DNA of 64,000 nucleotides. Source: Immundisolibacter cernigliae. Its GTDB lineage: Bacteria; Pseudomonadota; Gammaproteobacteria; Immundisolibacterales; Immundisolibacteraceae. Location of the stretch: the NCBI RefSeq assembly GCF_001697225.1, contig NZ_CP014671.1, positions 1,302,001 to 1,366,000 on the forward strand. The letters are read 5' to 3'. The position numbers and the translations under genes were made by a program. Within the stretch, counting starts at the first letter, position 1. The number at the start of each line of letters is the position of its first letter. Shown here one piece after another: positions 1 through 64,000 of this stretch. Below the pieces are notes generated by a model. The model had not been told where the DNA came from. It ran no database searches and was given only the letters and a program-made list of their open reading frames with translations.

Positions 1-879
1 AGGAATGTAGACGTAATCACGGAACCAGCGTGACAGTGTCATGTGCCAGCGCCGCCAGAATTCCTGGATGCTGCGGGCTCGGTAAGGCTGGTTGAAGTTC
101 TCGGGAAAATCAAATCCCAGCGCCCGGCCGATACCAATGGCCATGTCTGAGTAGCCTGAGAAATCGAAAAAGATCTGCAATGCAAAGCAGATCACGCCGA
201 GCCACGCCAGGCCAAAGCTCAACTCACTGGGTGGCAGCGCGAAGATGCGATCGACCGGAACAGCCAGGCTATCGGCAATGATGACTTTCTTGGCGAGGCC
301 TATTGTGAACAGTTCGACACCGCTGAGCACGCGCTGCCAGTCGCTGCGCCGTGCGCGTATCTGCTCGGCAATCTCCTCGTAGCGCACGATCGGCCCGGCT
401 ACCAATTGCGGGAACAGGCTGATGTAGAGCATCACGTCGGAAAATTTCCCCGCCGGGGAGGAATGCCTCCGGTAAATGTCCACCACATAGGTGATGGCCT
501 GGAAGATGAAAAAGGAGATGCCCAGCGGCAGTGGCAAATGCGGTTCAGGCCAAGGCTGCAAGCCGAGGGCTGGCGCCAGGCGGTTCAGGTTGTGGACAAT
601 GAAGTCAAGGTACTTGAATGCCACCAGCACGGAGACGTTGAGCGCCACCGCGGTTGCGAGGTAGCGAAATCGATAGGGCGAGTCGCCACCAACCAGTCGA
701 CCAAACAGGTAGTTGACCCATGCCACTGCCACCATGAGCAGTACCAGCACCGGCTCTCCCCAGGCATAGAAGATCAGGCTAGCGACGAGCAGGACAAGAT
801 TCTTGCGCGGCAGCAGCGCATAGGCCAGCGCGAACAGCGGCAGGAAGACCAACAGGAAGATGGGGGTGCTGAAAACCAT
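1..879 (-). CDS. MBOAT-family O-acyltransferase (AlgI-like), C-terminus outside window
   Basis: Partial gene whose 3' end lies beyond base 1; about 293 codons are visible. It starts MVFSTPIFLLVFLPL and shows alternating hydrophobic segments with the AlgI/DltB-type stretches ISFFIFQAITYVVDIYR, FFDFSGYSDMAIGIGRALGF and EFWRRWHMTLSRW, typical of membrane-bound O-acyltransferases. The family moves acyl groups across the inner membrane onto polysaccharides such as alginate. The catalytic His region would be just outside the window. It lies 30 bp downstream of the sulfotransferase-like gene on the same strand, as the last visible gene of the polysaccharide operon. By inference it acetylates the glycan made here; the acceptor is unknown. 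The start lacks a clear Shine-Dalgarno, so translational coupling is likely. Confidence 0.88.
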   Translation of the reverse strand, partial: MVFSTPIFLLVFLPLFALAYALLPRKNLVLLVASLIFYAWGEPVLVLLMVAVAWVNYLFGRLVGGDSPYRFRYLATAVALNVSVLVAFKYLDFIVHNLNRLAPALGLQPWPEPHLPLPLGISFFIFQAITYVVDIYRRHSSPAGKFSDVMLYISLFPQLVAGPIVRYEEIAEQIRARRSDWQRVLSGVELFTIGLAKKVIIADSLAVPVDRIFALPPSELSFGLAWLGVICFALQIFFDFSGYSDMAIGIGRALGFDFPENFNQPYRARSIQEFWRRWHMTLSRWFRDYVYIP

Positions 880-909
880 GGTCAGTCCAAGGAGGGCGTC
901 ATCGCACGC

Positions 910-1890
910 TCAGCATGCATAACCGTAATGCGCCAGATCGAGGCCCGTGAGCGCGGCGAGGCTAGCATTGTCGGCCCGGTAGTAGTCGTCCAGCCAAACA
1001 GCAGTCTCCGCTGACATCGGCTGCATCGGCGCATCGACGCGGGCGATCAGGCGCATGACACAGCCGTGGATGCCCGCCTCTTCGAGCGCCTCCGAAGGCA
1101 CAACGGGCACACCTCGCAGGCGCGCGCCGAGATGCTGCATGCCCTTGATCACGCGCTGGTAGCGGATACCCAGCCTGCCCGGCGAACGGTTTTCGACCGG
1201 CAGCGGCGGACAGGCCGGCGTGCCCCCGAAACGGCGGATGGCGGCGAAGTCCTCCAGCCGCGAATAGAAGTCCGTCGGCTCCCGCGCCAGCATCTCCATC
1301 GGCAGCACCAGCACCCGCTCGCGGCCAAACAGCGCCGCATAGGTCTCGACCAGCCGGGCGTAGCGGTACTGGCGCAGGGGGAAATCGTTGTAACACCCGT
1401 AATAGCTGGAATAGGAACGGCACCATTCGATCCAGTCCGCGAAACCAAGCGAGGTCAGCCGGCGCGTGTAGATCCACTGATGCCCCGAAAACAGGGCGCG
1501 CTTCTGTTCGCGTACGGTAATCAGGATCGAACACTCGACGCCCTCGCAGAGCGTCGCCAGCCGTCGCGCCGTCAGGCTGCGATCGGCTGCCGACGCCTGG
1601 GACAGCCCCTCCTCCGAGAGCACTGCGAGCTGCTCGTTTCCCAAGCGCGGCCTTATGCCACGGTCGAAGCGCTGGCGAGCGAGCGCCGAGTCGAATTCCA
1701 GCTCATCCTGTTTCCACAGGCTGTCGATGAGTTCAGCCGTGGCGAGCGAGCCTTGGTAACCGAATGCTTCATCGTAGAAGGGCTTGCCGAGGTAGCGGAT
1801 GTCCGGGTGGGCCGGGAAGGCGCCGAACTGCAGGCTGGTCGTGGCCGACTTGGGCACGCCGATGTGCACCAGCAGGCGCGACCTACTCAT
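910..1890 (-). CDS. Sulfotransferase-like protein of polysaccharide locus
   Basis: A 326-aa protein starting MSRSRLLVHIGVPKSATTSLQ. The PKSATTSL stretch matches the 5'-phosphosulfate-binding loop (PKSGTTxL) of PAPS-dependent sulfotransferases, with Ala replacing the usual Gly. ILITVREQKRALFSGHQ resembles the 3'-phosphate-binding strand and loop (R-x7-S). I chose this start over an upstream alternative because AGGTGG sits about 8 nt before it and the protein motif begins at once; the upstream extension is arginine-rich and looks non-coding. It lies between a TylF-like methyltransferase and an MBOAT acyltransferase, which suggests glycan decoration by sulfate. Sugar specificity cannot be read from the sequence, and a non-catalytic relative is possible. 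Confidence 0.75.
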   Translation of the reverse strand: MSRSRLLVHIGVPKSATTSLQFGAFPAHPDIRYLGKPFYDEAFGYQGSLATAELIDSLWKQDELEFDSALARQRFDRGIRPRLGNEQLAVLSEEGLSQASAADRSLTARRLATLCEGVECSILITVREQKRALFSGHQWIYTRRLTSLGFADWIEWCRSYSSYYGCYNDFPLRQYRYARLVETYAALFGRERVLVLPMEMLAREPTDFYSRLEDFAAIRRFGGTPACPPLPVENRSPGRLGIRYQRVIKGMQHLGARLRGVPVVPSEALEEAGIHGCVMRLIARVDAPMQPMSAETAVWLDDYYRADNASLAALTGLDLAHYGYAC

Positions 1891-1937
1891 TCTCGCCACC
1901 TTGAAAACAGATGTCCTGCCGCATCGCCGTATCGTCC

Positions 1938-2771
1938 TCAGGTGCGCCAGTAGGCACCGGTCCAGTCGATGGTGTGGATCGGGTTGTCGATCCCATGCGC
2001 ACTGCGAAAGTCCTCGACCGCACGACGGCAGGCGGGAATGGCGCCGTAGTCGTCGATAATAACGAAACCGCCCGGCGCCATCCGGTGATAAAGGTTGTCG
2101 AGGATGTCCATCGTCGATTGGTAAAGGTCGCCGTCGGCACGCAGGATCGCCAGCTGGCGCGGCTCCGGCACCTTCAGGCTGTCCTCGAACCAACCGGGCA
2201 TGAAGGCCACGCGGTCGTCGAGCAGGCCGAAACGCGCGAAATGTTCCTGCACGACGTCGAGGCCCACCGAGAGCATCGGGTCGAGATGAAAATTAAGGTT
2301 CTCGTCCTGCTCCAACTGCGGCGGCGGCAGCCCCTGGAAACTGTCAGCAACATAGACCTTGCGTGCGGGATCGCCCCATAGGTCGAGCAGCGCACGCATG
2401 AAGATCGACGCCCCGCCCCGCCAGGCTCCCGCCTCCAGGAAGTCGCCCGGGATCTCCTCGCGCAATACTGTCTCGACCATCGTCTGCAGGCTGTCCAGGC
2501 GGGCACGCCCGATCATGGTGTAGGGAAAACCGAACATGCGCTCGCGGTAGTTGTGCTGTCCGTCGGGATCGTCGCGCAACGCTGCGATCTTATCCGCCTG
2601 GTAGCGGTGGATATTGATGACCTCGTCCAGGTTGTAGGGCTGACTGGTATCCATGCAATAAAGCAGATAGGAGATGCGCAGGCCGTTCTCCGCCCCGAAC
2701 TCGTTGAGCAGGATGCGCTTAAGCATGTCTATATGGCGCACATACAGTAAGTTTTTACTCATGTTTCCCAT
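1938..2771 (-). CDS. TylF/MycF-type SAM-dependent O-methyltransferase
   Basis: A 277-aa protein with the TylF-family layout: EIPGDFLEAGAWRGGASIFMR (SAM-binding loop, around residues 110-130), KVYVADSFQGLPPP, then the metal-binding part with ILRADGDLYQSTMD and GGFVIIDDYG. The family O-methylates sugars in macrolides (macrocin O-methyltransferase) and surface glycans using SAM and a divalent cation. It starts 5 bp after wzt and lies 47 bp before the sulfotransferase-like gene, in one operon. An in-frame second ATG three codons in is an equally possible start. The predicted role is methylation of a sugar, possibly a chain-terminating cap, which ABC-dependent O-antigen systems often need; that role is inference. 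Confidence 0.85.
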   Translation of the reverse strand: MGNMSKNLLYVRHIDMLKRILLNEFGAENGLRISYLLYCMDTSQPYNLDEVINIHRYQADKIAALRDDPDGQHNYRERMFGFPYTMIGRARLDSLQTMVETVLREEIPGDFLEAGAWRGGASIFMRALLDLWGDPARKVYVADSFQGLPPPQLEQDENLNFHLDPMLSVGLDVVQEHFARFGLLDDRVAFMPGWFEDSLKVPEPRQLAILRADGDLYQSTMDILDNLYHRMAPGGFVIIDDYGAIPACRRAVEDFRSAHGIDNPIHTIDWTGAYWRT

Positions 2772-2776
2772 TGCAT

Positions 2777-3481
2777 TTAACTCTTAACCATAGCTGAACC
2801 GTATTGCACCAAACCCTCTGCGGTATTGCCCACAAATCTAACCTCTCCATCATCAATCCAGACAACACGATCACACAGTTCTTTTATTACATTGGTCTGA
2901 TGCGAGACAAGCACCACGGTTTTTTCGGATCTGATCAGCTTTTTCATTTCACCCAATGACTTAACTCTGAACTCTTCATCACCTACTCCAAGAACTTCGT
3001 CAACTAAGAGAACATCTGGGTCAGTCTGAATTGCAGTTGCAAAACTGATCCTCGACCTCATGCCAGAAGAATAGACCCTAAGAGGTTGATCAATAAAATC
3101 GCCTATACCCGCAAATTCAATTATCGAATCCATGCGAGCTTCAATGTCTCTCTTGTGCATACCCATCAGCATGCCGCTTAGTATGACGTTTTCACGCCCA
3201 GTGAGATGAGGAACAAACCCAACACCAAGCGCCAGCAATGAAACACTTACTTCATAGTTGGCAATCTTCCCAGCGTCCGGATCTACAATGCCTGCAATCA
3301 TACGCAGGAGGCTGCTTTTTCCCGCTCCATTCCTGCCGATCAGGCCAACTGTTTCACCTTTATAAACATCGAATGACACATTTTTGAGTGGGAAATATTT
3401 TTTCCATTTTATAAACCCAGACCGAATGGGATAAGAAATAGAAACATTCTCAACGGAAATTACTGGCTCGCTGCTTACCAT
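2777..3481 (-). CDS. wzt: Polysaccharide ABC exporter ATPase (Wzt-like)
   Basis: A 234-aa ABC ATPase with Walker A GRNGAGKSSLLRM (around residue 50), signature YSSGMRSRISFA and Walker B DPDVLLVDEVLGVGDEEF, which is typical of the Wzt/KpsT/TagH group that drives polysaccharide export across the inner membrane. It ends shortly after the nucleotide-binding domain, so it lacks the C-terminal glycan-recognition domain of E. coli O9a Wzt. That implies export without cap recognition, or a separate recognition protein. Its start overlaps the permease stop. Base composition is clearly more AT-rich than flanking genes, shared with wzm, which suggests import as a pair. Confidence 0.92.
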   Translation of the reverse strand: MVSSEPVISVENVSISYPIRSGFIKWKKYFPLKNVSFDVYKGETVGLIGRNGAGKSSLLRMIAGIVDPDAGKIANYEVSVSLLALGVGFVPHLTGRENVILSGMLMGMHKRDIEARMDSIIEFAGIGDFIDQPLRVYSSGMRSRISFATAIQTDPDVLLVDEVLGVGDEEFRVKSLGEMKKLIRSEKTVVLVSHQTNVIKELCDRVVWIDDGEVRFVGNTAEGLVQYGSAMVKS

Positions 3482-4257
3482 TAGAACCTTGCCTTTCCGT
3501 ACTTTTTATCCCATCGACGCAAAACAAAAAATCCAAGAATTAAAACAAGAACAGAAAATAATAAAACTTCCACGAGCTTAGCAATATCGGGGGGTGCATT
3601 TAAAAGCAAAACACCTCGATAAGCAGAAATGATTATCGCCATAGGATTAAGCATCACAAACCATTTCACGGGCTCCTGAACCGCCGAAATATCAAAGAAC
3701 ACACCGGAAATGAAAAACAAAAACATCATCCCATTTTCCACGGCAACCCTAAGGTCGGGAACAAATGGAATGAGAGCACTCAAAAGCAATGCCAGCGAAA
3801 ATGTCAGGATAGCCTGCAAAAAAAACAGAGGGATTGCCCATAGCCATGTGACGCTTGGGTTTGACTTAAAAAACACAATGAAAAAGCAAAAAAATAGGAA
3901 TACCGGAACGAACTTAAGGGCGGCGGTAATTACCGCAGAGAGTGGAAATATGTATTTTGGCACATAAACTTGCTGCAAAAGAACAGCGTTTGCCATGAGT
4001 GCATAACTGCCGCCTTTGACTCCTGCATCGAAAAGCTTCCAGACGATAACGCCACAAAGAAAAGCCGGTACAAAACTCAGATCGCCGCGATCTAAAACTA
4101 AAACAAACAATATATAAAATGCGGCCAAATAAAGAAGTGGCTCAATAAACCACCAAGCAATGCCCAGATAAGATCTGGATGACTCTGCCTTCAGGTCAGC
4201 ATAAACTTTAAAAACAACTAGGCTCAGTTGTTTTTGGAGGCCAAAGTTAACTTTCAT
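3481..4257 (-). CDS. wzm: Polysaccharide ABC exporter permease (Wzm-like)
   Basis: A 258-aa ABC-2 type membrane protein with about six hydrophobic segments (YLAAFYILFVLVL, FVPVFLFFCFFIVFF, LFFISGVFFDIS and a final VLVLILGFFVL). It shows the family stretches KAESSRSYLGIAWWFIEPLLY near the N-terminus and WFVMLNPMAIIISAYR near the C-terminus. With wzt it forms the exporter that moves undecaprenyl-linked glycan to the periplasm. The start MKVNFGLQ was chosen because GGAGG precedes it and it overlaps the rmlC stop as ATGA; a longer in-frame reading into rmlC exists but is unlikely. Strongly AT-rich composition matches wzt and differs from the rml genes. Confidence 0.92.
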   Translation of the reverse strand: MKVNFGLQKQLSLVVFKVYADLKAESSRSYLGIAWWFIEPLLYLAAFYILFVLVLDRGDLSFVPAFLCGVIVWKLFDAGVKGGSYALMANAVLLQQVYVPKYIFPLSAVITAALKFVPVFLFFCFFIVFFKSNPSVTWLWAIPLFFLQAILTFSLALLLSALIPFVPDLRVAVENGMMFLFFISGVFFDISAVQEPVKWFVMLNPMAIIISAYRGVLLLNAPPDIAKLVEVLLFSVLVLILGFFVLRRWDKKYGKARF

Positions 4258-4799
4258 GGAAAAACCTCTGCCTCCATGAAGCTTGATCCCTGCTGATCTT
4301 TTCCTGAAATAATCGGTCGGATATTTTTTGGCCACTTAATATTGAGTGCTTCGTCGCTCCAGATGATAATTCGCTCGGATGAGGGGGAATAATAATCTGT
4401 TGTTTTGTAGAGAAAATCAGCACCCTCAGACAACACGACGAAGCCATGGGCAAAGCCCTCGGGAACCCAAAGCTGGCGCTTGTTTTCAGCAGAGAGGATT
4501 TCACCCACCCATTGGCCGAAAGTTTTGCTGCTTTTGCGCAGGTCAACCGCCACATCGAAAACCTCGCCCTGCACCACACGCACCAGCTTGCCCTGGGGCT
4601 GTTGGATTTGATAATGCAAGCCGCGCAGCACATTCTTCGCGCTGCGGCTGTGGTTGTCTTGCACGAACTGCACGGGTTTGCCGATGGCGGCTTCAAATTG
4701 CGCCTGGTTGAAGCTTTCAAAAAAGAAACCGCGTTCGTCACCGAACACTTTGGGTTCGATGAGGAATACATCGGGGATAGCGAGCGGGGTGGCCTTCAT
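4254..4799 (-). CDS. rmlC: dTDP-4-dehydrorhamnose 3,5-epimerase
   Basis: A 181-aa RmlC/RfbC cupin beginning [19 protein letters not shown]. It has the dTDP-sugar loop FGDERGFFFESFN, the catalytic His in NVLRGLHYQ (residue 62), PQGKLVRVVQG and the Tyr-containing FLYKTTDYY. It epimerises dTDP-4-keto-6-deoxyglucose at C3 and C5 on the way to dTDP-L-rhamnose. Length is normal for the family. It overlaps rmlA (TGATG) upstream and wzm (ATGA) downstream. The next pathway enzyme, RmlD, is not in the window, and the rmlB in this operon is collapsed, so the substrate must come from another RmlB copy. Confidence 0.95.
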   Translation of the reverse strand: MKATPLAIPDVFLIEPKVFGDERGFFFESFNQAQFEAAIGKPVQFVQDNHSRSAKNVLRGLHYQIQQPQGKLVRVVQGEVFDVAVDLRKSSKTFGQWVGEILSAENKRQLWVPEGFAHGFVVLSEGADFLYKTTDYYSPSSERIIIWSDEALNIKWPKNIRPIISGKDQQGSSFMEAEVFP

Positions 4800-5680
4800 C
4801 AGAACACGTTTTCCTTGAGAATTCTCAGCAGATACTGGCCGTAGCCGTTCTTGGTCAGAGGCTTCGCCAGCGCCTCGAGTTGCCCGGCATCGATCCAACC
4901 CTGGCGAAAGGCGATTTCTTCCGGGCAGGCCACCTTGAGTCCCTGGCGGTTTTCCAGGGTGGCAATGAACTGGCTGGCATCGAGCAGGGATTCGTGAGTT
5001 CCCGTATCCAGCCAGGCGTAGCCACGGCCCATGATCTCCACGCTGAGTTGGCCCTGCTCCAGATACAGCCGGTTGAGGTCGGTGATTTCCAGTTCGCCAC
5101 GCGGCGAGGGCCTGAGGGTCTTGGCCAAATCAACCACCGCCGTGTCGTAAAAATAGAGCCCGGTGACGGCATAGTTGGATTTTGGCTGCTTGGGCTTTTC
5201 TTCCAGGGACAGCACCTTGCCTTGGGCATCGAATTCCGCCACGCCGTAACGTTCCGGATCATGCACATGGTAGGCAAACACACTGGCGCCCTTGGTGCGG
5301 GCCATGCCGTTGGTCAGCAGGTGGTGGAAATCATGGCCGTAAAAGATGTTATCGCCCAGCACCAGCGCGGCGGGGTGGTTGCCGATGAACGTCTCGCCAA
5401 TCAGGAAGGCTTGCGCCAGGCCATCCGGGCTGGGTTGGACGGCGTATTGCAGGTTCAGCCCCCACTGGCTGCCATCACCCAGCAGCTGCTGGAAGCGCGG
5501 CGTGTCTTGCGGGGTGCTGATGATGAGGATGTCGCGCATGCCCGCCAGCATAAGTGTGCTGAGCGGGTAGTAGATCATGGGTTTGTCGAAGACCGGGAGT
5601 AACTGCTTGCTGATGGCCAGCGTGGCCGGGTGCAGACGGGAGCCAGAACCGCCGGCAAGGATGATGCCTTTGCGGGTCAT
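4799..5680 (-). CDS. rmlA: Glucose-1-phosphate thymidylyltransferase
   Basis: A 293-aa full-length RmlA. The nucleotide-binding loop [17 protein letters not shown] lies at residues 10-26 (Ser where Thr is usual), followed by [44 protein letters not shown] and [12 protein letters not shown]. It makes dTDP-glucose from glucose-1-phosphate and dTTP, the committed step to dTDP-rhamnose and related 6-deoxysugars; dTDP-L-rhamnose normally feeds back on it. The start overlaps the stop of the collapsed rmlB, so the original rmlB-rmlA-rmlC coupling is preserved. Identification is secure. Confidence 0.96.
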
Positions 5681-6165
5681 GCGGCCACCTCTTCACCGTA
5701 ATGCTGGCTCACCCGCTCGCGGTTGGCGCCACCTTGCACGCGCTGCGCCCGCTCGCGGTGGCCCAGGTGCCACTGCACCGTCTTGCGTGTGCCGGCCTCG
5801 AAGGTTTCGGCGGGGCGCCGGCTGAGTTCGCGCTCGATCTCGCGTGCGTCGATGGTGTGGCGCTGGCCGTGAGCGGGGCGGTCCGTCGCGGGGGTGATTT
5901 GCGTTTTATGGCTGCTTCCGTAGACCTCGTCGGTGCTGACACGCAGGCGGAAGGCGGCTTTCGCGGGCTCGGGCAGGCCGCGCGCTCCCCGTCCGCGCTG
6001 CACGAAGACGTGGCACGCATCGCCCTGCTGGCTGGCGAGGGTTTCCCGCTTGCCGGCGCAAGTGCGTTCGCCGAGATTGACGAGGGGTTCATCCAACTGG
6101 GCCAGCCAGTCGAGCACAAAATTGCTTCCGCTGAAGCCGGCACCGCCGGTGGCCAGAATCGCCAT
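5677..6165 (-). pseudogene. rmlB: Internally deleted dTDP-glucose 4,6-dehydratase (rmlB remnant)
   Basis: This open frame of 162 codons is a stitched-together RmlB, which is normally about 350 aa. Codons 1-60 match the N-terminus (Rossmann loop TGGAGFSGSNFV, with Ser replacing the usual Ile). Codons near 80-90 give VSTDEVYGS. The remainder matches the extreme C-terminus (TPATDRPAHGQ, IDAREIERELSRRPAETFEAG). The segment with the catalytic Tyr-x-x-x-Lys and most of the substrate pocket is missing. Reading frame is kept throughout, and both the 3-bp gap to the glycosyltransferase gene and the ATGA overlap with rmlA survive. It cannot be an active dehydratase by family knowledge. It may simply keep the operon translationally coupled. 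Confidence 0.88.
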
Positions 6166-6168
6166 GTG

Positions 6169-7128
6169 TCAAAGTTTCCTGAAAATCGCAGCTGCAACCA
6201 GTCCAAGGTTTCCGAGGACTGTCTGACGGTAAAGACCGCTGCGTTTGAGATGGATAAGACGAGGGATCAGGCTTATTTCGCGGGCTCTAGCGAAACGCTC
6301 CAGTATTTCCCGATTTTCCGGGGTAAGACGATGGCTCAAGGCACGCAAGGCCGCGATGTTGCCGTCGTTCCACGCACGAAAGCGGCCCTGCCAGAACATT
6401 CGGATGCGCTTGAAGCGAGCAGGCCATGTCGCATTCATTCCGACCAGGTTGCCATCGTGCTGGCGATAACGAAGCGTGGGTTCGCTGTCGTAAAAAACCT
6501 TGCCACCACACCCGGTGACCGCCATGTACGCCCACCAGTCGTGGGTGATGACAGGAAGGTTTTTACCCGCTTCGCGCAGGAGGTTCCGCGTGGCATTGTT
6601 GAAAACCATGGTGTTTCCACCCCCGATGCTTTGCATCAGGGCATTGGCAAAGCTGGGTGGCTTGCTGAAAAGTGGGGACAAGCCGATTTCGTTGTTATTG
6701 GCGTCCACCAAGCGGGTGCGTGAACAATACAAAGCGGGGATATTCTCTGGAATGGTTTCAAGCCACTGCACCGCGCGCGCGAGCTTGTTTGGCTCCCAGA
6801 TGTCGTCCTGGTCTGAGTAGGCGTAGTAATCCGCTTCGATGCCAGCCCTGCAGGTCAGGGAAAGAAAATTGGCCGAAAAGCCCTCGGCAGGGCCAAAATG
6901 AACCGAGAGACGGCCTGTTGGCCATTTCTGCCGATACTCCTTGAGTATGGTATGGGTGTCGTCCAGGGATCCGTCATCGGAGGCCCAGACCTCCCAGTTG
7001 GCGTGAGTTTGGGCAACGAAGGAATCCAATTGCTCTGCCAGGTAATGCTGGCCGTGGTACGTGCAAAGCAGAATAGCCACCTTGGGCTGGGCCATGTTGA
7101 CGCCAGCCAGAACATCTGATTTAGACAT
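6169..7128 (-). CDS. Family 2 glycosyltransferase (rhamnosyltransferase-like)
   Basis: About 319 aa with a GT-A fold: VAILLCTYHGQHYLAEQLDS at the nucleotide-binding N-terminus, WASDDGSLDDT, the metal-binding DxD-type motif YSDQDDIWEPNK, then FNNATRNLL and THDWWAYM. This pattern is typical of GT2 enzymes that add rhamnose or another deoxysugar to lipid-linked O-antigen. The start is uncertain: MSKSDVLAGV at 7128 and MAQPKVAIL at 7095 are in frame, and neither has a strong Shine-Dalgarno. It heads the visible minus-strand operon, next to an IS1380 remnant that may have replaced the original promoter. The acceptor and donor sugars are not known. Confidence 0.88.
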   Translation of the reverse strand: MSKSDVLAGVNMAQPKVAILLCTYHGQHYLAEQLDSFVAQTHANWEVWASDDGSLDDTHTILKEYRQKWPTGRLSVHFGPAEGFSANFLSLTCRAGIEADYYAYSDQDDIWEPNKLARAVQWLETIPENIPALYCSRTRLVDANNNEIGLSPLFSKPPSFANALMQSIGGGNTMVFNNATRNLLREAGKNLPVITHDWWAYMAVTGCGGKVFYDSEPTLRYRQHDGNLVGMNATWPARFKRIRMFWQGRFRAWNDGNIAALRALSHRLTPENREILERFARAREISLIPRLIHLKRSGLYRQTVLGNLGLVAAAIFRKL

Positions 7129-7217
7129 GGCTACCGCGCCCACGAAAGCTCTTTCGTGGTCAATAGGGCTTTCCAAGAAGTCGACCTTTACTGTGTCGCA
7201 AGCAGCAACCCGACTCA

Positions 7218-7658
7218 TCAACCCAAATCCACCAGCGTCACCTGCTTGAGTGCGCTGATCTTGCCGAAGCACCGGCGATAGACCTCGGCATGCGGCCAGT
7301 CGTCGGCGCGCCTGTCGAAGCGACCGAACAACCGCATGATGGCCTTGTGGCCGGCGGCCTTGATCCAGCCGAACAGCCGCGCCAGCGCGCCGTCCATGCG
7401 CACCGTTTCAGCGTGTACGAAGCGGCAGACGCGGCAGCCGATGGAGGCGATGGAGGCGATGAACTGCGAGATCAGTTGTAGCGGCGCACAGCCCCGGTCG
7501 GGCTTCGGCTCGGCTAACCCGCAGCCCGCCCCGTCCCGGAACCCCACGCTGTCGTGCATCCGCTTGAACGGCGCCTGACCGCCCCATGCCGTGATCTCGC
7601 GGTGGCTGAAGCTGACCGCAAACCCTTTCCCTTGTAGCGCCGAGCCGGCCATGACCAT
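7218..7658 (-). pseudogene. IS1380-family transposase, N-terminal remnant
   Basis: The 146 codons contain the characteristic IS1380 N-terminal sequence: SFSHREITAWGGQAPFKRMHDS, APLQLISQFI, VCRFVHAETVRMDGALARLFGW, KAAGHKAIMRLFGRFD and a slipped copy of FGKISALKQVTL. Intact IS1380 transposases are about 430-450 aa and carry the DDE residues farther on; here the frame ends at the first strand of the catalytic domain. It is a decayed insertion sequence at the break between the two polysaccharide half-loci. No terminal inverted repeats could be picked out with confidence. Confidence 0.78.
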
Positions 7659-7837
7659 AAGCTATCCAACTGATCCACAATACCTTTCTCTAACGGCATC
7701 CATCGGATACCCATCCACCCGCTCCGAGGCGATGGCCCATAGCTTGCCTCAAAATCACGAAAATCGGCTAATGGATATCTGGCGGCCTGTCGGGTTTTGG
7801 CCGCCCGGTTGGATCGGTACTAACGGAGCCAAGGCGC

Positions 7838-8053
7838 ATGAAGCGCCTTCGACAGGTGGGCCGAGATACCGACTATTTGCTGCCGCCGGCGGTGCGAGAC
7901 TGGCTGCCGGGGTCGCACTCGGCGCGCTACGTGGTGGATGTCAGCGACCAAGTGGACCTTTCGGAGCTTCCGGACGCGCACATGCCAATCGAAGCGCGCG
8001 CACAGGAGCGCTTCGCGAGAGAGCAAGCCGCATATCGGGCCTGGATGAATGCG
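7838..8053 (+). pseudogene. IS1182-family transposase remnant
   Basis: About 72 codons resemble two separated parts of an IS1182-type transposase. The N-terminus (DTDYLLPPAVRDWLPGSHSARYVVDVSDQVDLSEL) is fused to a mid-protein coiled stretch (ARAQERFAREQAAYRAW). The catalytic region is absent. After this point the frame runs into REP-like repeats and then into the toxin gene, so the long open frame is an accident. Bases 7659-7837 upstream show no gene that I can recognise. Confidence 0.65.
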
Positions 8054-8071
8054 GCATTCTCACGGCTGGGG

Positions 8072-8236
8072 CCGTGGGAGACCCGACCTCGGGCCGAATG
8101 CACGAGCTGGAAGATTCGCGGCCGGGGCGCCGCTCCCACAGGGGCGCCGCCCACCGGGGGCGCCCCTGTGGGAGGCCCGCCCTCGGGCCGATGGGTGGGT
8201 CCGGCATTCGGACCCCTCCCTCCCGCACCGCCCCGA
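8072..8236. repeat. Cluster of REP-like palindromes (types A and B)
   Basis: Contains at least two copies of a GC-rich palindromic unit A (core TCGGCCCGAGGGCGGGCCT, either strand: about 8072-8100 and 8165-8194) and one unit B (core GGCGCCCTCGCCGCGAAT, reverse strand: about 8108-8139). The same units recur near 10.4, 13.3 and 20.8 kb. They sit only in intergenic DNA and can fold into hairpins, as REP/BIME elements do. Confidence 0.75.
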
Positions 8237-8272
8237 ATTGCCGACGGTAGGCCATTGGCCTACTCTTCTCCG

Positions 8273-8554
8273 ATGATTTTCGAATGGGATGAAACCAAAA
8301 GCGAGGCGTGCTTTCACGAGCGCGGGTTCGACTTCGCCTATGCGGCACGGGCGTTTTTCGATCCAGATCGTCTCGTTCAGGCAGATGCCAGGCATAGCTA
8401 TGGCGAGGAGCGTTACCGGTTGATGGACAAGATTGAACAGCGCCTTTTTGTGGTGGTCCACACCCCGCGTCATGAGGCGATGCGCATCATCTCCGCGCGT
8501 AAAGCCAACCAACGAGAGCTCAGGCAATATGAAAACCGTACGCGTGAAGATTGA
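8273..8554 (+). CDS. brnT: BrnT-family ribonuclease toxin
   Basis: A 93-aa protein with the BrnT signature: MIFEWDETKSEACFHERGFDF at the start, a central AARAFFDPD, and the C-terminal VVVHTPRHEAMRIISARKANQRE. BrnT is a RelE-fold mRNA-cleaving toxin held by its antitoxin. The start at 8273 was chosen because the homology begins exactly there; a longer in-frame reading runs through repeats and a transposase remnant. Its 3' end overlaps the antitoxin start by 26 bp, indicating coupled translation. It is the first of three toxin-antitoxin modules in 2 kb. Confidence 0.86.
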   Translation: MIFEWDETKSEACFHERGFDFAYAARAFFDPDRLVQADARHSYGEERYRLMDKIEQRLFVVVHTPRHEAMRIISARKANQRELRQYENRTRED

Positions 8555-8864
8555 CCCTGCTGTCCCTGCCTCGCTGGCAAGAGGACGCATCGACCCTGCG
8601 CGCCTCGACGCCACCACCGAGAAGGATATTGCTGCGCAGCAAGCTGCCGATGAAGCCGAGGCCATGTTGGATGCGGCCCGGTTCGTGCGCCGGGTTCGCA
8701 AGCGTCTCGGCTTGAGCCAGGCGGAGTTTGCCGAGTGTGTCAATGTCCCGATCGACACGATCCGCGACTGGGAACAGGGCAAGCGCTACCCTACCGGCGC
8801 TGCGAAAGCGCTGCTCAAGGTGCTGGACAAGGCGCCTGAAGCGGCGCTGGCGGCACTTGGTTGA
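8529..8864 (+). CDS. XRE-type helix-turn-helix antitoxin paired with BrnT
   Basis: A 111-aa protein. The N-terminal half (MKTVRVKIDP onward) is probably the toxin-binding part. The C-terminal half is a clear HTH: VRKRLGLSQAEFAECVNVPIDTIRDWEQGKR. Most classical BrnA antitoxins carry a ribbon-helix-helix domain instead, so this is a variant pairing. It starts inside brnT (26-bp overlap) on the same strand. As with other type II systems, it should neutralise the toxin and repress the shared promoter; that promoter would lie in the repeat region upstream of 8273. Confidence 0.82.
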   Translation: MKTVRVKIDPAVPASLARGRIDPARLDATTEKDIAAQQAADEAEAMLDAARFVRRVRKRLGLSQAEFAECVNVPIDTIRDWEQGKRYPTGAAKALLKVLDKAPEAALAALG

Positions 8865-9111
8865 AACTCGCACGACGGCACGGCAAGAGCGGTGCGGGCG
8901 GATTTTTTGTTCGGGCGGTGATGTTTGGCGCCGGCGGTGGTCGCGGGAGGCAGCCGGGCAAGTGGGTTTCGCCGGTGCCGGTCGGCTCGGGTCCGAAGTT
9001 GACGGAGATGGTGAGGACGCGCGGTTTTTTTGTTGTAAGGTGGCCATCGGGCGCGTTGGGCGTGCCGGTGTCGGGGCGATGCGGGCACGTCAGCGCCCGT
9101 GCAGCCAGGCG

Positions 9112-9464
9112 TCAGCCGCCGATTTCTTCTTCGATGATGCGGCGGATATCGTCGGCCGGGATGTCGGACTGCTCGGTCTTTGAGTAGATCGTCACGAGCA
9201 ATCGACCGCTTGCGGTCTGGACGTAGTAGATCACCCGATAGCCGCCGCTGGTGCCGCACTGCGCGTCGCTGTTGGGCAAGCGGACCTTGTGGGCGGATAG
9301 CCAATGCCCTGCACCTGATCGCCCGGCGTAGCGCCGCTCTGGAGTTCATCCAGCAGCGGCTGCAGATCGGACTGGATGCGACGGTACTTCTTGCGGAGGC
9401 GTTTGAGCTGGCGCAGAAAGGCAGCGGAGTAGTTCAGCGCGACCGGCGTCGGCTCAGTCGGCAT
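9112..9464 (-). pseudogene. RelE/ParE-type toxin with frameshift
   Basis: The first frame reads VALNYSAAFLRQLKRLRKKYRR and LQPLLDELQSGATPGDQVQGIGY, typical of a RelE-fold toxin. It then shifts; the correct continuation in another frame gives HKVRLPNSDAQCGTSGGYRVIYY and TIYSKTEQSDIP, ending at 9112. The shift falls near 9285-9297 within a run of CG-rich codons. The catalytic C-terminal strand (GYRVIYY) is therefore out of frame. Either the toxin has been inactivated, or a single-base sequence error is present. Its antitoxin gene upstream is intact and overlaps it by 11 bp. Confidence 0.8.
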
Positions 9465-9684
9465 TCACGCGATCCCACAGCGTGTCGATGGGATAGACGC
9501 GCCCGGCCTTCATGTCGCGCAATCCCTCACGCAGGCTCTCCTCGGCCGTCGGCCACGGCTCGTCTTCCTCGATGCCTTCGCGAAACGAATGCACCAGGCG
9601 CAGCAGCAGCGGCCGGTAGCGCTCCGGCGTCAGCTCGACTTCAGCGTGCAGTTGCTTCGTCAGTTCGGTGATGTCGGTTGTCAT
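9454..9684 (-). CDS. Small antitoxin of RelE-type module
   Basis: A 76-aa acidic, mostly helical protein ([20 protein letters not shown]..., [23 protein letters not shown]). It immediately precedes and overlaps the RelE-like toxin frame. The layout and size fit an antitoxin that wraps around a RelE toxin; a DNA-binding fold is not obvious. It is still intact although the toxin is frameshifted, which fits the expectation that antitoxins outlive their toxins. Confidence 0.7.
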
Positions 9685-9776
9685 GACGGGTTCCTTGCAA
9701 AGTTTTCAGTTTAGCCGGCTGGGGCTGGCTGCGGCGAGCGGTGAGTCGTTGGGCTTCCTGCGTCAGCCCAACGGCT

Positions 9777-10073
9777 CTAACGCGTACGGGAGCGCCAGTA
9801 TCCAGGTTGTCGAGCTTGGTGTGCGACGGCAAAGATGATGATCCCGTCCTGATCCGGCCGATAGAAAAGGGAAAAGGGAAAGCCCTTGACGATGACCCGG
9901 CGCGTGCCGGCCTCCGCGGGCGAACCGGCAAGCGGAAAAGCCAGTGCGCGGGCCGCCGCTTCCTGCACGGCTGCGGCGAATCGGGCGCCGGAGCCGGCTG
10001 CGGCCTGTTCGTAGTAGCCGACTTCAGCAAGAAATTCCCGGCGTGCGTCTGCAATGAAGCGGGCGCGATTCAC
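9777..10073 (-). CDS. RelE/ParE-family toxin
   Basis: A 98-aa protein with the ParE/RelE layout: an N-terminal helical hairpin (FIADARREFLAEVGYYEQAAAG, RFAAAVQEAAARALAFP) and the C-terminal strands GTRRVIVKGFPFSLFYRPDQDGIIIFAVAHQARQPGYW. The AHQARQPGYW ending is common in ParE-like toxins. It overlaps the upstream antitoxin by 4 bp (ATGA). A hairpin of 8-bp arms just downstream (about 9749-9773, GTTGGGCT / AGCCCAAC) could act as a terminator, without a clear T-run. Confidence 0.85.
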   Translation of the reverse strand: MNRARFIADARREFLAEVGYYEQAAAGSGARFAAAVQEAAARALAFPLAGSPAEAGTRRVIVKGFPFSLFYRPDQDGIIIFAVAHQARQPGYWRSRTR

Positions 10074-10327
10074 TTGACGATGTGCTTGGCTTCCGCAAAC
10101 ACGTCTTCCGCCGGGTAGGTTCCGCTTTCTCCGCGATCATAGGCGGCGACACGGTCGCGGATCTCCCGCTGCCAAGCCGCCTCGATCTCTGACGCAGGCG
10201 AGTCTTGCAGCGACTGCAGCATGGTCTCTGCCAGGCGTGCACGGTCCGGCGCAGGCAGCTTGCGCGCCTGCTGTTCGATCTCGGCAAGAGAAATGGACAC
10301 GGGTTCGTTCTCCGACAGTCTCGCCAC
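10070..10327 (-). CDS. Addiction-module antitoxin (PF09720-like)
   Basis: An 85-aa protein, ISLAEIEQQARKLPAPDRARLAETMLQSL then EIEAAWQREIRDRVAAYDRGE and PAEDVFAEAKHIVK. This is the familiar layout of the 'putative addiction module component' family that partners ParE/RelE toxins. The ATGA overlap with the toxin supports one transcript. Predicted role: binds and masks the toxin. No separate DNA-binding domain is visible. Confidence 0.85.
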   Translation of the reverse strand: MARLSENEPVSISLAEIEQQARKLPAPDRARLAETMLQSLQDSPASEIEAAWQREIRDRVAAYDRGESGTYPAEDVFAEAKHIVK

Positions 10328-10369
10328 CGGTCGTAGTCTATGCCGCCGTCAGCGCGGCTAGAAGTCGTT

Positions 10370-10493
10370 GATCGCGGCGGGGGCGCCGCTTACGGTGGGT
10401 GTGCCTGTAGGAGGACCGCCCCCGGGCCGATGGGTGGGCGTGGCAGCCGGCTTGGCCCTGGCGGGGCGTTGATCACGGCGGGGGCGCCGCTCC
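10370..10493. repeat. REP-like palindromes, second cluster
   Basis: Holds unit B variants at about 10370-10390 and 10471-10493 (GCGGGGGCGCCGCT core) flanking a unit A variant at about 10404-10432 (GGACCGCCCCCGGGCCGATG). The units diverge more than those at 13.3 and 20.8 kb. The rest of the gap 10328-10575 shows no gene. Confidence 0.65.
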
Positions 10494-10575
10494 AGGGATG
10501 CTGCTCCCGCAGGGGGCGCGCGCTCGCTGGGCTGGCTACCTCATAATCCGAACGGGTCTTTTGGAGGATCGCCGG

Positions 10576-11160
10576 ATGGGATTGCCCAAACGGGACGAGG
10601 AACGTCATACCTATGGCGAGTACCGCCGCTGGCCGGAGGCGACCCGTTACGAACTGATCGACGGTATCGCTTACGCCATGGCGCCGGCGGCGTCGCGCCG
10701 GCATCAGGAGGTATTGCTCGAGCTTGCGCGCCAGGTGGCCAATGCGCTGGCAGGCCAGCCATGCCGGGCCTTCATCGCGCCCTTCGACGTGCGCCTGCCG
10801 CGCGCCGACGAGGCAGACGACGCGGTCGACACCGTGGTGCAGCCGGACCTGTCGGTGGTCTGCGACCCTGGCAAGCTGGACGAGCGCGGCTGCCGCGGCG
10901 CCCCGGACTGGGTGGTGGAAGTGCTCTCACCGGCCACCGCCGGGCACGATCACATCGTCAAGCGCGCGGTCTACGAACGCGCCGGCGTGCGCGAGTACTG
11001 GCTGGTGCATCCGGTGGACCGGATCGTGACCGTTTACCGCCTGGACGCGGGCCGCTTCGGCGTGCCCGAGGTGCGCGAACTGACCGGCCGCCAGGCGGTC
11101 GGCGCGCTGCCCCAGGTCGAGATCGACTGGGAGCCTGTCGCCGCCATCACGGCCGCCTGA
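10576..11160 (+). CDS. Uma2-family (DUF820) PD-(D/E)XK nuclease-like protein
   Basis: A 194-aa protein beginning MGLPKRDEERHTYGEYRRWPEA. It shows the Uma2 pattern: RYELIDGIAYAMAPAASRRHQ, a long spacer, VVQPDLSVVCDPGKLDERGCRGAPDWVVEVLSPAT (the D and E-x-L positions of the restriction-like fold), then KRAVYERAGVREYWLVHP. The start is supported by GGAGG 10 nt upstream. The biological role of Uma2 proteins is unsettled; many lie near mobile DNA. Here it sits between the toxin-antitoxin island and the right-hand polysaccharide genes, 9 bp before the epimerase gene. Confidence 0.85.
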   Translation: MGLPKRDEERHTYGEYRRWPEATRYELIDGIAYAMAPAASRRHQEVLLELARQVANALAGQPCRAFIAPFDVRLPRADEADDAVDTVVQPDLSVVCDPGKLDERGCRGAPDWVVEVLSPATAGHDHIVKRAVYERAGVREYWLVHPVDRIVTVYRLDAGRFGVPEVRELTGRQAVGALPQVEIDWEPVAAITAA

Positions 11161-11169
11161 GGCCGGACC

Positions 11170-12171
11170 GTGTCGTCGTTCGCTGCCGGGTCGCCGGTCC
11201 ACGGTACTGTTCTGGTCACGGGCGCCGCGGGCTTCATCGGCCGGGCGCTGGTCGAGCGCTTGCTGGCCGAGGGTGTGCCGACGCTGGCGGCGGTGCGCCG
11301 CCCCCCGCCGCAGTCGGCAAGTGGTCGTCCGCCGACCGGGGGGCAGATGGTCGCGGTCGGCGACATCGGGCCGCACACGGACTGGCGCGGTCCCCTGGCA
11401 GGCGTGGACTGCGTGGTGCATCTGGCCGCGCGCGTGCATGTGATGCACGAGCAGGCGGCCGATCCGCTGGCCGAGTTCCGCCGGGTGAATGTGGACGGCA
11501 CGCTGGCGCTGGCGCGTCAGGCGGTCGCCGCGGGCGTGCGGCGTTTCATCTTCGTCAGCTCGATCAAGGTCAATGGTGAGGGCACCGCACCGGGCCGGCC
11601 CTTTGCGGCCGATGACGTGCCCGAACCAGCCGACGCCTACGGTATCTCGAAGCTGGAGGCCGAGCGCAGCTTGCTTGCCGTGGCGGCCGAGACGGGCATG
11701 CAGATTGTGATCATTCGGCCGGTGCTGGTTTACGGGCCTGGAGTGAAGGCCAACTTTCGCAGCATGATGGCCTGGCTGAGCAAGGGCGTCCCGCTGCCGC
11801 TGGGTGCGATCGACAATCGGCGCAGCCTGGTCGCGCTCGACAACCTGGTGGATCTGATCGTGACCTGCATGAATCACCCGGCCGCTGCTAGCCAGGTGTT
11901 CCTGGTCAGCGATGGCGAGGACCTGTCCACCACCGAACTGCTGCGCCGCATGGGGACCGCCCTTGGCAGGCCGGCACGTTTGCTGCCGGTGCCGGCGGCC
12001 TGGCTCGACGGCGCGGCGCGCCTGCTCGGCAAGGGCGCGGTCGCGCAGCGGCTGTGTGGGTCGTTGCAGGTGGATATCGAAAAGACCCGCCGCCTGCTCG
12101 GCTGGACCCCGCCGGTGACGGTCGATGAGGCGCTGCGCGAGACGGCCCGGCATTTTTTGGCGCAGCGCTGA
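11170..12171 (+). CDS. NAD-dependent sugar epimerase/dehydratase (WbpV-like)
   Basis: A 333-aa extended SDR: Rossmann loop VLVTGAAGFIGRALVERLL (around residues 14-32), FIFVSSIKVNGEG, the catalytic YGISKLEAE (Tyr-x-x-x-Lys) and IIRPVLVYGPGVKANF. It resembles the UDP-hexosamine 4-epimerase/reductase-like enzymes encoded just before WbpL-type transferases in Pseudomonas O-antigen loci, which prepare the first sugar. The start codon is GTG. It ends 1 bp before the initiating transferase gene. A UDP-glucose 4-epimerase role is an alternative. Confidence 0.85.
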   Translation: MSSFAAGSPVHGTVLVTGAAGFIGRALVERLLAEGVPTLAAVRRPPPQSASGRPPTGGQMVAVGDIGPHTDWRGPLAGVDCVVHLAARVHVMHEQAADPLAEFRRVNVDGTLALARQAVAAGVRRFIFVSSIKVNGEGTAPGRPFAADDVPEPADAYGISKLEAERSLLAVAAETGMQIVIIRPVLVYGPGVKANFRSMMAWLSKGVPLPLGAIDNRRSLVALDNLVDLIVTCMNHPAAASQVFLVSDGEDLSTTELLRRMGTALGRPARLLPVPAAWLDGAARLLGKGAVAQRLCGSLQVDIEKTRRLLGWTPPVTVDEALRETARHFLAQR

Positions 12172-12172
12172 C

Positions 12173-13213
12173 ATGGCGCACTGGCTGCTGTTGCCGGTCG
12201 TGGCCGGTCTGTCGTTGGTCCTGACCGACGGCTTGCGTCGTTATGCGCTGGCGCGCAGCCTCATGGACATTCCCAATGCGCGCAGCTCGCACAGCGTGCC
12301 GACGCCGCGGGGTGGTGGGGTGGCGATCGTGGCGAGTTTTCTGCTGGCGCTGCCGTGGCTGGCGGTGGCCGGTCTTGCGAGTTGGCATCTGGTCTGGGCC
12401 TTGCTGGGCGCGGGAATGGGGGTCGCCCTGCTCGGCTTTCTGGACGATCACGGGCATGTCGCGGCCCGTTGGCGCTTGCTCGGGCATTTCGCCGCCGCCG
12501 GATGGGCGCTGTTCTGGTTGGGCGGCTTGCCGCCGGTGATGGTGCTTGGCCATACGCTGGATCTGGGCTGGGCTGGGCATGGGCTGGCGGTGGTGTATCT
12601 GGTGTGGCTGCTGAACCTCTACAACTTCATGGACGGCATCGACGGCCTCGCCGGTGTCGAGGCCATCTGCGTGTGCCTGGGCGCTGCGGCGCTGTATGCG
12701 CTGCCGGGAATGGCCGGCGGCCCGGCCGTCGACGTCTGGCTGGCGCTGTTGCTGGCCTGTGCGGTGGCGGGTTTTCTGGCCTGGAACTTTCCGCCGGCGC
12801 GGATATTCATGGGCGATGCCGGCAGTGGCTTTCTGGGCATCACGCTCGGTATTTTGTCGCTGCAGGCGGCCTGGGCCGCGCCGCAGTTGCTGTGGAGCTG
12901 GGTGATCCTGCTCGGGGTGTTCGTGGTGGATGCCACGTTTACGCTGCTGCGCCGGCTGCTGCGCGGGGACAAGGTGCATCAGGCGCATCGCAGCCATGCT
13001 TACCAGCATGCCGCCCGTCGATTCGGGCGGCATTTGCCGGTTACCCTGACGGTGGCGGCAATCAACCTGGGCTGGCTGCTGCCGATTGCGCTTGGCGTGG
13101 CCAGCGGCGGCGTGGAGGGTGGGGTCGGGTTGTTGGTGGCCTATGCGCCATTGCTGGCGCTGGCGATCAAGTTTCGGGCGGGACAGCCGGAATCCCGGGG
13201 TTCGGACTGCTAG
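12173..13213 (+). CDS. wbpL: Undecaprenyl-phosphate glycosyl-1-phosphate transferase (WbpL/WecA-like)
   Basis: A 346-aa polytopic membrane protein of the GT4/MraY-WecA family. Family landmarks are IPNARSSHSVPTPRGGG near residue 35, LLGFLDDHGHV, LYNFMDGIDGLAG (metal-binding Asp cluster), FPPARIFMGDAGSGFLG and the cytoplasmic HQAHRSHAYQHAARR. It transfers a HexNAc-1-phosphate onto undecaprenyl phosphate to start O-antigen synthesis. ATG follows the epimerase stop by 1 bp. The pairing with a WbpV-like epimerase and WbpM downstream is the classic arrangement for N-acetylfucosamine or QuiNAc as the initiating sugar; the exact sugar is inference. Confidence 0.9.
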   Translation: MAHWLLLPVVAGLSLVLTDGLRRYALARSLMDIPNARSSHSVPTPRGGGVAIVASFLLALPWLAVAGLASWHLVWALLGAGMGVALLGFLDDHGHVAARWRLLGHFAAAGWALFWLGGLPPVMVLGHTLDLGWAGHGLAVVYLVWLLNLYNFMDGIDGLAGVEAICVCLGAAALYALPGMAGGPAVDVWLALLLACAVAGFLAWNFPPARIFMGDAGSGFLGITLGILSLQAAWAAPQLLWSWVILLGVFVVDATFTLLRRLLRGDKVHQAHRSHAYQHAARRFGRHLPVTLTVAAINLGWLLPIALGVASGGVEGGVGLLVAYAPLLALAIKFRAGQPESRGSDC

Positions 13214-13270
13214 CTGCGCCGGGACGCGCGGCCAAAATTGGGGGGCTACGGAATGAGCCATCGAAAAACT

Positions 13271-13350
13271 GTAGCGGCGCCCCCGCCGCGAATCCAATGC
13301 GCGACCGCTGCGGCCTGATGATTCGGCCCGAGGGCGGGCCTCCCACCGGA
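13271..13350. repeat. REP-like palindromes, third cluster
   Basis: One unit B (about 13271-13295, GCGGCGCCCCCGCCGCGAAT) followed by one unit A (about 13321-13350, ATTCGGCCCGAGGGCGGGCC). They lie in the 400-bp gap between wbpL and wbpM, which contains no gene that I can support. Confidence 0.75.
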
Positions 13351-13359
13351 ATTTTCAAG

Positions 13360-13502
13360 GAGCCCGGCTGTGCCGGGCGATCATCGCGCTGTAGTAGCGC
13401 AGCTTCGCTGCGCGATGGCCTTGTCATCGCGACCTATCGGTTCAACGACAACCCATCGTTGGCCGCCGCGCAGGCCGTTCATCGCCCGGCACAGCCGGGC
13501 TC
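13360..13502. repeat. Long inverted repeat pair in the wbpL-wbpM gap
   Basis: Positions 13360-13381 and 13481-13502 are perfect 22-bp reverse complements of each other; each arm is itself a short hairpin around AGCCCGGCTGTGCCGGGC. A third hairpin, AGCGCAGCTTCGCTGCGC, lies between them near 13396-13413. The roughly 143-bp structure could fold as a cruciform or a three-hairpin RNA. This resembles a bacterial REP doublet more than an IS end. No promoter or gene is evident from 13503 to 13613. Confidence 0.7.
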
Positions 13503-13613
13503 CACAAGGCTTTTCCGTGGAGCGGCCACCGCGAAATCCAATCGGGGAACCACCTGTAGAACCGGTTGAATGTTCGAATGAAATTTTTGCTCAGCCAGGG
13601 ATGCAGGTAACGG

Positions 13614-15482
13614 ATGAAACTCAGCAGAAATACCGTGCTGGTGCTGTTGCATGACGCGCTAGTGGCGGTGCTTGCGTGGCTGGGGGCGTATGCGATCCGC
13701 TTCAACCTGACGTTACCCACCGCCTACGTCGATGACGCGCTGTCCACTCTGTCCTGGGTGGTGCCGCTGCAGGTGCTGATTTTCTGGCGCTTCGGTTTGT
13801 ATCGGGGGCTGTGGCGGTTCGCGAGTCTGCCGGATCTGAAACGCATCCTGCGGGCGGTCGGACTGGCAGCGGTGCTGGTGCCGGCGATTCTGATCCTTGG
13901 CCGAATTGGAGCGCTGGTGCCGCGCTCGGTGCTGGTGCTAGACCCCTTGCTGCTTGTCACGCTGATGAGCGGCAGCCGGCTTTTGTACCGGTTATGGAAA
14001 GAGCACCGGCTGTCCCTGTCAGGCGGTGACGCAGTGCCCGTGCTGGTCGCAGGCGCCGGCACTGCCGCCGACATGTTGCTGCGCGAATTGCGTCGCGTCG
14101 GCGCATCCTGGCATGTGGTCGGTCTGCTTGACGACAATCCGAGCCTGCAAGGAAGGCACTTGCAGGGCGTGCCGGTGTTGGGCGCACTGGACGAGCTGGT
14201 CGCGTGGGCCGACAAGTTGGGCGTGCGCAACGTGATCCTGGCCCTACCAGCGGCGCCGCATGCCGTGCGCCGCCGGCTCGGCGAGGCGTGTGTCAATGCC
14301 GGGCTTGCCGTGCAGACGGTACCGGGACTGGACGATCTGATGCACGGCCGGGTGGCGGTGGGCGCGCTGCGCGCGCTCGAACTCGACGACTTGCTGGGCC
14401 GCGATCCGGTGCAACTGGACGATTCCGGGCTGGCCGCCTGGCTGGGTCCGCGCTGCGTGCTGGTGACCGGCGCCGGTGGATCCATCGGCTCTGAACTGGC
14501 GCGGCAGATCGCGCGCTTTCGGCCGCGGCGTCTGGTGTTGCTGGAACAGTCCGAGTACGCGCTGTACCAACTGCGCCAGGAATTCGAGGCGCGCTATGTC
14601 GGCATCGAGTTGGCCTGGGTGATCGGCGACGTCAAGGACGGCGTGCTGATGGAGCGGGTGTTGCAGCAACATCGTCCGGCGCTGGTGTTCCACGCCGCTG
14701 CCTACAAGCACGTGCCGCTGATGGAGGAAAACCCGCTCGAAGCGCTCAGGAACAACGTGCTGGGCACCTGGACCTTCGGCCGCGCCGCGGTGGCGGCGGG
14801 AGTGGAGAAATTCGTGCTGGTATCGACCGACAAGGCGGTCGAGCCGACTTCCGTGATGGGGGCGTCCAAGCGTCTGGCGGAATTGGTCGGGCAGTCGCTG
14901 CAGCGACCGGGCGGCACGCGCTTCGTGGCGGTGCGCTTCGGCAATGTGCTGGGGTCGTCCGGCAGCGTGGTGCCGCGCTTTCGGGCGCAGATCGAGTCCG
15001 GTGGCCCGATCACGGTGACCCACCCGGAGGTGACGCGTTACTTCATGTCCATTCCGGAGGCCGCGCAGTTGGTGCTGCAGGCGGGCCTGATGGGCGAAGG
15101 CGGCGAGATTTTTCTGCTCGACATGGGCGATCCGGTGAAGATCGTCGACCTGGCGCGGCTCATGCTGCGTCTGGCCGGGCGCAACGAGGCGGAAATCCCC
15201 ATCGTGTATACCGGCCTGCGGCCTGGCGAGAAGCTGTTCGAGGATCTGCACTCGCCGCGGGCGGGGGTGAGCGGCACGCCGCACCCGAAACTGTGGCGCG
15301 TTTCCGAGCCGACCCTGGACGGCGAGCAGGTGGCGCGTCTGCTGCTCGACCTGAAGGCCAGGGTGCAGGCCGGCGACGCGGCTGGCGCGCGCGACTGGGC
15401 CTTGGCGCTGGCGAACGGTTCGGCACGGACAGCGGCGGATCCGACTCCGCCGGCCTGGCGCGGGGTGTCTCCGGCGTCGTAA
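13614..15482 (+). CDS. wbpM: Membrane-anchored UDP-GlcNAc 4,6-dehydratase (WbpM/CapD-like)
   Basis: A 622-aa protein of normal WbpM length. Four N-terminal hydrophobic segments (residues 10-110) precede a first nucleotide-binding-like domain (VPVLVAGAGTAADMLLREL). The catalytic SDR domain has VTGAGGSIGSELARQI near residue 285, HAAAYKHVPLME, STDKAVEPTSVMGASKR near 403 (the family's Met-x-x-x-Lys version of YxxxK) and RPGEKLFEDL. It converts UDP-GlcNAc to UDP-4-keto-6-deoxy sugar, the source of QuiNAc or FucNAc, at the inner membrane. Together with the WbpV- and WbpL-like genes it gives the first sugar of the repeat. Confidence 0.94.
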   Translation: MKLSRNTVLVLLHDALVAVLAWLGAYAIRFNLTLPTAYVDDALSTLSWVVPLQVLIFWRFGLYRGLWRFASLPDLKRILRAVGLAAVLVPAILILGRIGALVPRSVLVLDPLLLVTLMSGSRLLYRLWKEHRLSLSGGDAVPVLVAGAGTAADMLLRELRRVGASWHVVGLLDDNPSLQGRHLQGVPVLGALDELVAWADKLGVRNVILALPAAPHAVRRRLGEACVNAGLAVQTVPGLDDLMHGRVAVGALRALELDDLLGRDPVQLDDSGLAAWLGPRCVLVTGAGGSIGSELARQIARFRPRRLVLLEQSEYALYQLRQEFEARYVGIELAWVIGDVKDGVLMERVLQQHRPALVFHAAAYKHVPLMEENPLEALRNNVLGTWTFGRAAVAAGVEKFVLVSTDKAVEPTSVMGASKRLAELVGQSLQRPGGTRFVAVRFGNVLGSSGSVVPRFRAQIESGGPITVTHPEVTRYFMSIPEAAQLVLQAGLMGEGGEIFLLDMGDPVKIVDLARLMLRLAGRNEAEIPIVYTGLRPGEKLFEDLHSPRAGVSGTPHPKLWRVSEPTLDGEQVARLLLDLKARVQAGDAAGARDWALALANGSARTAADPTPPAWRGVSPAS

Positions 15483-15630
15483 TGTCAGTGCATGGAGCCT
15501 GGGCGACAATGGCTTCAGGCCGGAGGTGTGAGCGATCACATCCCCGGATTGACCAAAGCCTGTCAGGTTGATCAGGCGTGGGCTTTACGATGTCGTCCTG
15601 TGTGCAACTGAAACCCGGAAATCAGTCTCC

Positions 15631-17055
15631 ATGATCATCCCCGTCATCCTGTCCGGCGGCGCCGGCACCCGCCTGTGGCCGCTGTCGCGCGAGCTGTACC
15701 CGAAGCAGTTCCTGCCGCTCACCGGCGAGCGCAGCCTGCTGCAGCAGACCGTGCTGCGCTTGCAGGGACTGCCGGACCTGGCGCCGCCGCTGGTGGTGTG
15801 CAACGAGGAGCATCGCTTCCTGGTGGCCGAGCAGTTGCGCGCGGTGGGCGTGGCGGGCGGCGAGATTCTGCTGGAGCCGGCCGGGCGCAATACCGCGCCG
15901 GCAGTCGCACTGGCGGCGCTGCGGGTAAAGGCGCGCGGCGACGACGACGCGCTGCTGCTGGTGTTGCCGTCGGATCATGTGATTGCCGATGCCGCGGCCT
16001 TGCAGCGCGCGGTGAGCGCCGGCGTGGCGGCAGCGCGCGAGGGTGGGCTGGTGACCTTCGGCGTGTTGCCGACGCGGCCGGAGACCGGTTTTGGTTATAT
16101 CCGCACCGGCGCCGTGCCGGGCGGCGGGCTGTCGGCGCAGCCGGTATTGGCCTTTGTCGAAAAGCCGGATGCCGAGCGCGCCGCGGCCTATGTGGCCAGC
16201 GGCGAGTACCTGTGGAACGGCGGCATGTTCCTGTTCGGCGCCGACGCCTATCTGGCCGAGCTGGAACGCCTCGCGCCGGCCATCCTGGCGGCCTGTAGTG
16301 CAGCCAGCGAGAACGCGCGGGTGGATATGGATTTCGTGCGCGTGCAGCGCGAGCCGTTCCTGGCCACGCCGAGCGACTCCATCGACTATGCGGTCATGGA
16401 ACGCACCGACCGCGCCATGGTGGTGCCGCTGGATGCCGGCTGGAGCGACGTCGGTTCCTGGGACGCGTTGCTAGACGTGCAACCGGCAGACGCGCACGGC
16501 AATGTCATTTCCGGCGACGTGATGATCGAGGACGTGTCGGGCAGCCTGATCCGCAGTGAAGGCCGGCTGGTGGCGGCGCTGGGGGTGAGCAATCACATCA
16601 TCGTCGAGACGGCCGACGCGGTGCTGGTGGCCGACCGCGCCCGTGCCCAGGACGTCAAGCGCCTGGTCGAGCGGCTCAAGGCCGAGCGGCGCGACGAGCC
16701 GCTGGTGCACCGGCAGGTGTTTCGGCCCTGGGGTTCGTACGAGGGCCTGGTGCAGACCGAGCGTTTTCAGGTCAAGCGCATCATCGTCAAACCCGGCGCC
16801 AGCCTGTCGCTGCAGATGCACCACCACCGCGCCGAGCACTGGGTGGTGGTCAAGGGCACCGCGCGCGTGACCTGCGGTGACGATGTGCGCTTGCTGACCG
16901 AGGATCAGTCCACGTACATCCCGCTGGGCACTGCCCACCGGTTGGAGAATCCGGGCCGCATCGACCTGGAGATCATCGAGGTGCAATCCGGCAGCTACCT
17001 GGGCGAGGATGACATCGTCCGCTTCGAGGATCACTACGGACGCAGCGGCGCCTGA
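15631..17055 (+). CDS. manC: Mannose-1-phosphate guanylyltransferase / mannose-6-phosphate isomerase
   Basis: A 474-aa bifunctional type II enzyme. The N-terminal GDP-mannose pyrophosphorylase has VILSGGAGTRLWPLSREL (around residues 5-22) with PKQFLPL, VEKPDAERA and WNGGMFLF. The C-terminal cupin isomerase has RPWGSYEGLVQ, HHHRAEHWVVVKGTA and IPLGTAHRLENPG. It makes GDP-mannose for mannose-, rhamnose- or fucose-type sugars. The start MIIPVILSG was preferred because homology begins there. The stop overlaps the next gene's start (TGATG). No phosphomannomutase or GDP-mannose dehydratase is visible here, so it must draw on enzymes encoded elsewhere. Confidence 0.94.
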   Translation: MIIPVILSGGAGTRLWPLSRELYPKQFLPLTGERSLLQQTVLRLQGLPDLAPPLVVCNEEHRFLVAEQLRAVGVAGGEILLEPAGRNTAPAVALAALRVKARGDDDALLLVLPSDHVIADAAALQRAVSAGVAAAREGGLVTFGVLPTRPETGFGYIRTGAVPGGGLSAQPVLAFVEKPDAERAAAYVASGEYLWNGGMFLFGADAYLAELERLAPAILAACSAASENARVDMDFVRVQREPFLATPSDSIDYAVMERTDRAMVVPLDAGWSDVGSWDALLDVQPADAHGNVISGDVMIEDVSGSLIRSEGRLVAALGVSNHIIVETADAVLVADRARAQDVKRLVERLKAERRDEPLVHRQVFRPWGSYEGLVQTERFQVKRIIVKPGASLSLQMHHHRAEHWVVVKGTARVTCGDDVRLLTEDQSTYIPLGTAHRLENPGRIDLEIIEVQSGSYLGEDDIVRFEDHYGRSGA

Positions 17056-18173
17056 TGCCGGCGGTCGAGCAATCGCTGCGGGTGCTGCACCTGTGCCCGG
17101 ATACCCGTTATCTGACCGAGCTGTTCGCGCTGTATCGGGAGGCGCTGGACCAGCCGCCGTTCCAGAGCACGGTCGTGTTCCTGCGCGGCAAACCGGACGC
17201 CGCGCTGGCGCAGCACATGGGCGAACGGGTGCAGTTTCTGAACCTGTCCCGCAACGCCCTGGAAGGCCTGCGCCTGCCGGCCCTGTGGCGACTGTGGCGG
17301 TCGTGCCGGGGGCAGCGTTTCGATCTGGTGGTGGCACATCGCTTCAAGGCGCTCACGCTCGGACTGGCCTTGTACCGCTTGCGCGTGGCGCGGCACGTAT
17401 TCGGTGTGGTGCACGAGATGGGGCAGTTCGACGGCCATCGCCGACGCGTGATCGAGCGGGCGCGCAAGGCGCCGCTGACGCTGATCGGCGTCTCGGATGC
17501 GGTGGTGGCCGATCTTGCGGCGCGTTTTCCGAGTTTTCCGACGGCGCGCCTGAAAGCCTTGCCCAACACCGTGGTCGATCACGCCTTGCTGACGCGCGGC
17601 CAGGCCTGCGCGGTGCTCCGGCTGGCACCGGATCGCTTCTGGTTCGGGGCCATCGGCCGGCTGGTGTCGGTCAAGGGCTACGACCTGCTGCTGCGCGCCT
17701 TCGCGCCACTGGCACATGAAATTCCCCGGCTGGGCCTGGCCCTGGTCGGAACGGGACGCGAGGAAGCGGCATTGCGTGCACTCAGCCACGACCTGGGCAT
17801 TGAAGAACAGGTCGCCTTCTGCGGTTGGCGGGAGGATGTACGCAGCCTGCTCGGTGCCTTCGAGGTGTGTGTGTTTCCCTCCCGGGAGGAAGGCTTCGGA
17901 CTGGCGATCGCCGAGGCCATGGTGGCTGAGCGCCCGGTGATTGCATCCGCGGTCGGCGGCGTGCCCGAGTTGCTGGGCGACGAGGCCTTGCTGGTGCCGC
18001 CCGATGAACCGGCGGCGCTGACGGCCGCGCTGCGTCGGCTGTACGACGACCCCGCACTGCGTGAGGCGATGGGGGCTGCGCTGCGCGCGCGCTGGCAGGC
18101 GCAGTTCTCGCCGACACAGTTTGCGAGGCGCTTGCAGGCATTTGCGCGTGAGGCGGCCGGAGCGGCCAGGTGA
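17055..18173 (+). CDS. Family 4 glycosyltransferase
   Basis: A 372-aa GT-B protein. The N-terminal acceptor domain has VLHLCPDTRYLTELFALYRE and VVAHRFKALTLGLALY. The C-terminal donor domain shows IGRLVSVKGYDLLLRAF, VAFCGWREDV and the E-x7-E motif in FPSREEGFGLAIAEAMVAERPVI. It is expected to retain anomeric configuration and use an NDP-sugar, plausibly the GDP-mannose made by its neighbour manC. Overlap with manC (1 bp) and with the ligase-like gene (GTGA) places it in one operon. The precise linkage is unknown. Confidence 0.9.
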   Translation: MPAVEQSLRVLHLCPDTRYLTELFALYREALDQPPFQSTVVFLRGKPDAALAQHMGERVQFLNLSRNALEGLRLPALWRLWRSCRGQRFDLVVAHRFKALTLGLALYRLRVARHVFGVVHEMGQFDGHRRRVIERARKAPLTLIGVSDAVVADLAARFPSFPTARLKALPNTVVDHALLTRGQACAVLRLAPDRFWFGAIGRLVSVKGYDLLLRAFAPLAHEIPRLGLALVGTGREEAALRALSHDLGIEEQVAFCGWREDVRSLLGAFEVCVFPSREEGFGLAIAEAMVAERPVIASAVGGVPELLGDEALLVPPDEPAALTAALRRLYDDPALREAMGAALRARWQAQFSPTQFARRLQAFAREAAGAAR

Positions 18174-19402
18174 GCGTCGCCGGCCGCTGGACCGGCTGGC
18201 GCGCGCGCGGACCGGAGCAGCTCGCCGTGACACTCGGCATGTTCCTGGCAGGCTTTTTTCTGCTGCCGTCCGGCAAGGCGTTGAACACGGTCTACTACGC
18301 GCTGGTGCTGGCGCCGGCGTTGTTTTTGCTGCGCGTTGCCGACTGGCGCTGGCTGGCCGGCAGCTACACGTGGCGATTGGCCATGCTGCTGTTGACGTAT
18401 CTGACCCTGAGTGGGCTGTGGTCGGCCGGCTTTACATTCGATGACTGGCTGCACGAGGCCAAGGCCCTGCCGTACCTGGCCGTGTATCTGGCCGTGCTGG
18501 CATGCGTTTGCGTGCGAAGGCGCGCGGCGTGGGAACGGCTGCTGCGCGGCGTCGCGGTGGCCGCCGTGGTCGGCACGCTGCTGTCGGTGGCGCTCTACTA
18601 TCGGGCCGTAGCGTGGCCGGCGCGCCTGGAGTTTCAGGCCGCCGTCTACAACGCCAACGAAGGGGCGACGCTGCTTGCCGGCTGTCTGATGCTGGTGCTG
18701 TTTCACATTCTGCCGGCGGCGCGCGGGCGTTGGTGGCAGGCAGGCTGGCTACTGGCGGCCCTGGTGCTGGCGACTGGCATCGTGCTGACCGGCAGTCGCA
18801 TGCCGCTGGCGGCTGCCGTGGCGTGTACCGCACTGGGATTTGCGCTGCGCGGGCAGTGGCGGCTGCTCGGGCTCCTGGCGGCCGCAGGCGCGCTGGCCCT
18901 GGGCCTGTTGCTGGTCGAGGGTGGCCACGGCCGGCCGGCGCTGGAAAGGGGCGACTCCTACCGGCTGGCCATCTGGCAGCAATTTGCCGCGCGGGTGGCC
19001 CACAGACCCTGGTTGGGCGAAGGTGTCCTTACCGACGATACGACGCAGATTGCAGCCCGGGATGCCGGCGCGCCACCGCTGACCATGAATCACCCGCACA
19101 GCGTGTACCTTGCCACTGCGCTATACGGCGGGCTGCCGGCGCTGGGCCTGCTGGCTGCATTGCTCGCTGCCGCGCTGCGCCAGGGCACCGGTGCGGCGCG
19201 GTGCGGCGAGCCGGCCTGGTTGCTTGTGCTGCTGGTCGGGCTGCTGTGCATGCTGACCGACGGCGACCGTTTGCTGCACGCGCCGCGGGGTATCTGGTTT
19301 TATTTCTGGCTGCCGGTCGGCGTGCTGATGGCCCGCCAGACGGCCGGCCGCGACCGGCGTTCGTTGACCGCTTGGCCGGCGGCAGGCTATCGCCCAGAAT
19401 AG
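18170..19402 (+). CDS. O-antigen ligase/polymerase-like membrane protein (WaaL/Wzy family)
   Basis: A 410-aa protein with 10-12 hydrophobic segments, a GTG start overlapping the previous stop, and a large periplasmic loop (about residues 255-310) carrying DSYRLAIWQQFAARVAHRPWLGEG and NHPHSVYLATALYGG. The H-x-S/H pattern in the loop is typical of the Wzy_C (O-antigen ligase) family. The protein should either join O-antigen to lipid A-core or polymerise repeats. The ABC exporter in the left half does not need Wzy, which favours ligase; sequence alone does not decide. Confidence 0.82.
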   Translation: MSVAGRWTGWRARGPEQLAVTLGMFLAGFFLLPSGKALNTVYYALVLAPALFLLRVADWRWLAGSYTWRLAMLLLTYLTLSGLWSAGFTFDDWLHEAKALPYLAVYLAVLACVCVRRRAAWERLLRGVAVAAVVGTLLSVALYYRAVAWPARLEFQAAVYNANEGATLLAGCLMLVLFHILPAARGRWWQAGWLLAALVLATGIVLTGSRMPLAAAVACTALGFALRGQWRLLGLLAAAGALALGLLLVEGGHGRPALERGDSYRLAIWQQFAARVAHRPWLGEGVLTDDTTQIAARDAGAPPLTMNHPHSVYLATALYGGLPALGLLAALLAAALRQGTGAARCGEPAWLLVLLVGLLCMLTDGDRLLHAPRGIWFYFWLPVGVLMARQTAGRDRRSLTAWPAAGYRPE

Positions 19403-19460
19403 TTGGCTGGCCGCAGGCACCGGAACCGAACCGGGCGTCTGCAGGTCACAGTCCGCACGC

Positions 19461-19490
19461 CGGGCAATGCGAGGCAATGCGAGGCAATGC
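19461..19490. repeat. Three tandem 10-bp units upstream of ino1-like gene
   Basis: Three consecutive 10-mers, CGGGCAATGC then two copies of GAGGCAATGC, lie 57 bp before the inositol phosphate synthase start. They occupy the untranslated leader and could be a binding site or a slippage-prone tract. No function is known. Confidence 0.6.
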
Positions 19491-19546
19491 TGCCCCTGGG
19501 CGGTCAGGTTTCCACGAGCACAAGACATCTTCATGACGAGGCCCAG

Positions 19547-20698
19547 ATGCGGGAAAAAATAAGGATCGCGATCATCGGCGTGGGCAACTGCGCCAGCTCC
19601 CTGGTACAGGGCATCCACTACTACCGCGGGCGCGATCCGCAGGACGTGATTGGTCTCATGCACTGGGACATCGGCGGTTATGCGCCGGGCGACATCGAGG
19701 TCGTGGCCGCCTTCGACATCGACCGGCGCAAGCTGGGCCGCGACGTGGCCGAGGCGATCTTCGCGCCACCCAACTGCACCACCGTGTTCTGCGCCGAGGT
19801 GCCGCCAAGCGGCACCGTGGTGCGCATGGGACGCGTGCTGGACGGCTACTCCGAGCACATGGCCGACTACCCCGACGCGCGCACCTTCCTGGTGGCCGAC
19901 GCGCCGCAGCCGGACCAGGCCGAGGTGGTACGCGTGCTGCGCGAGGCGCGCGCCGACATGGTGCTCAACTACCTGCCGGTGGGCTCCGAGGAGGCCACGC
20001 GCTTTTACGCCGAGTGCGCGCTGCAGGCCGGCTGCGGCTTCGTGAACAACATGCCGGTGTTCATCGCCAGCGACCCGGCCTGGGCCAAACGCTTCGAGGC
20101 CGCCGGCCTGCCGATCATCGGCGATGACATCAAGGCCCAGTTTGGCGCCACCATCACCCACCGGGCGCTGACCGACCTGTGCCGCAAGCGCGGCGTGACC
20201 ATCGATCGCACCTATCAGCTGAACACCGGCGGCAACACCGATTTTCTGAACATGCTGAACCTGGCGCGCCTGAAGTCGAAAAAGCGCTCCAAGACCGAGG
20301 CCGTGCAGTCGGTGGCGGCCATTCGCTTCGACGACGAGAACATCCACGTCGGCCCGTCCGACTACGTGGCCTGGCAGAACGACAACAAGGTCTGCTTCCT
20401 GCGCCTCGAGGGACGCATGTTCGGCGATGTGCCGTTCAACCTGGAATTGCGCCTGTCGGTGGAGGACTCGCCCAACTCGGCCGGCGTGGCCATCGACATG
20501 ATCCGCTGCTGCAAGCTGGCGCTGGATCGCGGCGAGGGTGGCGTGCTTTATCCGCCATCGGCGTTCTTCTGCAAGCACCCGCCGGTGCAGTACACCGACG
20601 ACGACGCCTACCGCCTGACCGAGGCTTTCATCGACGGCACCTGGAAGGAAAAACTGGCCGAGGTGGCGGCACAGCGGGCGGCGGCCGGCGGCACCTGA
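19547..20698 (+). CDS. Inositol-3-phosphate synthase (myo-inositol-1-phosphate synthase)
   Basis: A 383-aa protein with the prokaryotic MIPS layout: NAD-binding IAIIGVGNCASSLVQG (residues 7-22), NYLPVGSEEATRFYAEC, FVNNMPVFIAS, GDDIKAQFGATITHR, NTGGNTDFLNM and the catalytic-region lysines around SKTEAV. It cyclises glucose-6-phosphate to inositol-3-phosphate using NAD. The start MREKIRIAI was chosen because homology begins there. It is the last gene of the plus-strand polysaccharide stretch, 144 bp after the ligase-like gene. The inositol could serve a phospholipid, a solute or the surface glycan; nothing here decides among these. Confidence 0.92.
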   Translation: MREKIRIAIIGVGNCASSLVQGIHYYRGRDPQDVIGLMHWDIGGYAPGDIEVVAAFDIDRRKLGRDVAEAIFAPPNCTTVFCAEVPPSGTVVRMGRVLDGYSEHMADYPDARTFLVADAPQPDQAEVVRVLREARADMVLNYLPVGSEEATRFYAECALQAGCGFVNNMPVFIASDPAWAKRFEAAGLPIIGDDIKAQFGATITHRALTDLCRKRGVTIDRTYQLNTGGNTDFLNMLNLARLKSKKRSKTEAVQSVAAIRFDDENIHVGPSDYVAWQNDNKVCFLRLEGRMFGDVPFNLELRLSVEDSPNSAGVAIDMIRCCKLALDRGEGGVLYPPSAFFCKHPPVQYTDDDAYRLTEAFIDGTWKEKLAEVAAQRAAAGGT

Positions 20699-20715
20699 CG
20701 GCCAGGCCGGGCATC

Positions 20716-20873
20716 GTTCGGCCCGAGGGCGGGCCTCCCACGGGCGATGCCACATGGGAAGTGATGGCATTCGGTCCGAGCGGGCCTCCAACGGTCGATG
20801 TCTCGTGGGAGCGGCGCCCTCGCCGCGAATCTTCCAACCAAACATTCGGCCCGGGGACGGGCCTCCCACGGGG
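20716..20873. repeat. REP-like palindromes, fourth cluster
   Basis: The best-preserved cluster: unit A at about 20716-20742, a diverged A at 20769-20794, unit B at 20803-20836 (GTGGGAGCGGCGCCCTCGCC) and A again at 20844-20873. It lies between two convergent genes, where REP elements often sit downstream of transcripts. No coding potential seen in 20699-20882. Confidence 0.8.
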
Positions 20874-20882
20874 TGCCCATAC

Positions 20883-21275
20883 TTATGGCCCGTCCGCGAT
20901 GATCGCGTCGGCCTCGATCTCGACCAGGATGTCCGGCTCGAACAAGGCGTTGACGCCGATCAGGCTGCTGGCCGGCGGGTGCTCGGCAAAGGCCTCGCAG
21001 TGGGCGCGGGCAACCGCTTCCCATTCCGTGATGTCGACAATGAACACGCGCGTGCGGATCACGTCCGCCAGGCTGCCGCCGACCGCCGCCAGCGCCGTTT
21101 GCAGGTTCTCGATCGCCTGGCGGGCCTGGGCGTAGGCGCCGCCCGGCACGATGTGGCCGTCGATGTCGCGTCCGGTACTGCCGGACACCGCCACGTGCGG
21201 GCCGCGGCGCACCGCCTGGCAAAAACCGAAGGCCTGCTCGCCAATGCTGCCGACGGCATAACGGCTCAGTTGCAT
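20883..21275 (-). CDS. RidA-family enamine/imine deaminase-like protein
   Basis: A 130-aa YjgF/YER057c/UK114 protein. Family features are GFCQAVRRGPHVAVSGSTG, AYAQARQAIENLQTALAAVGGSLADVIRTRVFI and LIGVNALFEPDILVEIEADAII. Canonical RidA removes reactive 2-aminoacrylate formed by PLP enzymes. Residue R in VIRTRVF matches the conserved carboxylate-binding arginine. It lies 4 bp after alr on the same strand; coupling to a PLP-dependent racemase makes sense for this chemistry. Other subfamilies of this fold act on different imines, so the exact substrate is open. Confidence 0.88.
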   Translation of the reverse strand: MQLSRYAVGSIGEQAFGFCQAVRRGPHVAVSGSTGRDIDGHIVPGGAYAQARQAIENLQTALAAVGGSLADVIRTRVFIVDITEWEAVARAHCEAFAEHPPASSLIGVNALFEPDILVEIEADAIIADGP

Positions 21276-21279
21276 GGCC

Positions 21280-22398
21280 TCACTCCGGCGGATTGGGCTC
21301 GGCCGGATGATAGCGCCGCCGACACAACCGGCCCAGATGGGTCAGCAGCTCGTAGCCGATGGTGCCGGCGGCCGCGGCCAGCGCATCGACGTCGTAGTCC
21401 GTGCCCAGCAGTTCCACCTCATCGCCGGGACGCGGCGTGCCGGGCGGCAAGGCACTGACGTCCAGCATCAGCAGGTCCATCGACAGGCGGCCGATCAGCG
21501 GCACCCGCCGGCCGCCCACCAGAGCCAGACTGCGGCTGCTGGCGGCGCGCGGGTAGCCGTCCGCATAGCCACAGGCGACCGTTGCGATGCGGCCCGGCGC
21601 CCGCATGCGGTAGCTGGCGCCGTAACCGACGCTGGTGTCCTCGCGCACCTCGCGCACCTGCAGCACCGGCGCGCGCAGGCGTACCACCGGGCGCAGCGGA
21701 TTGGGCTGCTCCGGCTGCGGGTTCAGTCCATACAGGCCGGCACCCGGCCGCACCAGGTCGAAGTGCCAGTCCGAACCGAGCAGCACGCCGGACGAGTTGG
21801 CCAGACTCGCCCGCGGCCGGCCGAGCGCCTGCCAGGCGGCGGTGAAGCGCTCCAGTTGCTGGCGATTGAGCGGATGGCCTGGCTGTTCAGCGCAGGCCAG
21901 GTGCGACAGCAGCAGCGCGATCGCGCCCGGCTGTCGCCAGCGCGGGCCAAGTGCCGGCAAGTCGCCGGCATCGAGGCCCAGGCGCGTCATGCCACTGTCG
22001 ATCTGCAGCGCCGCCGGCGTGCCGGCCGGAAAATCCGCCTCGAAGGCCGCCACCTGCGTGGGGTCGTTCAGTACCGGCAGCAGGCGGGCAGCGCGCAGGG
22101 CCGGCAATTCCGCCGGCAGGTAGCCGTTCAGGACGTAGATCAGCGCGTCCGGCAGCAGCACGCGCAGCGCCGCGCCCTCGCCCACACTGGCCACGAAAAA
22201 TTCGCGGCAGCCGGCCTGCCACAGCGTGCGCGCCACCGCCGTCAGGCCCAGGCCATAGGCATCGGCCTTGACGCAGGCGGCGCAGGCGGCAGATCCGGCG
22301 CGCTGCGCGAACCAGCGGTAATTGGCAGCGATGGCCGTCACATCGACGTCGAGCGCGGCGGCTCGCAGGCATGGCTCGGCGGGCAGGCTGGAGTTCAT
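21280..22398 (-). CDS. alr: Alanine racemase
   Basis: A 372-aa PLP enzyme. The lysine that binds PLP is in CVKADAYGLG (residue 44). Other marks are DSGMTRLGL, LLSHLACAEQPGHP, RPGAGLYG, and the second catalytic Tyr in SVGYGASYR followed by VACGYADGYPR. It interconverts L- and D-alanine for peptidoglycan. The start MNSSLPAEP is preferred over an upstream Met because the upstream stretch has no family match. RidA follows 4 bp later. Confidence 0.95.
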   Translation of the reverse strand: MNSSLPAEPCLRAAALDVDVTAIAANYRWFAQRAGSAACAACVKADAYGLGLTAVARTLWQAGCREFFVASVGEGAALRVLLPDALIYVLNGYLPAELPALRAARLLPVLNDPTQVAAFEADFPAGTPAALQIDSGMTRLGLDAGDLPALGPRWRQPGAIALLLSHLACAEQPGHPLNRQQLERFTAAWQALGRPRASLANSSGVLLGSDWHFDLVRPGAGLYGLNPQPEQPNPLRPVVRLRAPVLQVREVREDTSVGYGASYRMRAPGRIATVACGYADGYPRAASSRSLALVGGRRVPLIGRLSMDLLMLDVSALPPGTPRPGDEVELLGTDYDVDALAAAAGTIGYELLTHLGRLCRRRYHPAEPNPPE

Positions 22399-22603
22399 GC
22401 GCACAGTGGCTCGAACGCTGGAGGTGCCGTCCCGCCCCCCCCGTCCGGGCAAGAACCGTGCGGACAGGCGGCGGAGCGGATCGGATCGGCCCGTGGGCCT
22501 TGCCCGGCCGCCTGTTTTCAGGGTCCGGCCGGGGCGAGTACGCGAACGAAATTATACGCACCCGGCTGCATCCGCCCGGGCACGCCGCGCCGGCCGAGCC
22601 GCG

Positions 22604-23023
22604 TCAAACCCCTTCTGCGCTGGCCTGAAAATTCAGCTCCGCGATCACGCCGTTCGGATCGACCGCGAACACTTGGTGCAGGTCCGCGGCACGCATCGAC
22701 AGTTCGCGGTACGGGATGCCGAGGCTGTTCAGGCGCTCGCGCAGCGCCGGCAAGCCGCTGACCCGAAACGCAAGGTGATCGACGCCCGGGCCTTCCGGGC
22801 CGCGCTGCTCGTGCATGGGGTTGTCGAACACGTCGGCGCCGTAGTGCTCGCCGATCTCCATCAGGTGCACGATCGGCCGCCCGCCGGCATACAGCCAGTA
22901 GCCGGGCAGGGCCAGCGGCGGCCTGGGGCCGACCTCCAGACCCAGTGCCTCGACGTAGAAGCGGCGGGTTTCTTCCAGGCGCGAGGTGCGGATGGCGCAG
23001 TGGTCAAGGGATTCGAGTGCCAT
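22604..23023 (-). CDS. VOC-family (glyoxalase/dioxygenase fold) protein
   Basis: A 139-aa protein with a single VOC module: SLDHCAIRTSRLEETRRFYVEALGLEVG, HLMEIGEHYG, GVDHLAFRVSGLPALRERL and FAVDPNGVIAELNF. Metal ligands of this fold are normally His and Glu at the start and end of each half (H in DHCAI, H in DHLAF, E in IAELNF), and these are present. The substrate is unknown; it may be a lyase, isomerase or resistance protein. Its 5' end and upstream 70 bp are duplicated near 28.7-28.9 kb. Confidence 0.85.
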   Translation of the reverse strand: MALESLDHCAIRTSRLEETRRFYVEALGLEVGPRPPLALPGYWLYAGGRPIVHLMEIGEHYGADVFDNPMHEQRGPEGPGVDHLAFRVSGLPALRERLNSLGIPYRELSMRAADLHQVFAVDPNGVIAELNFQASAEGV

Positions 23024-23094
23024 GGTGGATTTCTCCTCAAGTAATGACGCTGTCCAGCCGGATACACCGTATCACCGGCCCATGCCTGAATCAC
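22921..23094. repeat. Direct repeat copy 1 (5' end of VOC gene and leader)
   Basis: This segment is matched, with many point differences, by 28712-28886 in the same orientation. It includes the first 30 codons of the VOC gene, its ATG, and the leader up to CGTATCACCGG. Similarity ends just before the tamB stop on one side and just before the GGDEF start codon at the other copy. Confidence 0.85.
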
Positions 23095-23127
23095 CCCGCA
23101 GACGCGCCCAGACTCAAGCGCACGACA

Positions 23128-26100
23128 TCATCGCTCCAGCTGGTAAAGCAGATCCGCCGTCTGCGTGAGGCCGGACACCACCTCCAGCAGCCAGCGCTGG
23201 GTCAGCGTGTAGCGCAGGGTGACGGCATTGGTCTGCTCGGCCAGCGTCAGACCGTAGCCCACGAACAGGCGCGGCGTCAGATAGCGGCCCAGGGCCAGGT
23301 TGGCGCCGCCATTGCCGTCGCCGCCCAGCTGGGCCTCGTCGAAACCCAGCGTCTGACCCAGGCGCTTGACCAGCGTGCCGCCGCCGCGCATGCCGACCGA
23401 GGCGGCGGCCTGCATCAGCAGATCGCTCTCGCTGCTCTTGGCCTGCTGCATCGGGCGGCCCAGCACCAGATAGGACAGGATGTCCGACTGCGGCATGGCC
23501 GGGGTCGAGTACAGCTGCGTGGTCGGTGCCCTGGCGGTGCCGGTGATGCGCACGCCGGCGTTGACCGTGCCCACCTGGCGCGCGGCGGTGATGCGCAGCG
23601 CCGGGTTGTCCGGCGGACCGCCGGCGTAACGCAGCTCGCCTTGCGTCACCGGCAGGCGCTGGCCATAGAAGGTGTACTGGCCTTCGGCCACCTTCACTTG
23701 GCCATTCACCGCCGCGGTTCCGTCCTGCCGTTGCCGCAGGCGCACGGCGCCGCCCAGCCGACCCTGAAATCCATAGGCATCCACCCGCACGTCGTCACCC
23801 AGCACAACGCGCACGTCGGCCCGCGCCCCCAGCGGCGGCCTGTCGGCGGCCTCGCGCCCCTGCACCACCACATCCGGCGATGCCTGCACCGCCGCCGGCC
23901 GGTCCTGGGCGTGGATGCGCGCCTGTGGCACCTTGACTTCACCGCCCACCGTCAGCCGCCCATCGGCGAACGCGATGTCGATGTCCGGATCGACCTTTGC
24001 CTGCAGCTGCGCAGTGTCGAACACCTGCACCTGCTCGCCCTGCAGCGCCAGTTGCGCGCGCACACCGCCGGGCAAGCGGCTGCCCTCCCCCTGCAGACGC
24101 AAGGTGCCCTCGCCGGAACGCAGGCTGCCGGTCAGACGCAGCGTGTCGCCGGCGGCGGCAATCAGGCGCGCCTGCGCTTCATGCAGCTCGATGCCGAGTT
24201 CCGGCACGGCGGCGCGGCCGTCCAGCAGCTTGGCCTCGCCCGTCAGCCGCGGCGCGCCGAGCGTGCCTTCGACCTGCAAGCTGGCCTCGATGCGCCCGGC
24301 CAGCCCCGCCAGCTGAGGCAGCCACGCCTCGAACAGGCCGATGTCCGGCAGCTGCGCCGCCACTGTGCCGCGCAGCGGCGCCTGGGCAGCCGCCGGCAGC
24401 GGCGGCAGGCGCAAGGTGGCGGAGAGCAGGTCCACCTCGCCCGGGGACGCCGGCGCCAGCTGCACGGACACCTCCCCGCCGCTGGCTTCCAGCCGTCCGT
24501 CCACACGCGCGCCGCCGTGGGCGAAGCGACGCCGGCCGCCATCGGGCGTCGGCAGGCGCAGCTCGCCGGCCGGCACGCTGAGGTGCACTTCCCCCAGCAG
24601 CGGCCCGGCGTCACGGTGCAGGCGCAGCCGCCCGTCGATTTGTCCGTCCACGGCCACGTCGGCATCGGCCAGGGCGACCAGCGGCGCCAGCGGCAGGGCC
24701 TCGACCTGCGCGGCCAAGTCGACCACGCCGGCGGCGTGCCCGCCGTCCGCGCACAGCCGCGCTGCCCCGGCCTGCCAGCAGTGACGGCTGACCGACTGCT
24801 GCGTCCGGCGCAGCTCCAGTTCCAGTGGCCCGGCCAGCGTCCACGCCTGTGGCGGCAGGCCGTCCACCGTGCCATCGCTCATGCGCCCGCGCCAGCCGTC
24901 GTCCAGCAAGCCACCACGGCCATCCAGCGTGAGCCGTTGACCGTCATGCGCAAGGCTCAGGTGCACGGCGTGATCGGCCGCGCCGCCGTCGGCGGCAAGC
25001 TGCAGCGCCAGGCGCCGCTCGCCCAGCCGCACCCCGGCCGCGTCGATCTGCAGCGACAGGCGATCCCGCGGACGGTCGAGGTCCAACTGCGCGCGCAGCG
25101 TGTCGGCGGCCTGATCGCCGTAGGCCAGATCGGCGGCCTGCAGCTGCACGCTGGCCTGCGCCCAACCGGGCCCGCTGATGTTTAGCTGCGCGTCGAGCCG
25201 GCCGCGCGCGCCGGGCAGCAGCTCGCTGGCGGCCGGCACGTTCAGCGTACCGACCAGCGGCGGGCCGGCTCCCAGCACGGTGCCGGACGCGCGCAGGCTG
25301 GCTCGCCCCAGGCGCAGATCGACGTCGGACAAGCGCAGTGCCTGCGGCTGCCAGGCCAGCGCGCCCTGGCCGCCGAGCGGCTGGCCGCGCAAGCTGCCGC
25401 CGAGACTGGCGATTTGCAGCTCGAGCGCTGCAGCATCCCCGCCGGCGGTGATGTCGACATCCACCCGCCCCGGCCACTGCGGCCACAGCAGGCCGGGATC
25501 GAAGCCGCGGGCCCGGGCTGTGACGGCGTAATGCAGTTCCGGCACCCAGCGCAGTTCGCCCTGGCCTTCGAGACTGCCCCCAGCAGCTGCGCGGCAAAGC
25601 TTTCCAGCCGTACCTGCCCGGTGTCGCCGCGCGCCTGCGCCGTGAGCTCACCGGTCTGGCCCTGTGCCGCCAAGGCGGCCTGCAGCGTCAGTGCCCAGTC
25701 GTCGAGTCGGCCGCTGAACCGGGCGCTGCCGCTCGGTGAGGTCAGCTGCGGCGCCTGGGCACCCAGCGGCCATTGCAGGGCCTGCCAGTCGAGCTGTCCC
25801 TGAGCGATGGCCGCGTCCAGATCCAGCCGGCCGGCAAGGTCCATGCGCGCCGACCCGGCCTGCGCATCCGCAGTCACGTCCCACGCCACACCGTCACCCT
25901 GCGCCACCAGCCGGCCCTGCACCACGCCGGCCGGCGTCTGCTCCAAGCGGTAGCCGAGGGTGAGCGTGAGGTCGGCGCCGCGGCCGCGGGCACGGCCATC
26001 CAGGGCCAGCAGCCAGGGCGGCAGTCCGGCCCGCCAGGCTGCCAGCGGCCCGCGCTCCATCCACAGATGCGCCTGCCAGGGGCCGCCGGCCAGCGGCGTG

Positions 26101-26825
26101 TCCACACTGGCCACCAGCCGCGCGGCAGCCGGCGCGCGGCTGCGCAGCGCCAGCTGCACGCCATGCGCAAGGCTGCCACCGATGCTGCCGGCCAGTTGCA
26201 GCGGCGGACCGTCCGGCTGACGCAGCGTGCCCTGCACAAGCCCGTCCAGAGCGCCGGCACCCGCAAAATCCAGACGCAGCGCGGCGTCCACCGATCCGTG
26301 CTCCGCGCGCACCGATACCTGACCGAGCTGCAGGCGGCTGCCGTCCAGACTGCCGGCCAGACTCAGGCTTTCCAGCCGCAGCGGGGCGCCGTCGGCCGGC
26401 GTCAGCATCAGGCCCCGCACATCCAGCGCCTGCAGCGTGACGCGGGCCGGCACAGCCAGCGACGGCAGCTGCGGCGGCTCGGTCGCTGGCCCGCCGTCAC
26501 CTTCCAGTACCACGCGCAGCTCATCGAGCGTGATGCGGCCAAGCGCCACATGGCGGCGCCACAGCCTGCCGTCGCCGGGCCGCCAGTCGATGGCCGCCGC
26601 CTGCGCCCGCACGCCGTCCAGACGCAGTTCGACCTGCTGCAGCTGCAGTCCCTGGCGCAGGTTGCCATGCACCGCGCCAATGCTGAGTCGATCCCCGGCC
26701 AGCGCCACGGCACCCCGCAGCAAGGCCCGCGCCGCGCCGTCGCTGCCGAGCGCGACATGGCCGGCCAGGCCGACCAGCAACACGGCCAGCAGCAAGCCAC
26801 GCAGCAGCCCGGCCCGGCGCCTCAC
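23128..26825 (-). pseudogene. tamB: Translocation and assembly module subunit TamB, interrupted by a frameshift
   Basis: Two overlapping frames together spell one TamB of about 1230 aa. The N-terminal part (from GTG 26825) has an inner-membrane anchor LLRGLLLAVLLVGLAGHVALG and AsmA/TamB-like beta repeats. The C-terminal part runs to 23128, ending with the conserved DUF490 region (YTFYGQRLPVTQGELRY, SDILSYLVLGRPM, VGYGLTLAEQTNAVTLRYTL). The switch is at a run of five C (25577-25581; five G on the coding strand): six G would restore QLLGGSLEGQ continuity. TamB bridges the periplasm to TamA in outer-membrane protein or lipid transport. A homopolymer sequence error is as likely as a real mutation. 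Confidence 0.88.
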
Positions 26826-28558
26826 AGGTCCGGCCCCACGGTAATGTGCAGGCGCAGCGGCGAACCGGGTTCGGAAATGGCGCTGGCCAGGTCCAGGCGC
26901 ACGGCGCCGACCGGCGAGCGCCAGCGAAAACCCACGCCGACGCTACGCTCCAGATTCAGCCGCGTGCCGTTGAAGGCGTTGCCGGCGTCGAAGAACAGCG
27001 CACCGCCGAAGTTGCCGGCGAACATCCACTCGTACTCCACACTGGCCACCAGCAGGTGCCGGCCGCCAACCACGTCACCGCCGCTGTCGCGCGGCCCGAG
27101 CTTCTCGTAGTCGTAGCCGCGCACGCTCTGGTCGCCGCCGGCGAAAAAACGCAGCGAGGCCGGCAGCTCGCCGAAGCCGTCGACCCAGGTGGAGCCCAGA
27201 TCCAGCCGCCCCAGCAGGCGCTGATCGCGACCGATGCCCTGCACGTACTTGCCGGCCGCCCGCGCCTGCACGAAGGAAAGGTCCGACAGCAGGCCCGCCA
27301 GGGCGCCGCGCAGGCTCAGGTCCAGGCGCCAGCCGTGGCGCGGCCACAGCGGGTTGTCGCTGTGGCTGCCCTGCCAGCCGAGCGAGGGAATCAGCAGCGC
27401 GGTGGTGGCCTCGTCGCCACCGGTGTCGAAACGCTCGACCAGGTAATCCAGACCCACGCTGCGCCGCCCGATGCCCCAGCCGCGCGTCACCGCGGTCTGC
27501 AGGGTCAGGCTGTCGGAACGGGCGCTGGTGGTGTCCTCGCGGCGGGCGACGGCGCCGAAGCTCAGTTGCTCGGTGCGCGGATCGGCCAGCGGCATGCGGT
27601 AGTGGGTGCTCAGCTCGCTGTCGCGCGGCGACAGCAGCAGCGTGCTGTCCAGGCCATGGCCGCGCCGGTTCACGTAGCGGCGCTGTTGGCCGGCCCGCAG
27701 GCGCGGCCCGCTGTCGGTGGCAAAGCCGACGCCGGCGTTATAGGCACTGCGCGGGCGCGGCGTCAGGCTGACGACGACCGGCACGCTGTGCGCGGCGCGA
27801 TCGCGGCTGCCCGGCTGCACTTCCACGCCGCTGAAGTAGCCGCTGTCGGCGAGCGCGCTCTGGTAGTCCAGCAGGCGTGCCATTCGGTATGGCTCCCCCG
27901 GCTGCGGGGCGCCGTAGCGGCGCAGCAACGACTCGCGCACGACCGTTTCCTGCAGCGACACCTCGCCGAAGCGATAGCGGGCACCGCTGTCGAGCGTCAG
28001 CGTCACCTGCGCCGTGTAGGCGTCCAGATCCACCTGCACCTGGTGCGTGGTGAACGCCGCGTCCAGATAGCCGTGCTCGTGCAGGGTTTCCAGCAGCGTC
28101 CGCTTGCCGTCCTCGTAACGGGCGTGACGCAGGCGGTTGCCGACCTGCAGCGGAAACGCCGGCAAGGCCGCCTGCAGCGCGGCATTGCTGCCGGCCGGGC
28201 CGGTGACGGTCAAATCCAGGGTGGTCACCCGCAGCGGCTCGCCACGCTCGACCCGGTAGTGCGCCTGCCAGCCGTCCTTGCCCTCGCGCAGGCTGGATTC
28301 GACCGTCGCCCGGTAATAGCCGCTGGCCTCCAGGGCAGTGCGAATCTGCTGCGGGGCGGCGGTGTGGGCGCGGCGAATGCGCGCCGGCGACACCCGTTCG
28401 CGCCGTGCCTCGGCGCCGATGTCCAGCGTGGCCAGCACGCTTTCGGTCAGTGTCGGCGGCAGGCCATCGAGCGCCACCTGCACGGTGGCGGCGTGCGCGC
28501 CCGGCAGCAGGAGAAAGAGCAATAGACACAGGGCCAGCCGGCCCACGGCACGCCTCAT
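26822..28558 (-). CDS. tamA: Outer-membrane translocation and assembly module TamA
   Basis: A 578-aa Omp85 protein, close to E. coli TamA length. A signal peptide (ALCLLLFLLLPGAHA) is followed by three POTRA-like repeats (about residues 25-260) and a beta-barrel with family motifs TDSGPRLRAGQQRRYVNRRG, FFAGGDQSVRGYDYEKLGP (the VRGF/Y loop of the family) and GVGFRWRSPVGAVRLDLA at the end. It works with TamB in assembly of outer-membrane proteins. Its stop overlaps the tamB start as GTGA. The start overlaps the stop of a VOC gene remnant, so the duplication has landed directly upstream. Confidence 0.93.
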   Translation of the reverse strand: MRRAVGRLALCLLLFLLLPGAHAATVQVALDGLPPTLTESVLATLDIGAEARRERVSPARIRRAHTAAPQQIRTALEASGYYRATVESSLREGKDGWQAHYRVERGEPLRVTTLDLTVTGPAGSNAALQAALPAFPLQVGNRLRHARYEDGKRTLLETLHEHGYLDAAFTTHQVQVDLDAYTAQVTLTLDSGARYRFGEVSLQETVVRESLLRRYGAPQPGEPYRMARLLDYQSALADSGYFSGVEVQPGSRDRAAHSVPVVVSLTPRPRSAYNAGVGFATDSGPRLRAGQQRRYVNRRGHGLDSTLLLSPRDSELSTHYRMPLADPRTEQLSFGAVARREDTTSARSDSLTLQTAVTRGWGIGRRSVGLDYLVERFDTGGDEATTALLIPSLGWQGSHSDNPLWPRHGWRLDLSLRGALAGLLSDLSFVQARAAGKYVQGIGRDQRLLGRLDLGSTWVDGFGELPASLRFFAGGDQSVRGYDYEKLGPRDSGGDVVGGRHLLVASVEYEWMFAGNFGGALFFDAGNAFNGTRLNLERSVGVGFRWRSPVGAVRLDLASAISEPGSPLRLHITVGPDL

Positions 28559-28836
28559 GAAGTGGATATGCCGCTCCGTTCAGGCGGCCCTGCCGTGGCG
28601 TCGACCGCCATCAGGGGCGGGCGCTCGGTCAAATCGGTATGCGGCAAGGCTGCCGCTGACGCACCCGGCCGGCTCGCGGCGGCGCGATTCAGCAGCGGGT
28701 TGTCTGTCAGCGCCTTGGGGCCGAGCTCCAGACCCGGCGCCTCGACATGGAAGCGGCGGGCTTCTTCCAGGCGCCAGGTTCGGATGGCGCCGTGGCCCAG
28801 GGAATCGGGTGTCATGGGGGATTTCTTCTCAAGCAA
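28555..28836 (-). pseudogene. Truncated duplicate of the VOC gene
   Basis: The first 40 codons (TPDSLGHGAIRTWRLEEARRF, EAPGLELGPKAL) copy the start of the VOC protein encoded at 22604-23023, where the matching text is ESLDHCAIRTSRLEETRRF. After that, homology stops and the frame continues with unrelated proline-rich sequence to a stop overlapping the tamA start. The metal-binding C-terminal half is absent. The His of DHCAI is replaced (GHGAI is shifted), further supporting decay. Confidence 0.8.
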
Positions 28837-28886
28837 AGCCGCTGACCAGCCGAATACACCGTATCACCGGTCCAGGCCCGAATCAC
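28712..28886. repeat. Direct repeat copy 2 (flanks tamAB upstream)
   Basis: Second copy of 22921-23094, same orientation. It brings the VOC gene start and the leader text AATACACCGTATCACCGG to within 2 bp of the diguanylate cyclase start codon. The two copies bracket the tamB-tamA block, a layout that could arise by tandem duplication followed by loss, and that could permit deletion of tamAB by recombination. Confidence 0.85.
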
Positions 28887-28887
28887 G

Positions 28888-29976
28888 ATGCAGACAGCCT
28901 TGCCCGAAGCGGCGCTGGAAACCCTCGCAGCGGTGTTTCGCACCATGCCGCATTACCCCCTGCTGGCGGAATCGTCGTCCGCCGCGCTCTACGGCGACTA
29001 CGAGGCTTGGGCACTGCATCTGCTGACCGGCAGCCCGCCGCCCGGCCTGACGCCGGCGCCGGCATCGCACCGGCAGTGGGGTCAGGCGCAGCTTTTCTTC
29101 CGTGAACATCGGGTCGCCGAGCAGGTGCGGGTGCGTCATCGCGAACGTGAATACAGCGCTCTGGCACAGGATCTGCTGGGTGCCTTGCGCGATGCCAGTG
29201 CCGCCTCGGGCGAGCTGGAGGGGACGCTCGAAGCCGGCCTGCAGCGTGTTCAGGCGCTGCTGGCCAGCAGCGACGTGGACCGGCTGCGGGCCGAATTTGC
29301 GTGCCTGGCGGGCCAGTTGCGCGAGGCGCTGGCCAGCCAGCGGGCCACGCTGGAGCACCAGATCGGCGACCTGCGCGAGCGCCTGCAGGCCGCCGAACAG
29401 GCCAGGGCCGAGTCGGAAGGCCGCGCGCGTGAACTGGGAAGCACGGTGGCCGACTTGCGTCAGGCGCTCGACGATGCCCGCCAGCGGATGCAGATCGACC
29501 CGCTGACCCGGCTCTACAATCGCGGCGCCTTCGACGCCGCCCTGCGCCGCTACGTCGAGCTCAGTCAGGCCAGTGGGCAGACGCTGGCGCTGGTGGTGTT
29601 GGACCTGGATCACTTCAAGGCGGTCAATGACCGTTATGGCCATCCGGCCGGGGACGCGGCGCTGACGGCGTTCGCGGACCTGCTCAGTCGCTCGTTCCTG
29701 CGCGCCGATGATTTCGTCGCCCGCTGCGGCGGGGAGGAGTTCGCGGTGCTGCTGTTCGTGGCCGACGCCGCGCAGGTGGTGCGCCTGGTCGAGGCGCTGT
29801 TCGAGCGGCTGCGCGGCCTGCGCCTGCCGATGCTGGGGGACGGCGTGCTCACCTGCTCGTGCGGCTACGCCCTGCTGGGGCCGGATGACGATGGCGAGGC
29901 GCTGGCACACCGCGCCGACCGGGCGCTGTATCAGGCCAAACGCGACGGGCGCGACCGGCTGCGGGCCGCGGAATGA
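28888..29976 (+). CDS. Diguanylate cyclase (GGDEF) with N-terminal coiled coil
   Basis: A 362-aa soluble protein. Residues 1-75 are an uncharacterised helical region. Residues about 75-205 are rich in heptad-like Glu, Arg, Leu and Ala (EHQIGDLRERLQAAEQARAE), a likely coiled coil. Residues 205-362 form the GGDEF domain: DPLTRLYNRGAFD, VLDLDHFKAVNDRYGH, active site CGGEEF, and RADD exactly five residues before it, matching the RxxD inhibitory site. It should make c-di-GMP from GTP and be feedback-inhibited. The leader is duplicated DNA, so its promoter may be borrowed. The downstream hydratase is convergent. Confidence 0.9.
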   Translation: MQTALPEAALETLAAVFRTMPHYPLLAESSSAALYGDYEAWALHLLTGSPPPGLTPAPASHRQWGQAQLFFREHRVAEQVRVRHREREYSALAQDLLGALRDASAASGELEGTLEAGLQRVQALLASSDVDRLRAEFACLAGQLREALASQRATLEHQIGDLRERLQAAEQARAESEGRARELGSTVADLRQALDDARQRMQIDPLTRLYNRGAFDAALRRYVELSQASGQTLALVVLDLDHFKAVNDRYGHPAGDAALTAFADLLSRSFLRADDFVARCGGEEFAVLLFVADAAQVVRLVEALFERLRGLRLPMLGDGVLTCSCGYALLGPDDDGEALAHRADRALYQAKRDGRDRLRAAE

Positions 29977-30007
29977 CCATCCGGCAACGGCTGGTTCCGG
30001 CGCGTGT

Positions 30008-30799
30008 TCAGGCCGGCCGCGAACAGTGGTGCAGCAGCACACTGCCGAGTCCGGCGCCAAACTCGGCGCAGGCGGTCTGCCCGGGAAGCAGGGCGTAGGC
30101 GCGCGTCAGGCCGCCGGTCAGGACGATCTCGCCGGCCCGCAAACCCTCGCCCCAGGTCGATAAATGCCGGGCCAGCCAGGCCACCGCGGCCAGCGGCGAG
30201 CCCAGCGTACTGGCGCCCAGGCCCTGATCCATGACAACCCCGTCGATGCTCAGCAGCACCCCGACCAGCCGCAGGTCGCCCACGTCAGAAAGCGCCCGTG
30301 GCGCGCCCAGCAGGTAACGCGCGGCCGAACTGTTATCGGCGATGTTGTCGACCGATTTGAACCGGTAGTCGCGGTAGCGGCTGTCGACGACCTCGATGGC
30401 CGGCAGCACGGCGGCGGTCGCGGCCGCCACCTGTTCCGGCGTGAGCTGCGCGCCGTGCAGATCCCGTCCGAGCAGGATGGCGATTTCCGGCTCCACGCGC
30501 GGCTGGATCAGCGCCCCTGCCGCCAGCCGCGGTTCGGGCAGGCGCATGTCCGCCAGCAGCACGCCGCTGTTGGGATGATCCACGCCCATCTGCTGGCGCA
30601 TGGCGGCGCTGGTGAAACCGAGTTTGTAGCCGGCGCGCGGGCCGCCCTGCAGGCGCAGCAGCTCGGCCTGGATGGCGTAGGCATCGGCCTCGGTCAGGCC
30701 CGGGTAAGCGTCGCTGAGCGGCGCTGCAGCCTGGGTCCGGGTGGCAGCCTGCTGTAAACGGGCGGCGAGCGTGGCAACCGTGTCGCTGGCAAGCGTCAT
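30008..30799 (-). CDS. 2-keto-4-pentenoate hydratase-like protein
   Basis: A 263-aa protein of the MhpD/FAH superfamily: YKLGFTSAAMRQQMGVDHPNSG, VEPEIAILLGRDL (metal-binding E-x-E), IEVVDSRYRDYRFKSVDNIADNSSAA and GEIVLTGGLTRAYAL. This group hydrates 2-hydroxypenta-2,4-dienoate in meta-cleavage of aromatics. The start MTLASDTVA has GGGGG just upstream. It stands alone, with no meta-cleavage neighbours in the window. Relatives acting as decarboxylases (DmpH-like) share these motifs, so activity is not certain. Confidence 0.85.
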   Translation of the reverse strand: MTLASDTVATLAARLQQAATRTQAAAPLSDAYPGLTEADAYAIQAELLRLQGGPRAGYKLGFTSAAMRQQMGVDHPNSGVLLADMRLPEPRLAAGALIQPRVEPEIAILLGRDLHGAQLTPEQVAAATAAVLPAIEVVDSRYRDYRFKSVDNIADNSSAARYLLGAPRALSDVGDLRLVGVLLSIDGVVMDQGLGASTLGSPLAAVAWLARHLSTWGEGLRAGEIVLTGGLTRAYALLPGQTACAEFGAGLGSVLLHHCSRPA

Positions 30800-30974
30800 G
30801 ACATTCCCCCGGGGTTCGGTTTGCTGGCAGGGAACAGGATAAACGCCACCCGCCGGCGCATCGCGAGCTTGGCAATTCGGGATCACGGACGCCTGACCGC
30901 GCCTGGTCGGCGCGGGGCGCGCAGGTGCCGCGGCGCTGGACACGCGCCGGCACTTGCGGCATACAGGGTGCGTC

Positions 30975-31325
30975 ATGCGCCACCTGCAACGCTTCCTGCT
31001 GTGTCTGCTGTGCGCCGCGCTGCCCTTGCGGGGTGGCGCGCAGATGCTCGACGTTCCGGCGCCATGCCCGATGTCGCAGGCGATGGCGCCGGCCACCGAT
31101 ACCGCCAGCGTGGATGCCTGCTGTGAACATGGCGACCTGGCCGGCGGGACCGGCACCGCGTGCGAGACCGGGCAGGGCTGCCATTGCGGTGGGCCCGGCA
31201 TGGCGGTGGTGGCCTTCGCTGCCGCCGTGCAGGGCCCGCGGCCCGCGCTGCAGCCGCTGTCCGCGCGCTTGCTGGTGGCTGCCTGCCATCCCTCCGCCGT
31301 CTGGCGACCCCCGACTCTGATCTGA
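30975..31325 (+). CDS. Small Cys-rich secreted protein upstream of metal efflux genes
   Basis: A 116-aa protein with a signal peptide (LQRFLLCLLCAALPLRGGAQ) and a short mature part with Cys, His and Met clusters (PCPMSQAMAP, DACCEHGD, ACETGQGCHCGGPGM). The architecture recalls DUF2946/CopL-like leader proteins encoded ahead of copper genes. That similarity is by layout, not by an alignment. It is followed 124 bp later by the cusCBA-like operon. A role in metal sensing or buffering in the periplasm is a guess. The ATG at 30975 is preferred; a TTG seven codons earlier is in frame. Confidence 0.6.
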   Translation: MRHLQRFLLCLLCAALPLRGGAQMLDVPAPCPMSQAMAPATDTASVDACCEHGDLAGGTGTACETGQGCHCGGPGMAVVAFAAAVQGPRPALQPLSARLLVAACHPSAVWRPPTLI

Positions 31326-31449
31326 CTTCCTGACGACTTCGCGTGTCGCCGCTGCCCGTGCAGCGGCCATCGTGCGGTCGGTGGGCGCGCTTGAGGCGTG
31401 CGCACCGCTCGCCCGAATCGACCGGATTCGATTCGATTGGAGTTGGAGC

Positions 31450-32724
31450 ATGTCGTTGCCTATTTCACCTGCCGGCCGGTTCGGCCGCGGGGCGGCGCTT
31501 GCGCTCATGGCCGGGTTCGCCGGCCTGGCGGGCGCCGAGCCTTTGTCATTCCTGCGCGCGCTGGACCTGGCCGTTGGCGAAACACCGGCGCTGCGCGCCG
31601 ATGCGGCGCAGCTGGACGCCGCCCGCCACGCAGTGTTGCCGGCCGGGCAGTTGCCCGATCCGAAGCTTGCCCTGGGTCTGGACAACCTGCCGATAAATGG
31701 TCCTGACCGGTACCGGGTCAGCGACGATTTCATGACCATGCGCCGGGTCGGGTTGAGGCAGGAGTTCCCCAACCGGGCCAAGCGCCAGGCGCGCGTGGCG
31801 GTGGCCGAGGGCGAGGTGGCAGTTGCCGCAGCGCAGACCGCGATCACCCGCCAGCAGGTGCAGCAGGAAACGGCCCTGGCGTGGATCGCCCGTCATACGG
31901 TGGAGCAGCAACTCACGCGAATCGACGCCCTGCGCGCGGAAAACCGGCTGTTCGATGCCGCCGTGCGGGCACGCCTTTCCGGTGGCGGTGGCGCGGCGGC
32001 GGACAGCGTGGCGCCACGCCAGGAAGCGGCCGCGATCGACAACCTCCAGGATCGACTCGAGGCCCGCCGCGCGCAGGCCATCGCCCAGCTCGCGCGCTGG
32101 ATTGGTGATGCGGCGCGTGAGTCCCTTGCGGGCACCGTGCCCGACTGGCCGATCGACCGGGACGCCCTGCTGCATCGCCTGCATGCGCATCCGGATGTGG
32201 CCTTGCTGGGCGCTCGTGAGACCGTGGTCCAGGCGGCCATCGCACAGGCACAGGCGGCCAAAAAGTCCGACTGGGCGCTGGCCCTGGCCTATCAGCAGCG
32301 TGGCCCGCAGTTCAGTGACATGGCAATGGTGGAGGTCAGTTTCGACCTGCCGCTGTTCACGGCGCGCCGTCAGGATCCGACCATCGCCGCCCGCCGCGCG
32401 CAGCGCGATGCGCTCGATGCCCAGCGCGAGGCCACGCTGCGCGAACACGCCGCGGAGCTGGATGCTGATCTGGCCGAGTACCGTCGGCTGGACAAGGCGC
32501 TCGCGCGCCAGAACCGGGTGTTGCTGCCCCTGGCGGCGGAAAAGATTGCGTTGGCCAGCGCTGCCTGGCGCGGTGGGCGGGGCAGCCTCGCCGACCTTGT
32601 CGCCGCCCGCCGCGAGCGCATCGCCGCAGAACTTGAGGTCATAGCCCTGGAAGGCAAGCGCCAACAGGTGGCCGCACGGCTGCATTACGCCTACACCGAC
32701 ACCGTGCCCGGGGAGCTGCCATGA
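31450..32724 (+). CDS. cusC: Outer-membrane efflux protein, TolC/CusC family
   Basis: A 424-aa protein: signal peptide (RGAALALMAGFAGLAGA), then two repeats of the TolC fold with long helices (RQARVAVAEGEVAVAAAQTAITRQQVQQ and LREHAAELDADLAEYRRLDKAL). There is no lipobox after the signal. It is the outer-membrane duct of a tripartite heavy-metal efflux pump. The stop overlaps the adaptor gene's start (ATGA). Family-level identity is secure; metal choice (Cu/Ag rather than Co/Zn/Cd) is inferred from the CusB/CusA partners and copper genes downstream. Confidence 0.87.
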   Translation: MSLPISPAGRFGRGAALALMAGFAGLAGAEPLSFLRALDLAVGETPALRADAAQLDAARHAVLPAGQLPDPKLALGLDNLPINGPDRYRVSDDFMTMRRVGLRQEFPNRAKRQARVAVAEGEVAVAAAQTAITRQQVQQETALAWIARHTVEQQLTRIDALRAENRLFDAAVRARLSGGGGAAADSVAPRQEAAAIDNLQDRLEARRAQAIAQLARWIGDAARESLAGTVPDWPIDRDALLHRLHAHPDVALLGARETVVQAAIAQAQAAKKSDWALALAYQQRGPQFSDMAMVEVSFDLPLFTARRQDPTIAARRAQRDALDAQREATLREHAAELDADLAEYRRLDKALARQNRVLLPLAAEKIALASAAWRGGRGSLADLVAARRERIAAELEVIALEGKRQQVAARLHYAYTDTVPGELP

Positions 32725-34028
32725 AATCGCCACGAACCGTTTTGCTGGTGCTCGCGGTGGCGGTCGCCGGCGTCACCGGCGGTGTGCTGGCGGGCCGCTG
32801 GTCGGCGTCGCGCACGGCCGAGCCCGCGGTCGTTGCCGTCCCGGCAGGCAGTGCGGCAGGCACGGAACGCAAGGTGCTGTACTGGTACGACCCCATGTAC
32901 CCGCAGCAGCGTTTCGATCAACCGGGCAAGTCGCCCTTCATGGACATGCAGCTGGTGCCGCGCTACGCCGACGAGGCGACCGACCAGTCCGACAAGCAAG
33001 CCGGCGTGAAGATCGATCCGGCCATCGTTCAGAACCTGGGCATGCGGCTGGCCATGGTGCAGCGCGTGCCTGTGAGTACGCGCGTCGAGGCCAGTGGCAT
33101 CGTCGGTTTGAACGAGCGCGCGGTGGCGGTGCTGCAAAGCCGCGCCACAGGCTTCGTCGAGCGCGTGTGGCCACTGGCGCCGGGCGATGTGGTCGCGGCC
33201 GGGCAGCCGCTGGCCCGGCTGCGGGTGCCCGAATGGACGGCGGCGCAGCACGAATTCATCGCCGTGCGCGGCGCGGATGATGCCGCCCTGGCGGCGGCGG
33301 CGCGCGAGCGGCTGCTGTCGCTTGGCATGACGCTGACCGAAGTTCGCGCACTGGAGCGAGGTGGTGTCGTACAGGCGCGCCATACGGTGCGGGCGCCCAT
33401 CGGCGGGGTGCTGGACACGCTGGACGTGCGCGCCGGCATGACCGTGACCGGTGGCCAGACGCTGGCGCGCATCAACGGGCTCGATCCGGTGTGGCTGGAA
33501 GTGGCGGTGCCGGAGGCGCAGGCGGGGCAGGTGACGGTCGGCGCCCGCGCGGAGGCCCAGCTCGCCGCCGCGCAGGGACAGACGGTTGTCGGGCGGGTGA
33601 CCGCGCTGCTGCCGACCCTGAACGACGCCACGCGCAGCCTGCGGGTGCGGGTCGAGCTGCCCAACGCGGATGGCAGGCTGCGGCCCGGCCAGTCGGCGCA
33701 GGTGCAGCTGGTCGGCGACGGCGCGGACACGGCGCTCGCGGTGCCGACCGAGGCGGTGATCCGCACTGGTCGGCGGGCGCTGGTGATGGTAGCGAGCGAC
33801 GGCGGACGTTACCGGCCGCAGGAAGTCACCCTTGGCCCGGAGCTGGGCGACAAAACGGTGATCCGCGCCGGCCTGGACGAGGGCCAGCAAGTCGTTGCCA
33901 GCGGCCAGTTCCTGGTCGATTCGGAAGCCAGCCTGCTCGGCATCGGCGTTGGCCCGGCTGCGGACCGGCCAGTGGCTGCGCCACACAGCGGGCATGTTCA
34001 GGGGGATGGGGCGGGGGCCGCGCCGTGA
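32721..34028 (+). CDS. cusB: Periplasmic adaptor of heavy-metal RND pump (CusB-like)
   Basis: A 435-aa membrane-fusion protein. An N-terminal anchor ([19 protein letters not shown]) precedes a heavy-metal-binding domain ([24 protein letters not shown]), which in CusB-type proteins delivers Cu(I)/Ag(I) to the pump. The lipoyl/hairpin and barrel domains follow ([35 protein letters not shown]). It couples CusC to CusA. It overlaps both neighbours: ATGA with cusC, GTGA with cusA. The C-terminal tail has a His (PHSGHVQG) of unknown value. Confidence 0.91.
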
Positions 34029-37000
34029 TCGCCCGCGTCATCCGCTGGTCCGTGGCCAACCGCTTTCTGGTTTTGCTGGCGACGCTGCTGGTCACCGCCT
34101 GGGGCATCTGGGCCCTGCGCAGCACGCCCATCGACGCCCTGCCGGACCTGTCCGACGTGCAGGTCATCGTGCGCACCGCGTATCCCGGCCAGGCGCCGCG
34201 GGTGGTGGAGGATCAGGTCACCTATCCGCTGACCACCACCCTGCTGTCGGTGCCGGGGGCGAAGACGGTGCGCGGTTTCTCGTTCTTTGGCGACAGCTAC
34301 GTCTACGTGCTGTTCGAGGACGGCACTGATCTTTACTGGGCGCGCTCGCGGGTGCTGGAGTACCTGAGCCAGGTGCAGTCGCGCCTGCCGCCGGGTGCCC
34401 GACCGGCGCTGGGGCCGGATGCCACCGGCGTCGGCTGGATTTACCAGTACGCGCTGGTCGACAAAAGTGGCCGGCACGACCTGTCGCAACTGCGCGCCCT
34501 GCAGGACTGGTTCCTGCGCTTCGAGCTGAAAACCCTGCCCAACGTGGCCGAGGTGGCGAGCATAGGCGGTATGGTCAGGCAGTACCAGATCGTGCCCGAT
34601 CCGGTGAAGCTGGCGGCGCTGGGCATCACTCACCAGGCGCTGCGCGCCGCCATCGAGGGCGCCAACCAGGAGACCGGCGGCGCCGTGCTGACGCTGGGCG
34701 AGGCTGAATTCATGGTGCGCGCCAGCGGCTACCTGAAGACGCTGGAGGATTTTCGCGCCATCCCGCTGCAGCTCGTCGGCGGCGTGCCGGTCACCCTGGG
34801 CGACGTGGCGCAGGTTCAGCTCGGCCCGGAAATGCGCCGCGGCGTGGCGGAACTCGACGGCGAGGGCGAAGTCGTCGGCGGCGTGGTGATTCTGCGTTCC
34901 GGCAAGGACGTGCGCAGCACGCTGACCGCCGTACACAAAAAGATCGATGAACTGCGCACCGGCCTGCCGCCGGGCATCCAGATCGTCACCACCTACGACC
35001 GCAGCGGTCTGATCGATCGCGCGGTGGACAACCTCAGCCGCAAGCTGGTGGAGGAATTCATCGTCGTCGCGCTGGTGTGCGGCGTGTTCCTGTGGCATCT
35101 GCGCTCGGCCGGCGTGGCCATCGTGGCGCTGCCGCTGGGCGTGCTGATCGCCTTCGGCGTCATGCGCCAGCAGGGCCTGAGCGCCAACATCATGTCCCTG
35201 GGCGGCATCGCGATTGCCATCGGCGCCATGGTCGATGCCGCCATCGTGATGATCGAGAACGCGCACAAGAAGATCGAGGCCTGGCAGCACGCGCATCCGC
35301 GGCAGACACTGGCTGGCGAGGCGCGCTGGCAGGTGATGACCGAGGCCGCTGCCGAGGTCGGCCCGGCGCTGTTTTTCTCGCTGCTGATCATCACCGTGTC
35401 GTTTCTGCCGGTGTTCCTGCTGCAGGCGCAGGAGGGCCGGCTGTTCGGGCCGCTGGCCTTCACTAAAACCTTCGCCATGGCCGCCGCGGCCGGGCTGTCG
35501 GTAACGCTGGTGCCGGTGCTGATGGGCTACTGGATTCGCGGCCGGCTGCCGGACGAGACCCGCAATCCCCTGAACCGTGTGCTGATCAGGCTCTATCGGC
35601 CGCTGCTCGAAGCCGTTCTGGCCTGGCCGAAGCTCACGCTGGCGGTGGCCGGTTTGATCTTTCTGACCACGCTGTGGCCGCTGGCCCGTCTGGGCGGCGA
35701 ATTCCTGCCGCCGCTGGACGAGGGCGACCTGCTGTACATGCCAAGCGCCCTGCCGGGGCTGTCGGCGCAGAAGGCGAGTGAGCTTTTGCAGCAGACCGAC
35801 CGCCTGATCAAAACCGTGCCGGAGGTGGCGCGCGTTTTCGGCAAGGCCGGCCGCGCCGATACCGCCACCGACCCGGCGCCGCTGGAGATGTTCGAGACCA
35901 CCGTACAGTTCAAGCCGCGCGATCAGTGGCGGCCCGGCATGACGCCGGAAACATTGCAGGCCGAGCTGGACCGCGTGGTGCGGGTGCCGGGCCTGGCCAA
36001 TATCTGGATCCCGCCCATCCGCAACCGTCTGGACATGCTGGCCACCGGCATCAAGAGCCCGATCGGGGTCAAGATCGCCGGCAACGACCTGGCCGCCATC
36101 GACCGGGTGGCGCAGCAGGTCGAGCGCGTCGCCAAGACGGTGCCGGGCGTGAGCTCTGCGCTGGCCGAGCGCCTCACCGGCGGGCGCTATGTGGATATCG
36201 ACATCGACCGTGCCGCCGCTGCCCGCTACGGCCTGAACATCGCCGATGTGCAGTCGGTGGTGGCCGGCCTGATCGGCGGCGAGACCATCGGCGAGGTCGT
36301 CGACGGCCGCGCGCGCTACCCGATCAACCTGCGCTACCCGCGCGCGTGGCGGGGCACCGTGCAGGGCCTGCAAGAACTGCCCTTCGTCACGCCGGCCGGC
36401 AGCCAGATCACCCTGGGCATGGTCGCCCGCATCGACATCGGCGATGGGCCGGCCATGCTCAGGAGCGAGAACGCGCGTCCCGGCGGCTGGGTCTACATCG
36501 ATGCCCATGGCCGCGACCTGGCCGCGGTGGTCGGCGATCTGCGGCGCGCCATCGGGCGGCAGGTGCGGCTCGAACCGGGCATGAGCCTGGCCTATTCGGG
36601 GCAGTTCGAGTTCCTGGAACGCGCCAACGCCCGCCTCAGGCTGCTGGTGCCGGCGACATTGCTGGTCATCTTCGTGCTGCTGTACCTGAGCTTTGGCCGT
36701 TTCGGCGAGGCGCTGCTGATCATGGCCACGCTGCCGTTCGCACTCACCGGTGGCGTGTGGTTTCTGTACCTGCTCGGCTACAACCTGTCGGTGGCCACCG
36801 GCGTCGGCTTCATCGCGCTGGCCGGGGTCGCGGCCGAGTTTGGCGTGATCATGCTGCTTTACTTGAAAAACGCCTGGGGCGAGCGCCTGCAGCGGGGCCA
36901 ATCGAGCGAAGCGGACCTGTGTGATGCCATCCGCGAGGGCGCCGTGCTGCGCGTGCGGCCCAAGGCCATGACTGTGGCGGTGATCGTCGCCGGCCTGCTG

Positions 37001-37189
37001 CCCATCTTTTGGGGCGAGGGCGCCGGCAGCGAGATCATGCGCCGCATCGCCGCGCCCATGGTGGGCGGCATGCTGACGGCGCCGCTGCTGTCCCTGTTCG
37101 TGATCCCGGCCGCCTACCGGCTGCTGCGGCGCCGTGATCGCGGCGCTTCGACGTCACCTGGGTTGTTCGCCGTGGAGGAATCGCCATGA
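34025..37189 (+). CDS. cusA: Heavy-metal efflux RND transporter (CusA-like)
   Basis: A 1054-aa pump of normal HME-RND length with GTG start overlapping the cusB stop. N-terminal [22 protein letters not shown] is the first membrane helix. Family signatures are [29 protein letters not shown], the proton-relay region [30 protein letters not shown] and [14 protein letters not shown]. It expels metal from periplasm or cytoplasm through CusC, driven by protons. A reading 178 codons longer upstream is open but lies within cusB and is not used. The MerR gene overlaps the stop by 4 bp. Confidence 0.94.
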
Positions 37190-37617
37190 CCGTGAACGAA
37201 CTGGCCCGCACCGCCGGCGTGCCGGCGGCCAAGGTGCGCTACTACGCCCGGCGCGGACTGCTGCCGGCCCGCCGCGATGCGGGCAACGGCTACCGCTGTT
37301 TCGGTTGGCCGGCGCTGGTGCGGCTGCGCTTCATCGTCGCCGCCCGGGCGCTGGGCTTTACGCTGCGCGACATCGCCCGCTTGCTGCACGAGGCCGACGC
37401 CGGCCGTTCGCCTTGTCCGGGCGTGCGCGAGCTGCTCGACCGGCGGCTGGCCGACATCGCTGCGCAGCGCCGCGCGCTGGCACGCAAGCAGGCCCGACTG
37501 AAGGCACTTCGGGCGCGCTGGCAGGCCGCACCGGACGGCCAGCCGGACCCGCAGCGGCTGTGCCCGCTGCTCGACAGCGTTCCGGTCGATGTTCTGAACG
37601 GGGTCGGCGACGCCTGA
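37186..37617 (+). CDS. MerR-family metal-responsive regulator
   Basis: A 143-aa regulator. The winged HTH is [27 protein letters not shown], followed by a dimerisation helix ([21 protein letters not shown]). Cys77 (SPCPGV) and Cys126 (RLCPLL) sit where CueR/ZntR/PbrR-like sensors place metal ligands, and Cys38 is another candidate. The overlap ATGA with cusA makes it part of the efflux operon. MerR regulators usually activate from a promoter with a long 19-20 bp spacer; no such promoter was convincing upstream of 31450. Confidence 0.88.
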
Positions 37618-37651
37618 ACGCCGCATCACGCACTGTCATGGGGGACACGAC

Positions 37652-38152
37652 ATGAGGGTATTTTCGAAGCTTGGTGCGCGGCCGCTGGGCCGAACGCTCG
37701 GCGTGCTGGCCATCGGCGCCGCGTTGATGCTGGTGGCCGGCTGGCTGCCCGGTGGGGCCAAGGCGACGCCACCGGCAGTGACGGTCTACAAGACCGCCAG
37801 CTGCGGCTGCTGCGGCGCCTGGGTCGCGCACCTGCGGGGGGCGGGTTTCGTGACCCAGGTGCACGACGTGGCGGACCTGCAGGCGGTCAAGACGCGCCTG
37901 GGCGTGCCGCAGTCGCTGGGCTCCTGCCACACGGCCACAGTCGGCGGCTATGTCATCGAAGGCCACGTGCCGGCGACCGACATCGCCCGTCTGCTCGAGC
38001 AGCGGCCGGCGGCAAAGGGGCTGGCGGTGCCGGGCATGCCGCTGGGCTCGCCCGGCATGGAGCATGGCGATCGGCAGGAACCCTACCGGGTGCTGCTGTG
38101 GGGCACGGGTGCGCCGCGGACCTTCGCCGAGTACCCGGCGGCCGGGCGCTGA
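37652..38152 (+). CDS. DUF411 metal-binding protein
   Basis: A 166-aa exported protein. Signal or anchor at residues 12-38 (LGVLAIGAALMLVAGWLPGG). The DUF411 core begins VTVYKTASCGCCGAWVAHL (Cys51, Cys53, Cys54) and includes LGSCHTATVGGYVIEGHVPATDI with another Cys-His pair; GMPLGSPGME is the typical Met-bearing ending. DUF411 proteins accompany copper-resistance genes and probably bind Cu in the periplasm. It lies 34 bp after merR. The family lacks an experimentally settled function that I can cite. Confidence 0.9.
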   Translation: MRVFSKLGARPLGRTLGVLAIGAALMLVAGWLPGGAKATPPAVTVYKTASCGCCGAWVAHLRGAGFVTQVHDVADLQAVKTRLGVPQSLGSCHTATVGGYVIEGHVPATDIARLLEQRPAAKGLAVPGMPLGSPGMEHGDRQEPYRVLLWGTGAPRTFAEYPAAGR

Positions 38153-38269
38153 GGGCGTGCCCGGCGCCTCGGCACCGGCCGCTTGACTTGTGTCCTGGTG
38201 CCAGGTCCGAGCATGACTGCATATGCCGCACGGCGTGAGGTGCCCGGCCGCACCGGGCGGAGGTGAATC

Positions 38270-38911
38270 GTGATCAAGCAGCTTCTGATGGGCGTCGTCC
38301 TGGGCCTGCTGCTGATGCTGGCGGGCGGGCTTGCCATGGTCCTGGGCGGGCTGCCGAACGTCGCCGCCGGCTGGCGCGATCCGCCCATCCTGGCCTGGCT
38401 GCTGCACACCACCTACGAGCGCTCGGTGGCCCGGCGCGCCGCCGCCATCGCGGTGCCGCCCGCCGATCCGGGCCAGGCGCCCGCCGGCGCGCGCGCCTTC
38501 GAGGAGATGTGCGCGATCTGCCACACCCCGCCCGGGCGGGAGCCGACGGTGCAAAGCGCAGGCCTGAACCCGCCGCCGCCGGCGCTCGCCGAGCTCGCCA
38601 CGCGGCGCACGCCCGAGGAGGCGTTCTGGGTGATCCAAAACGGCGTGCGCATGACCGCCATGCCGGCCTTCGGCCCGACCCACACGGACGCCGAGCTGTG
38701 GCAGCTCGTGACCTTTCTGTGGCGGGCCCGGGGGCTCGACGGCGCCGGCTACGACGCGCTGCTTGCACGCGCCCGCCGCCTGCCTGCCGGCGACGGCCAC
38801 GCCCACCGCCACGGCCCGGACGGCGCTGATCCGCCCGACCAGGCGCCCGCCGCCGCACCGGCGCCCAGCGGTCACGACCACCACCAAGGAGACGACGCCC
38901 ATGCGCACTGA
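38270..38911 (+). CDS. Membrane-anchored cytochrome c with His-rich tail
   Basis: A 213-aa protein, GTG start. An N-terminal membrane segment (LLMGVVLGLLLMLAGGLAMVLGG) precedes one heme c site CAICH (residues 81-85) and a candidate axial Met in TAMPAFG (Met131). The last 50 residues are rich in His, Asp and Pro (GDGHAHRHGPDGAD, GHDHHQGDDAHAH). It overlaps copA by 11 bp. An electron-transfer role with the multicopper oxidase, with the tail binding copper, is inference from context; cytochromes of this kind accompany CopA in other copper loci. Confidence 0.87.
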   Translation: MIKQLLMGVVLGLLLMLAGGLAMVLGGLPNVAAGWRDPPILAWLLHTTYERSVARRAAAIAVPPADPGQAPAGARAFEEMCAICHTPPGREPTVQSAGLNPPPPALAELATRRTPEEAFWVIQNGVRMTAMPAFGPTHTDAELWQLVTFLWRARGLDGAGYDALLARARRLPAGDGHAHRHGPDGADPPDQAPAAAPAPSGHDHHQGDDAHAH

Positions 38912-40865
38912 CCGTACCCGCCGGCGCGTGCTCGCTGGCTTGGCCGCTGGCGGCACGCTCGCGGGTCTCGACTTGCTGGCGCCGGCGTGGGCGCGGCCGA
39001 TCGGCGGGGCGGTCGGCGCCCGTCAGCCCGGTCCGTCGGAGTACGACATCCGCATCGCGCGCACGCGCATCCCGATCGCGGGGCGCGAGGCCTACGCCCA
39101 CACCCTGAACGGCACCGTGCCGGGGCCACTCATCGAGCTGCACGAGGGCCACGAGGCGCGGCTGCGGGTGCACAACACGCTCGACGAGCCCACCTCCATT
39201 CACTGGCACGGCCTCCTGCTGCCGTTCGAGATGGACGGCGTGCCGGGCGTGACCTTTCCCGGCATCGCGCCGGGGCAGAGCTTCGAGGCGCGCTTTCCGG
39301 TGCGTCAGGCCGGCACCTACTGGTACCACAGCCACTCCGGCTTTCAGGAACAGACCGGCGTGTACGGCCCGCTGGTGATCCACCCCGCCGGCGGCTACGC
39401 CGAGCCCTTCGAGCGCGACTACGTGGTGATTCTGTCGGACTGGACCTTCGAGGACCCGTGGGCCGTGATGAAGAAGCTCAAGAAGCAGAGCGACTACTAC
39501 AACTTCCAGCAGGTGACCTTGCCCGAGGTGATCGCCGGCGGCGCGGCGGGCTGGCGCGACTGGCTTGCCTGGGGCGCGATGCGCATGAGCCCGGCGGATA
39601 TCGCCGACATCACCGGCTACACGTACACCTACCTGCTGAACGGCCTGCACCCGGACGGCAACTGGACCGGCCTGTTCCGCCCGGGCGAGCGCGTGCGGCT
39701 GCGCTTCATCAACGCCTCGGCGATGACGTACTTCAACGTGCGCATCCCCGGGTTGCCGATGACGGTGGTGCAGGCCGACGGGCAGGACGTCGAGCCGGTG
39801 GAGACGGATGAGTTCCAGATCGCCGTGGCCGAGACCTACGACGTGCTCGTCACCCCCGGCGAGGACCGTGCCTACACCGTGTTCGCCGAGGCCATGGACC
39901 GCAGCGGCTACGCGCGCGGCACGCTCGCCCCGCGGCCGGGCATGGCAGCGGCGGTGCCGGCGCTGCGCAAACCGGTGCGCCGCACGATGGTGGACATGGG
40001 CATGGACCATGGCGCCGGCGGCCACGCAGGCCACGGCGGTGGCGGGTCGGCCGCGGCCGCCATGCCCGGCATGGACCACGCGGCGATGGGTCACGCCATG
40101 CCGCCCCCAGCGCCGGCCGGTGCGAGCGCAGCCGACCACGCCGCCATGGGCCACGGCCCGCCGGCCGGCGGCGCGGCCCAAGCCGGCCACGGCGGTTACG
40201 AGCCGGCCGCGCCGCCCCGCGGCGTGCTGGGCGGCAGCGACCACGCGCCGCATGGCGCGCACGCCGCGCCCATCGACCTCACGCCCGGACGCGTGCGCAG
40301 CGCGCGCACCGGCCGCGAGCGCGCCGCGCCGGGGCCGGTGGCCGGCCAGCACGACGCCGACACGCACGGCGCCGGCAACCAGGCGGTGGCGATGGTGCAG
40401 CGCGACCGCACCGCCGAGGCCGGCACCGGGCTCGGCGAGGCAGAGCATCGCGTGCTGGTCTACGCCGACCTGCGCGGCCGCCGCCAGGGGGCCGATCCGC
40501 GACCGCCTGAGCGCACGCTCGAGCTGCACCTCACCGGCCACATGGAGCGCTTCATGTGGTCCTTCGACGGCAAGAAGTTCTCGGAGGTGAAGGCGCCGAT
40601 CGAGGTGCGCTACGGCGAACGCCTGCGCATCGTGCTGGTCAACGACACCATGATGGAACACCCTATCCACCTGCACGGCATGTTCGTCGAGCTCGACAAC
40701 GGCCAGGGCGAGTTCCGCCCGCGCAAGCACACCTTGAACGTGCGCCCGGCCGAGCGCATGACACTGCTGCTCACCGCCGACGAGCCGGGCCGCTGGGCCT
40801 GGCACTGCCATCTGCTCTACCACATGCACATGGGTATGTTCCGCGTCATGGAGGTGGTGTCATGA
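38901..40865 (+). CDS. copA: Periplasmic multicopper oxidase CopA
   Basis: A 654-aa three-cupredoxin protein with a Tat signal (RTRRRVLAGLAAGGTLAG). Copper ligands are visible: SIHWHGLLLP and YWYHSHSGFQEQ in domain 1, then EHPIHLHGMF and WHCHLLYHMHMGMF near the C-terminus. Between domains 2 and 3 is a long Met/His/Gly/Ala-rich stretch (about residues 365-475: MGMDHGAGGHAGHGG, MPGMDHAAMGHAM) expected to sequester Cu. It probably oxidises Cu(I) in the periplasm. ATG lies inside the cytochrome gene; the stop overlaps copB. Confidence 0.94.
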   Translation: MRTDRTRRRVLAGLAAGGTLAGLDLLAPAWARPIGGAVGARQPGPSEYDIRIARTRIPIAGREAYAHTLNGTVPGPLIELHEGHEARLRVHNTLDEPTSIHWHGLLLPFEMDGVPGVTFPGIAPGQSFEARFPVRQAGTYWYHSHSGFQEQTGVYGPLVIHPAGGYAEPFERDYVVILSDWTFEDPWAVMKKLKKQSDYYNFQQVTLPEVIAGGAAGWRDWLAWGAMRMSPADIADITGYTYTYLLNGLHPDGNWTGLFRPGERVRLRFINASAMTYFNVRIPGLPMTVVQADGQDVEPVETDEFQIAVAETYDVLVTPGEDRAYTVFAEAMDRSGYARGTLAPRPGMAAAVPALRKPVRRTMVDMGMDHGAGGHAGHGGGGSAAAAMPGMDHAAMGHAMPPPAPAGASAADHAAMGHGPPAGGAAQAGHGGYEPAAPPRGVLGGSDHAPHGAHAAPIDLTPGRVRSARTGRERAAPGPVAGQHDADTHGAGNQAVAMVQRDRTAEAGTGLGEAEHRVLVYADLRGRRQGADPRPPERTLELHLTGHMERFMWSFDGKKFSEVKAPIEVRYGERLRIVLVNDTMMEHPIHLHGMFVELDNGQGEFRPRKHTLNVRPAERMTLLLTADEPGRWAWHCHLLYHMHMGMFRVMEVVS

Positions 40866-41623
40866 AGCCCATTATCGGAGGCATCGGCGCGGCGCTGCTG
40901 GGCCTGGTCGGCGCGGCGGTTCACGGGGCGGAACCCGGCGCCGGCGCACCGGCGGATTTCCCGCACGTGCACGAAGACGATCATCCCTTCGGGCTGGCCC
41001 TGATCGACCGCCTCGAATACCGCGACGACGAGGGGCCGAACCACCTGCTGTGGGACGCGCAGGGCTGGTACGGCGGCGACTACAACCGCCTATGGCTGAA
41101 AACCGAAGGCGAAAGCCCGGTCTCGGACAGCAACGGCGAGTTCGAAGCGCAGGCGCTGTACGGCCGCCTGGTGGCGCCGTACTGGGACCTGCAGGCCGGC
41201 CTGCGCTACGACCGCACCTTCGGCAGCGGGCCGGACCGCGACCGCGCCTTCGGCGTGCTGGCCGTGCAGGGCCTGGCGCCGTACCGCTTCGAGACCGATC
41301 TGGCCCTGTTCGTGAGTGAGGCCGGCGACCTGAGCGCGCGCGCCCAGTTCGAGTACGACCTGCTGCTCACGCAGCGCCTGGTCCTGCAGCCGCGGGTCGA
41401 GGTCAATGCCGCCGCGCAGCAGGTGAAAAGCTGGGGTGTCGGCAGCGGCCTGAACGACCTGCAACTGGGCCTGCGCCTGCGCTACGAAATCCGCCGCGAA
41501 TTCGCGCCCTACGTGGGCGTCGAGTGGGTCAGGAAGCTCGGCGACACCGCCGACTTCGCCCGCGCGGAAGGGGAGGACACCGGCAACCTCGGTCTGGTGG
41601 CCGGGTTGCGGCTGTGGTTTTGA
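40862..41623 (+). CDS. copB: Outer-membrane copper resistance protein CopB
   Basis: A 253-aa protein: signal peptide (GGIGAALLGLVGAAVHG), short His/Asp segment (FPHVHEDDHPFG), then a beta-barrel of the CopB family: LEYRDDEGPNHLLWDAQGWYGGDYNRLWLKTEGE, YDRTFG, ALFVSEAGDLSARAQFEYDLLLTQRLVLQPR and a C-terminal aromatic LRLWF. The Met/His-rich N-terminal repeats found in Pseudomonas CopB are missing, possibly because CopA carries them. It overlaps copA (ATGA). Confidence 0.92.
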   Translation: MKPIIGGIGAALLGLVGAAVHGAEPGAGAPADFPHVHEDDHPFGLALIDRLEYRDDEGPNHLLWDAQGWYGGDYNRLWLKTEGESPVSDSNGEFEAQALYGRLVAPYWDLQAGLRYDRTFGSGPDRDRAFGVLAVQGLAPYRFETDLALFVSEAGDLSARAQFEYDLLLTQRLVLQPRVEVNAAAQQVKSWGVGSGLNDLQLGLRLRYEIRREFAPYVGVEWVRKLGDTADFARAEGEDTGNLGLVAGLRLWF

Positions 41624-41949
41624 TGGCGCTACAAGAGCGATGCGTTACGTTGCGCGTAACCAATCTGTCCCATCCCATTGGGCTTGTAAAGACGGCAACC
41701 GTAAGTGTTAGGAATTTTTACACCCTCGCAGAGGAAGCCAACGAAAGTCACAGGAACAAAATTAACGTAATAATTCAAAATGACTTAGTTATTTATGAGG
41801 TTTATGGCGCGCTTCTTGCATGTTCGTGAATCAAGCACGAAGTGCTTGATTCACGGGCCCATTGCGGGCATGTACTGCGCCGCCGCAAGCTGAAAAATGT
41901 CCCGGACGGGTTTTGCAGGGCGGTTTCAAGTCCCGAGTGCAACACGGGG
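41624..41949. other. AT-rich gap between copB and IS30 remnant
   Basis: No gene can be supported. The stretch 41690-41830 is visibly AT-rich against its GC-rich surroundings. An open frame through it (ending VIYEVYGALLACS) is short, continues out of copB in another frame and has no start signal or recognised family. Base composition suggests foreign DNA. The perfect hairpin at 41825-41855 is the only clear structure. Confidence 0.6.
41825..41855. repeat. Perfect 14-bp hairpin with 3-base loop
   Basis: Arms 41825-41838 (CGTGAATCAAGCAC) and 41842-41855 are exact reverse complements around a GAA loop. It lies between convergent copB and the IS30-like pseudogene. It could stop transcription, but no T-run follows on either strand. 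Its lower GC content matches the surrounding acquired spacer. A recombination or integron-type site is another possibility I cannot test. Confidence 0.8.
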
Positions 41950-43001
41950 TTAATGGACTGAGGTTGAGGCGGGGTGAGCATTGGCCAGGGCGTGGGCGAA
42001 GACCTGCAGCGGCGTTTGCCAGTTGTGAGTGGCCCGGGGCCGGGTGTTGAGGCTATCGGCGATGGCGTCCAAGGCGTCCTGGGTGTACCCGGACAGGTCG
42101 GTGCCCTTGGGCAGGTACTGGCGAATCAGGCCGTTGGTGTTCTCGCAGGTGCCGCGCTGCCAGGGACTGTGGGGGTCGCAGAAGTAGACCTTGACGCCGG
42201 TCTGGGTGGTCAGGTCGCCATGACGGGCCATCTCCTTGCCCTGATCGTAGGTCAGGGTCTGGCGCAGGGGCGCGGCGATGGACTGGAGCTTGGCGGTGAA
42301 GGCCCTCAACGCCGAGGCGGCGGTCGCATCGTCCATCCTGGCCAGCAGCACCAGCCGGCTGGTGCGCTCGACCAGCACGCCCACGGCGGAGGCGTTGCCG
42401 GCGCCCTTGATCAGGTCGCCCTCCCAGTGGCCGGGCATCAGCCGGTCGTGGACCTCGGGCGGGCGCAGGTGGATGCTGATCCGGCCTGGGAGTTGGCCGC
42501 GCCGGTCGGTGCCGCCCGTGCGTGGCCGGCGGGTGCTGCGGCCCTGGCGCAGGCAGGCGATCAACTGGCGGCGCAGCTCCCCGCGCGGCTGGGCGTAGAT
42601 CGCCGTGTAGATGGTTTCGTGCGACACGTGGCGTTGCGGCTCGTCGGGGTAGACGCGTTTGAGGGGAGCTTACGTCTGCTGCGGCGACCATTTCCAGTCC
42701 AGCAGGGTGCGTAGCACACCCCAGGACACGCTGTGGATACCAAGCTTGCGAGGCGGCCGGGCGGCGGCCCGCCGGGCACCCGCCAGGCCATGGGCGGTCT
42801 GGCTGGCGTAGCCCCCACCCGGCGAGCGATTGCGGGCCCGTTCGCGGCTGATCGTCGAGGGCGAGCGATCCAACGTGCGGGCAATGGCCCGCACACTGGC
42901 CCTCGGGCAGGCCCGGGCGGCGTGGTCAGGGTGTTGCCGGCCAGCGCCGTGTCCGGCCAGTCGAACAGGCGGGCGTGGACGTAGCGGGCCGGAAAGCGCA
43001 A
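41950..43001 (-). pseudogene. IS30-family transposase, dead
   Basis: The C-terminal 225 codons contain the IS30 catalytic core: RLMPGHWEGDLIKG, TLTYDQGKEMARH and FCDPHSPWQRGTCENTNGLIRQYLPKGTDL (the D, D and E of the DDE triad). Upstream, in the same frame, are the HTH (VRAIARTLDRSPSTISRERARN) and WSPQQT followed by a TAA stop near 42670, then LKRVYPDEPQRHVSHETIY. An in-frame nonsense codon therefore separates the DNA-binding part from the catalytic part. The extreme N-terminus is unrecognisable and stops at the IS5 boundary at 43002. IS5 probably inserted into this element. Confidence 0.85.
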
Positions 43002-44206
43002 GGGATGCTCTGCACCGCCTCGCTGATGCGCGACAATACGCTGCATTGAATTTCAGCATGGACGACAGCCGATGATGAAGCAACGCAGTCTTGCCGAGAG
43101 TGGGTGTGAGCGCCGGCCGAAGGCGACGAAGCGACAGCGCTTTCTGGCGGAAATGGACGCGGTGATGCCCTGGTCTCGCTTGATTGCGCTGGTCGATCCG
43201 GTGCAGCCGAAGGCGGGATCGCGCGGGGGCCGGACATCGTTTCCGGCGGAAACGATGCTGCGGATTCACTTCATGCAGCAGTGGTTTGCCTTGTCCGATC
43301 CGGGCATGGAAGAAGCGCTGCACGATATTCCGACGCTGCGCGCGTTTGCACGGCTGGACGCCGGCACTGACCTGATTCCGGATGAGAGTTCGATCCTGCG
43401 CTTTCGGCATCGGCTGGAGCAGCAGGGTCTGGCAGAGCGTCTGCTGACCGAGGTCAACGCGCTGCTGGTCGAACGGGGTCTGCTGCTGCGCCAGGGCACG
43501 ATTGTCGATGCCACGCTGATCAGCGCGCCCTGCTCGACGAAGAACCAGGATCGCGAACGCGATCCGGAAATGCACCAGACGAAGAAAGGCAATCAGTGGT
43601 TCTTCGGCATGAAGGCGCATATCGGTGTTGATGCCGAGTCGGGACTGACGCATACCGTTGTAACGACCCCCGCCAACGTCAACGACGTGACGCAGGCGCA
43701 CGCCTGCCTGCATGGCGAAGAAACGGATGTCGTTGGCGACGCCGGTTATCAGGGTGTGGCCAAGCGCCCCGAGAACCGCGACCGGGCAGTGACCTGGCAC
43801 GTCGCCATGAAGCCGGGCCAGCGCAAGGCGCTGCCGGACACGACGTGGGGCCGGTTGCTCGAACAGATCGAGCATGCCAAGGCCAGCATCCGCGCCAAAG
43901 TCGAGCACCCGTTCCGCATCATCAAGCGGCAGTTTGGATTTCTGAAGACGCGCTATCGTGGCCTGAAGAAGAACACCGCGCAGCTCGTCACGCTGTTTGC
44001 GCTGGCGAACCTGTTTCAGGCGCGACATCGATTGATGCCGGCAGGAGCGGTGCGCCCATGTGCCGCAGAATGAGCGCAGAATGGTGGAAAACCGCTATTG
44101 AAGACGCTTCAGAACCCTGAACGCATCCTCAACGACGGCGGCTTTCCCGAATCGCTGCTCGTGCACATCCGCCGATTCTAGAATCGGCATCAGTGCAGAG
44201 CATCCC
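43002..44206. mobile_element. IS5-family insertion sequence
   Basis: A 1205-bp element bounded by perfect 14-bp inverted repeats, GGGATGCTCTGCAC at 43002-43015 and its complement at 44193-44206. It holds one transposase gene (43072-44073). Flanking bases are CGCAA on the left and AAGGT on the right, so a clear target duplication of 3-4 bp is not seen; an AA dinucleotide is shared. The element appears structurally intact. Confidence 0.88.
43072..44073 (+). CDS. IS5-family DDE transposase
   Basis: A 333-aa full-length transposase. The N-terminal domain has FPAETMLRIHFMQQWFALSDPGMEEAL and FRHRLEQQGL. The catalytic DDE residues are in GTIVDATLISAP (D), VVGDAGYQG (D) and KVEHPFRIIKRQFGF (E in the Y/F-x2-R-x3-E-x6-K-type region). 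It cuts and pastes its own element. The reading frame is open without damage, so it may be active. Two ATG codons in tandem open the frame at 43072; either can start. Confidence 0.93.
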   Translation: MMKQRSLAESGCERRPKATKRQRFLAEMDAVMPWSRLIALVDPVQPKAGSRGGRTSFPAETMLRIHFMQQWFALSDPGMEEALHDIPTLRAFARLDAGTDLIPDESSILRFRHRLEQQGLAERLLTEVNALLVERGLLLRQGTIVDATLISAPCSTKNQDRERDPEMHQTKKGNQWFFGMKAHIGVDAESGLTHTVVTTPANVNDVTQAHACLHGEETDVVGDAGYQGVAKRPENRDRAVTWHVAMKPGQRKALPDTTWGRLLEQIEHAKASIRAKVEHPFRIIKRQFGFLKTRYRGLKKNTAQLVTLFALANLFQARHRLMPAGAVRPCAAE

Positions 44207-44511
44207 AAGGTGAACCAGAAACCGCGCCCTACGGGGGAGTCCCGCCTGAAGCCGCTTGATTACCTGGTGCCGGGAATTTCCATGCACGTTTTAAGAACGG
44301 CACAGAATCCCAATCGCCTGTGACGGGCCATCGAAACGATGTGCAGAGAAACCAGCACGGGATTTTATTCCTGATGCAGAATCCAATCTATCCGCAACCC
44401 GATTCGACTGGCGTCGCCAGCCGCAGTCCGCCCTTCAAGTCGCGGTCGATGCCGGAGGGCAAGCCCCAACCTGCCGCTCCGTGAGGTGAGGAGCCCCTGG
44501 AACCGAGGCAC
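44207..44511. other. Gap between IS5 right end and the conjugation module
   Basis: No gene I can support. A 37-codon frame beginning with GTG at 44210, directly at the IS edge (...LKPLDYLVPGISMHVLRT), ends at 44323 and looks like the tail of a truncated gene of unknown family. I saw no tRNA gene and no convincing integrase attachment repeat here, although a GI-type element would be expected to continue with its relaxase gene beyond DUF3742. The break probably reflects insertion or deletion. Confidence 0.55.
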
Positions 44512-44883
44512 ATGAGCATGGCCACCAACAAGCACGACGGGCGCTGGAGCCACCGGCTGGGCCGGGGGGTTGGCCGTGCCTGGCGTGGACACCTGCGCCG
44601 CGAACAGCGTGTCGCCGGCTGGCTGGTGACGCGCGGAGTGCCCGCGGGCGCGGCGACGGCGGTGCTCTGGATCGTCAAGCTGGCCGTGCTTGGCATGCTG
44701 CTCTACGCCGTATCCTGGCTCGTCCTGCTGCTGGCCTTTGCAATGACTGCTGCATGGCTCGTGCAGCACGACGATCTTGATCGAGAGGCGCCGCAACCCG
44801 AGTGGAGGGAAGGCCCCAACGGCTTCGGGCTTTATGACAAGAGCGACTGGCGCATTGACCCCCATGTGATCGACGACGACTGA
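44512..44883 (+). CDS. DUF3742-family ICE protein
   Basis: A 123-aa protein. It has an N-terminal basic region (GRGVGRAWRGHLRREQRVAGWLV), two hydrophobic helices (AVLWIVKLAVLGMLLYAVSWLVLLLAFAMTAAW) and the conserved ending PEWREGPNGFGLYDKSDWRIDPHV. This is the DUF3742 pattern, a family found at the end of GI-type mating-pair modules, opposite in direction to TraG-N. It converges on the TraG-like gene 7 bp away. Function unknown. Confidence 0.88.
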   Translation: MSMATNKHDGRWSHRLGRGVGRAWRGHLRREQRVAGWLVTRGVPAGAATAVLWIVKLAVLGMLLYAVSWLVLLLAFAMTAAWLVQHDDLDREAPQPEWREGPNGFGLYDKSDWRIDPHVIDDD

Positions 44884-44890
44884 AGGGCGG

Positions 44891-46414
44891 TCACTTCTTC
44901 GATACGGCGCTCATTGCGATGCCAGCGCCACGTCCCCCAGCGTCTTTGGCGTCCGAGGTGGCAGTGGACAACCCCTGCACGATATTTCCCGTGCGCACGC
45001 CTGCCCAGGCCAATGCCATGACCCAGAACGTCGGCAGCACGATGAACATCATCGCCATGACGAAGTTGAGCAGCATGTCGCCAAAGGCGTTGTTCAAGCC
45101 AATCAGCGGATCGAAGTTCGTGTGCGGCCTGTCCGCGCCAAACCCCCAGCCGTAGAGCGCGTCCAGGATCGTGCTGTCGATCCAGCGCGCGAGCTGGAAC
45201 CAGAAGTCCACGAAGAACAGCGCGAACTGGACGCAGCTCACGGTCACCATCGTCTTCAGGTCGTAGGTGCCAATCAGCAGCACCAGCGGGATGCAGATGA
45301 CGAGCGCCATCTTGAGCATCGTCAGCACCATCGGCAGCGCCTGGCGCACCACATCCATCGCGGGAAAGAAGGCCAGCGAGCCCACGGTCAGCCCCAGGTC
45401 GGCCGCGCCGCGCGTGACGATGTTCGGCAGCGTCTTGTCGATCTGGCCGCCGTAGTCGGTGTAGACGGCGCCCTGGTTCATCTTCTGCTGCCGCGGTGAG
45501 ACGACCGCGCGGATCACCGAGTCATTGACCTCGCTCTGCGACAGGAAGCCCGCCCAGCGCCCGATGCGGGTCAGCAGGTCCGGGTCGACCTGTGCCAGCA
45601 GCCGGCCGCGCAGCCCTTGGTCGCCATCGGCCCACCACTGCCGGCAGGACGGATAGCCGCCGCCGCTGTCCACCTGTGCCAGCCCCGCATCGCGGGTCGC
45701 GTCGTAGGGCCAGGCCGTGCGTGGGGTCTTGGAGCGATAGGTGTCGTAGAAGCCGGCCGTGTCGAGGAAGTAGCTCGACCCGATCCAGGTGACGTCGTTC
45801 ATCTGTTCGTCGGAGAGCGTCGGCCGGTTCATGAACAGCTTGGCGCGCGACGGCCCATAGCAGTCGTGCGTGAAGTCGGCGACCTCCTGTGCCAGCACCG
45901 GATCGTCGATGCGCGTGGCATCGACTTCCATGCGAATCTGACGCAGGTCGGTGCCGCAGGGAATCGCCGCCACCGCCGCGCCCGTGACCGCCTTCGAGAT
46001 GGCGTGCATGAAGAACCACCACACCGGCACCAGCGCGCTCTGGTCGTTGAGGGTGGTGTAGACGTTGGCCCAGCCCGTGTCGCTGGGCAGCGGGACGCTG
46101 ACCTGGCATTGCGCGGAGCGCGTGGTGTCGAACCTGATCGTGGCCAGATCCACCGGGATGAACGGGATGCCGGCGAACAGGATGACCACGATCGCTACCC
46201 ACACCCGGTTCTCGATGCGCATCGATGACAGCACGCCCTTGTTGCCCTCGTCCGCGCCTTCGCTGCGGGCCTTGAGCCATTCCTGGATGACGATGGCCAC
46301 GAACGGCAGCGCGAACACGCCGCTGGCCACGAGGATGCTCCAGATGCCGTTGTTGACCACCCAGGCCACCAGGGTCAGGTAATACTCCAGGTAGTCCGTG
46401 GTGTAGAGCGTCAT
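44891..46414 (-). CDS. TraG-N-like conjugation membrane protein
   Basis: A 507-aa protein with hydrophobic helices at both ends (YLTLVAWVVNNGIWSILVASGVFALPFVAIVI; VLTMLKMALVICIPLVLLIGTYDLKTMV; FVMAMMFIVLPTFWVMALAWAGV) and a central periplasmic domain with Cys residues (SCRQWWADGDQGLR). This is the TraG N-terminal family of F- and GI-type systems, involved in mating-pair stabilisation. It ends the minus-strand operon next to DUF3742. The cytoplasmic/periplasmic C-terminal extension of F TraG is missing, as is usual for the ICE version. Confidence 0.9.
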   Translation of the reverse strand: MTLYTTDYLEYYLTLVAWVVNNGIWSILVASGVFALPFVAIVIQEWLKARSEGADEGNKGVLSSMRIENRVWVAIVVILFAGIPFIPVDLATIRFDTTRSAQCQVSVPLPSDTGWANVYTTLNDQSALVPVWWFFMHAISKAVTGAAVAAIPCGTDLRQIRMEVDATRIDDPVLAQEVADFTHDCYGPSRAKLFMNRPTLSDEQMNDVTWIGSSYFLDTAGFYDTYRSKTPRTAWPYDATRDAGLAQVDSGGGYPSCRQWWADGDQGLRGRLLAQVDPDLLTRIGRWAGFLSQSEVNDSVIRAVVSPRQQKMNQGAVYTDYGGQIDKTLPNIVTRGAADLGLTVGSLAFFPAMDVVRQALPMVLTMLKMALVICIPLVLLIGTYDLKTMVTVSCVQFALFFVDFWFQLARWIDSTILDALYGWGFGADRPHTNFDPLIGLNNAFGDMLLNFVMAMMFIVLPTFWVMALAWAGVRTGNIVQGLSTATSDAKDAGGRGAGIAMSAVSKK

Positions 46415-46429
46415 GCCTGCCTCGCGGTC

Positions 46430-46783
46430 TCAGCCGTGCCGCAGCAGTTGGCTGGCTTCCAGCGCGACCACGGCGATCACGGCCGCGATCTGCATGCGCA
46501 GCAGGCGCTGACGCGCCTCGCGGGACGGCTCCCGCCGCAGCAGGCGCCGGCGCATCCACCACCAGCCGTAGGCCGTCGCTCCGTAGAGGCACAGCCGCCA
46601 CAGGAAGAAATGGCCGGCGTGCGCCTGCAGCCAGTGCTGCCAGCCCTCGACGCCGCCGACCACGTCGATGCCGGCGATGTTCACCACCGCCGCGGCGGCG
46701 ACCACCAGCACGGTCCACAGCAGCGCCACGCCGACGCGGCGGTTGAACAGCCATGGCAGCCGCAGCCAGGCCAGGCGGCTCAT
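46430..46783 (-). CDS. Conserved ICE membrane protein
   Basis: A 117-aa protein with three hydrophobic stretches (VGVALLWTVLVVAAAAVVNIAG, FFLWRLCLYGATAYGWWWMRRR and MQIAAVIAVVALEASQLL). It overlaps the TIGR03755-like gene (ATGA) and sits 15 bp before the TraG-like gene. Small membrane proteins in this slot recur in GI-type elements, but I do not recognise a named family. It probably belongs to the mating apparatus by position. Confidence 0.75.
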   Translation of the reverse strand: MSRLAWLRLPWLFNRRVGVALLWTVLVVAAAAVVNIAGIDVVGGVEGWQHWLQAHAGHFFLWRLCLYGATAYGWWWMRRRLLRREPSREARQRLLRMQIAAVIAVVALEASQLLRHG

Positions 46784-48186
46784 GGCGTACCGCGCCGCGG
46801 CTTCTGGACCTCCCGCAGACGGTCGCGCGTGGTGTCGCCCTCGAAGATGCCGCGCGAGCCGGCAGCGCGGGTGCCGTGGCGCTGGATGATCGCCATCGCC
46901 GAGTTGCCGGCCAGCGTGCGCCGCAGCTCCAGCTCGGTCTTGAGGTTGTCGATCTCCTGCTCCAGCGCGCTGTTCTCCTGGTCGACCGCCTGCACGGCCA
47001 GCTCGTTGGCGGCGACGTTGGGCTCCTTCTTGCCGGTCAGCAGCGTGCGTTGCAGCAGCAGGGCCTTCTCCAGCACGCTGGACAGCGCCGCCTCGGACGC
47101 CAGGCGCTTGCCCAGCAGGTCCTGGTCGGGTTCGTCGCGCAGGGCCTCGATCACGCCGCGGGTGATCGGCAGCGAGCGGCTGCCGGCCGCGTCGAGATCG
47201 GCCGGCGTCGTCGGCCGGGCGCCCGTCACGAGCTCCTGCAGCGCCTGCAGCCTGGTCTCGTATTCTTCCTGGATCAGGGGCGTCAGCCCGACGCCGGGCG
47301 TGGTCCGGGTCTTCATGCAGTTCTCGCAGGTGCGTTGCTCGCGTTCGCCCAGCACGCGGGTCGCAAAGGCCGCGGCCGCGCCAGGCGACGACCAGGCCTG
47401 GCAGGTCAGGCGGTTGCCGCAGGCGCTGCGCGCGATCGACGAGGTATCGGTGACGCTGCGCCCGTTGAGCAGGTTGTAGCCCGCGCGCGTCACATCGCCG
47501 ACCACCTTGATCGAACTCTGACCGGAGCCGCCCGCGTTGCCGCCGCCCACCCAGGGCACGCCGTTGTTCCCCTTGTTGGACTCGGCCTGCTCGATGGCGG
47601 AGACGGCATCGGTGCTGCCGACTGCGTCCCGCAGCGCCATCCCCTCGGCGAGCTGGTCCCAGCCGGCCTGGCCGCCGGCCATGTCCGCCATCCGATTGGC
47701 GATGGCCCGGCAGGTCATCTTCGAGCGGTCGAAGTCCAGGCGCGCCTGCAGGATGCCGTTGGTCAGCAGGTTGTACAGGCCCGGGTCGGCGCGCTGGATG
47801 ATCAGGGCCGGCAGCGAGGCCACGGCGCTGGTGGCGCTCTGTATCACGCTGCTCATGATCGTCTGGAAGCCGTTGGTGATGCCGTTGAGCTGGTTCTGCA
47901 GCGTCGTGGTGATGCTCATGTCGCCGCAGATCAGGTTGCTGTTCCAGCCGATGCCCACGCCGATGCTGTGCATGTTGCCGGCACCCCCCATCGACACGGC
48001 CCGGCCGCCGCCGATGCTGTAGAGCACGTCGTCGCCGATCACGCTGCCGCTGACGTTCACGCCATTGGGGTCGATGCGCGTCTGCGCCCAGGCGGCGCCG
48101 ACGGCCGGCGTGACGGCCGCCACGAGCAGCGTGGCCCGCAGGCACGGCTTCGCGCGGCGCAGGAAGTCAGTGAGGAAGGCCTTCAT
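46780..48186 (-). CDS. ICE conjugation protein, TIGR03755-like
   Basis: A 468-aa exported protein: signal peptide (ATLLVAAVTPAVGAAWA), GDDVLYSIGGGRAVSMG, LICGDMSITTTLQNQLNGIT and the Cys pairs MTCRAIANRM and QRTCENCMKTR, then a coiled region (VDQENSALEQEIDNLKTELELRR). It resembles TraH-type pilus-assembly proteins in F-like systems. The start MKAFLTDF has GAGGAA 8 nt upstream and is preferred over an ATG/GTG 16 codons earlier. It follows the TIGR03756-like gene. The TIGR assignment is from memory of the family order, not a search. Confidence 0.85.
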   Translation of the reverse strand: MKAFLTDFLRRAKPCLRATLLVAAVTPAVGAAWAQTRIDPNGVNVSGSVIGDDVLYSIGGGRAVSMGGAGNMHSIGVGIGWNSNLICGDMSITTTLQNQLNGITNGFQTIMSSVIQSATSAVASLPALIIQRADPGLYNLLTNGILQARLDFDRSKMTCRAIANRMADMAGGQAGWDQLAEGMALRDAVGSTDAVSAIEQAESNKGNNGVPWVGGGNAGGSGQSSIKVVGDVTRAGYNLLNGRSVTDTSSIARSACGNRLTCQAWSSPGAAAAFATRVLGEREQRTCENCMKTRTTPGVGLTPLIQEEYETRLQALQELVTGARPTTPADLDAAGSRSLPITRGVIEALRDEPDQDLLGKRLASEAALSSVLEKALLLQRTLLTGKKEPNVAANELAVQAVDQENSALEQEIDNLKTELELRRTLAGNSAMAIIQRHGTRAAGSRGIFEGDTTRDRLREVQKPRRGTP

Positions 48187-48196
48187 CGTCGGTTCC

Positions 48197-49141
48197 TCAC
48201 ATGAAATCGACGCTGCCGAGGAAGACCTGGCCACGGCGCCGGCAGCAGGAGTACGGCCGCCACAAGGCCCAGGCGTAGCCGCCCTGCTGGGCCTGCACGC
48301 GGGTGCGGCCGTGCGGGAAGACCACGCAACTGTTCGAGAGCGTGGGCGTCAGCTCCTGCCACTTGCCCGTCGATGCGTCGGTCTCCATCAGCGCGCCGGC
48401 CGGCCAGTAGCCGTCGCGGGCGTTGGCCAGCAGGGGCTGGTACACGTGAATCTGGTTGCGGCGCGTCACGATGTCGCCCGCGCGCTGCGCGACCACGGCG
48501 CCGCTCTTGTGGTCGTCGGTCTGGTGCAGGAAGCCACCGCGGGGATACACGTTGCCCCAGAGGTTCAGGCCGGTGCGCGTACCGATTTCGCGCCGGCCGG
48601 GGATGAGCGCTTCGGGGTAGAACGCCTCCGGAATGTTGTAGCGCCAGCCGATCGTGTCGAGCGTGCTCAGCAGATACGGCATGAAGGCCGTGCCAGCGCC
48701 TTCGCAGGTGTAGCCGGCGGCGCTGGCGAACCGGCTGAACACCATCCCGGCCGGATGGCCGATGACATCGGCGTTCTTGAACCTGGCGAGGTTGTTCTCG
48801 TTGTCGTGATTGGTCGTGCCGTCACCGCCCGCCTTGGCGGTCGCGTTCGGCATGCTCATTGCCCTGACTTCCAGCCACGGGTTCTCGCCGGTGTTCGAGT
48901 AGCTCGACACCACCGCATCGGGGACGTAGTGGCGCACCTTGACGGAGGTGCGAACCGAGCAGCCGAAGGGCGTGCAGTACAGCCAGTGGCAGATGCCGAC
49001 CACGCGGTATTCAAGGCAGTCGGGGGACAGCGCCGACGACACGATGGTGGCGGTGTCCAGGGCGAACGTCGACGTGGCCGCGCCGAGCAGCAGCGAGGCG
49101 GCGGTGGCGCGCAGGCGCCGGGATGCCCGTAGGAGGTTCAC
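48197..49141 (-). CDS. ICE conjugation protein, TIGR03756-like (TraU-type)
   Basis: A 314-aa exported protein with Cys-rich periplasmic sequence: PDCLEYRVVGICHWLYCTPFGC, YTCEGAGTAFMPYLLSTLD, NSCVVFPHGRTR and WRPYSCCRRRG. These resemble TraU, the disulfide-rich protein of F-type DNA transfer. GTG start overlaps the TIGR03757-like stop (GTGA). Many disulfides imply dependence on a DsbA-type helper; one is encoded farther along in the same operon (54736-55479). Confidence 0.86.
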   Translation of the reverse strand: MNLLRASRRLRATAASLLLGAATSTFALDTATIVSSALSPDCLEYRVVGICHWLYCTPFGCSVRTSVKVRHYVPDAVVSSYSNTGENPWLEVRAMSMPNATAKAGGDGTTNHDNENNLARFKNADVIGHPAGMVFSRFASAAGYTCEGAGTAFMPYLLSTLDTIGWRYNIPEAFYPEALIPGRREIGTRTGLNLWGNVYPRGGFLHQTDDHKSGAVVAQRAGDIVTRRNQIHVYQPLLANARDGYWPAGALMETDASTGKWQELTPTLSNSCVVFPHGRTRVQAQQGGYAWALWRPYSCCRRRGQVFLGSVDFM

Positions 49142-49581
49142 GGCTGCCTGGTCCGGTAGGCGTCGATGCGCGCGGCGGCGCGGTGCACGTCGGGCTCGCC
49201 GTAGACCACGTAGCGTCGATCGACCACCACGGCGGGAATCTTGGCGATGCCCAGCCCCCAGGCGTCTGCGACACCCTGATAGGCATGGCCGATGCGGCGC
49301 TGCAGGGCCTCGCCGCCGTCATGCAACCGCTGCTGCACTACGGCTGCGGCCTGTTGCGGGTCGGCCGGCAGGTGTGCGGCGAGTTCGACCTCAATGCGCG
49401 CGGCTTGGTCCAGCTCGATGACCCGCACGCCGGCCGGGGCCTGCACCGGATGACGGCTGTCGGTGACGACGAGCACGTCGGCTGCTGCAGTCTGGGTGAA
49501 CATGAACAGCACTGCCCACAGTCCGGGCGCAATGCGGATGGTCGGCAGCCGGGGCGAAGCCTTGAAGACGGGGACCGGCAT
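49138..49581 (-). CDS. ICE conjugation protein, TIGR03757-like
   Basis: A 147-aa exported protein: signal region IRIAPGLWAVLFMFTQTAAA, then VLVVTDSRHPVQAPAGVRVIELDQAARIE and AWGLGIAKIPAVVVDRRYVVYGEPDVHRA. The pattern DSRHP...IPAVVVD matches the small TIGR03757 family (thioredoxin-like, related to TrbC/TraW C-termini). It comes directly after the three-gene cassette, where the operon is interrupted by 143 bp. Confidence 0.86.
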   Translation of the reverse strand: MPVPVFKASPRLPTIRIAPGLWAVLFMFTQTAAADVLVVTDSRHPVQAPAGVRVIELDQAARIEVELAAHLPADPQQAAAVVQQRLHDGGEALQRRIGHAYQGVADAWGLGIAKIPAVVVDRRYVVYGEPDVHRAAARIDAYRTRQP

Positions 49582-49724
49582 ATCGGGCGTCCTTGGAGTC
49601 GATCAAAGTCACAGTCGACTTCAAGTGCCGATCTGGCGCGACAAAGAAACCGCATCCGGCCCTTGCCGGTTTCATGCCCTATGCCGTTGTGGGCGTTGTG
49701 TTTGCCTCCTGCCGGAGGCGGAGA

Positions 49725-50393
49725 TCAGGTGCGGGACGCTGGGGTGCCAGCGAACCCAAGAAACGCATGATGTAAGCGAATCGGCATCGACGGCTTGGAG
49801 CGTGCATGTAGGCTCTGCCAAGTCCCGTCACTGATGTCGCTCGGGGCGAGGCGATCTACCGAGCGCGAAACTCTTCTCAGGTAAGCGTTGACGCCATCCG
49901 CGGATTCCGAAGGCGAGCCGGAGAGAACATAGCCCACCATGAAGCCGATTGCGTGGTTCTCTCCGTACTTCTCCCGGACGAATCGATCCATGCCTTCGAC
50001 CACGTACTCGCGGCACAGGTGGGTGTCCGACCCGGCAATGCGCTTGCATTCGATGACTGCATGCGGGTCATGCTCCTGCGTGCGGAGGAAGACTTCGATC
50101 AACATCAGAGGAATATCGGTGCGCCCGTCCGGCAACACCACGCTTGCTTTGGATCGCGACTCAGTTCCCGGCAGCACGATCAGCTTCCATGGGGAGTTTC
50201 TTAGCACTCCACGCATTCCATCGCGCAGGCGCTCCGTCATGAGCACCTCGCCAGCGTTGGCATTCACGTCCTCGGCTGCGCATGCTCGCTGCCAACCTGC
50301 GGCCAGTGTCAGCAGAATGACCGCCACGACCTCGGGCTGAATTTCAATGAACTCTCTGCCCAATGCAGGAGGTGTCTCATAGGGGATCCTCAA
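49725..50393 (-). CDS. PD-(D/E)XK nuclease-like protein, third gene of cassette
   Basis: A 222-aa protein, not matched to a named family. It shows a restriction-like active-site pattern: Glu54 in MTERLRDGM, Asp93 in LPDGRTDIPLML, then Glu115-Cys-Lys117 in PHAVIECKRIAG, followed by the helix YVVEGMDRFVREKYG and GFMVGYVLSG. These spacings fit a PD-(D/E)XK fold (D-x21-E-x-K). The start is TTG overlapping the methyltransferase stop; Met52 is an alternative. A hydrophobic stretch near residues 22-34 could mimic a signal peptide, yet the nuclease reading favours a cytoplasmic protein. By context it is the cutting partner of the methyltransferase upstream. Confidence 0.7.
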   Translation of the reverse strand: MRIPYETPPALGREFIEIQPEVVAVILLTLAAGWQRACAAEDVNANAGEVLMTERLRDGMRGVLRNSPWKLIVLPGTESRSKASVVLPDGRTDIPLMLIEVFLRTQEHDPHAVIECKRIAGSDTHLCREYVVEGMDRFVREKYGENHAIGFMVGYVLSGSPSESADGVNAYLRRVSRSVDRLAPSDISDGTWQSLHARSKPSMPIRLHHAFLGFAGTPASRT

Positions 50394-53353
50394 ACATTTC
50401 CCCCTGAAAAGCTCTCCGCGACCACTGCATCGGCATCTTCCAGTGCCGCTATGCCCATCCAGTAGCGCCGCGCTGATGGCTTGATAATCACGACTTCGTT
50501 GCGTCCGTGTACACGCAATTCCCGCTCTGCACTGAGCGCGGTCGCGATCTTGACTTTCAGGCGCCTGCCGATACGTACTAGTACGTCGCCCAATTCGCCT
50601 TGTGGCGCCACGACGCTCACACTCGCATTGCCCGGTCCCTCTTCCAAGACAAAGCGCACGACACGCAAGGCCGAACTGCTTGGCAAGTCAAGCACTTCGG
50701 CGCGCATGTGCCGCTTATTGCGAACGGAAAGCCAACCCTCGATAACGGACAGGAACGTCCTGGCATACGCTGCAATGTCGGTACGGCTATCCGAGGGTTC
50801 CACTGACGACTCGCGGCCGGTTTCCCATTGCCACCCGGCGCGTAGAAGCCCGTCTCGAATGACAACTCGGTTGGCATCGTTCAGTTCGTACAGATCGAAG
50901 ACAGCTTCGTCTAGATCAGCCCATCCTCTCGCGCCGGCGCCGTGGGCACGCAAGTTCTTCTCAATCTGCAGCAGGCGCTGGCCAGCCTCAGATTTCACTG
51001 CGCTCACGAAGTCAGGCACAGGCAGGAAGCTGAGGTCGCGAGCCAGCAGCTTCCTCTTGTAGATTCCAAACTCTGAAGCGGTCAGATAGAAGAACCATGT
51101 CGCAAAAGCAGAACTCAACACGGTAGCAAGCAAATGTGCCGTCCGCGTGTGCTCTCTCGGAAGGGACACTGCGAAGTATGAGTTCGTGAAAACGAGATCC
51201 CGCTCGGAGACGGCCGCCAAGACGCGCGGACTCCCCAGAAGCATTTCCTTCACGATGAGAAGCGGGGCTTGATATATCTCCCGTGATCTTGGCCATTGTG
51301 CCTTCGATTGGCTGAAGGTCGGCAGAGCATCGGGAATGTTGAAGTGCTGCATGTCTTTGACTTGCAGTACCTCCAGCCCTCTTAGCGGGCGAGCATCGCG
51401 CGTCTGGTTTTCTGAGGCCCCTCGAATCAATCCAACCTGGAAGGTAGTGTCGAGTAGTGAGAGTTGCTCGCCCAGACTTCTGTGGTCCAACGTCAACTCA
51501 TCCAACAATAGAAGGTCACGGCGTCGGCCAATGGCTGCTGCCTTAAGCTTCAACGGCTGTTCTTGGATTTCGCCGAGCGTCAAAGTGATGACGTCACTCG
51601 GCGCCACCTCGAACGAATGAGTCCTTGCACCGCTGGGCGTCCACGGGATCTGAACGACCGTGACCTGATCCGTTCGCTGCGTCGGCCGATGACGGGCAAA
51701 GAGAACCACTGCAGGCATGGCTGCAGTCGCGAAGAGCCAACTGCACAAATTGGACAGATTGACCAAGGTGATCGGAGCCAGGGCTCGCATCACATGCTGA
51801 GCTGCTGCCATGCCGGTGCCGCTGCGGCTGAAGAACGGCATCGCGCTAAGAATGATGCCGAAGCGAGTCTTCTCATGTGAGAACTCGGCCGCACGCAACA
51901 CGAAATCCAGGCCTTCACCACGCGGTTGCGCGGGTACGCCCGCAACCCTGGTCTTGCGCCGCGCTTCGGTTCCTGTCTGCCCTTTAAAGCTCCAAGGGGG
52001 ATTGCCTACGATCAGGTCGAACTGCTTCAGTCCCGCCGGCGTCGCCAGCACGGCCTTGCCATTTCCGTCACGTTCGACCGTACGAGCGTCACCGACGAGC
52101 AATGTCCTGCCGATCAATGGCTGGAACTTCAGGGACTGCGGTGGCTGCGGGTCAGGGTCCAGCTCAAGCGCAGCCAGGTATAGGCTGAACGCAGCGACGC
52201 GAATCGCGGCTTCGCTGATGTCCACGCCATAGACTTGCCCATAGAGTGTCGAGCGTATCACCTCCCTCGTGGGCGGCTGACCTTGCGATCGAAGATGAAC
52301 CAAGCGCCGCAACGCTTCGACCAGGAAGACACCAGAGCCGCACGTCAAATCCAGCACCGACTCCCGTCCAGATAGGCCATCCATGACCTCATCAAGGATC
52401 AGCGAGACGACGGACAGCCGCGTGTAATGCACGCCGTTTCGCAACGCTTCTGTGCGCTTTCCGTTTGTCCGCGGCTCAGCGTGCGCGAACTGCTCATAGA
52501 TCGAGCTGATAAGTTCGACCGGAATTACGTCGAACTGGTAGGGGAAGAAGCTGAGCTGCCCGCTTTCAGGATCGGCAGCCTCCAGGAACTCCGCAACCCG
52601 CGTCAAGTGGTGTGCGGCTGGTGTCGTTTTCACCGACGAAGGCGGAAACATATCGCCGTTGAAGGTCTGGGCCAGCCATGTGAACAGCTTGCTGGTCGCT
52701 GGCCGGTCGCGCAGTATCGCCGGCAACGCCGTGTGGCCGCATACCCGCTTCAACCGCGTCGCACTGACGATCTCGCGGTCAATCAGGTACTGCGTGAAGA
52801 TCACGCGCCCGATCAAGGCCTGCGCCGCGTCGCGCGCGAGATTGCCTGCGACCAAATCGCGTTCGAGACATCCAAGGTCGGACAGAAGCTTCTGATCGAC
52901 GCTGGTCTTGCGATCGATGGCCGGCACCTGGACCCAGAACTGGCCCGTCTCGATCGCCAGCCGGCCGGCGAACTCGTCCAGTTCATGAAGCGAAGCTTCG
53001 ATGTTCTCGAAACGCCGAAGCAAATGTTTCTGGGCATCGCCTTCTTTCATGGGCGTGCCGAAACCGTTGTACAGGTCGATACGCTGCGGCGAGATCACCC
53101 ACAGCAACGGCGCGAACCCCTCGTTCCAGACCTCTCGTCGCCACTGGCTGACCAGATCGTCTGCAGGCGCGCTTTGCTCAAACTTGAAGTAGACGGTCAA
53201 CGACGACGCGCTGCGCCACAATGCGTCCGGAACAAAAACGCGGCCGTGGCGCGAGGACTGCGCCTCAGCCCCCAATCGAAGGCCTGGCGCGGGTCGCCCG
53301 TCCGGCAGGTAGCCGGTTGCTGCGAGCACATGTTCCAGCGTGGCTGTGTTCAC
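50390..53353 (-). CDS. N6-adenine DNA methyltransferase-like protein with nuclease-like N-terminus
   Basis: A 987-aa protein, GTG start overlapping the HTH gene stop. The methyltransferase core lies around residues 330-560: SAM loop VLDLTCGSGVFLVEALRRL (near 331), YGVDISEAAIRVAAFSL, and catalytic FDLIVGNPPWSFKG (NPPW near 450). It is a large gamma-type enzyme as in type IIG/Eco57I or PglX proteins. The first 110 residues (TVYFKFEQ, VSQWRREVWNEGFAPLLWVIS, IDLYNGFG) resemble the nuclease-like leader of such enzymes, without obvious catalytic residues. The C-terminal 400 residues are probably a target-recognition domain. Its partner genes overlap by 4 bp on both sides. Confidence 0.82.
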   Translation of the reverse strand: MNTATLEHVLAATGYLPDGRPAPGLRLGAEAQSSRHGRVFVPDALWRSASSLTVYFKFEQSAPADDLVSQWRREVWNEGFAPLLWVISPQRIDLYNGFGTPMKEGDAQKHLLRRFENIEASLHELDEFAGRLAIETGQFWVQVPAIDRKTSVDQKLLSDLGCLERDLVAGNLARDAAQALIGRVIFTQYLIDREIVSATRLKRVCGHTALPAILRDRPATSKLFTWLAQTFNGDMFPPSSVKTTPAAHHLTRVAEFLEAADPESGQLSFFPYQFDVIPVELISSIYEQFAHAEPRTNGKRTEALRNGVHYTRLSVVSLILDEVMDGLSGRESVLDLTCGSGVFLVEALRRLVHLRSQGQPPTREVIRSTLYGQVYGVDISEAAIRVAAFSLYLAALELDPDPQPPQSLKFQPLIGRTLLVGDARTVERDGNGKAVLATPAGLKQFDLIVGNPPWSFKGQTGTEARRKTRVAGVPAQPRGEGLDFVLRAAEFSHEKTRFGIILSAMPFFSRSGTGMAAAQHVMRALAPITLVNLSNLCSWLFATAAMPAVVLFARHRPTQRTDQVTVVQIPWTPSGARTHSFEVAPSDVITLTLGEIQEQPLKLKAAAIGRRRDLLLLDELTLDHRSLGEQLSLLDTTFQVGLIRGASENQTRDARPLRGLEVLQVKDMQHFNIPDALPTFSQSKAQWPRSREIYQAPLLIVKEMLLGSPRVLAAVSERDLVFTNSYFAVSLPREHTRTAHLLATVLSSAFATWFFYLTASEFGIYKRKLLARDLSFLPVPDFVSAVKSEAGQRLLQIEKNLRAHGAGARGWADLDEAVFDLYELNDANRVVIRDGLLRAGWQWETGRESSVEPSDSRTDIAAYARTFLSVIEGWLSVRNKRHMRAEVLDLPSSSALRVVRFVLEEGPGNASVSVVAPQGELGDVLVRIGRRLKVKIATALSAERELRVHGRNEVVIIKPSARRYWMGIAALEDADAVVAESFSGGNV

Positions 53354-53826
53354 GCCCTGCTCCGGATAGCTTCCGGCGGAAACGGCAACGCTGCCTGGTT
53401 CGGCGCCGGGATGATCGGCAGCATGTGCTGCTGAAGCCGCGTGATCAACGGATCGAGCGGGATCACGAGAGTCGGTTGCGTCGGCGCCGGCGCAACCCCC
53501 TCGGGGCCGATATCGCACAGGGTCGCCGAAGTGGGCGTCACGAACGCCACGGACCCATTCAGCACCAACGCGCTACTGGTGCCCAGCAACCTAAAGAGCG
53601 TGTCCACGCCGACGCTGACGGTGGCGATGTGCACGCCCAATGAGCTGACCAGCTCATTGGTAACGGCCAAGCCAAGGAGATCGGCGAAGGTGAACCGGGC
53701 AGCCTTCCCGGTCTTGGACGCCAAGTAAGGCACGGTCTTGCGCCAATGCCGCACCGTCTCGACGGACACGCCGGTTAGCGTGCGCATCTGATCCTGAGTG
53801 TACTGGATGGCGGTGACGGCAGACAT
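53350..53826 (-). CDS. MerR-like helix-turn-helix regulator, first gene of cassette
   Basis: A 158-aa protein. Residues 8-55 form a MerR-like winged helix (YTQDQMRTLTGVSVETVRHWRKTVPYL, RFTFADLLGLAV). The remainder is hydrophobic-to-mixed, ends in a Pro-rich tail, and has no metal-binding Cys array. It may regulate the cassette or serve as a phase-specific repressor. Its GTGA overlap with the methyltransferase indicates one transcript. A sigma70-like promoter is visible 30 bp upstream. Confidence 0.8.
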   Translation of the reverse strand: MSAVTAIQYTQDQMRTLTGVSVETVRHWRKTVPYLASKTGKAARFTFADLLGLAVTNELVSSLGVHIATVSVGVDTLFRLLGTSSALVLNGSVAFVTPTSATLCDIGPEGVAPAPTQPTLVIPLDPLITRLQQHMLPIIPAPNQAALPFPPEAIRSRA

Positions 53827-53856
53827 TCGCGTTGCTTACAACTAGAAAATGCGTAC

Positions 53857-53885
53857 ATTCTGCCACGTAAAGGTGTGCTTCTCAA
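53857..53885 (-). promoter_or_regulatory. Candidate promoter of the HTH-methyltransferase-nuclease cassette
   Basis: On the minus strand TTGAGA (53880-53885) and CAGAAT (53857-53862) are separated by 17 bp, a fair sigma70 pair that points to the ATG at 53826. The region is AT-richer than the ICE genes on either side, consistent with an independent transcription unit. Unproven. Confidence 0.4.
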
Positions 53886-54045
53886 CCGGTAAAGGCCGGC
53901 TCAGCCGCCTATCCCGCAAGCTTTCAAGCTTCCGAAGATCGTGACCATCAGAATGCGTCGCGAACGTGGCAACCGGAACGTTCCATGGCAGTTCTAGTGG
54001 AGGCAAGAGGAACAGGCGCCCCGGAAGGGACGCCTGCGGTGCGGA

Positions 54046-54540
54046 CTACAACAAGCCGGCTTCGGCGAACGAGTACGGGCGGCCCTTGCCGACGATGAAG
54101 TGATCCAGCACCCGGACATCGACGGTGGCCAGGGCGCTCTTCAGCCGCTCGGTGATCGCACGATCAGCGGCCGATGGTTCGGTGGTCCCCGAGGGGTGCT
54201 GATGCGCCAGGATCAGCGCCGAAGCGTTGAGCGCCAGCGCACGCTGGACCACCACCCTCGGATACACCGAAGTCTGGTCGACCGTGCCCTTGAACAGCGG
54301 CTCAAAGGCGAGCACGTGGTGCTGGTTGTCGAGAAACACGACGGCGAAAATTTCGTTCGGCTCCGCGACCAGTTTCAGGCGCAGGTAATCGCGCACGGCG
54401 GCGGGACCGCCCAGCGCCGGACCGGCCCTGAACACGCGATTCTCCAGCAGGGTGATGGCCTGCTGGATGATCCAGTCTTCGTGCTGGGCGGCGATCAGGG
54501 TGAGCGACTCCGGGCGGGAATCGGCGATGACTAGAGACAT
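54046..54540 (-). CDS. radC: RadC-family JAB-domain protein
   Basis: A 164-aa protein with the RadC signature: [38 protein letters not shown], the metal-binding motif [19 protein letters not shown] (HxH-x-S...D) and [10 protein letters not shown]. Length is that of the short ICE-borne copies, lacking the N-terminal HhH domain of chromosomal RadC. RadC relatives are almost always present in GI-type elements; function is unclear. It marks the left edge of the cassette insertion site. The start [10 protein letters not shown] is preferred over an upstream Met. Confidence 0.9.
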
Positions 54541-54735
54541 GGCGAACCTCCAAGGGATGAGATCGGAGGGCGCCTGCCCCCGGGAGGGCAAACCCTCCTG
54601 GGGACGATGGGAATGGAACAGGCGACGAGCGGGCATCCACCACCGCGGATGCGGTGGCCGTTCGCGTCAGGGATGCGATGCGAACGGGTTTCGATCAGCG
54701 CGGACGAGCCGCGCCGCAGCCTTGAAGATCGATGG

Positions 54736-55479
54736 CTACCTGGGCATGTCACCGGCAACGCCGGCGGGCATGTCTGGGGGATGGGCGGGCTCGGCTGCGG
54801 TCGTGCTGCCGGCGGCGAGCAGGTCGATGGCCGACAGCAGGGCATCGCCTTCGACGGGGCCGTGCAGCAGGAGGGTCTTGCCGGACTCGCGGTCGCGCAG
54901 TTGCAGGGCCGGCGTGGCCGCGATGCCCTGCCGTGCCGCTTCCACCGCCTGGGCATGGATGACGGCATCGGGGCGCTCGCTGTCGAGACAAGCCTGCATG
55001 GCTGGCGTGAGGGCGGGATAGCGCAGGCCCTCCGGCAGGCCCTGGCCGTCGCCACGGGTGTTCGCGTAGAGCCACGCCACGGCCTGCCAGAACGCGGCAT
55101 GTCCGCCGGCTTCGCCGGCGCACTCGGCCAGGCGTGCCCCGTCGGTCGCGGCCGGCATGTGCATGGGCAGCGGCAGGTGGTGCCACTGCCAGTTCACCTC
55201 GGGATGGGCGTCGATCCAGCCCTTGAGCACGGGGAAGTAGGCCCGGCAGTACGGACACTCCAGGTCGGCGTACCCGACCACCGTAAAGCGCGCATCGGCA
55301 CGGCCATTCAGCCAGGGCGGGCCAGCCGGTTTGGGCGCTTCGGACCCGGCAGCGGCCGGGGACATGGACTCGGTTGCCGGATGCGGCGCGCGCAGCAGCA
55401 TCCACGAGGCAACCCCAATCGTCGCCACGATCAGCAAACCGATCCTCGGATGACGGCGGGCGAATGAGGGCATGCGCAT
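54736..55479 (-). CDS. DsbA/DsbC-type thiol oxidoreductase of conjugation module
   Basis: A 247-aa protein with a membrane anchor or signal (RIGLLIVATIGVASWMLL) and a thioredoxin fold: FTVVGYADLECPYCRAYF, active-site CPYC at residues 75-78, later GIAATPALQL with the cis-Pro loop (TP). It is expected to form or rearrange disulfides in the periplasm. It sits 13 bp after the VirB4-like gene, and its likely clients are the Cys-rich TraU/TraH-like proteins of the operon. The ATG at 55479 is preferred, with 55473 as an alternative. Confidence 0.88.
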   Translation of the reverse strand: MRMPSFARRHPRIGLLIVATIGVASWMLLRAPHPATESMSPAAAGSEAPKPAGPPWLNGRADARFTVVGYADLECPYCRAYFPVLKGWIDAHPEVNWQWHHLPLPMHMPAATDGARLAECAGEAGGHAAFWQAVAWLYANTRGDGQGLPEGLRYPALTPAMQACLDSERPDAVIHAQAVEAARQGIAATPALQLRDRESGKTLLLHGPVEGDALLSAIDLLAAGSTTAAEPAHPPDMPAGVAGDMPR

Positions 55480-55492
55480 CGTGTCGCGCCCG

Positions 55493-58375
55493 TCAGGCCA
55501 AGGTGTCCAGCGCCAGAGGTTCGATGCCGCGCGCACGGTCGATCTTCTCGGCCACGCGCAACGCGGCGTCCAGCTCGCTGATGCCATGCCGCTGCATCAA
55601 CTGGAAGCGTTCGGCCTTCTCCTCGGGCTCGGTCATGGCCATCGCCAGGTAGAGGCTGGGCGGCACGGCGCGGAACAGCACCTCCATCGACTTAGACAGG
55701 ATGACGCCTTCGGAGAACTTGCCGGCCTCCTTGCGGGCCGAGAGCATCAGCGCCTTCTGCGACGCGTTGAGTTCGCGGAAGCGCGCGATCTTCTCCACTT
55801 CATCGGGCGGCATTGACAGGCAGATCCACCACTCGATCATGTTGAGCATGGGCTCGGCCGCTTTCGGCAGATCGTCCAGGTTCTGCGTGGCGAGCCAGAA
55901 CCAGGCGCCGAGCTTGCGCCACATCTTGGTGATCTTGACCACGTAGGGCGCGAGCAGCGGGTTCTTCGTGATGATGTGGCCTTCGTCCGTCACGTTGATG
56001 ATCGGGCGGCCCAGGAACTGGTCGCGCTCGGCGATGTTGTTGACGGTGTTGATGAGCGAGATGTAGGCAATCGAGAGTTGGGCGTTATAGCCCTCGCGCG
56101 CGAAGGTGGCCAGGTCCACGATGGTGATGTCCGCCTCGGGCCACGGCGTGCCGGGCCGGTCGAACATCTCGCCGTCCACGCCCTGGCAGAACATGTCCAT
56201 GGCGTCGGCCATCTCCAGCAGCCGTGCGCGCCGCATCTCCGGCAGCGTGGCGTCGCGGGCGCGCTCGCGCAGCGCGTCGCGCACATCGCGCGTGAGCACC
56301 GTGCGTCTATCTGCCACGCAATGCTGGGCCGCATCGAGAATGCACTGCCGGATCAGGCTGCGGTCGGCGCGCGTCATGCGCGCTTCTTCCTTGTCCTCGC
56401 CGCCGGTGATCATCAGTCGCGCAGTGATCTCCAGCTCGCCGAGGACGTCGCGCTGCTCGTCGCCTTCCACGGCCATGCCGGCATCGGGCTGGTCTTCGTC
56501 GAGCGCATCGGCGTCCAGCGTCTGTACCTGGCTCGGCGTATCGACCAGCCGCCGGGCGTCGGCGAACGGCGCCAGACTGACGCCCGCGCCCGGCGCGAGC
56601 TTCACCCGATGCACGGTGAGGCCCAGCCGTGCCGCGAAGTCGCCGAACAGGCCGAAGCTGTTGCCCGCCTCGACGATGAACAGGCGCGGCCGATAGATCG
56701 CCGTCACCTGATTCAGGATGTTGTTGAGCGTCGCGCTCTTGCCCGAACCCGTGGGGCCGAACAGGAACAGATGCGCGTTCATCTGCCGGTCGAGGCGGTT
56801 CAACGGATCGAAGGTGATCGGACCGCCGCCGCGGTTGAAGAACGTGATGCCCGGATGCCCCGTGCCCTGGCTGCGGCCCCAGACCGGCGCCAGGTTCGCC
56901 GCGTGTTGCGCGAACATGAGCTGGGTGTACCACTGGCGCTTGTCGGCAGCCGGATCGAACACGCATGGCAGCCAGCGCAGATAGCTGTTCAGCGGCGCCA
57001 CCTCGTCCTGTTCGCGTACCGGTTGCAGGCCGGCGTTGAGCATCACGTTGACGAGTTGCAGGCCGCGCGCATCGAGCTGGACCTGGTCACGGCCGCGCAG
57101 GTAGAACGCCAGTGCGCCGCGGTAGAGCTTGTGCGCGCTGCCGATCAGGCCGCGCGCATGTTGCACGTCCTGCCGGGTCTGCTCCGAGGCCAGGGTCTCG
57201 CCGACGGCCTTCCTGGCGAGGTGGTTGAGGTGCGCCTCCAGCACGTCCTGGGGCGTGGCGACCAGCGTCAGGCACATCACCGTATCCTCGGGCATCTGGT
57301 CGAACAGCGCGTTCATGGCATCGCCGCCCTTGCGCGTCTCGCCCGTCAGATGGCCCGTCACGGGCGGCGTGCGCAGGCGATCCATCACGATCACCCGATG
57401 CGGCATGCCGTCGAAGAACCAAAGGCCGTTGGGCACGTCCGAGCGGGGCTGTCCGAAGAACAGGCGCTGCGCGAAGTCGGTGCCGCTGGCGAGTTCGATC
57501 TCGCCCTCCTGCCGCTCTTCCGGGTAGCGGGTCAGCGCGTAGAAGCGTTCCCGGTCTTCGGCGGTGGCGCCGAGCAGGGTCGGGTTCGGGTTGAACCAGC
57601 GCAGCAGCCAGGCGTGGATGTCCGCCGCGCCGAGACGCCGAGCTTTCACGCCGGCATTCGCCAGCCCGCCGACCAGGCGGTCGCAGGTCGTGGTCAGCGC
57701 CTGCTCGGGCGACTGGCCGCGCCGCGGGGCCGCGGACGTGCGGCGATAGACCACCATGCGCACGCGCCGGACCTGGCCGCGCCACGGCAGGCGCGTCACC
57801 GTGGTGTCCTCGAACAAGCCGCCCGGCTTGGCGATGGCCTGCAGGTGATGGGCGAAGAAGCGCAGGTAGAAGTCGCTGAACGCGCTGCCCTGCGCACGCG
57901 GCTGCAGATAGTTCGCCAGTGAACGCAGATAGTTGTCCCAGTCGGCCTCGTCCTGGGCGTAGAGCTGCACCACCCAGGGGTTGTCGTCCAACTCGTCGAA
58001 GGCGTCCTGCAGGGCGTTCTCCAGCGCATCGCGCGCCTGCCACAGCCAGGCCATCTCGCGGCCCTCGGTGCCGACCGGCGCCAGCTCGAAGAAGGCCGCC
58101 ACCGACTGGCCATCTTCCAGCAACATGCACTTGCTGCCGGGTAGGTACTCGACCCAGGGCAGCAAGTCCGCGAACGACGGCGCGACGCCATAGAGCGCAT
58201 CGTGGTCGGCCTGGGTGGCCGGCCTGCGCCGGCCCCGGCCGAGCGCGCTGCCCGGCTCGGCGACGCCCTGTGCCGCCAGGGCAGTCACGTGCCGTGCCCA
58301 GGCATCATCGGCCGCATCCACGGCGTCGGCAGGCGATGCGTCGGGTTTGCGCGGCCACGGCAGCGACCAGGCCAT
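55493..58375 (-). CDS. VirB4/TraC-type conjugative transfer ATPase (TIGR03744-like)
   Basis: A 960-aa cytoplasmic ATPase. N-terminal part (SKCMLLEDGQSVAAFFELAPVGTEGRE, VRMVVYRR) belongs to the TraC_F-like domain. The C-terminal RecA-like domain holds Walker A FGPTGSGKSATLNN (near residue 545) and Walker B-like ADITIVDLATF, INVTDEGHIITKNPLL and WLATQNLDDLP. It powers pilus assembly and DNA transfer. It overlaps the lipoprotein gene by one base (TGATG) and precedes the thiol oxidoreductase. Confidence 0.92.
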   Translation of the reverse strand: MAWSLPWPRKPDASPADAVDAADDAWARHVTALAAQGVAEPGSALGRGRRRPATQADHDALYGVAPSFADLLPWVEYLPGSKCMLLEDGQSVAAFFELAPVGTEGREMAWLWQARDALENALQDAFDELDDNPWVVQLYAQDEADWDNYLRSLANYLQPRAQGSAFSDFYLRFFAHHLQAIAKPGGLFEDTTVTRLPWRGQVRRVRMVVYRRTSAAPRRGQSPEQALTTTCDRLVGGLANAGVKARRLGAADIHAWLLRWFNPNPTLLGATAEDRERFYALTRYPEERQEGEIELASGTDFAQRLFFGQPRSDVPNGLWFFDGMPHRVIVMDRLRTPPVTGHLTGETRKGGDAMNALFDQMPEDTVMCLTLVATPQDVLEAHLNHLARKAVGETLASEQTRQDVQHARGLIGSAHKLYRGALAFYLRGRDQVQLDARGLQLVNVMLNAGLQPVREQDEVAPLNSYLRWLPCVFDPAADKRQWYTQLMFAQHAANLAPVWGRSQGTGHPGITFFNRGGGPITFDPLNRLDRQMNAHLFLFGPTGSGKSATLNNILNQVTAIYRPRLFIVEAGNSFGLFGDFAARLGLTVHRVKLAPGAGVSLAPFADARRLVDTPSQVQTLDADALDEDQPDAGMAVEGDEQRDVLGELEITARLMITGGEDKEEARMTRADRSLIRQCILDAAQHCVADRRTVLTRDVRDALRERARDATLPEMRRARLLEMADAMDMFCQGVDGEMFDRPGTPWPEADITIVDLATFAREGYNAQLSIAYISLINTVNNIAERDQFLGRPIINVTDEGHIITKNPLLAPYVVKITKMWRKLGAWFWLATQNLDDLPKAAEPMLNMIEWWICLSMPPDEVEKIARFRELNASQKALMLSARKEAGKFSEGVILSKSMEVLFRAVPPSLYLAMAMTEPEEKAERFQLMQRHGISELDAALRVAEKIDRARGIEPLALDTLA

Positions 58376-58809
58376 CAGTAGTCCTCCACGCGCTCGCCCG
58401 GCATCGCGTACTGCACGCGCTGGTAGAGCGGGAACACCGTGCTGTAGCCGGGCACCGGCGCCGGATCGGTGCCGGCCAGATGCGGGAACACGTACATCAC
58501 CAGGTCGGGGTTCGGCAGGCGATGGAACTGGCGGTAGATCTCGTTCTGCGCGGTACGGGTGTAGCGCGCCTGCACGCCGGGCGCCGCCTGCACATCGGCC
58601 TCGGTCAGCGGCCGGCGCAGGCCCTGGCGCGCATCGAGCAGTTGCCGCGCGGCCTGGCCGCCGCCCGCGCTGCCGCCGGTCTCCTGATGCCAGATGTCGA
58701 GCATGGTGCTGTCGCCGTGCGGCAGCAGCTTCTCCTTGCTGGTGGCGCAGCCGCCGAGCAGGGCGGCCGCCAGCAGCACGGCGGCCGCGTCAATCCAGAT
58801 CCGGGGCAT
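58375..58809 (-). CDS. Conjugation lipoprotein (TIGR03751-like)
   Basis: A 144-aa lipoprotein: signal IDAAAVLLAAALLGG followed by lipobox LGGC-ATS. The mature part contains YTRTAQNEIYRQFHRLPNPDLVMYVFPHLAG and VPGYSTVFPLYQRVQYAMPGE, which matches the TIGR03751 family. It corresponds in position to TraV/VirB7-like outer-membrane anchor proteins. It overlaps the TIGR03752-like gene by 20 bp and the ATPase by one base. Confidence 0.9.
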   Translation of the reverse strand: MPRIWIDAAAVLLAAALLGGCATSKEKLLPHGDSTMLDIWHQETGGSAGGGQAARQLLDARQGLRRPLTEADVQAAPGVQARYTRTAQNEIYRQFHRLPNPDLVMYVFPHLAGTDPAPVPGYSTVFPLYQRVQYAMPGERVEDY

Positions 58810-60223
58810 GGGCTTCTCCGGTGCGGTGATGGACCCGACGCCCCTTGGCGTCGTGGTCGATGTCGAGCGGCTGCTCCAGATGCACGGCCACCTTGGCGCC
58901 GGGCTGCACGTAGACCGCCGCGAAAGCCTGGCCGTAGAGCTTGTTGACCCAATCGGCCATGTCGCGCGCGCCGCCCGCGAGGATGCGGCCCATCGCTTCG
59001 TTGCCGCTGATGCCGACGGTGCCCAGCGAGCCGTTGCTGTTGGCGACCACGGCCACGCTGCCGTTGTCGGACTTGATGAGCGAGGCCCCGCCGGCGCCGG
59101 CCGCGGTGATGAGCGCCTGGCTGCCCAGGTACTGCTGGGCGTTGCTGCGCCGCTCGCCGCTGACGCAGGGAATGCCGTAGGGGTCGCTGATCCAGCCCAG
59201 GCCGCCTTGGATGCTGGCGCCGTTGTAGCCCGGGTTGCCGCCGCCGCTGTCGCCCTTGCCGCTGTCCTCCGGCACCGTGCGGATGGTGCCGTCCTGGAAC
59301 ACGAACGTGACCGAGCGGATTTGCCCGCGCACGCACGAGAGCGTCCAGTCGCCCGAGGCCGTGCCGCTGACCACCGCCCCGGCCACGTCGGGGATGTCGA
59401 TGCCGTTGGCCGTGAGGTTGTCCGGGCCGATCAGCACCTTGAATGGGTACGGGTCGTTGACCGTTCCGTCGATCGGTACGCGCCCGATCAGCGCCGTCAT
59501 GGCAACCGATCCCATGAGCGTCGAGTTCGACGGCACCGTGTAGACGGCCTTGGTGGATGCGGCCGCGGCGGAGTCGTCGACGTTCGTGGCGGAATCCACT
59601 GCGGCCGAGAGGCTTTTCTGGGCCGGCCCGAAGCTCGGAGGAAAGCCCGGCTCCTTGCTGCCGCCCCTGGCGTCGGCCTTGGCATCGTCGGGCTCGATCC
59701 ACTGCGTGCCATCGGCGCCGCGCTCGAAGCGCTGGCCGTCACCCTCTTCCAGCCCTAGTCCGACCGGCAGGTCGGACGGGCCGCCCTTGCCGGCAAGGCC
59801 ATCCAGCTGCCGCTGCAGATCCTGCAGCAGCCCCTGCGTCTGCTGCCGGTCGCTGGCCACCCGGTTGCGCTCCTGCTCCAGGCGGCTGCGTTCGTCTTCG
59901 AGCGCGCTGTGGATGCGCTGGTCGATCGCGCTTTCCCGCGCCCGCAGGCGCGCGTTCTCGGCCTTGTGCTGCCTGTTGTCGGCGAGTGCGGCCTGCAGCT
60001 CGGTGCGCACCTGCTTCACCTGGGCCACCAGCGTGGCGACGGTATCGCGCGGCGTGTCGCCGGCGATGCCAAGGGCCTTCATCTCCTCGGGCGTGAGCGT
60101 ACTGGCCGCGCCCTGGGGGGTGGGCTGGCCGCCGGGGGCGCCGGAGAACAGCCTGATGCCGACGAACACCAGCAGCAGCGCCATCGGGATCAGCAGCCAC
60201 TTGAGCAGCGGATTACTTCTCAT
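58790..60223 (-). CDS. Conjugation channel protein (TIGR03752/TraB-like)
   Basis: A 477-aa protein. One N-terminal membrane helix (WLLIPMALLLVFVGIRLF), a coiled coil at about residues 65-130 (ENARLRARESAIDQRIHSALE), and a C-terminal VirB10/TraB-like barrel with YTVPSNSTLMGSVAMTALIGRVP, LIGPDNLTANGIDIPDVAGA and QPGAKVAVHLEQPLDID. It spans from inner to outer membrane in the transfer channel. The stop lies inside the lipoprotein gene. Confidence 0.9.
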   Translation of the reverse strand: MRSNPLLKWLLIPMALLLVFVGIRLFSGAPGGQPTPQGAASTLTPEEMKALGIAGDTPRDTVATLVAQVKQVRTELQAALADNRQHKAENARLRARESAIDQRIHSALEDERSRLEQERNRVASDRQQTQGLLQDLQRQLDGLAGKGGPSDLPVGLGLEEGDGQRFERGADGTQWIEPDDAKADARGGSKEPGFPPSFGPAQKSLSAAVDSATNVDDSAAAASTKAVYTVPSNSTLMGSVAMTALIGRVPIDGTVNDPYPFKVLIGPDNLTANGIDIPDVAGAVVSGTASGDWTLSCVRGQIRSVTFVFQDGTIRTVPEDSGKGDSGGGNPGYNGASIQGGLGWISDPYGIPCVSGERRSNAQQYLGSQALITAAGAGGASLIKSDNGSVAVVANSNGSLGTVGISGNEAMGRILAGGARDMADWVNKLYGQAFAAVYVQPGAKVAVHLEQPLDIDHDAKGRRVHHRTGEAHAPDLD

Positions 60224-61127
60224 CGCGCGCTCCTGCGGTCGAGCCGGCCGCGGCGGCCGGCGGCAGGTTCACGCTGGCGTCGATCGGGCTCAGCGCCGGC
60301 AGCAGCGACTCGGCCAGGCCGTGGCCGCGCGTGACCAGGTAGAGCACCGTGGTGTCGGACGGGGTGCCGGCCGGCCCCAGGTTCGGATGCTGGAAGGTCG
60401 CCGCCACGAAGTTCCCCTGCAGGGCGCGCGGGTCGAGGTCGAGCCAGCGCGCCGAGGTGTTGGTGAGTCGCACGGCCGTCACCCATTGGTCTTCCAGGCG
60501 CCACGCGGCCAGTGCCCGCGCGCGCACCGGCAGCGTCGGCAGCAAGGTGTCCAGCGCGAGGTCGCGACGCAGGTTCACGCGCCCGATGCCGGCGACCGGC
60601 TCGACGGTGCGCAGCGGCGCGTACAGGCTCTGTGCGGCATGGCGCGTCAGCACGACCGGTACCGGCGTTTCGCGCCGGGGAACGGATTCGTCCGCGGGCG
60701 CATCGGCCTGCTCATCCGCGACGCTTGCCGCGCCGCCGCCATAGCGCTTCGCGGGGGCTTCCGCTTCCACGATGCGCACCGGCTCCAGCGCCGCCTGGCC
60801 GTCCCTTGCCGGCTCGGCGGCGATGTCGAGCAGGATCAGCGCGCCGGATTCCACGTCCTGCAGTTGCAGCCGCGTGGGCGGAATCGGCTCGCTCGCCCGC
60901 AGGTAGATCGCGCCGCCCGCACTCTGCACGCGCAGCTGGTCGCCGACGCCGGCCGGCACGCCGACGCGCACGTTGCGGTCGATGAAGACCACGCGCTCCT
61001 GACCGACCACCAGCGGCACCGGCAGGGGCAGGCGCTCCCAGCGCAGGATTTCCACGGCCTGGCTGGCCGGCACGAAACCGAGGGTCAGCAGGACGCCGGC
61101 CAGGGCCGACGAGGCAGCATGCTTCAT
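60213..61127 (-). CDS. Conjugation protein (TIGR03749/TraK-like)
   Basis: A 304-aa exported protein: signal peptide ALAGVLLTLGFVPASQA, then EILRWERLPLPVPLVVGQERVVFIDRNVRVGVP and IYLRASEPIPPTRLQLQDVESGALILLDI, typical of the TraK/TIGR03749 secretin-like group. The C-terminal half (RALAAWRLEDQWVTAVRLTNTSARWLDLDPRALQGNF) is also family-like. It overlaps both neighbours by a few bases. It is thought to link the outer-membrane lipoprotein and the TraB-like channel. Confidence 0.9.
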   Translation of the reverse strand: MKHAASSALAGVLLTLGFVPASQAVEILRWERLPLPVPLVVGQERVVFIDRNVRVGVPAGVGDQLRVQSAGGAIYLRASEPIPPTRLQLQDVESGALILLDIAAEPARDGQAALEPVRIVEAEAPAKRYGGGAASVADEQADAPADESVPRRETPVPVVLTRHAAQSLYAPLRTVEPVAGIGRVNLRRDLALDTLLPTLPVRARALAAWRLEDQWVTAVRLTNTSARWLDLDPRALQGNFVAATFQHPNLGPAGTPSDTTVLYLVTRGHGLAESLLPALSPIDASVNLPPAAAAGSTAGARDEK

Positions 61128-61816
61128 GGAAAGCCCCCCGGCAGGTGGCCGGAGGCCTTGGCGGGCGCGCCGGCCTGGGGCGGCGCCGGCGGCGGTTCGA
61201 TGCGCTGGGGCGCGCCGGCGTAGCAGTCCAGCGCCAGACCGAAGGGGTTGCGCTCGGGGTCGATGTCCAGCCGGACGACCTTGATGGGGTAGCGCACCAG
61301 GGCGCGCTTGACCTGCTCGGAGTCGTAGTATTCGTCCGCGCTCACGTCGAGCGTGACGATCCAGTCGCGGGCCGAGACCACCTTGACGCGCGTGGCCGGA
61401 TCGTCGCCGTAGCCGCGGCCGGGAATCTCGTAGATGCCGCGCACGCGCCGACGCAGCTCGCCACTGGCGCGCCGGTACTCGTAGTCCTGCTGGAGGAAGG
61501 CTCGGCAGCTCGGCGTCAGGTAGGCCGACAGCGCGCGCAGGTTGCGCGGGTAGTCTTCCTCGCCGTTCGTGGGCCAGCGCTGCACCTGCTGCCAGATGTA
61601 GAACGAGAAGGCGTACACGCTCTCGGGCGGCACGTCCCACCACTTGCGCGTGCTGCCCGAGCGCAGGTCCGGCGGCACATGGATGGTGAGACTCTTCGGT
61701 GCACTCCACCAACCGAAGCCGAGCAGCAGCGCCACCACGAACAGCGCGCCGGCCCCCAGACGCAGCGTCTTCACGTGCGCCTGCAGGTGCGCAACCTCGT
61801 TCCTGAAACGGCTCAT
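61124..61816 (-). CDS. Conjugation protein (TIGR03746-like, TraE/VirB5-position)
   Basis: A 230-aa membrane-anchored protein: short cytoplasmic N-terminus MSRFRNEVAHLQAHVKTLR, one helix (LGAGALFVVALLLGFGWWSAP), then IHVPPDLRSGSTRKWWDVPPESVYAFSFYIWQQVQRWPTNG and YEYRRASGELRRRVRGIYEIPGRGYG. The TraE/VirB8-like layout and conserved order support the family call. It ends with a Pro/Ala-rich tail. The start overlaps the next upstream gene by 4 bp. Confidence 0.88.
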   Translation of the reverse strand: MSRFRNEVAHLQAHVKTLRLGAGALFVVALLLGFGWWSAPKSLTIHVPPDLRSGSTRKWWDVPPESVYAFSFYIWQQVQRWPTNGEEDYPRNLRALSAYLTPSCRAFLQQDYEYRRASGELRRRVRGIYEIPGRGYGDDPATRVKVVSARDWIVTLDVSADEYYDSEQVKRALVRYPIKVVRLDIDPERNPFGLALDCYAGAPQRIEPPPAPPQAGAPAKASGHLPGGFP

Positions 61817-62223
61817 GGCGCACCTCGATCGGTGCTGCGCCGGGTCGTCCAGCAGCCCGAGCGGGTGATGAGGCGCTGCCCGTCCAGGAGCGCTGCCAGC
61901 GCCGGATGCCGCAGGGCCAGCCGCCACTGGAGCTGCCGGTACAGCCACGTGTCGGGCCGGCCGCGCTTCTGCGCGCGCAGGAAGCCGCCGCCGACGAAGA
62001 CGCCCAGCGCGATGCCGGCGACGATCAGCGTGGGCACCATGGCGATGCTGTGCGTGAGCCAGGCCAGCGGCAGGCCGAGCGCGAACCCGGCTGCGGCCGA
62101 CAGGCCGGCGCAGATCCACAGCTCGTCGGCGGTCAGCCCGCGCACGACCACCGGCTGGCGGTTCAGCCGGTGCGGCAGGAAGGTCACCAGCGTGTCGCCC
62201 GGGGTCTCCGACGGGACGGCCAT
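61813..62223 (-). CDS. Conjugation protein (TIGR03750-like, TraL position)
   Basis: A 136-aa protein: FLPHRLNRQPVVVRGLTADELWICAGLSAAAGFALGLPLAW, two membrane helices, then GGFLRAQKRGRPDTWLYRQLQWRLAL. It matches the TIGR03750 family, the GI-type equivalent of TraL/VirB3. I placed the start at MAVPSETPG because AGGGGG lies 7 nt upstream; a GTG five codons earlier overlaps the preceding stop. Confidence 0.87.
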   Translation of the reverse strand: MAVPSETPGDTLVTFLPHRLNRQPVVVRGLTADELWICAGLSAAAGFALGLPLAWLTHSIAMVPTLIVAGIALGVFVGGGFLRAQKRGRPDTWLYRQLQWRLALRHPALAALLDGQRLITRSGCWTTRRSTDRGAP

Positions 62224-62234
62224 CGCTTGCCCCC

Positions 62235-62603
62235 TCACAGCACGCCGGTGGCCTCGGTGAGCAGCCAGATGCCGACCACCAGCAGGAGCGCGCCCACGGC
62301 GACCGTCAGGCCGAACTGGCCCCAGGTGGCGCGGCCGGTGTGGATCTCCGAGTAGCGCGCATAGGCGTGATAGCAGACACCGACGAACATCGAGGCGACC
62401 ACCAGCAGCGCGATCAGCAGCACGATGTCGTAGCCGTAGTTCTGCAAGGTCTGGAGGATGCCGCTGCCCTGGCCGCGCGATGGGTCTTCCATGGTCGGCA
62501 GGCCCTGCGCGAAGACCGACAGCGGCAGGCCCGCGAGCGCCAGCGGCAGCAGCGGTGCGGCGATGCGGGACGGAATGCGATAGGGTGTCGGTCGCATGTT
62601 CAT
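62235..62603 (-). CDS. Conjugation membrane protein (TIGR03745-like)
   Basis: A 122-aa protein: signal peptide (IAAPLLPLALAGLPLSVFA), GLPTMEDPSRGQGSGILQTLQNYGYDI and two helices (VLLIALLVVASMFVGVCYHAY; FGLTVAVGALLLVVGIWLL). Size and layout fit TIGR03745, a probable pilin-like or VirB2-type subunit of the mating apparatus. It lies 22 bp from the TIGR03758-like gene. Confidence 0.87.
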   Translation of the reverse strand: MNMRPTPYRIPSRIAAPLLPLALAGLPLSVFAQGLPTMEDPSRGQGSGILQTLQNYGYDIVLLIALLVVASMFVGVCYHAYARYSEIHTGRATWGQFGLTVAVGALLLVVGIWLLTEATGVL

Positions 62604-62625
62604 GGCGTATGGCCTTTCGTGACGG

Positions 62626-62865
62626 TCAGGACAGGAGGAAGAAGGTCAGCACCAGATACATCGCCACGAAGCGCACGACGACGGCGAGGAACTGACGTTC
62701 GGTGATGCGGTGCTCGGCCCAGCCGACGTAGGCGGTGCGCATGGCCCACACGCCCCACAGCAGCACCACGGCGAACACGAAGCCCAGCACCACGGCGGAG
62801 ACGGCCGAAGGCGCAAAGCCGCCGTTGGCCTGGAATGCGGCGACCTGATCGGCAGAGGGCGTCAT
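62626..62865 (-). CDS. Conjugation membrane protein (TIGR03758-like)
   Basis: A 79-aa protein: FQANGGFAPSAVSAVVLGFVFAVVLLWGVWAMRTAYVGWAEHRITERQFLAVVVRFVAMYLVLTFFLLS with two membrane helices. This is the compact TIGR03758 family, always next to RAQPRD in GI-type elements. It overlaps the RAQPRD gene (ATGA). Confidence 0.9.
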   Translation of the reverse strand: MTPSADQVAAFQANGGFAPSAVSAVVLGFVFAVVLLWGVWAMRTAYVGWAEHRITERQFLAVVVRFVAMYLVLTFFLLS

Positions 62866-63209
62866 GGCGACGGCTCCTCGTCGTCGGCGCGGTCGCGGCG
62901 GACGTAATCGCCGGCCAGCGGGACGGGATCGCGCGGCTGGGCGCGCTGGGGCACGAGGTAGTCCTGCACGCCGGCGCGAACGCGGTTCAGGTCGGCGCGC
63001 AGCCGGGCGTAGTCGAAGTGGTAGCGAACGCGTTCCTGCGGAGCGGTATTGGCGGCGTGCTCGGCGAGGCGGTCCATCAGGTCGAGTTGGCGGGCGAGCG
63101 CGGCGAGCTGCTCACGCTCCGGGGTGTCGTCGGCGATGGCGGGTTGCATGGCCGAGAGCAACACGGCAAGCGCAGGCCATGCGGATGTGCGGCGGCTGGT
63201 CTGTCCCAT
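62862..63209 (-). CDS. RAQPRD-family conjugation protein
   Basis: A 115-aa exported protein with signal WPALAVLLSAMQPAIA. The diagnostic text is YHFDYARLRADLNRVRAGVQDYLVPQRAQPRDP, which holds the RAQPRD hexapeptide that names the family. It heads the visible mating-pair operon, and is divergent from the HTH-C5 methyltransferase genes. In complete elements the coupling protein and TIGR03747 genes come before it; here that position is taken by the methyltransferase module. Confidence 0.93.
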   Translation of the reverse strand: MGQTSRRTSAWPALAVLLSAMQPAIADDTPEREQLAALARQLDLMDRLAEHAANTAPQERVRYHFDYARLRADLNRVRAGVQDYLVPQRAQPRDPVPLAGDYVRRDRADDEEPSP

Positions 63210-63428
63210 CGTGCCTCTTCCCTTGATGCGGATGGCACGATGCTGCGGCGGGCTCTCTCTTTACGCCGCAGGGAATGGGAACCACGGCATGACCGGATTT
63301 CCCAGGCGATCTGCTATCAACCGTGCAAAGCTCCCGCGATCACGATTGGCCACGTCTATCGCAACTTGGTAGTATTGGCCAAACTTGGCAACGGTAGTTC
63401 TCACAAGGGCAGATCGGATGGGTTCCGG

Positions 63429-63632
63429 ATGATGACTGACTTCGAAAGCGAGATCATCACGCTCGAGGAGGTCTCGGCCTACCTTAAGGCCGGGAAACGG
63501 ACCGTCTATCGCCTTGCTCAGAAAGGAAAGATTCCGGCGTTCAAGCTTGGAGGCACTTGGCGCTTCCGCCGCTTAGAGCTGGATCGGTGGATCGCCGAAA
63601 GCATCACCAAGACGAAGCGGGGGGCGAAGTGA
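63429..63632 (+). CDS. Excisionase-type helix-turn-helix protein
   Basis: A 67-aa DNA-binding protein: IITLEEVSAYLKAGKRTVYRLAQKGKIPAFKLGGTWRFRRLELDRWI. This is the MerR-like 'excisionase family' HTH often placed before restriction-modification or prophage genes. ATG occurs in tandem at 63429 and 63432. It is divergent from RAQPRD and 62 bp upstream of the C5-methyltransferase. A short inverted repeat, GCCAA-AC-TTGGC (63378-63389), lies in the leader and might be its operator. Confidence 0.85.
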   Translation: MMTDFESEIITLEEVSAYLKAGKRTVYRLAQKGKIPAFKLGGTWRFRRLELDRWIAESITKTKRGAK

Positions 63633-63693
63633 CACTGCATCGAATCGGCGCGCGAATCACATCCGGGAAAAAACTCGGTGGAGAACCGCTGGC

Positions 63694-64000
63694 GTGCCAG
63701 TTCCCATAATTGACCTCTTTGCTGGCCCAGGAGGACTCGGGGAAGGGTTTGCTTCCCTGCGGGGGCACAAGGGGAAGCCGTTCTTCGAAATCGCCCTTTC
63801 AATCGAACGGGATCCTGTCGCACATCGCACGCTGACGCTTAGGGCAGTGTTCAGGCGTCTGCGTGGCACCGAGGACGTCAGGCACTACTACCGCTACATA
63901 CGGGGCGAGATAGACGAGGCCGCTTTCCGCAGGATCCCGGCCGTGGCCAGCGCATTCGAGCATGCTGCCACCGAGGCGAGGTGCCTAGAGCTTGGCAAGT
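63694..64000 (+). CDS. C5-cytosine DNA methyltransferase, partial
   Basis: Only the first 102 codons are inside the window. They contain the SAM-binding motif IIDLFAGPGGLGEGFASL (F-x-G-x-G of C5-methyltransferases) with the acidic motif II residue in ALSIERDPVAHRTL. The protein should add a methyl group to cytosine, protecting DNA against a cognate endonuclease or acting as an orphan. GTG start chosen because GGTGGAG lies 11 nt upstream and motif I starts 6 codons later. The catalytic Pro-Cys motif is beyond the right edge. Confidence 0.9.
   Translation, partial: MPVPIIDLFAGPGGLGEGFASLRGHKGKPFFEIALSIERDPVAHRTLTLRAVFRRLRGTEDVRHYYRYIRGEIDEAAFRRIPAVASAFEHAATEARCLELGK

What the first reader, a model, noticed from the sequence alone, without database searches (positions are those of the whole stretch)
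49725..53885. Candidate restriction/defence cassette inside an ICE: HTH regulator, 987-aa adenine methyltransferase, PD-(D/E)XK nuclease
Three genes on one strand overlap by 4 bp each and have their own plausible promoter. They lie between radC and the TIGR03757-like gene, where plain GI-type elements normally continue directly. Seen: a MerR-like HTH, a gamma-class methyltransferase with an NPPW motif, and a third protein with Asp93 and E115-x-K117. Known: m6A methyltransferases and PD-(D/E)XK nucleases are the parts of restriction systems. Inference: this is a self-contained restriction-like defence or plasmid-exclusion module, possibly of an undescribed layout because the nuclease is so small, follows the methyltransferase and is not a standard type I, II or III subunit.
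Basis: partly seen in the sequence, partly recalled or inferred. Interest (0 to 1): 0.9.

Follow-up and report, generated by a model that had tools for sequence, protein, structure and literature searches.

The report
Split DNA-restriction cassette with clamp-motif regulator
Three adjoining genes inside a mobile DNA element look like a self-contained bacterial defence kit: a self-regulating switch protein, an enzyme that marks the cell's own DNA, and a small separate DNA-cutting enzyme. It belongs to a widespread family that appears to have no name, and its switch protein carries an unexpected docking tag for the DNA-copying machinery.

Summary
HTH (158 aa), N6-adenine methyltransferase (987 aa) and a 222-aa PD-(D/E)XK-type protein form one operon with 4-bp overlaps, inside a GI-type ICE between radC and TIGR03757. 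The trio recurs in nearly all of 41 other genome loci, 14 in the same ICE slot and the rest elsewhere, four beside Gabija genes. Distant relatives (about 25-33% identity) sit on many proteobacterial plasmids.

D93, E115 and K117 are invariant in 31 divergent nucleases, and the model has the alpha-beta-beta-beta-alpha-beta order of the PD-(D/E)XK core. A natural swap replaced only the methyltransferase's target-recognition region while the nuclease stayed 98% identical, so the nuclease most likely takes its specificity from the methyltransferase.

The HTH gene has a conserved palindromic operator (GTTG-N4-CAAC) at its start codon, implying autoregulation. The HTH tail keeps a beta-sliding-clamp-type motif (QxxLPF; QLDLF, QLPLF or QLTLF in distant relatives).

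I read this as a restriction-modification system split into regulator, M+S and R, with no motor: a new variant of a known kind. PADLOC matches only the methyltransferase ("type IIG"); the nuclease matches no family. Defence function and clamp binding are inferred, not shown.

The parts
53350..53826 (-). HTH regulator, 158 aa, MerR-like N-terminal domain and C-terminal tail with a clamp-type motif
   Evidence: Pfam MerR_1 E=6e-6; alignment A3; found in 38 of 41 loci
53380..53397 (-). QAALPF (residues 144-149), beta-clamp-binding-like hexapeptide
   Evidence: QxxLPF in 39 of 39 close homologues; QLDLF/QFDLF/QLPLF/QLTLF in distant ones; consensus QL(S/D)LF in PMC9690074
53831..53842 (-). Palindromic operator GTTGTAAGCAAC at -16 of the HTH start codon
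   Evidence: Same position in 14 of 15 divergent representatives against 0.115 expected; only copy in the window
53875..53886 (-). Second, degenerate operator-like site at -60, over the -35 box (two mismatches in the window; one mismatch in about a dozen other loci)
53857..53885 (-). Promoter-like TTGAGA-17-CAGAAT between the two operator sites
   Evidence: not above chance alone; AGAAT/ATAAT kept in related loci
50390..53353 (-). N6-adenine methyltransferase with its own target-recognition region (M+S), 987 aa, GTG start
   Evidence: N6_Mtase 4e-14, Eco57I 3e-7, MmeI_Mtase 3e-7; PADLOC REase_MTase_IIG 7e-46; A2
51992..52003 (-). NPPW catalytic motif (residues 451-454)
   Evidence: invariant in A2
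50900..51886 (-). Target-recognition region (about residues 490-818), exchanged as a block between natural alleles
   Evidence: window versus L011: 57-89% nucleotide identity here, about 86-100% elsewhere in the gene
49725..50393 (-). PD-(D/E)XK-type nuclease subunit, 222 aa, TTG start inside the TTGA overlap
   Evidence: AF2 model pLDDT 81.7 with the alpha-beta-beta-beta-alpha-beta core; no Pfam, PADLOC, NCBIfam, PHROGs or PDB sequence match
50115..50117 (-). Asp93, start of core strand 2
   Evidence: invariant in 31 of 31
50043..50051 (-). Glu115-Cys116-Lys117, core strand 3
   Evidence: E and K invariant in 31 of 31
54046..54546 (-). Flanking RadC-family gene of the ICE (context)
   Evidence: TIGR00608 1.5e-40
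49138..49581 (-). Flanking TIGR03757 ICE gene (context)
   Evidence: 2.1e-42

Best explanation
A mobile restriction-modification cassette split into three polypeptides. (1) A MerR-like protein binds palindromic GTTG-N4-CAAC sites around its own promoter and limits the operon (inferred from the conserved operator). (2) The 987-aa enzyme combines an adenine-N6 methyltransferase with its target-recognition region and methylates one DNA motif on host DNA (family assignment shown; activity inferred). (3) The 222-aa PD-(D/E)XK protein cuts DNA at the same motif when it is unmethylated, and is directed there by the methyltransferase because it has little sequence specificity of its own (inferred from the natural swap of the recognition region). 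Translational coupling and a fixed weak TTG start keep the nuclease scarcer than the methyltransferase, so that a new host is methylated before it is cut (inferred). There is no helicase or translocase gene. The regulator's tail probably docks on the DnaN sliding clamp, which would tie regulation or recruitment to replication (hypothesis).
For: The trio is conserved and co-mobile: 41 loci, with HTH found in 38 and NUC in 40; no other gene family is shared by the non-ICE loci. Distant plasmid relatives keep the order small DNA-binding gene, ~1000-aa methyltransferase, 214-249-aa nuclease-like protein. D93, E115, K117, Y130, F138, M152 and H209 are invariant in 31 NUCs, and E49 and T53 in 30; hhalign of close versus distant NUCs 99.65%, E=4e-25. 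Model core order fits PD-(D/E)XK. Recognition-region swap: window versus L011 is 95%/67%/93% across N part / recognition region / C part of the methyltransferase, with NUC 98%; against L001 the recognition region is 92% and NUC 89%. TTG start of NUC in 38 of 40 junctions, while the methyltransferase start at the same kind of overlap varies among ATG, GTG and TTG. Operator 14/15 against 0.115 expected. Gabija directly downstream in L036 (GajA 7.5e-240, GajB 1.3e-220) and homologous genes in L031, L032, L040. dN/dS 0.06-0.18.
Against: No activity, methylome or phage data. Foldseek finds no significant structural match (best PspGI, E=0.36), so the fold claim rests on topology and invariant residues. 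The swapped recognition regions are still 67% identical, so a change of specificity is likely but not proven. The methyltransferase model was poor (pLDDT 53), so it gives no structural support. One distant relative (L101) has a different downstream gene.
Confidence: 0.72

Rival explanations
1. Ordinary type II R-M operon (controller, methyltransferase, endonuclease) in which the 222-aa endonuclease recognises its own target independently of the methyltransferase.
For: Gene order and the autoregulated HTH resemble controller-type II systems; 222 aa is a normal size for such endonucleases (own knowledge); weak best structural matches include PspGI and BglI.
Against: The same NUC (98% identical) goes with two recognition regions that are 67% identical, and the recognition region and NUC recombine independently. 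The NUC family is conserved across distant lineages together with its methyltransferase. The methyltransferase is about twice the usual size.
Confidence: 0.15
2. The 987-aa protein is a complete single-chain type IIG enzyme and the 222-aa protein is an accessory or a second effector.
For: PADLOC's best match is REase_MTase_IIG (7e-46); one relative is annotated as an endonuclease-methyltransferase fusion.
Against: The N-terminal part of the window family has D43...Y55-F-K57 instead of D...E-x-K, and distant members lack even these positions. Catalytic residues are strictly kept in the separate protein.
Confidence: 0.07
3. The nuclease acts in another way, for instance as an abortive-infection or methyl-dependent effector, with the methyltransferase setting self/non-self marks.
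For: Sits beside Gabija in some genomes; the regulator's clamp-type motif suggests coupling to replication.
Against: Nothing in the sequence points to a methyl-reading or toxin domain.
Confidence: 0.06

Closest known systems
Type IIG restriction enzymes (Eco57I/MmeI class; PADLOC REase_MTase_IIG PDLC03623 and PDLC03603)
   Same: The methyltransferase aligns over most of its length; gamma-type methyltransferase with its own target-recognition region
   Different: The nuclease is a separate gene; the N-terminal part lacks a D...E-x-K motif in the sequences examined
Controller-type type II R-M systems
   Same: HTH autoregulator, methyltransferase and small endonuclease in one operon
   Different: Recognition region swaps without change of nuclease; MerR-like rather than C-protein HTH; methyltransferase about 1000 aa
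Type I and type III R-M
   Same: Nuclease specificity apparently supplied by the modification/specificity part
   Different: No helicase/translocase gene, no separate HsdS
MADS (methylation-associated defence system)
   Same: HTH gene followed by an N6 methyltransferase; weak matches to mad1 (1e-3) and mad2 (7e-15)
   Different: NCBIfam MAD2 far below its cut-off (13.8 of 720 bits); no mad3 or later genes
BREX PglX
   Same: Shared methyltransferase core
   Different: No pglZ, brxC or other BREX genes; scores far below cut-offs
I55 orf37, a validated type IIG system on Pseudomonas genomic islands (PMC12595487)
   Same: Island-borne IIG-type methyltransferase gene shown to protect against phage

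Membership tests
PD-(D/E)XK nuclease superfamily | Catalytic D...(D/E)-x-K | tested here: met
   D93, E115, K117 invariant in 31 of 31
PD-(D/E)XK nuclease superfamily | alpha-beta-beta-beta-alpha-beta core with D at strand 2 and ExK in strand 3 | tested here: met
   AF2 elements H49-64, E71-73, E93-98, E112-120, H124-139, E149-158
PD-(D/E)XK nuclease superfamily | Significant similarity to a known member | tested here: inconclusive
   No Foldseek hit at E<=0.001; best PspGI 0.36; Pfam PDDEXK_9 E=0.21 in two members
Type IIG R-M | Gamma-type methyltransferase with target-recognition region in one chain | tested here: met
Type IIG R-M | Nuclease domain with D...(E/Q)xK fused to the same chain | tested here: not met
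   N-terminus has D43...Y55-F-K57; no such motif in distant members; the active-site motif is in a separate protein. Structure of the N-terminal part not resolved
Type I / type III R-M | Helicase/translocase restriction subunit | tested here: not met
   Only the three genes are shared across non-ICE loci
Controller-type II R-M | HTH autoregulator with operator at its own promoter | tested here: met
   Conserved GTTG-N4-CAAC site; binding itself not tested
Controller-type II R-M | Endonuclease with independent sequence specificity | tested here: inconclusive
   Recognition-region swap with unchanged nuclease argues against it; needs biochemistry
MADS | mad2 at its cut-off, and the further mad genes | tested here: not met
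   MAD2 13.8 bits against a 720 cut-off; no conserved further genes
BREX | PglX at cut-off, with PglZ | tested here: not met
   33.8 bits against a 400 cut-off; no further gene is conserved with the trio
Beta-clamp-binding proteins | QL(S/D)LF-type linear motif in a flexible tail | tested here: met
   QLDLF, QFDLF, QLPLF, QLTLF in distant HTHs; QxxLPF (39/39) in close ones
Beta-clamp-binding proteins | Physical binding to DnaN | not testable with these tools
   No complex prediction or assay available

The most novel reading that the evidence does not exclude
A replication-coupled restriction-modification system. The operon's DNA-binding protein is tethered to the DnaN sliding clamp, so that methylation, nuclease recruitment or derepression follows replication forks, and a motor-less nuclease depends entirely on the M+S methyltransferase for its target.
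Probability: 0.25. Interest if true: 0.9.

Novelty: new variant of a known kind. Interest (0 to 1): 0.7.

Why it matters
The family is widespread on proteobacterial plasmids and ICEs, yet its nuclease matches no Pfam, PADLOC, NCBIfam or PHROGs family, and its methyltransferase is filed as a stand-alone type IIG enzyme. Recognising the operon would correct annotation, add a nuclease family, and offer a compact R-M architecture in which specificity can be changed by swapping one region. A clamp-docking tail on an R-M regulator would link restriction to replication, a link for which I found no published example in the searches made.

Tried and rejected
Pfam, PADLOC, NCBIfam, PHROGs and PDB sequence searches of the nuclease gave no usable hit. 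Foldseek against PDB and viral models gave nothing significant. The AF2 model of the methyltransferase was too poor to use, so whether its N-terminus is a dead nuclease domain stays open. No phage record holds the nuclease, and one viral contig holds a relative at its edge. E. coli genomes held no nucleotide-level match to the methyltransferase gene. The promoter scan alone was at chance level. The small RHH-like upstream genes of other plasmid subfamilies show no clamp motif. Some XRE-like ones end in QxxLxL, but at least one (L069) does not, so I make no claim there. Literature searches found no named system with this layout. RptR (PMC12255303) is a different R-M regulator, tied to type I systems. 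A single-chain type IIG and a controller-type II system with an independent endonuclease were considered and ranked lower for the reasons given.
Full report
Observation. The three ORFs exist as described on the minus strand, with exact 4-bp overlaps: HTH 53350-53826, methyltransferase 50390-53353, third protein 49725-50393. They sit in a GI-type ICE: TIGR03757, TIGR03756, TIGR03755, TIGR03744 (TraC) and TIGR03752 all match, with a RadC-family gene just upstream. In many related ICEs TIGR03757 lies close behind the TraC gene without the trio, so the trio is cargo in a slot.

The trio is a unit. A genome-wide scan returned 41 loci with a methyltransferase relative (53-95% identity). HTH was found in 38 and the nuclease in 40. 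Fourteen loci are in this ICE (Stutzerimonas, Thauera, Rhodanobacter, Dyella and others); the rest lie elsewhere, and there the trio is the only set of genes shared by nearly all. In L036 Gabija lies directly downstream (GajA 7.5e-240, GajB 1.3e-220), with homologous pairs in L031, L032 and L040. All three genes are under purifying selection. Relatives at roughly 25-33% identity sit on many plasmids of Alpha-, Beta- and Gammaproteobacteria with the same order: a small DNA-binding gene, a methyltransferase of about 1000 aa, and a 214-249-aa protein, usually annotated 'N-6 DNA methylase' and 'hypothetical protein'.

The third protein. It matches no family. In an alignment of 31 close and distant members, D93, E115, K117, Y130, F138, M152 and H209 are invariant and E49 and T53 are kept in 30; profile comparison of the close and distant sets gives 99.65%, E=4e-25. 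The AF2 model (pLDDT 81.7) runs helix 49-64, strand 71-73, strand 93-98, strand 112-120, helix 124-139, strand 149-158, the PD-(D/E)XK core order with D93 at the start of strand 2 and E115-x-K117 in strand 3. Foldseek found nothing significant; the best weak hit is the endonuclease PspGI. I treat the nuclease assignment as likely (about 0.9), not proven.

Who supplies specificity. Comparing the window with L001 and L011 shows two independent exchanges. In L011 a block of about 1 kb (window 50900-51886, methyltransferase residues ~490-818, just after NPPW) is only 57-89% identical to the window, while the rest of the gene is about 86-100%; the nuclease of L011 is 98% identical to the window's. 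In L001 the recognition region matches the window (92% protein) but the central part of the nuclease gene (49910-50206) is 78-87%. The L011 block is nearest to L012/L013 (84%), so it looks imported. Recognition region and nuclease thus change independently. If the nuclease had its own recognition sequence, swapping the methyltransferase's region would unprotect the host. The simplest reading is that the methyltransferase (M+S) directs the nuclease. Caveat: 67% identity does not prove a new motif.

Expression control. Immediately before the HTH start codon lies GTTGTAAGCAAC (53831-53842), the only GTTG-N4-CAAC in the window. It is in the same place in 14 of 15 divergent representatives against 0.115 expected, and in L033 and L040 both arms change together (GTCG...CGAC). 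A second, weaker copy lies at -60 over the -35 box. This is what an autoregulated promoter looks like. The nuclease begins with TTG inside a TTGA overlap in 38 of 40 junctions, while the methyltransferase start at the equivalent overlap varies among ATG, GTG and TTG, consistent with selection for a weakly translated nuclease.

The clamp-type motif. The HTH tail holds QxxLPF in 39 of 39 close homologues. Distant HTHs in the same operon position carry QLDLF (L083, L085), QFDLF (L089, L091), QLPLF (L100, L101) or QLTLF (L074), as well as QRQLQF, QGHLQF, QRELPL and QRELAL in others. Q[LF][DST]LF occurs 3 times in 697,386 aa of six-frame ORFs, and QxxLPF 39 times, about the number of HTH copies in that set. 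The bacterial beta-clamp consensus is QL(S/D)LF (PMC9690074). The shuffle test (8 of 8 against 0.15) used a pattern chosen after inspection, so the family-wide conservation is the better argument. Binding to DnaN is untested and other partners are possible.

Comparison. PADLOC calls the methyltransferase type IIG, but the catalytic motif is in a separate protein and the N-terminus lacks D...E-x-K, so a defining feature of type IIG is not met. There is no motor as in type I/III, no mad3 or later genes as in MADS, and no BREX partners. It works like an R-M system with M+S in one chain and R in another. I found no paper describing this layout, within a library that lacks most subscription journals and preprints.

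Shown: operon, conservation, invariant catalytic residues, independent exchange of recognition region and nuclease, operator, motif. Inferred: methylation, cutting, direction of the nuclease by the methyltransferase, autorepression. Hypothesis: clamp docking.

Noticed in passing
window 62835-63632: 265-aa ORF whose C-terminal part matches MADS1/excisionase HTH models (71 of 80 bits, below the MAD1 cut-off; excisionase domain above its cut-off); not part of the trio.
   Followed up: no
L036:13800-17653 (homologous genes in L031, L032, L040): Gabija gajA/gajB directly downstream of the trio in alphaproteobacterial loci.
   Followed up: partly
L070:3443-3733, L093:2661-2951, L073:3401-3691: In other plasmid subfamilies the regulator is a 96-aa XRE-like protein ending in QADLDL, QATLEL or QGVLEL, also clamp-like, but not in L069.
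   Followed up: partly
L092, L094-L096, L098, L099: A third plasmid subfamily has a 62-70-aa ribbon-helix-helix-like gene before the methyltransferase and a 238-aa nuclease-like protein.
   Followed up: no
window 13614-15482: 622-aa nucleotide-sugar dehydratase-like gene (PseB, EPS sugar transferase models), probably a polysaccharide locus away from the ICE genes.
   Followed up: no
L101:7857-8639: A methyltransferase relative with a clamp-motif HTH but an unrelated downstream gene in place of the nuclease.
   Followed up: no
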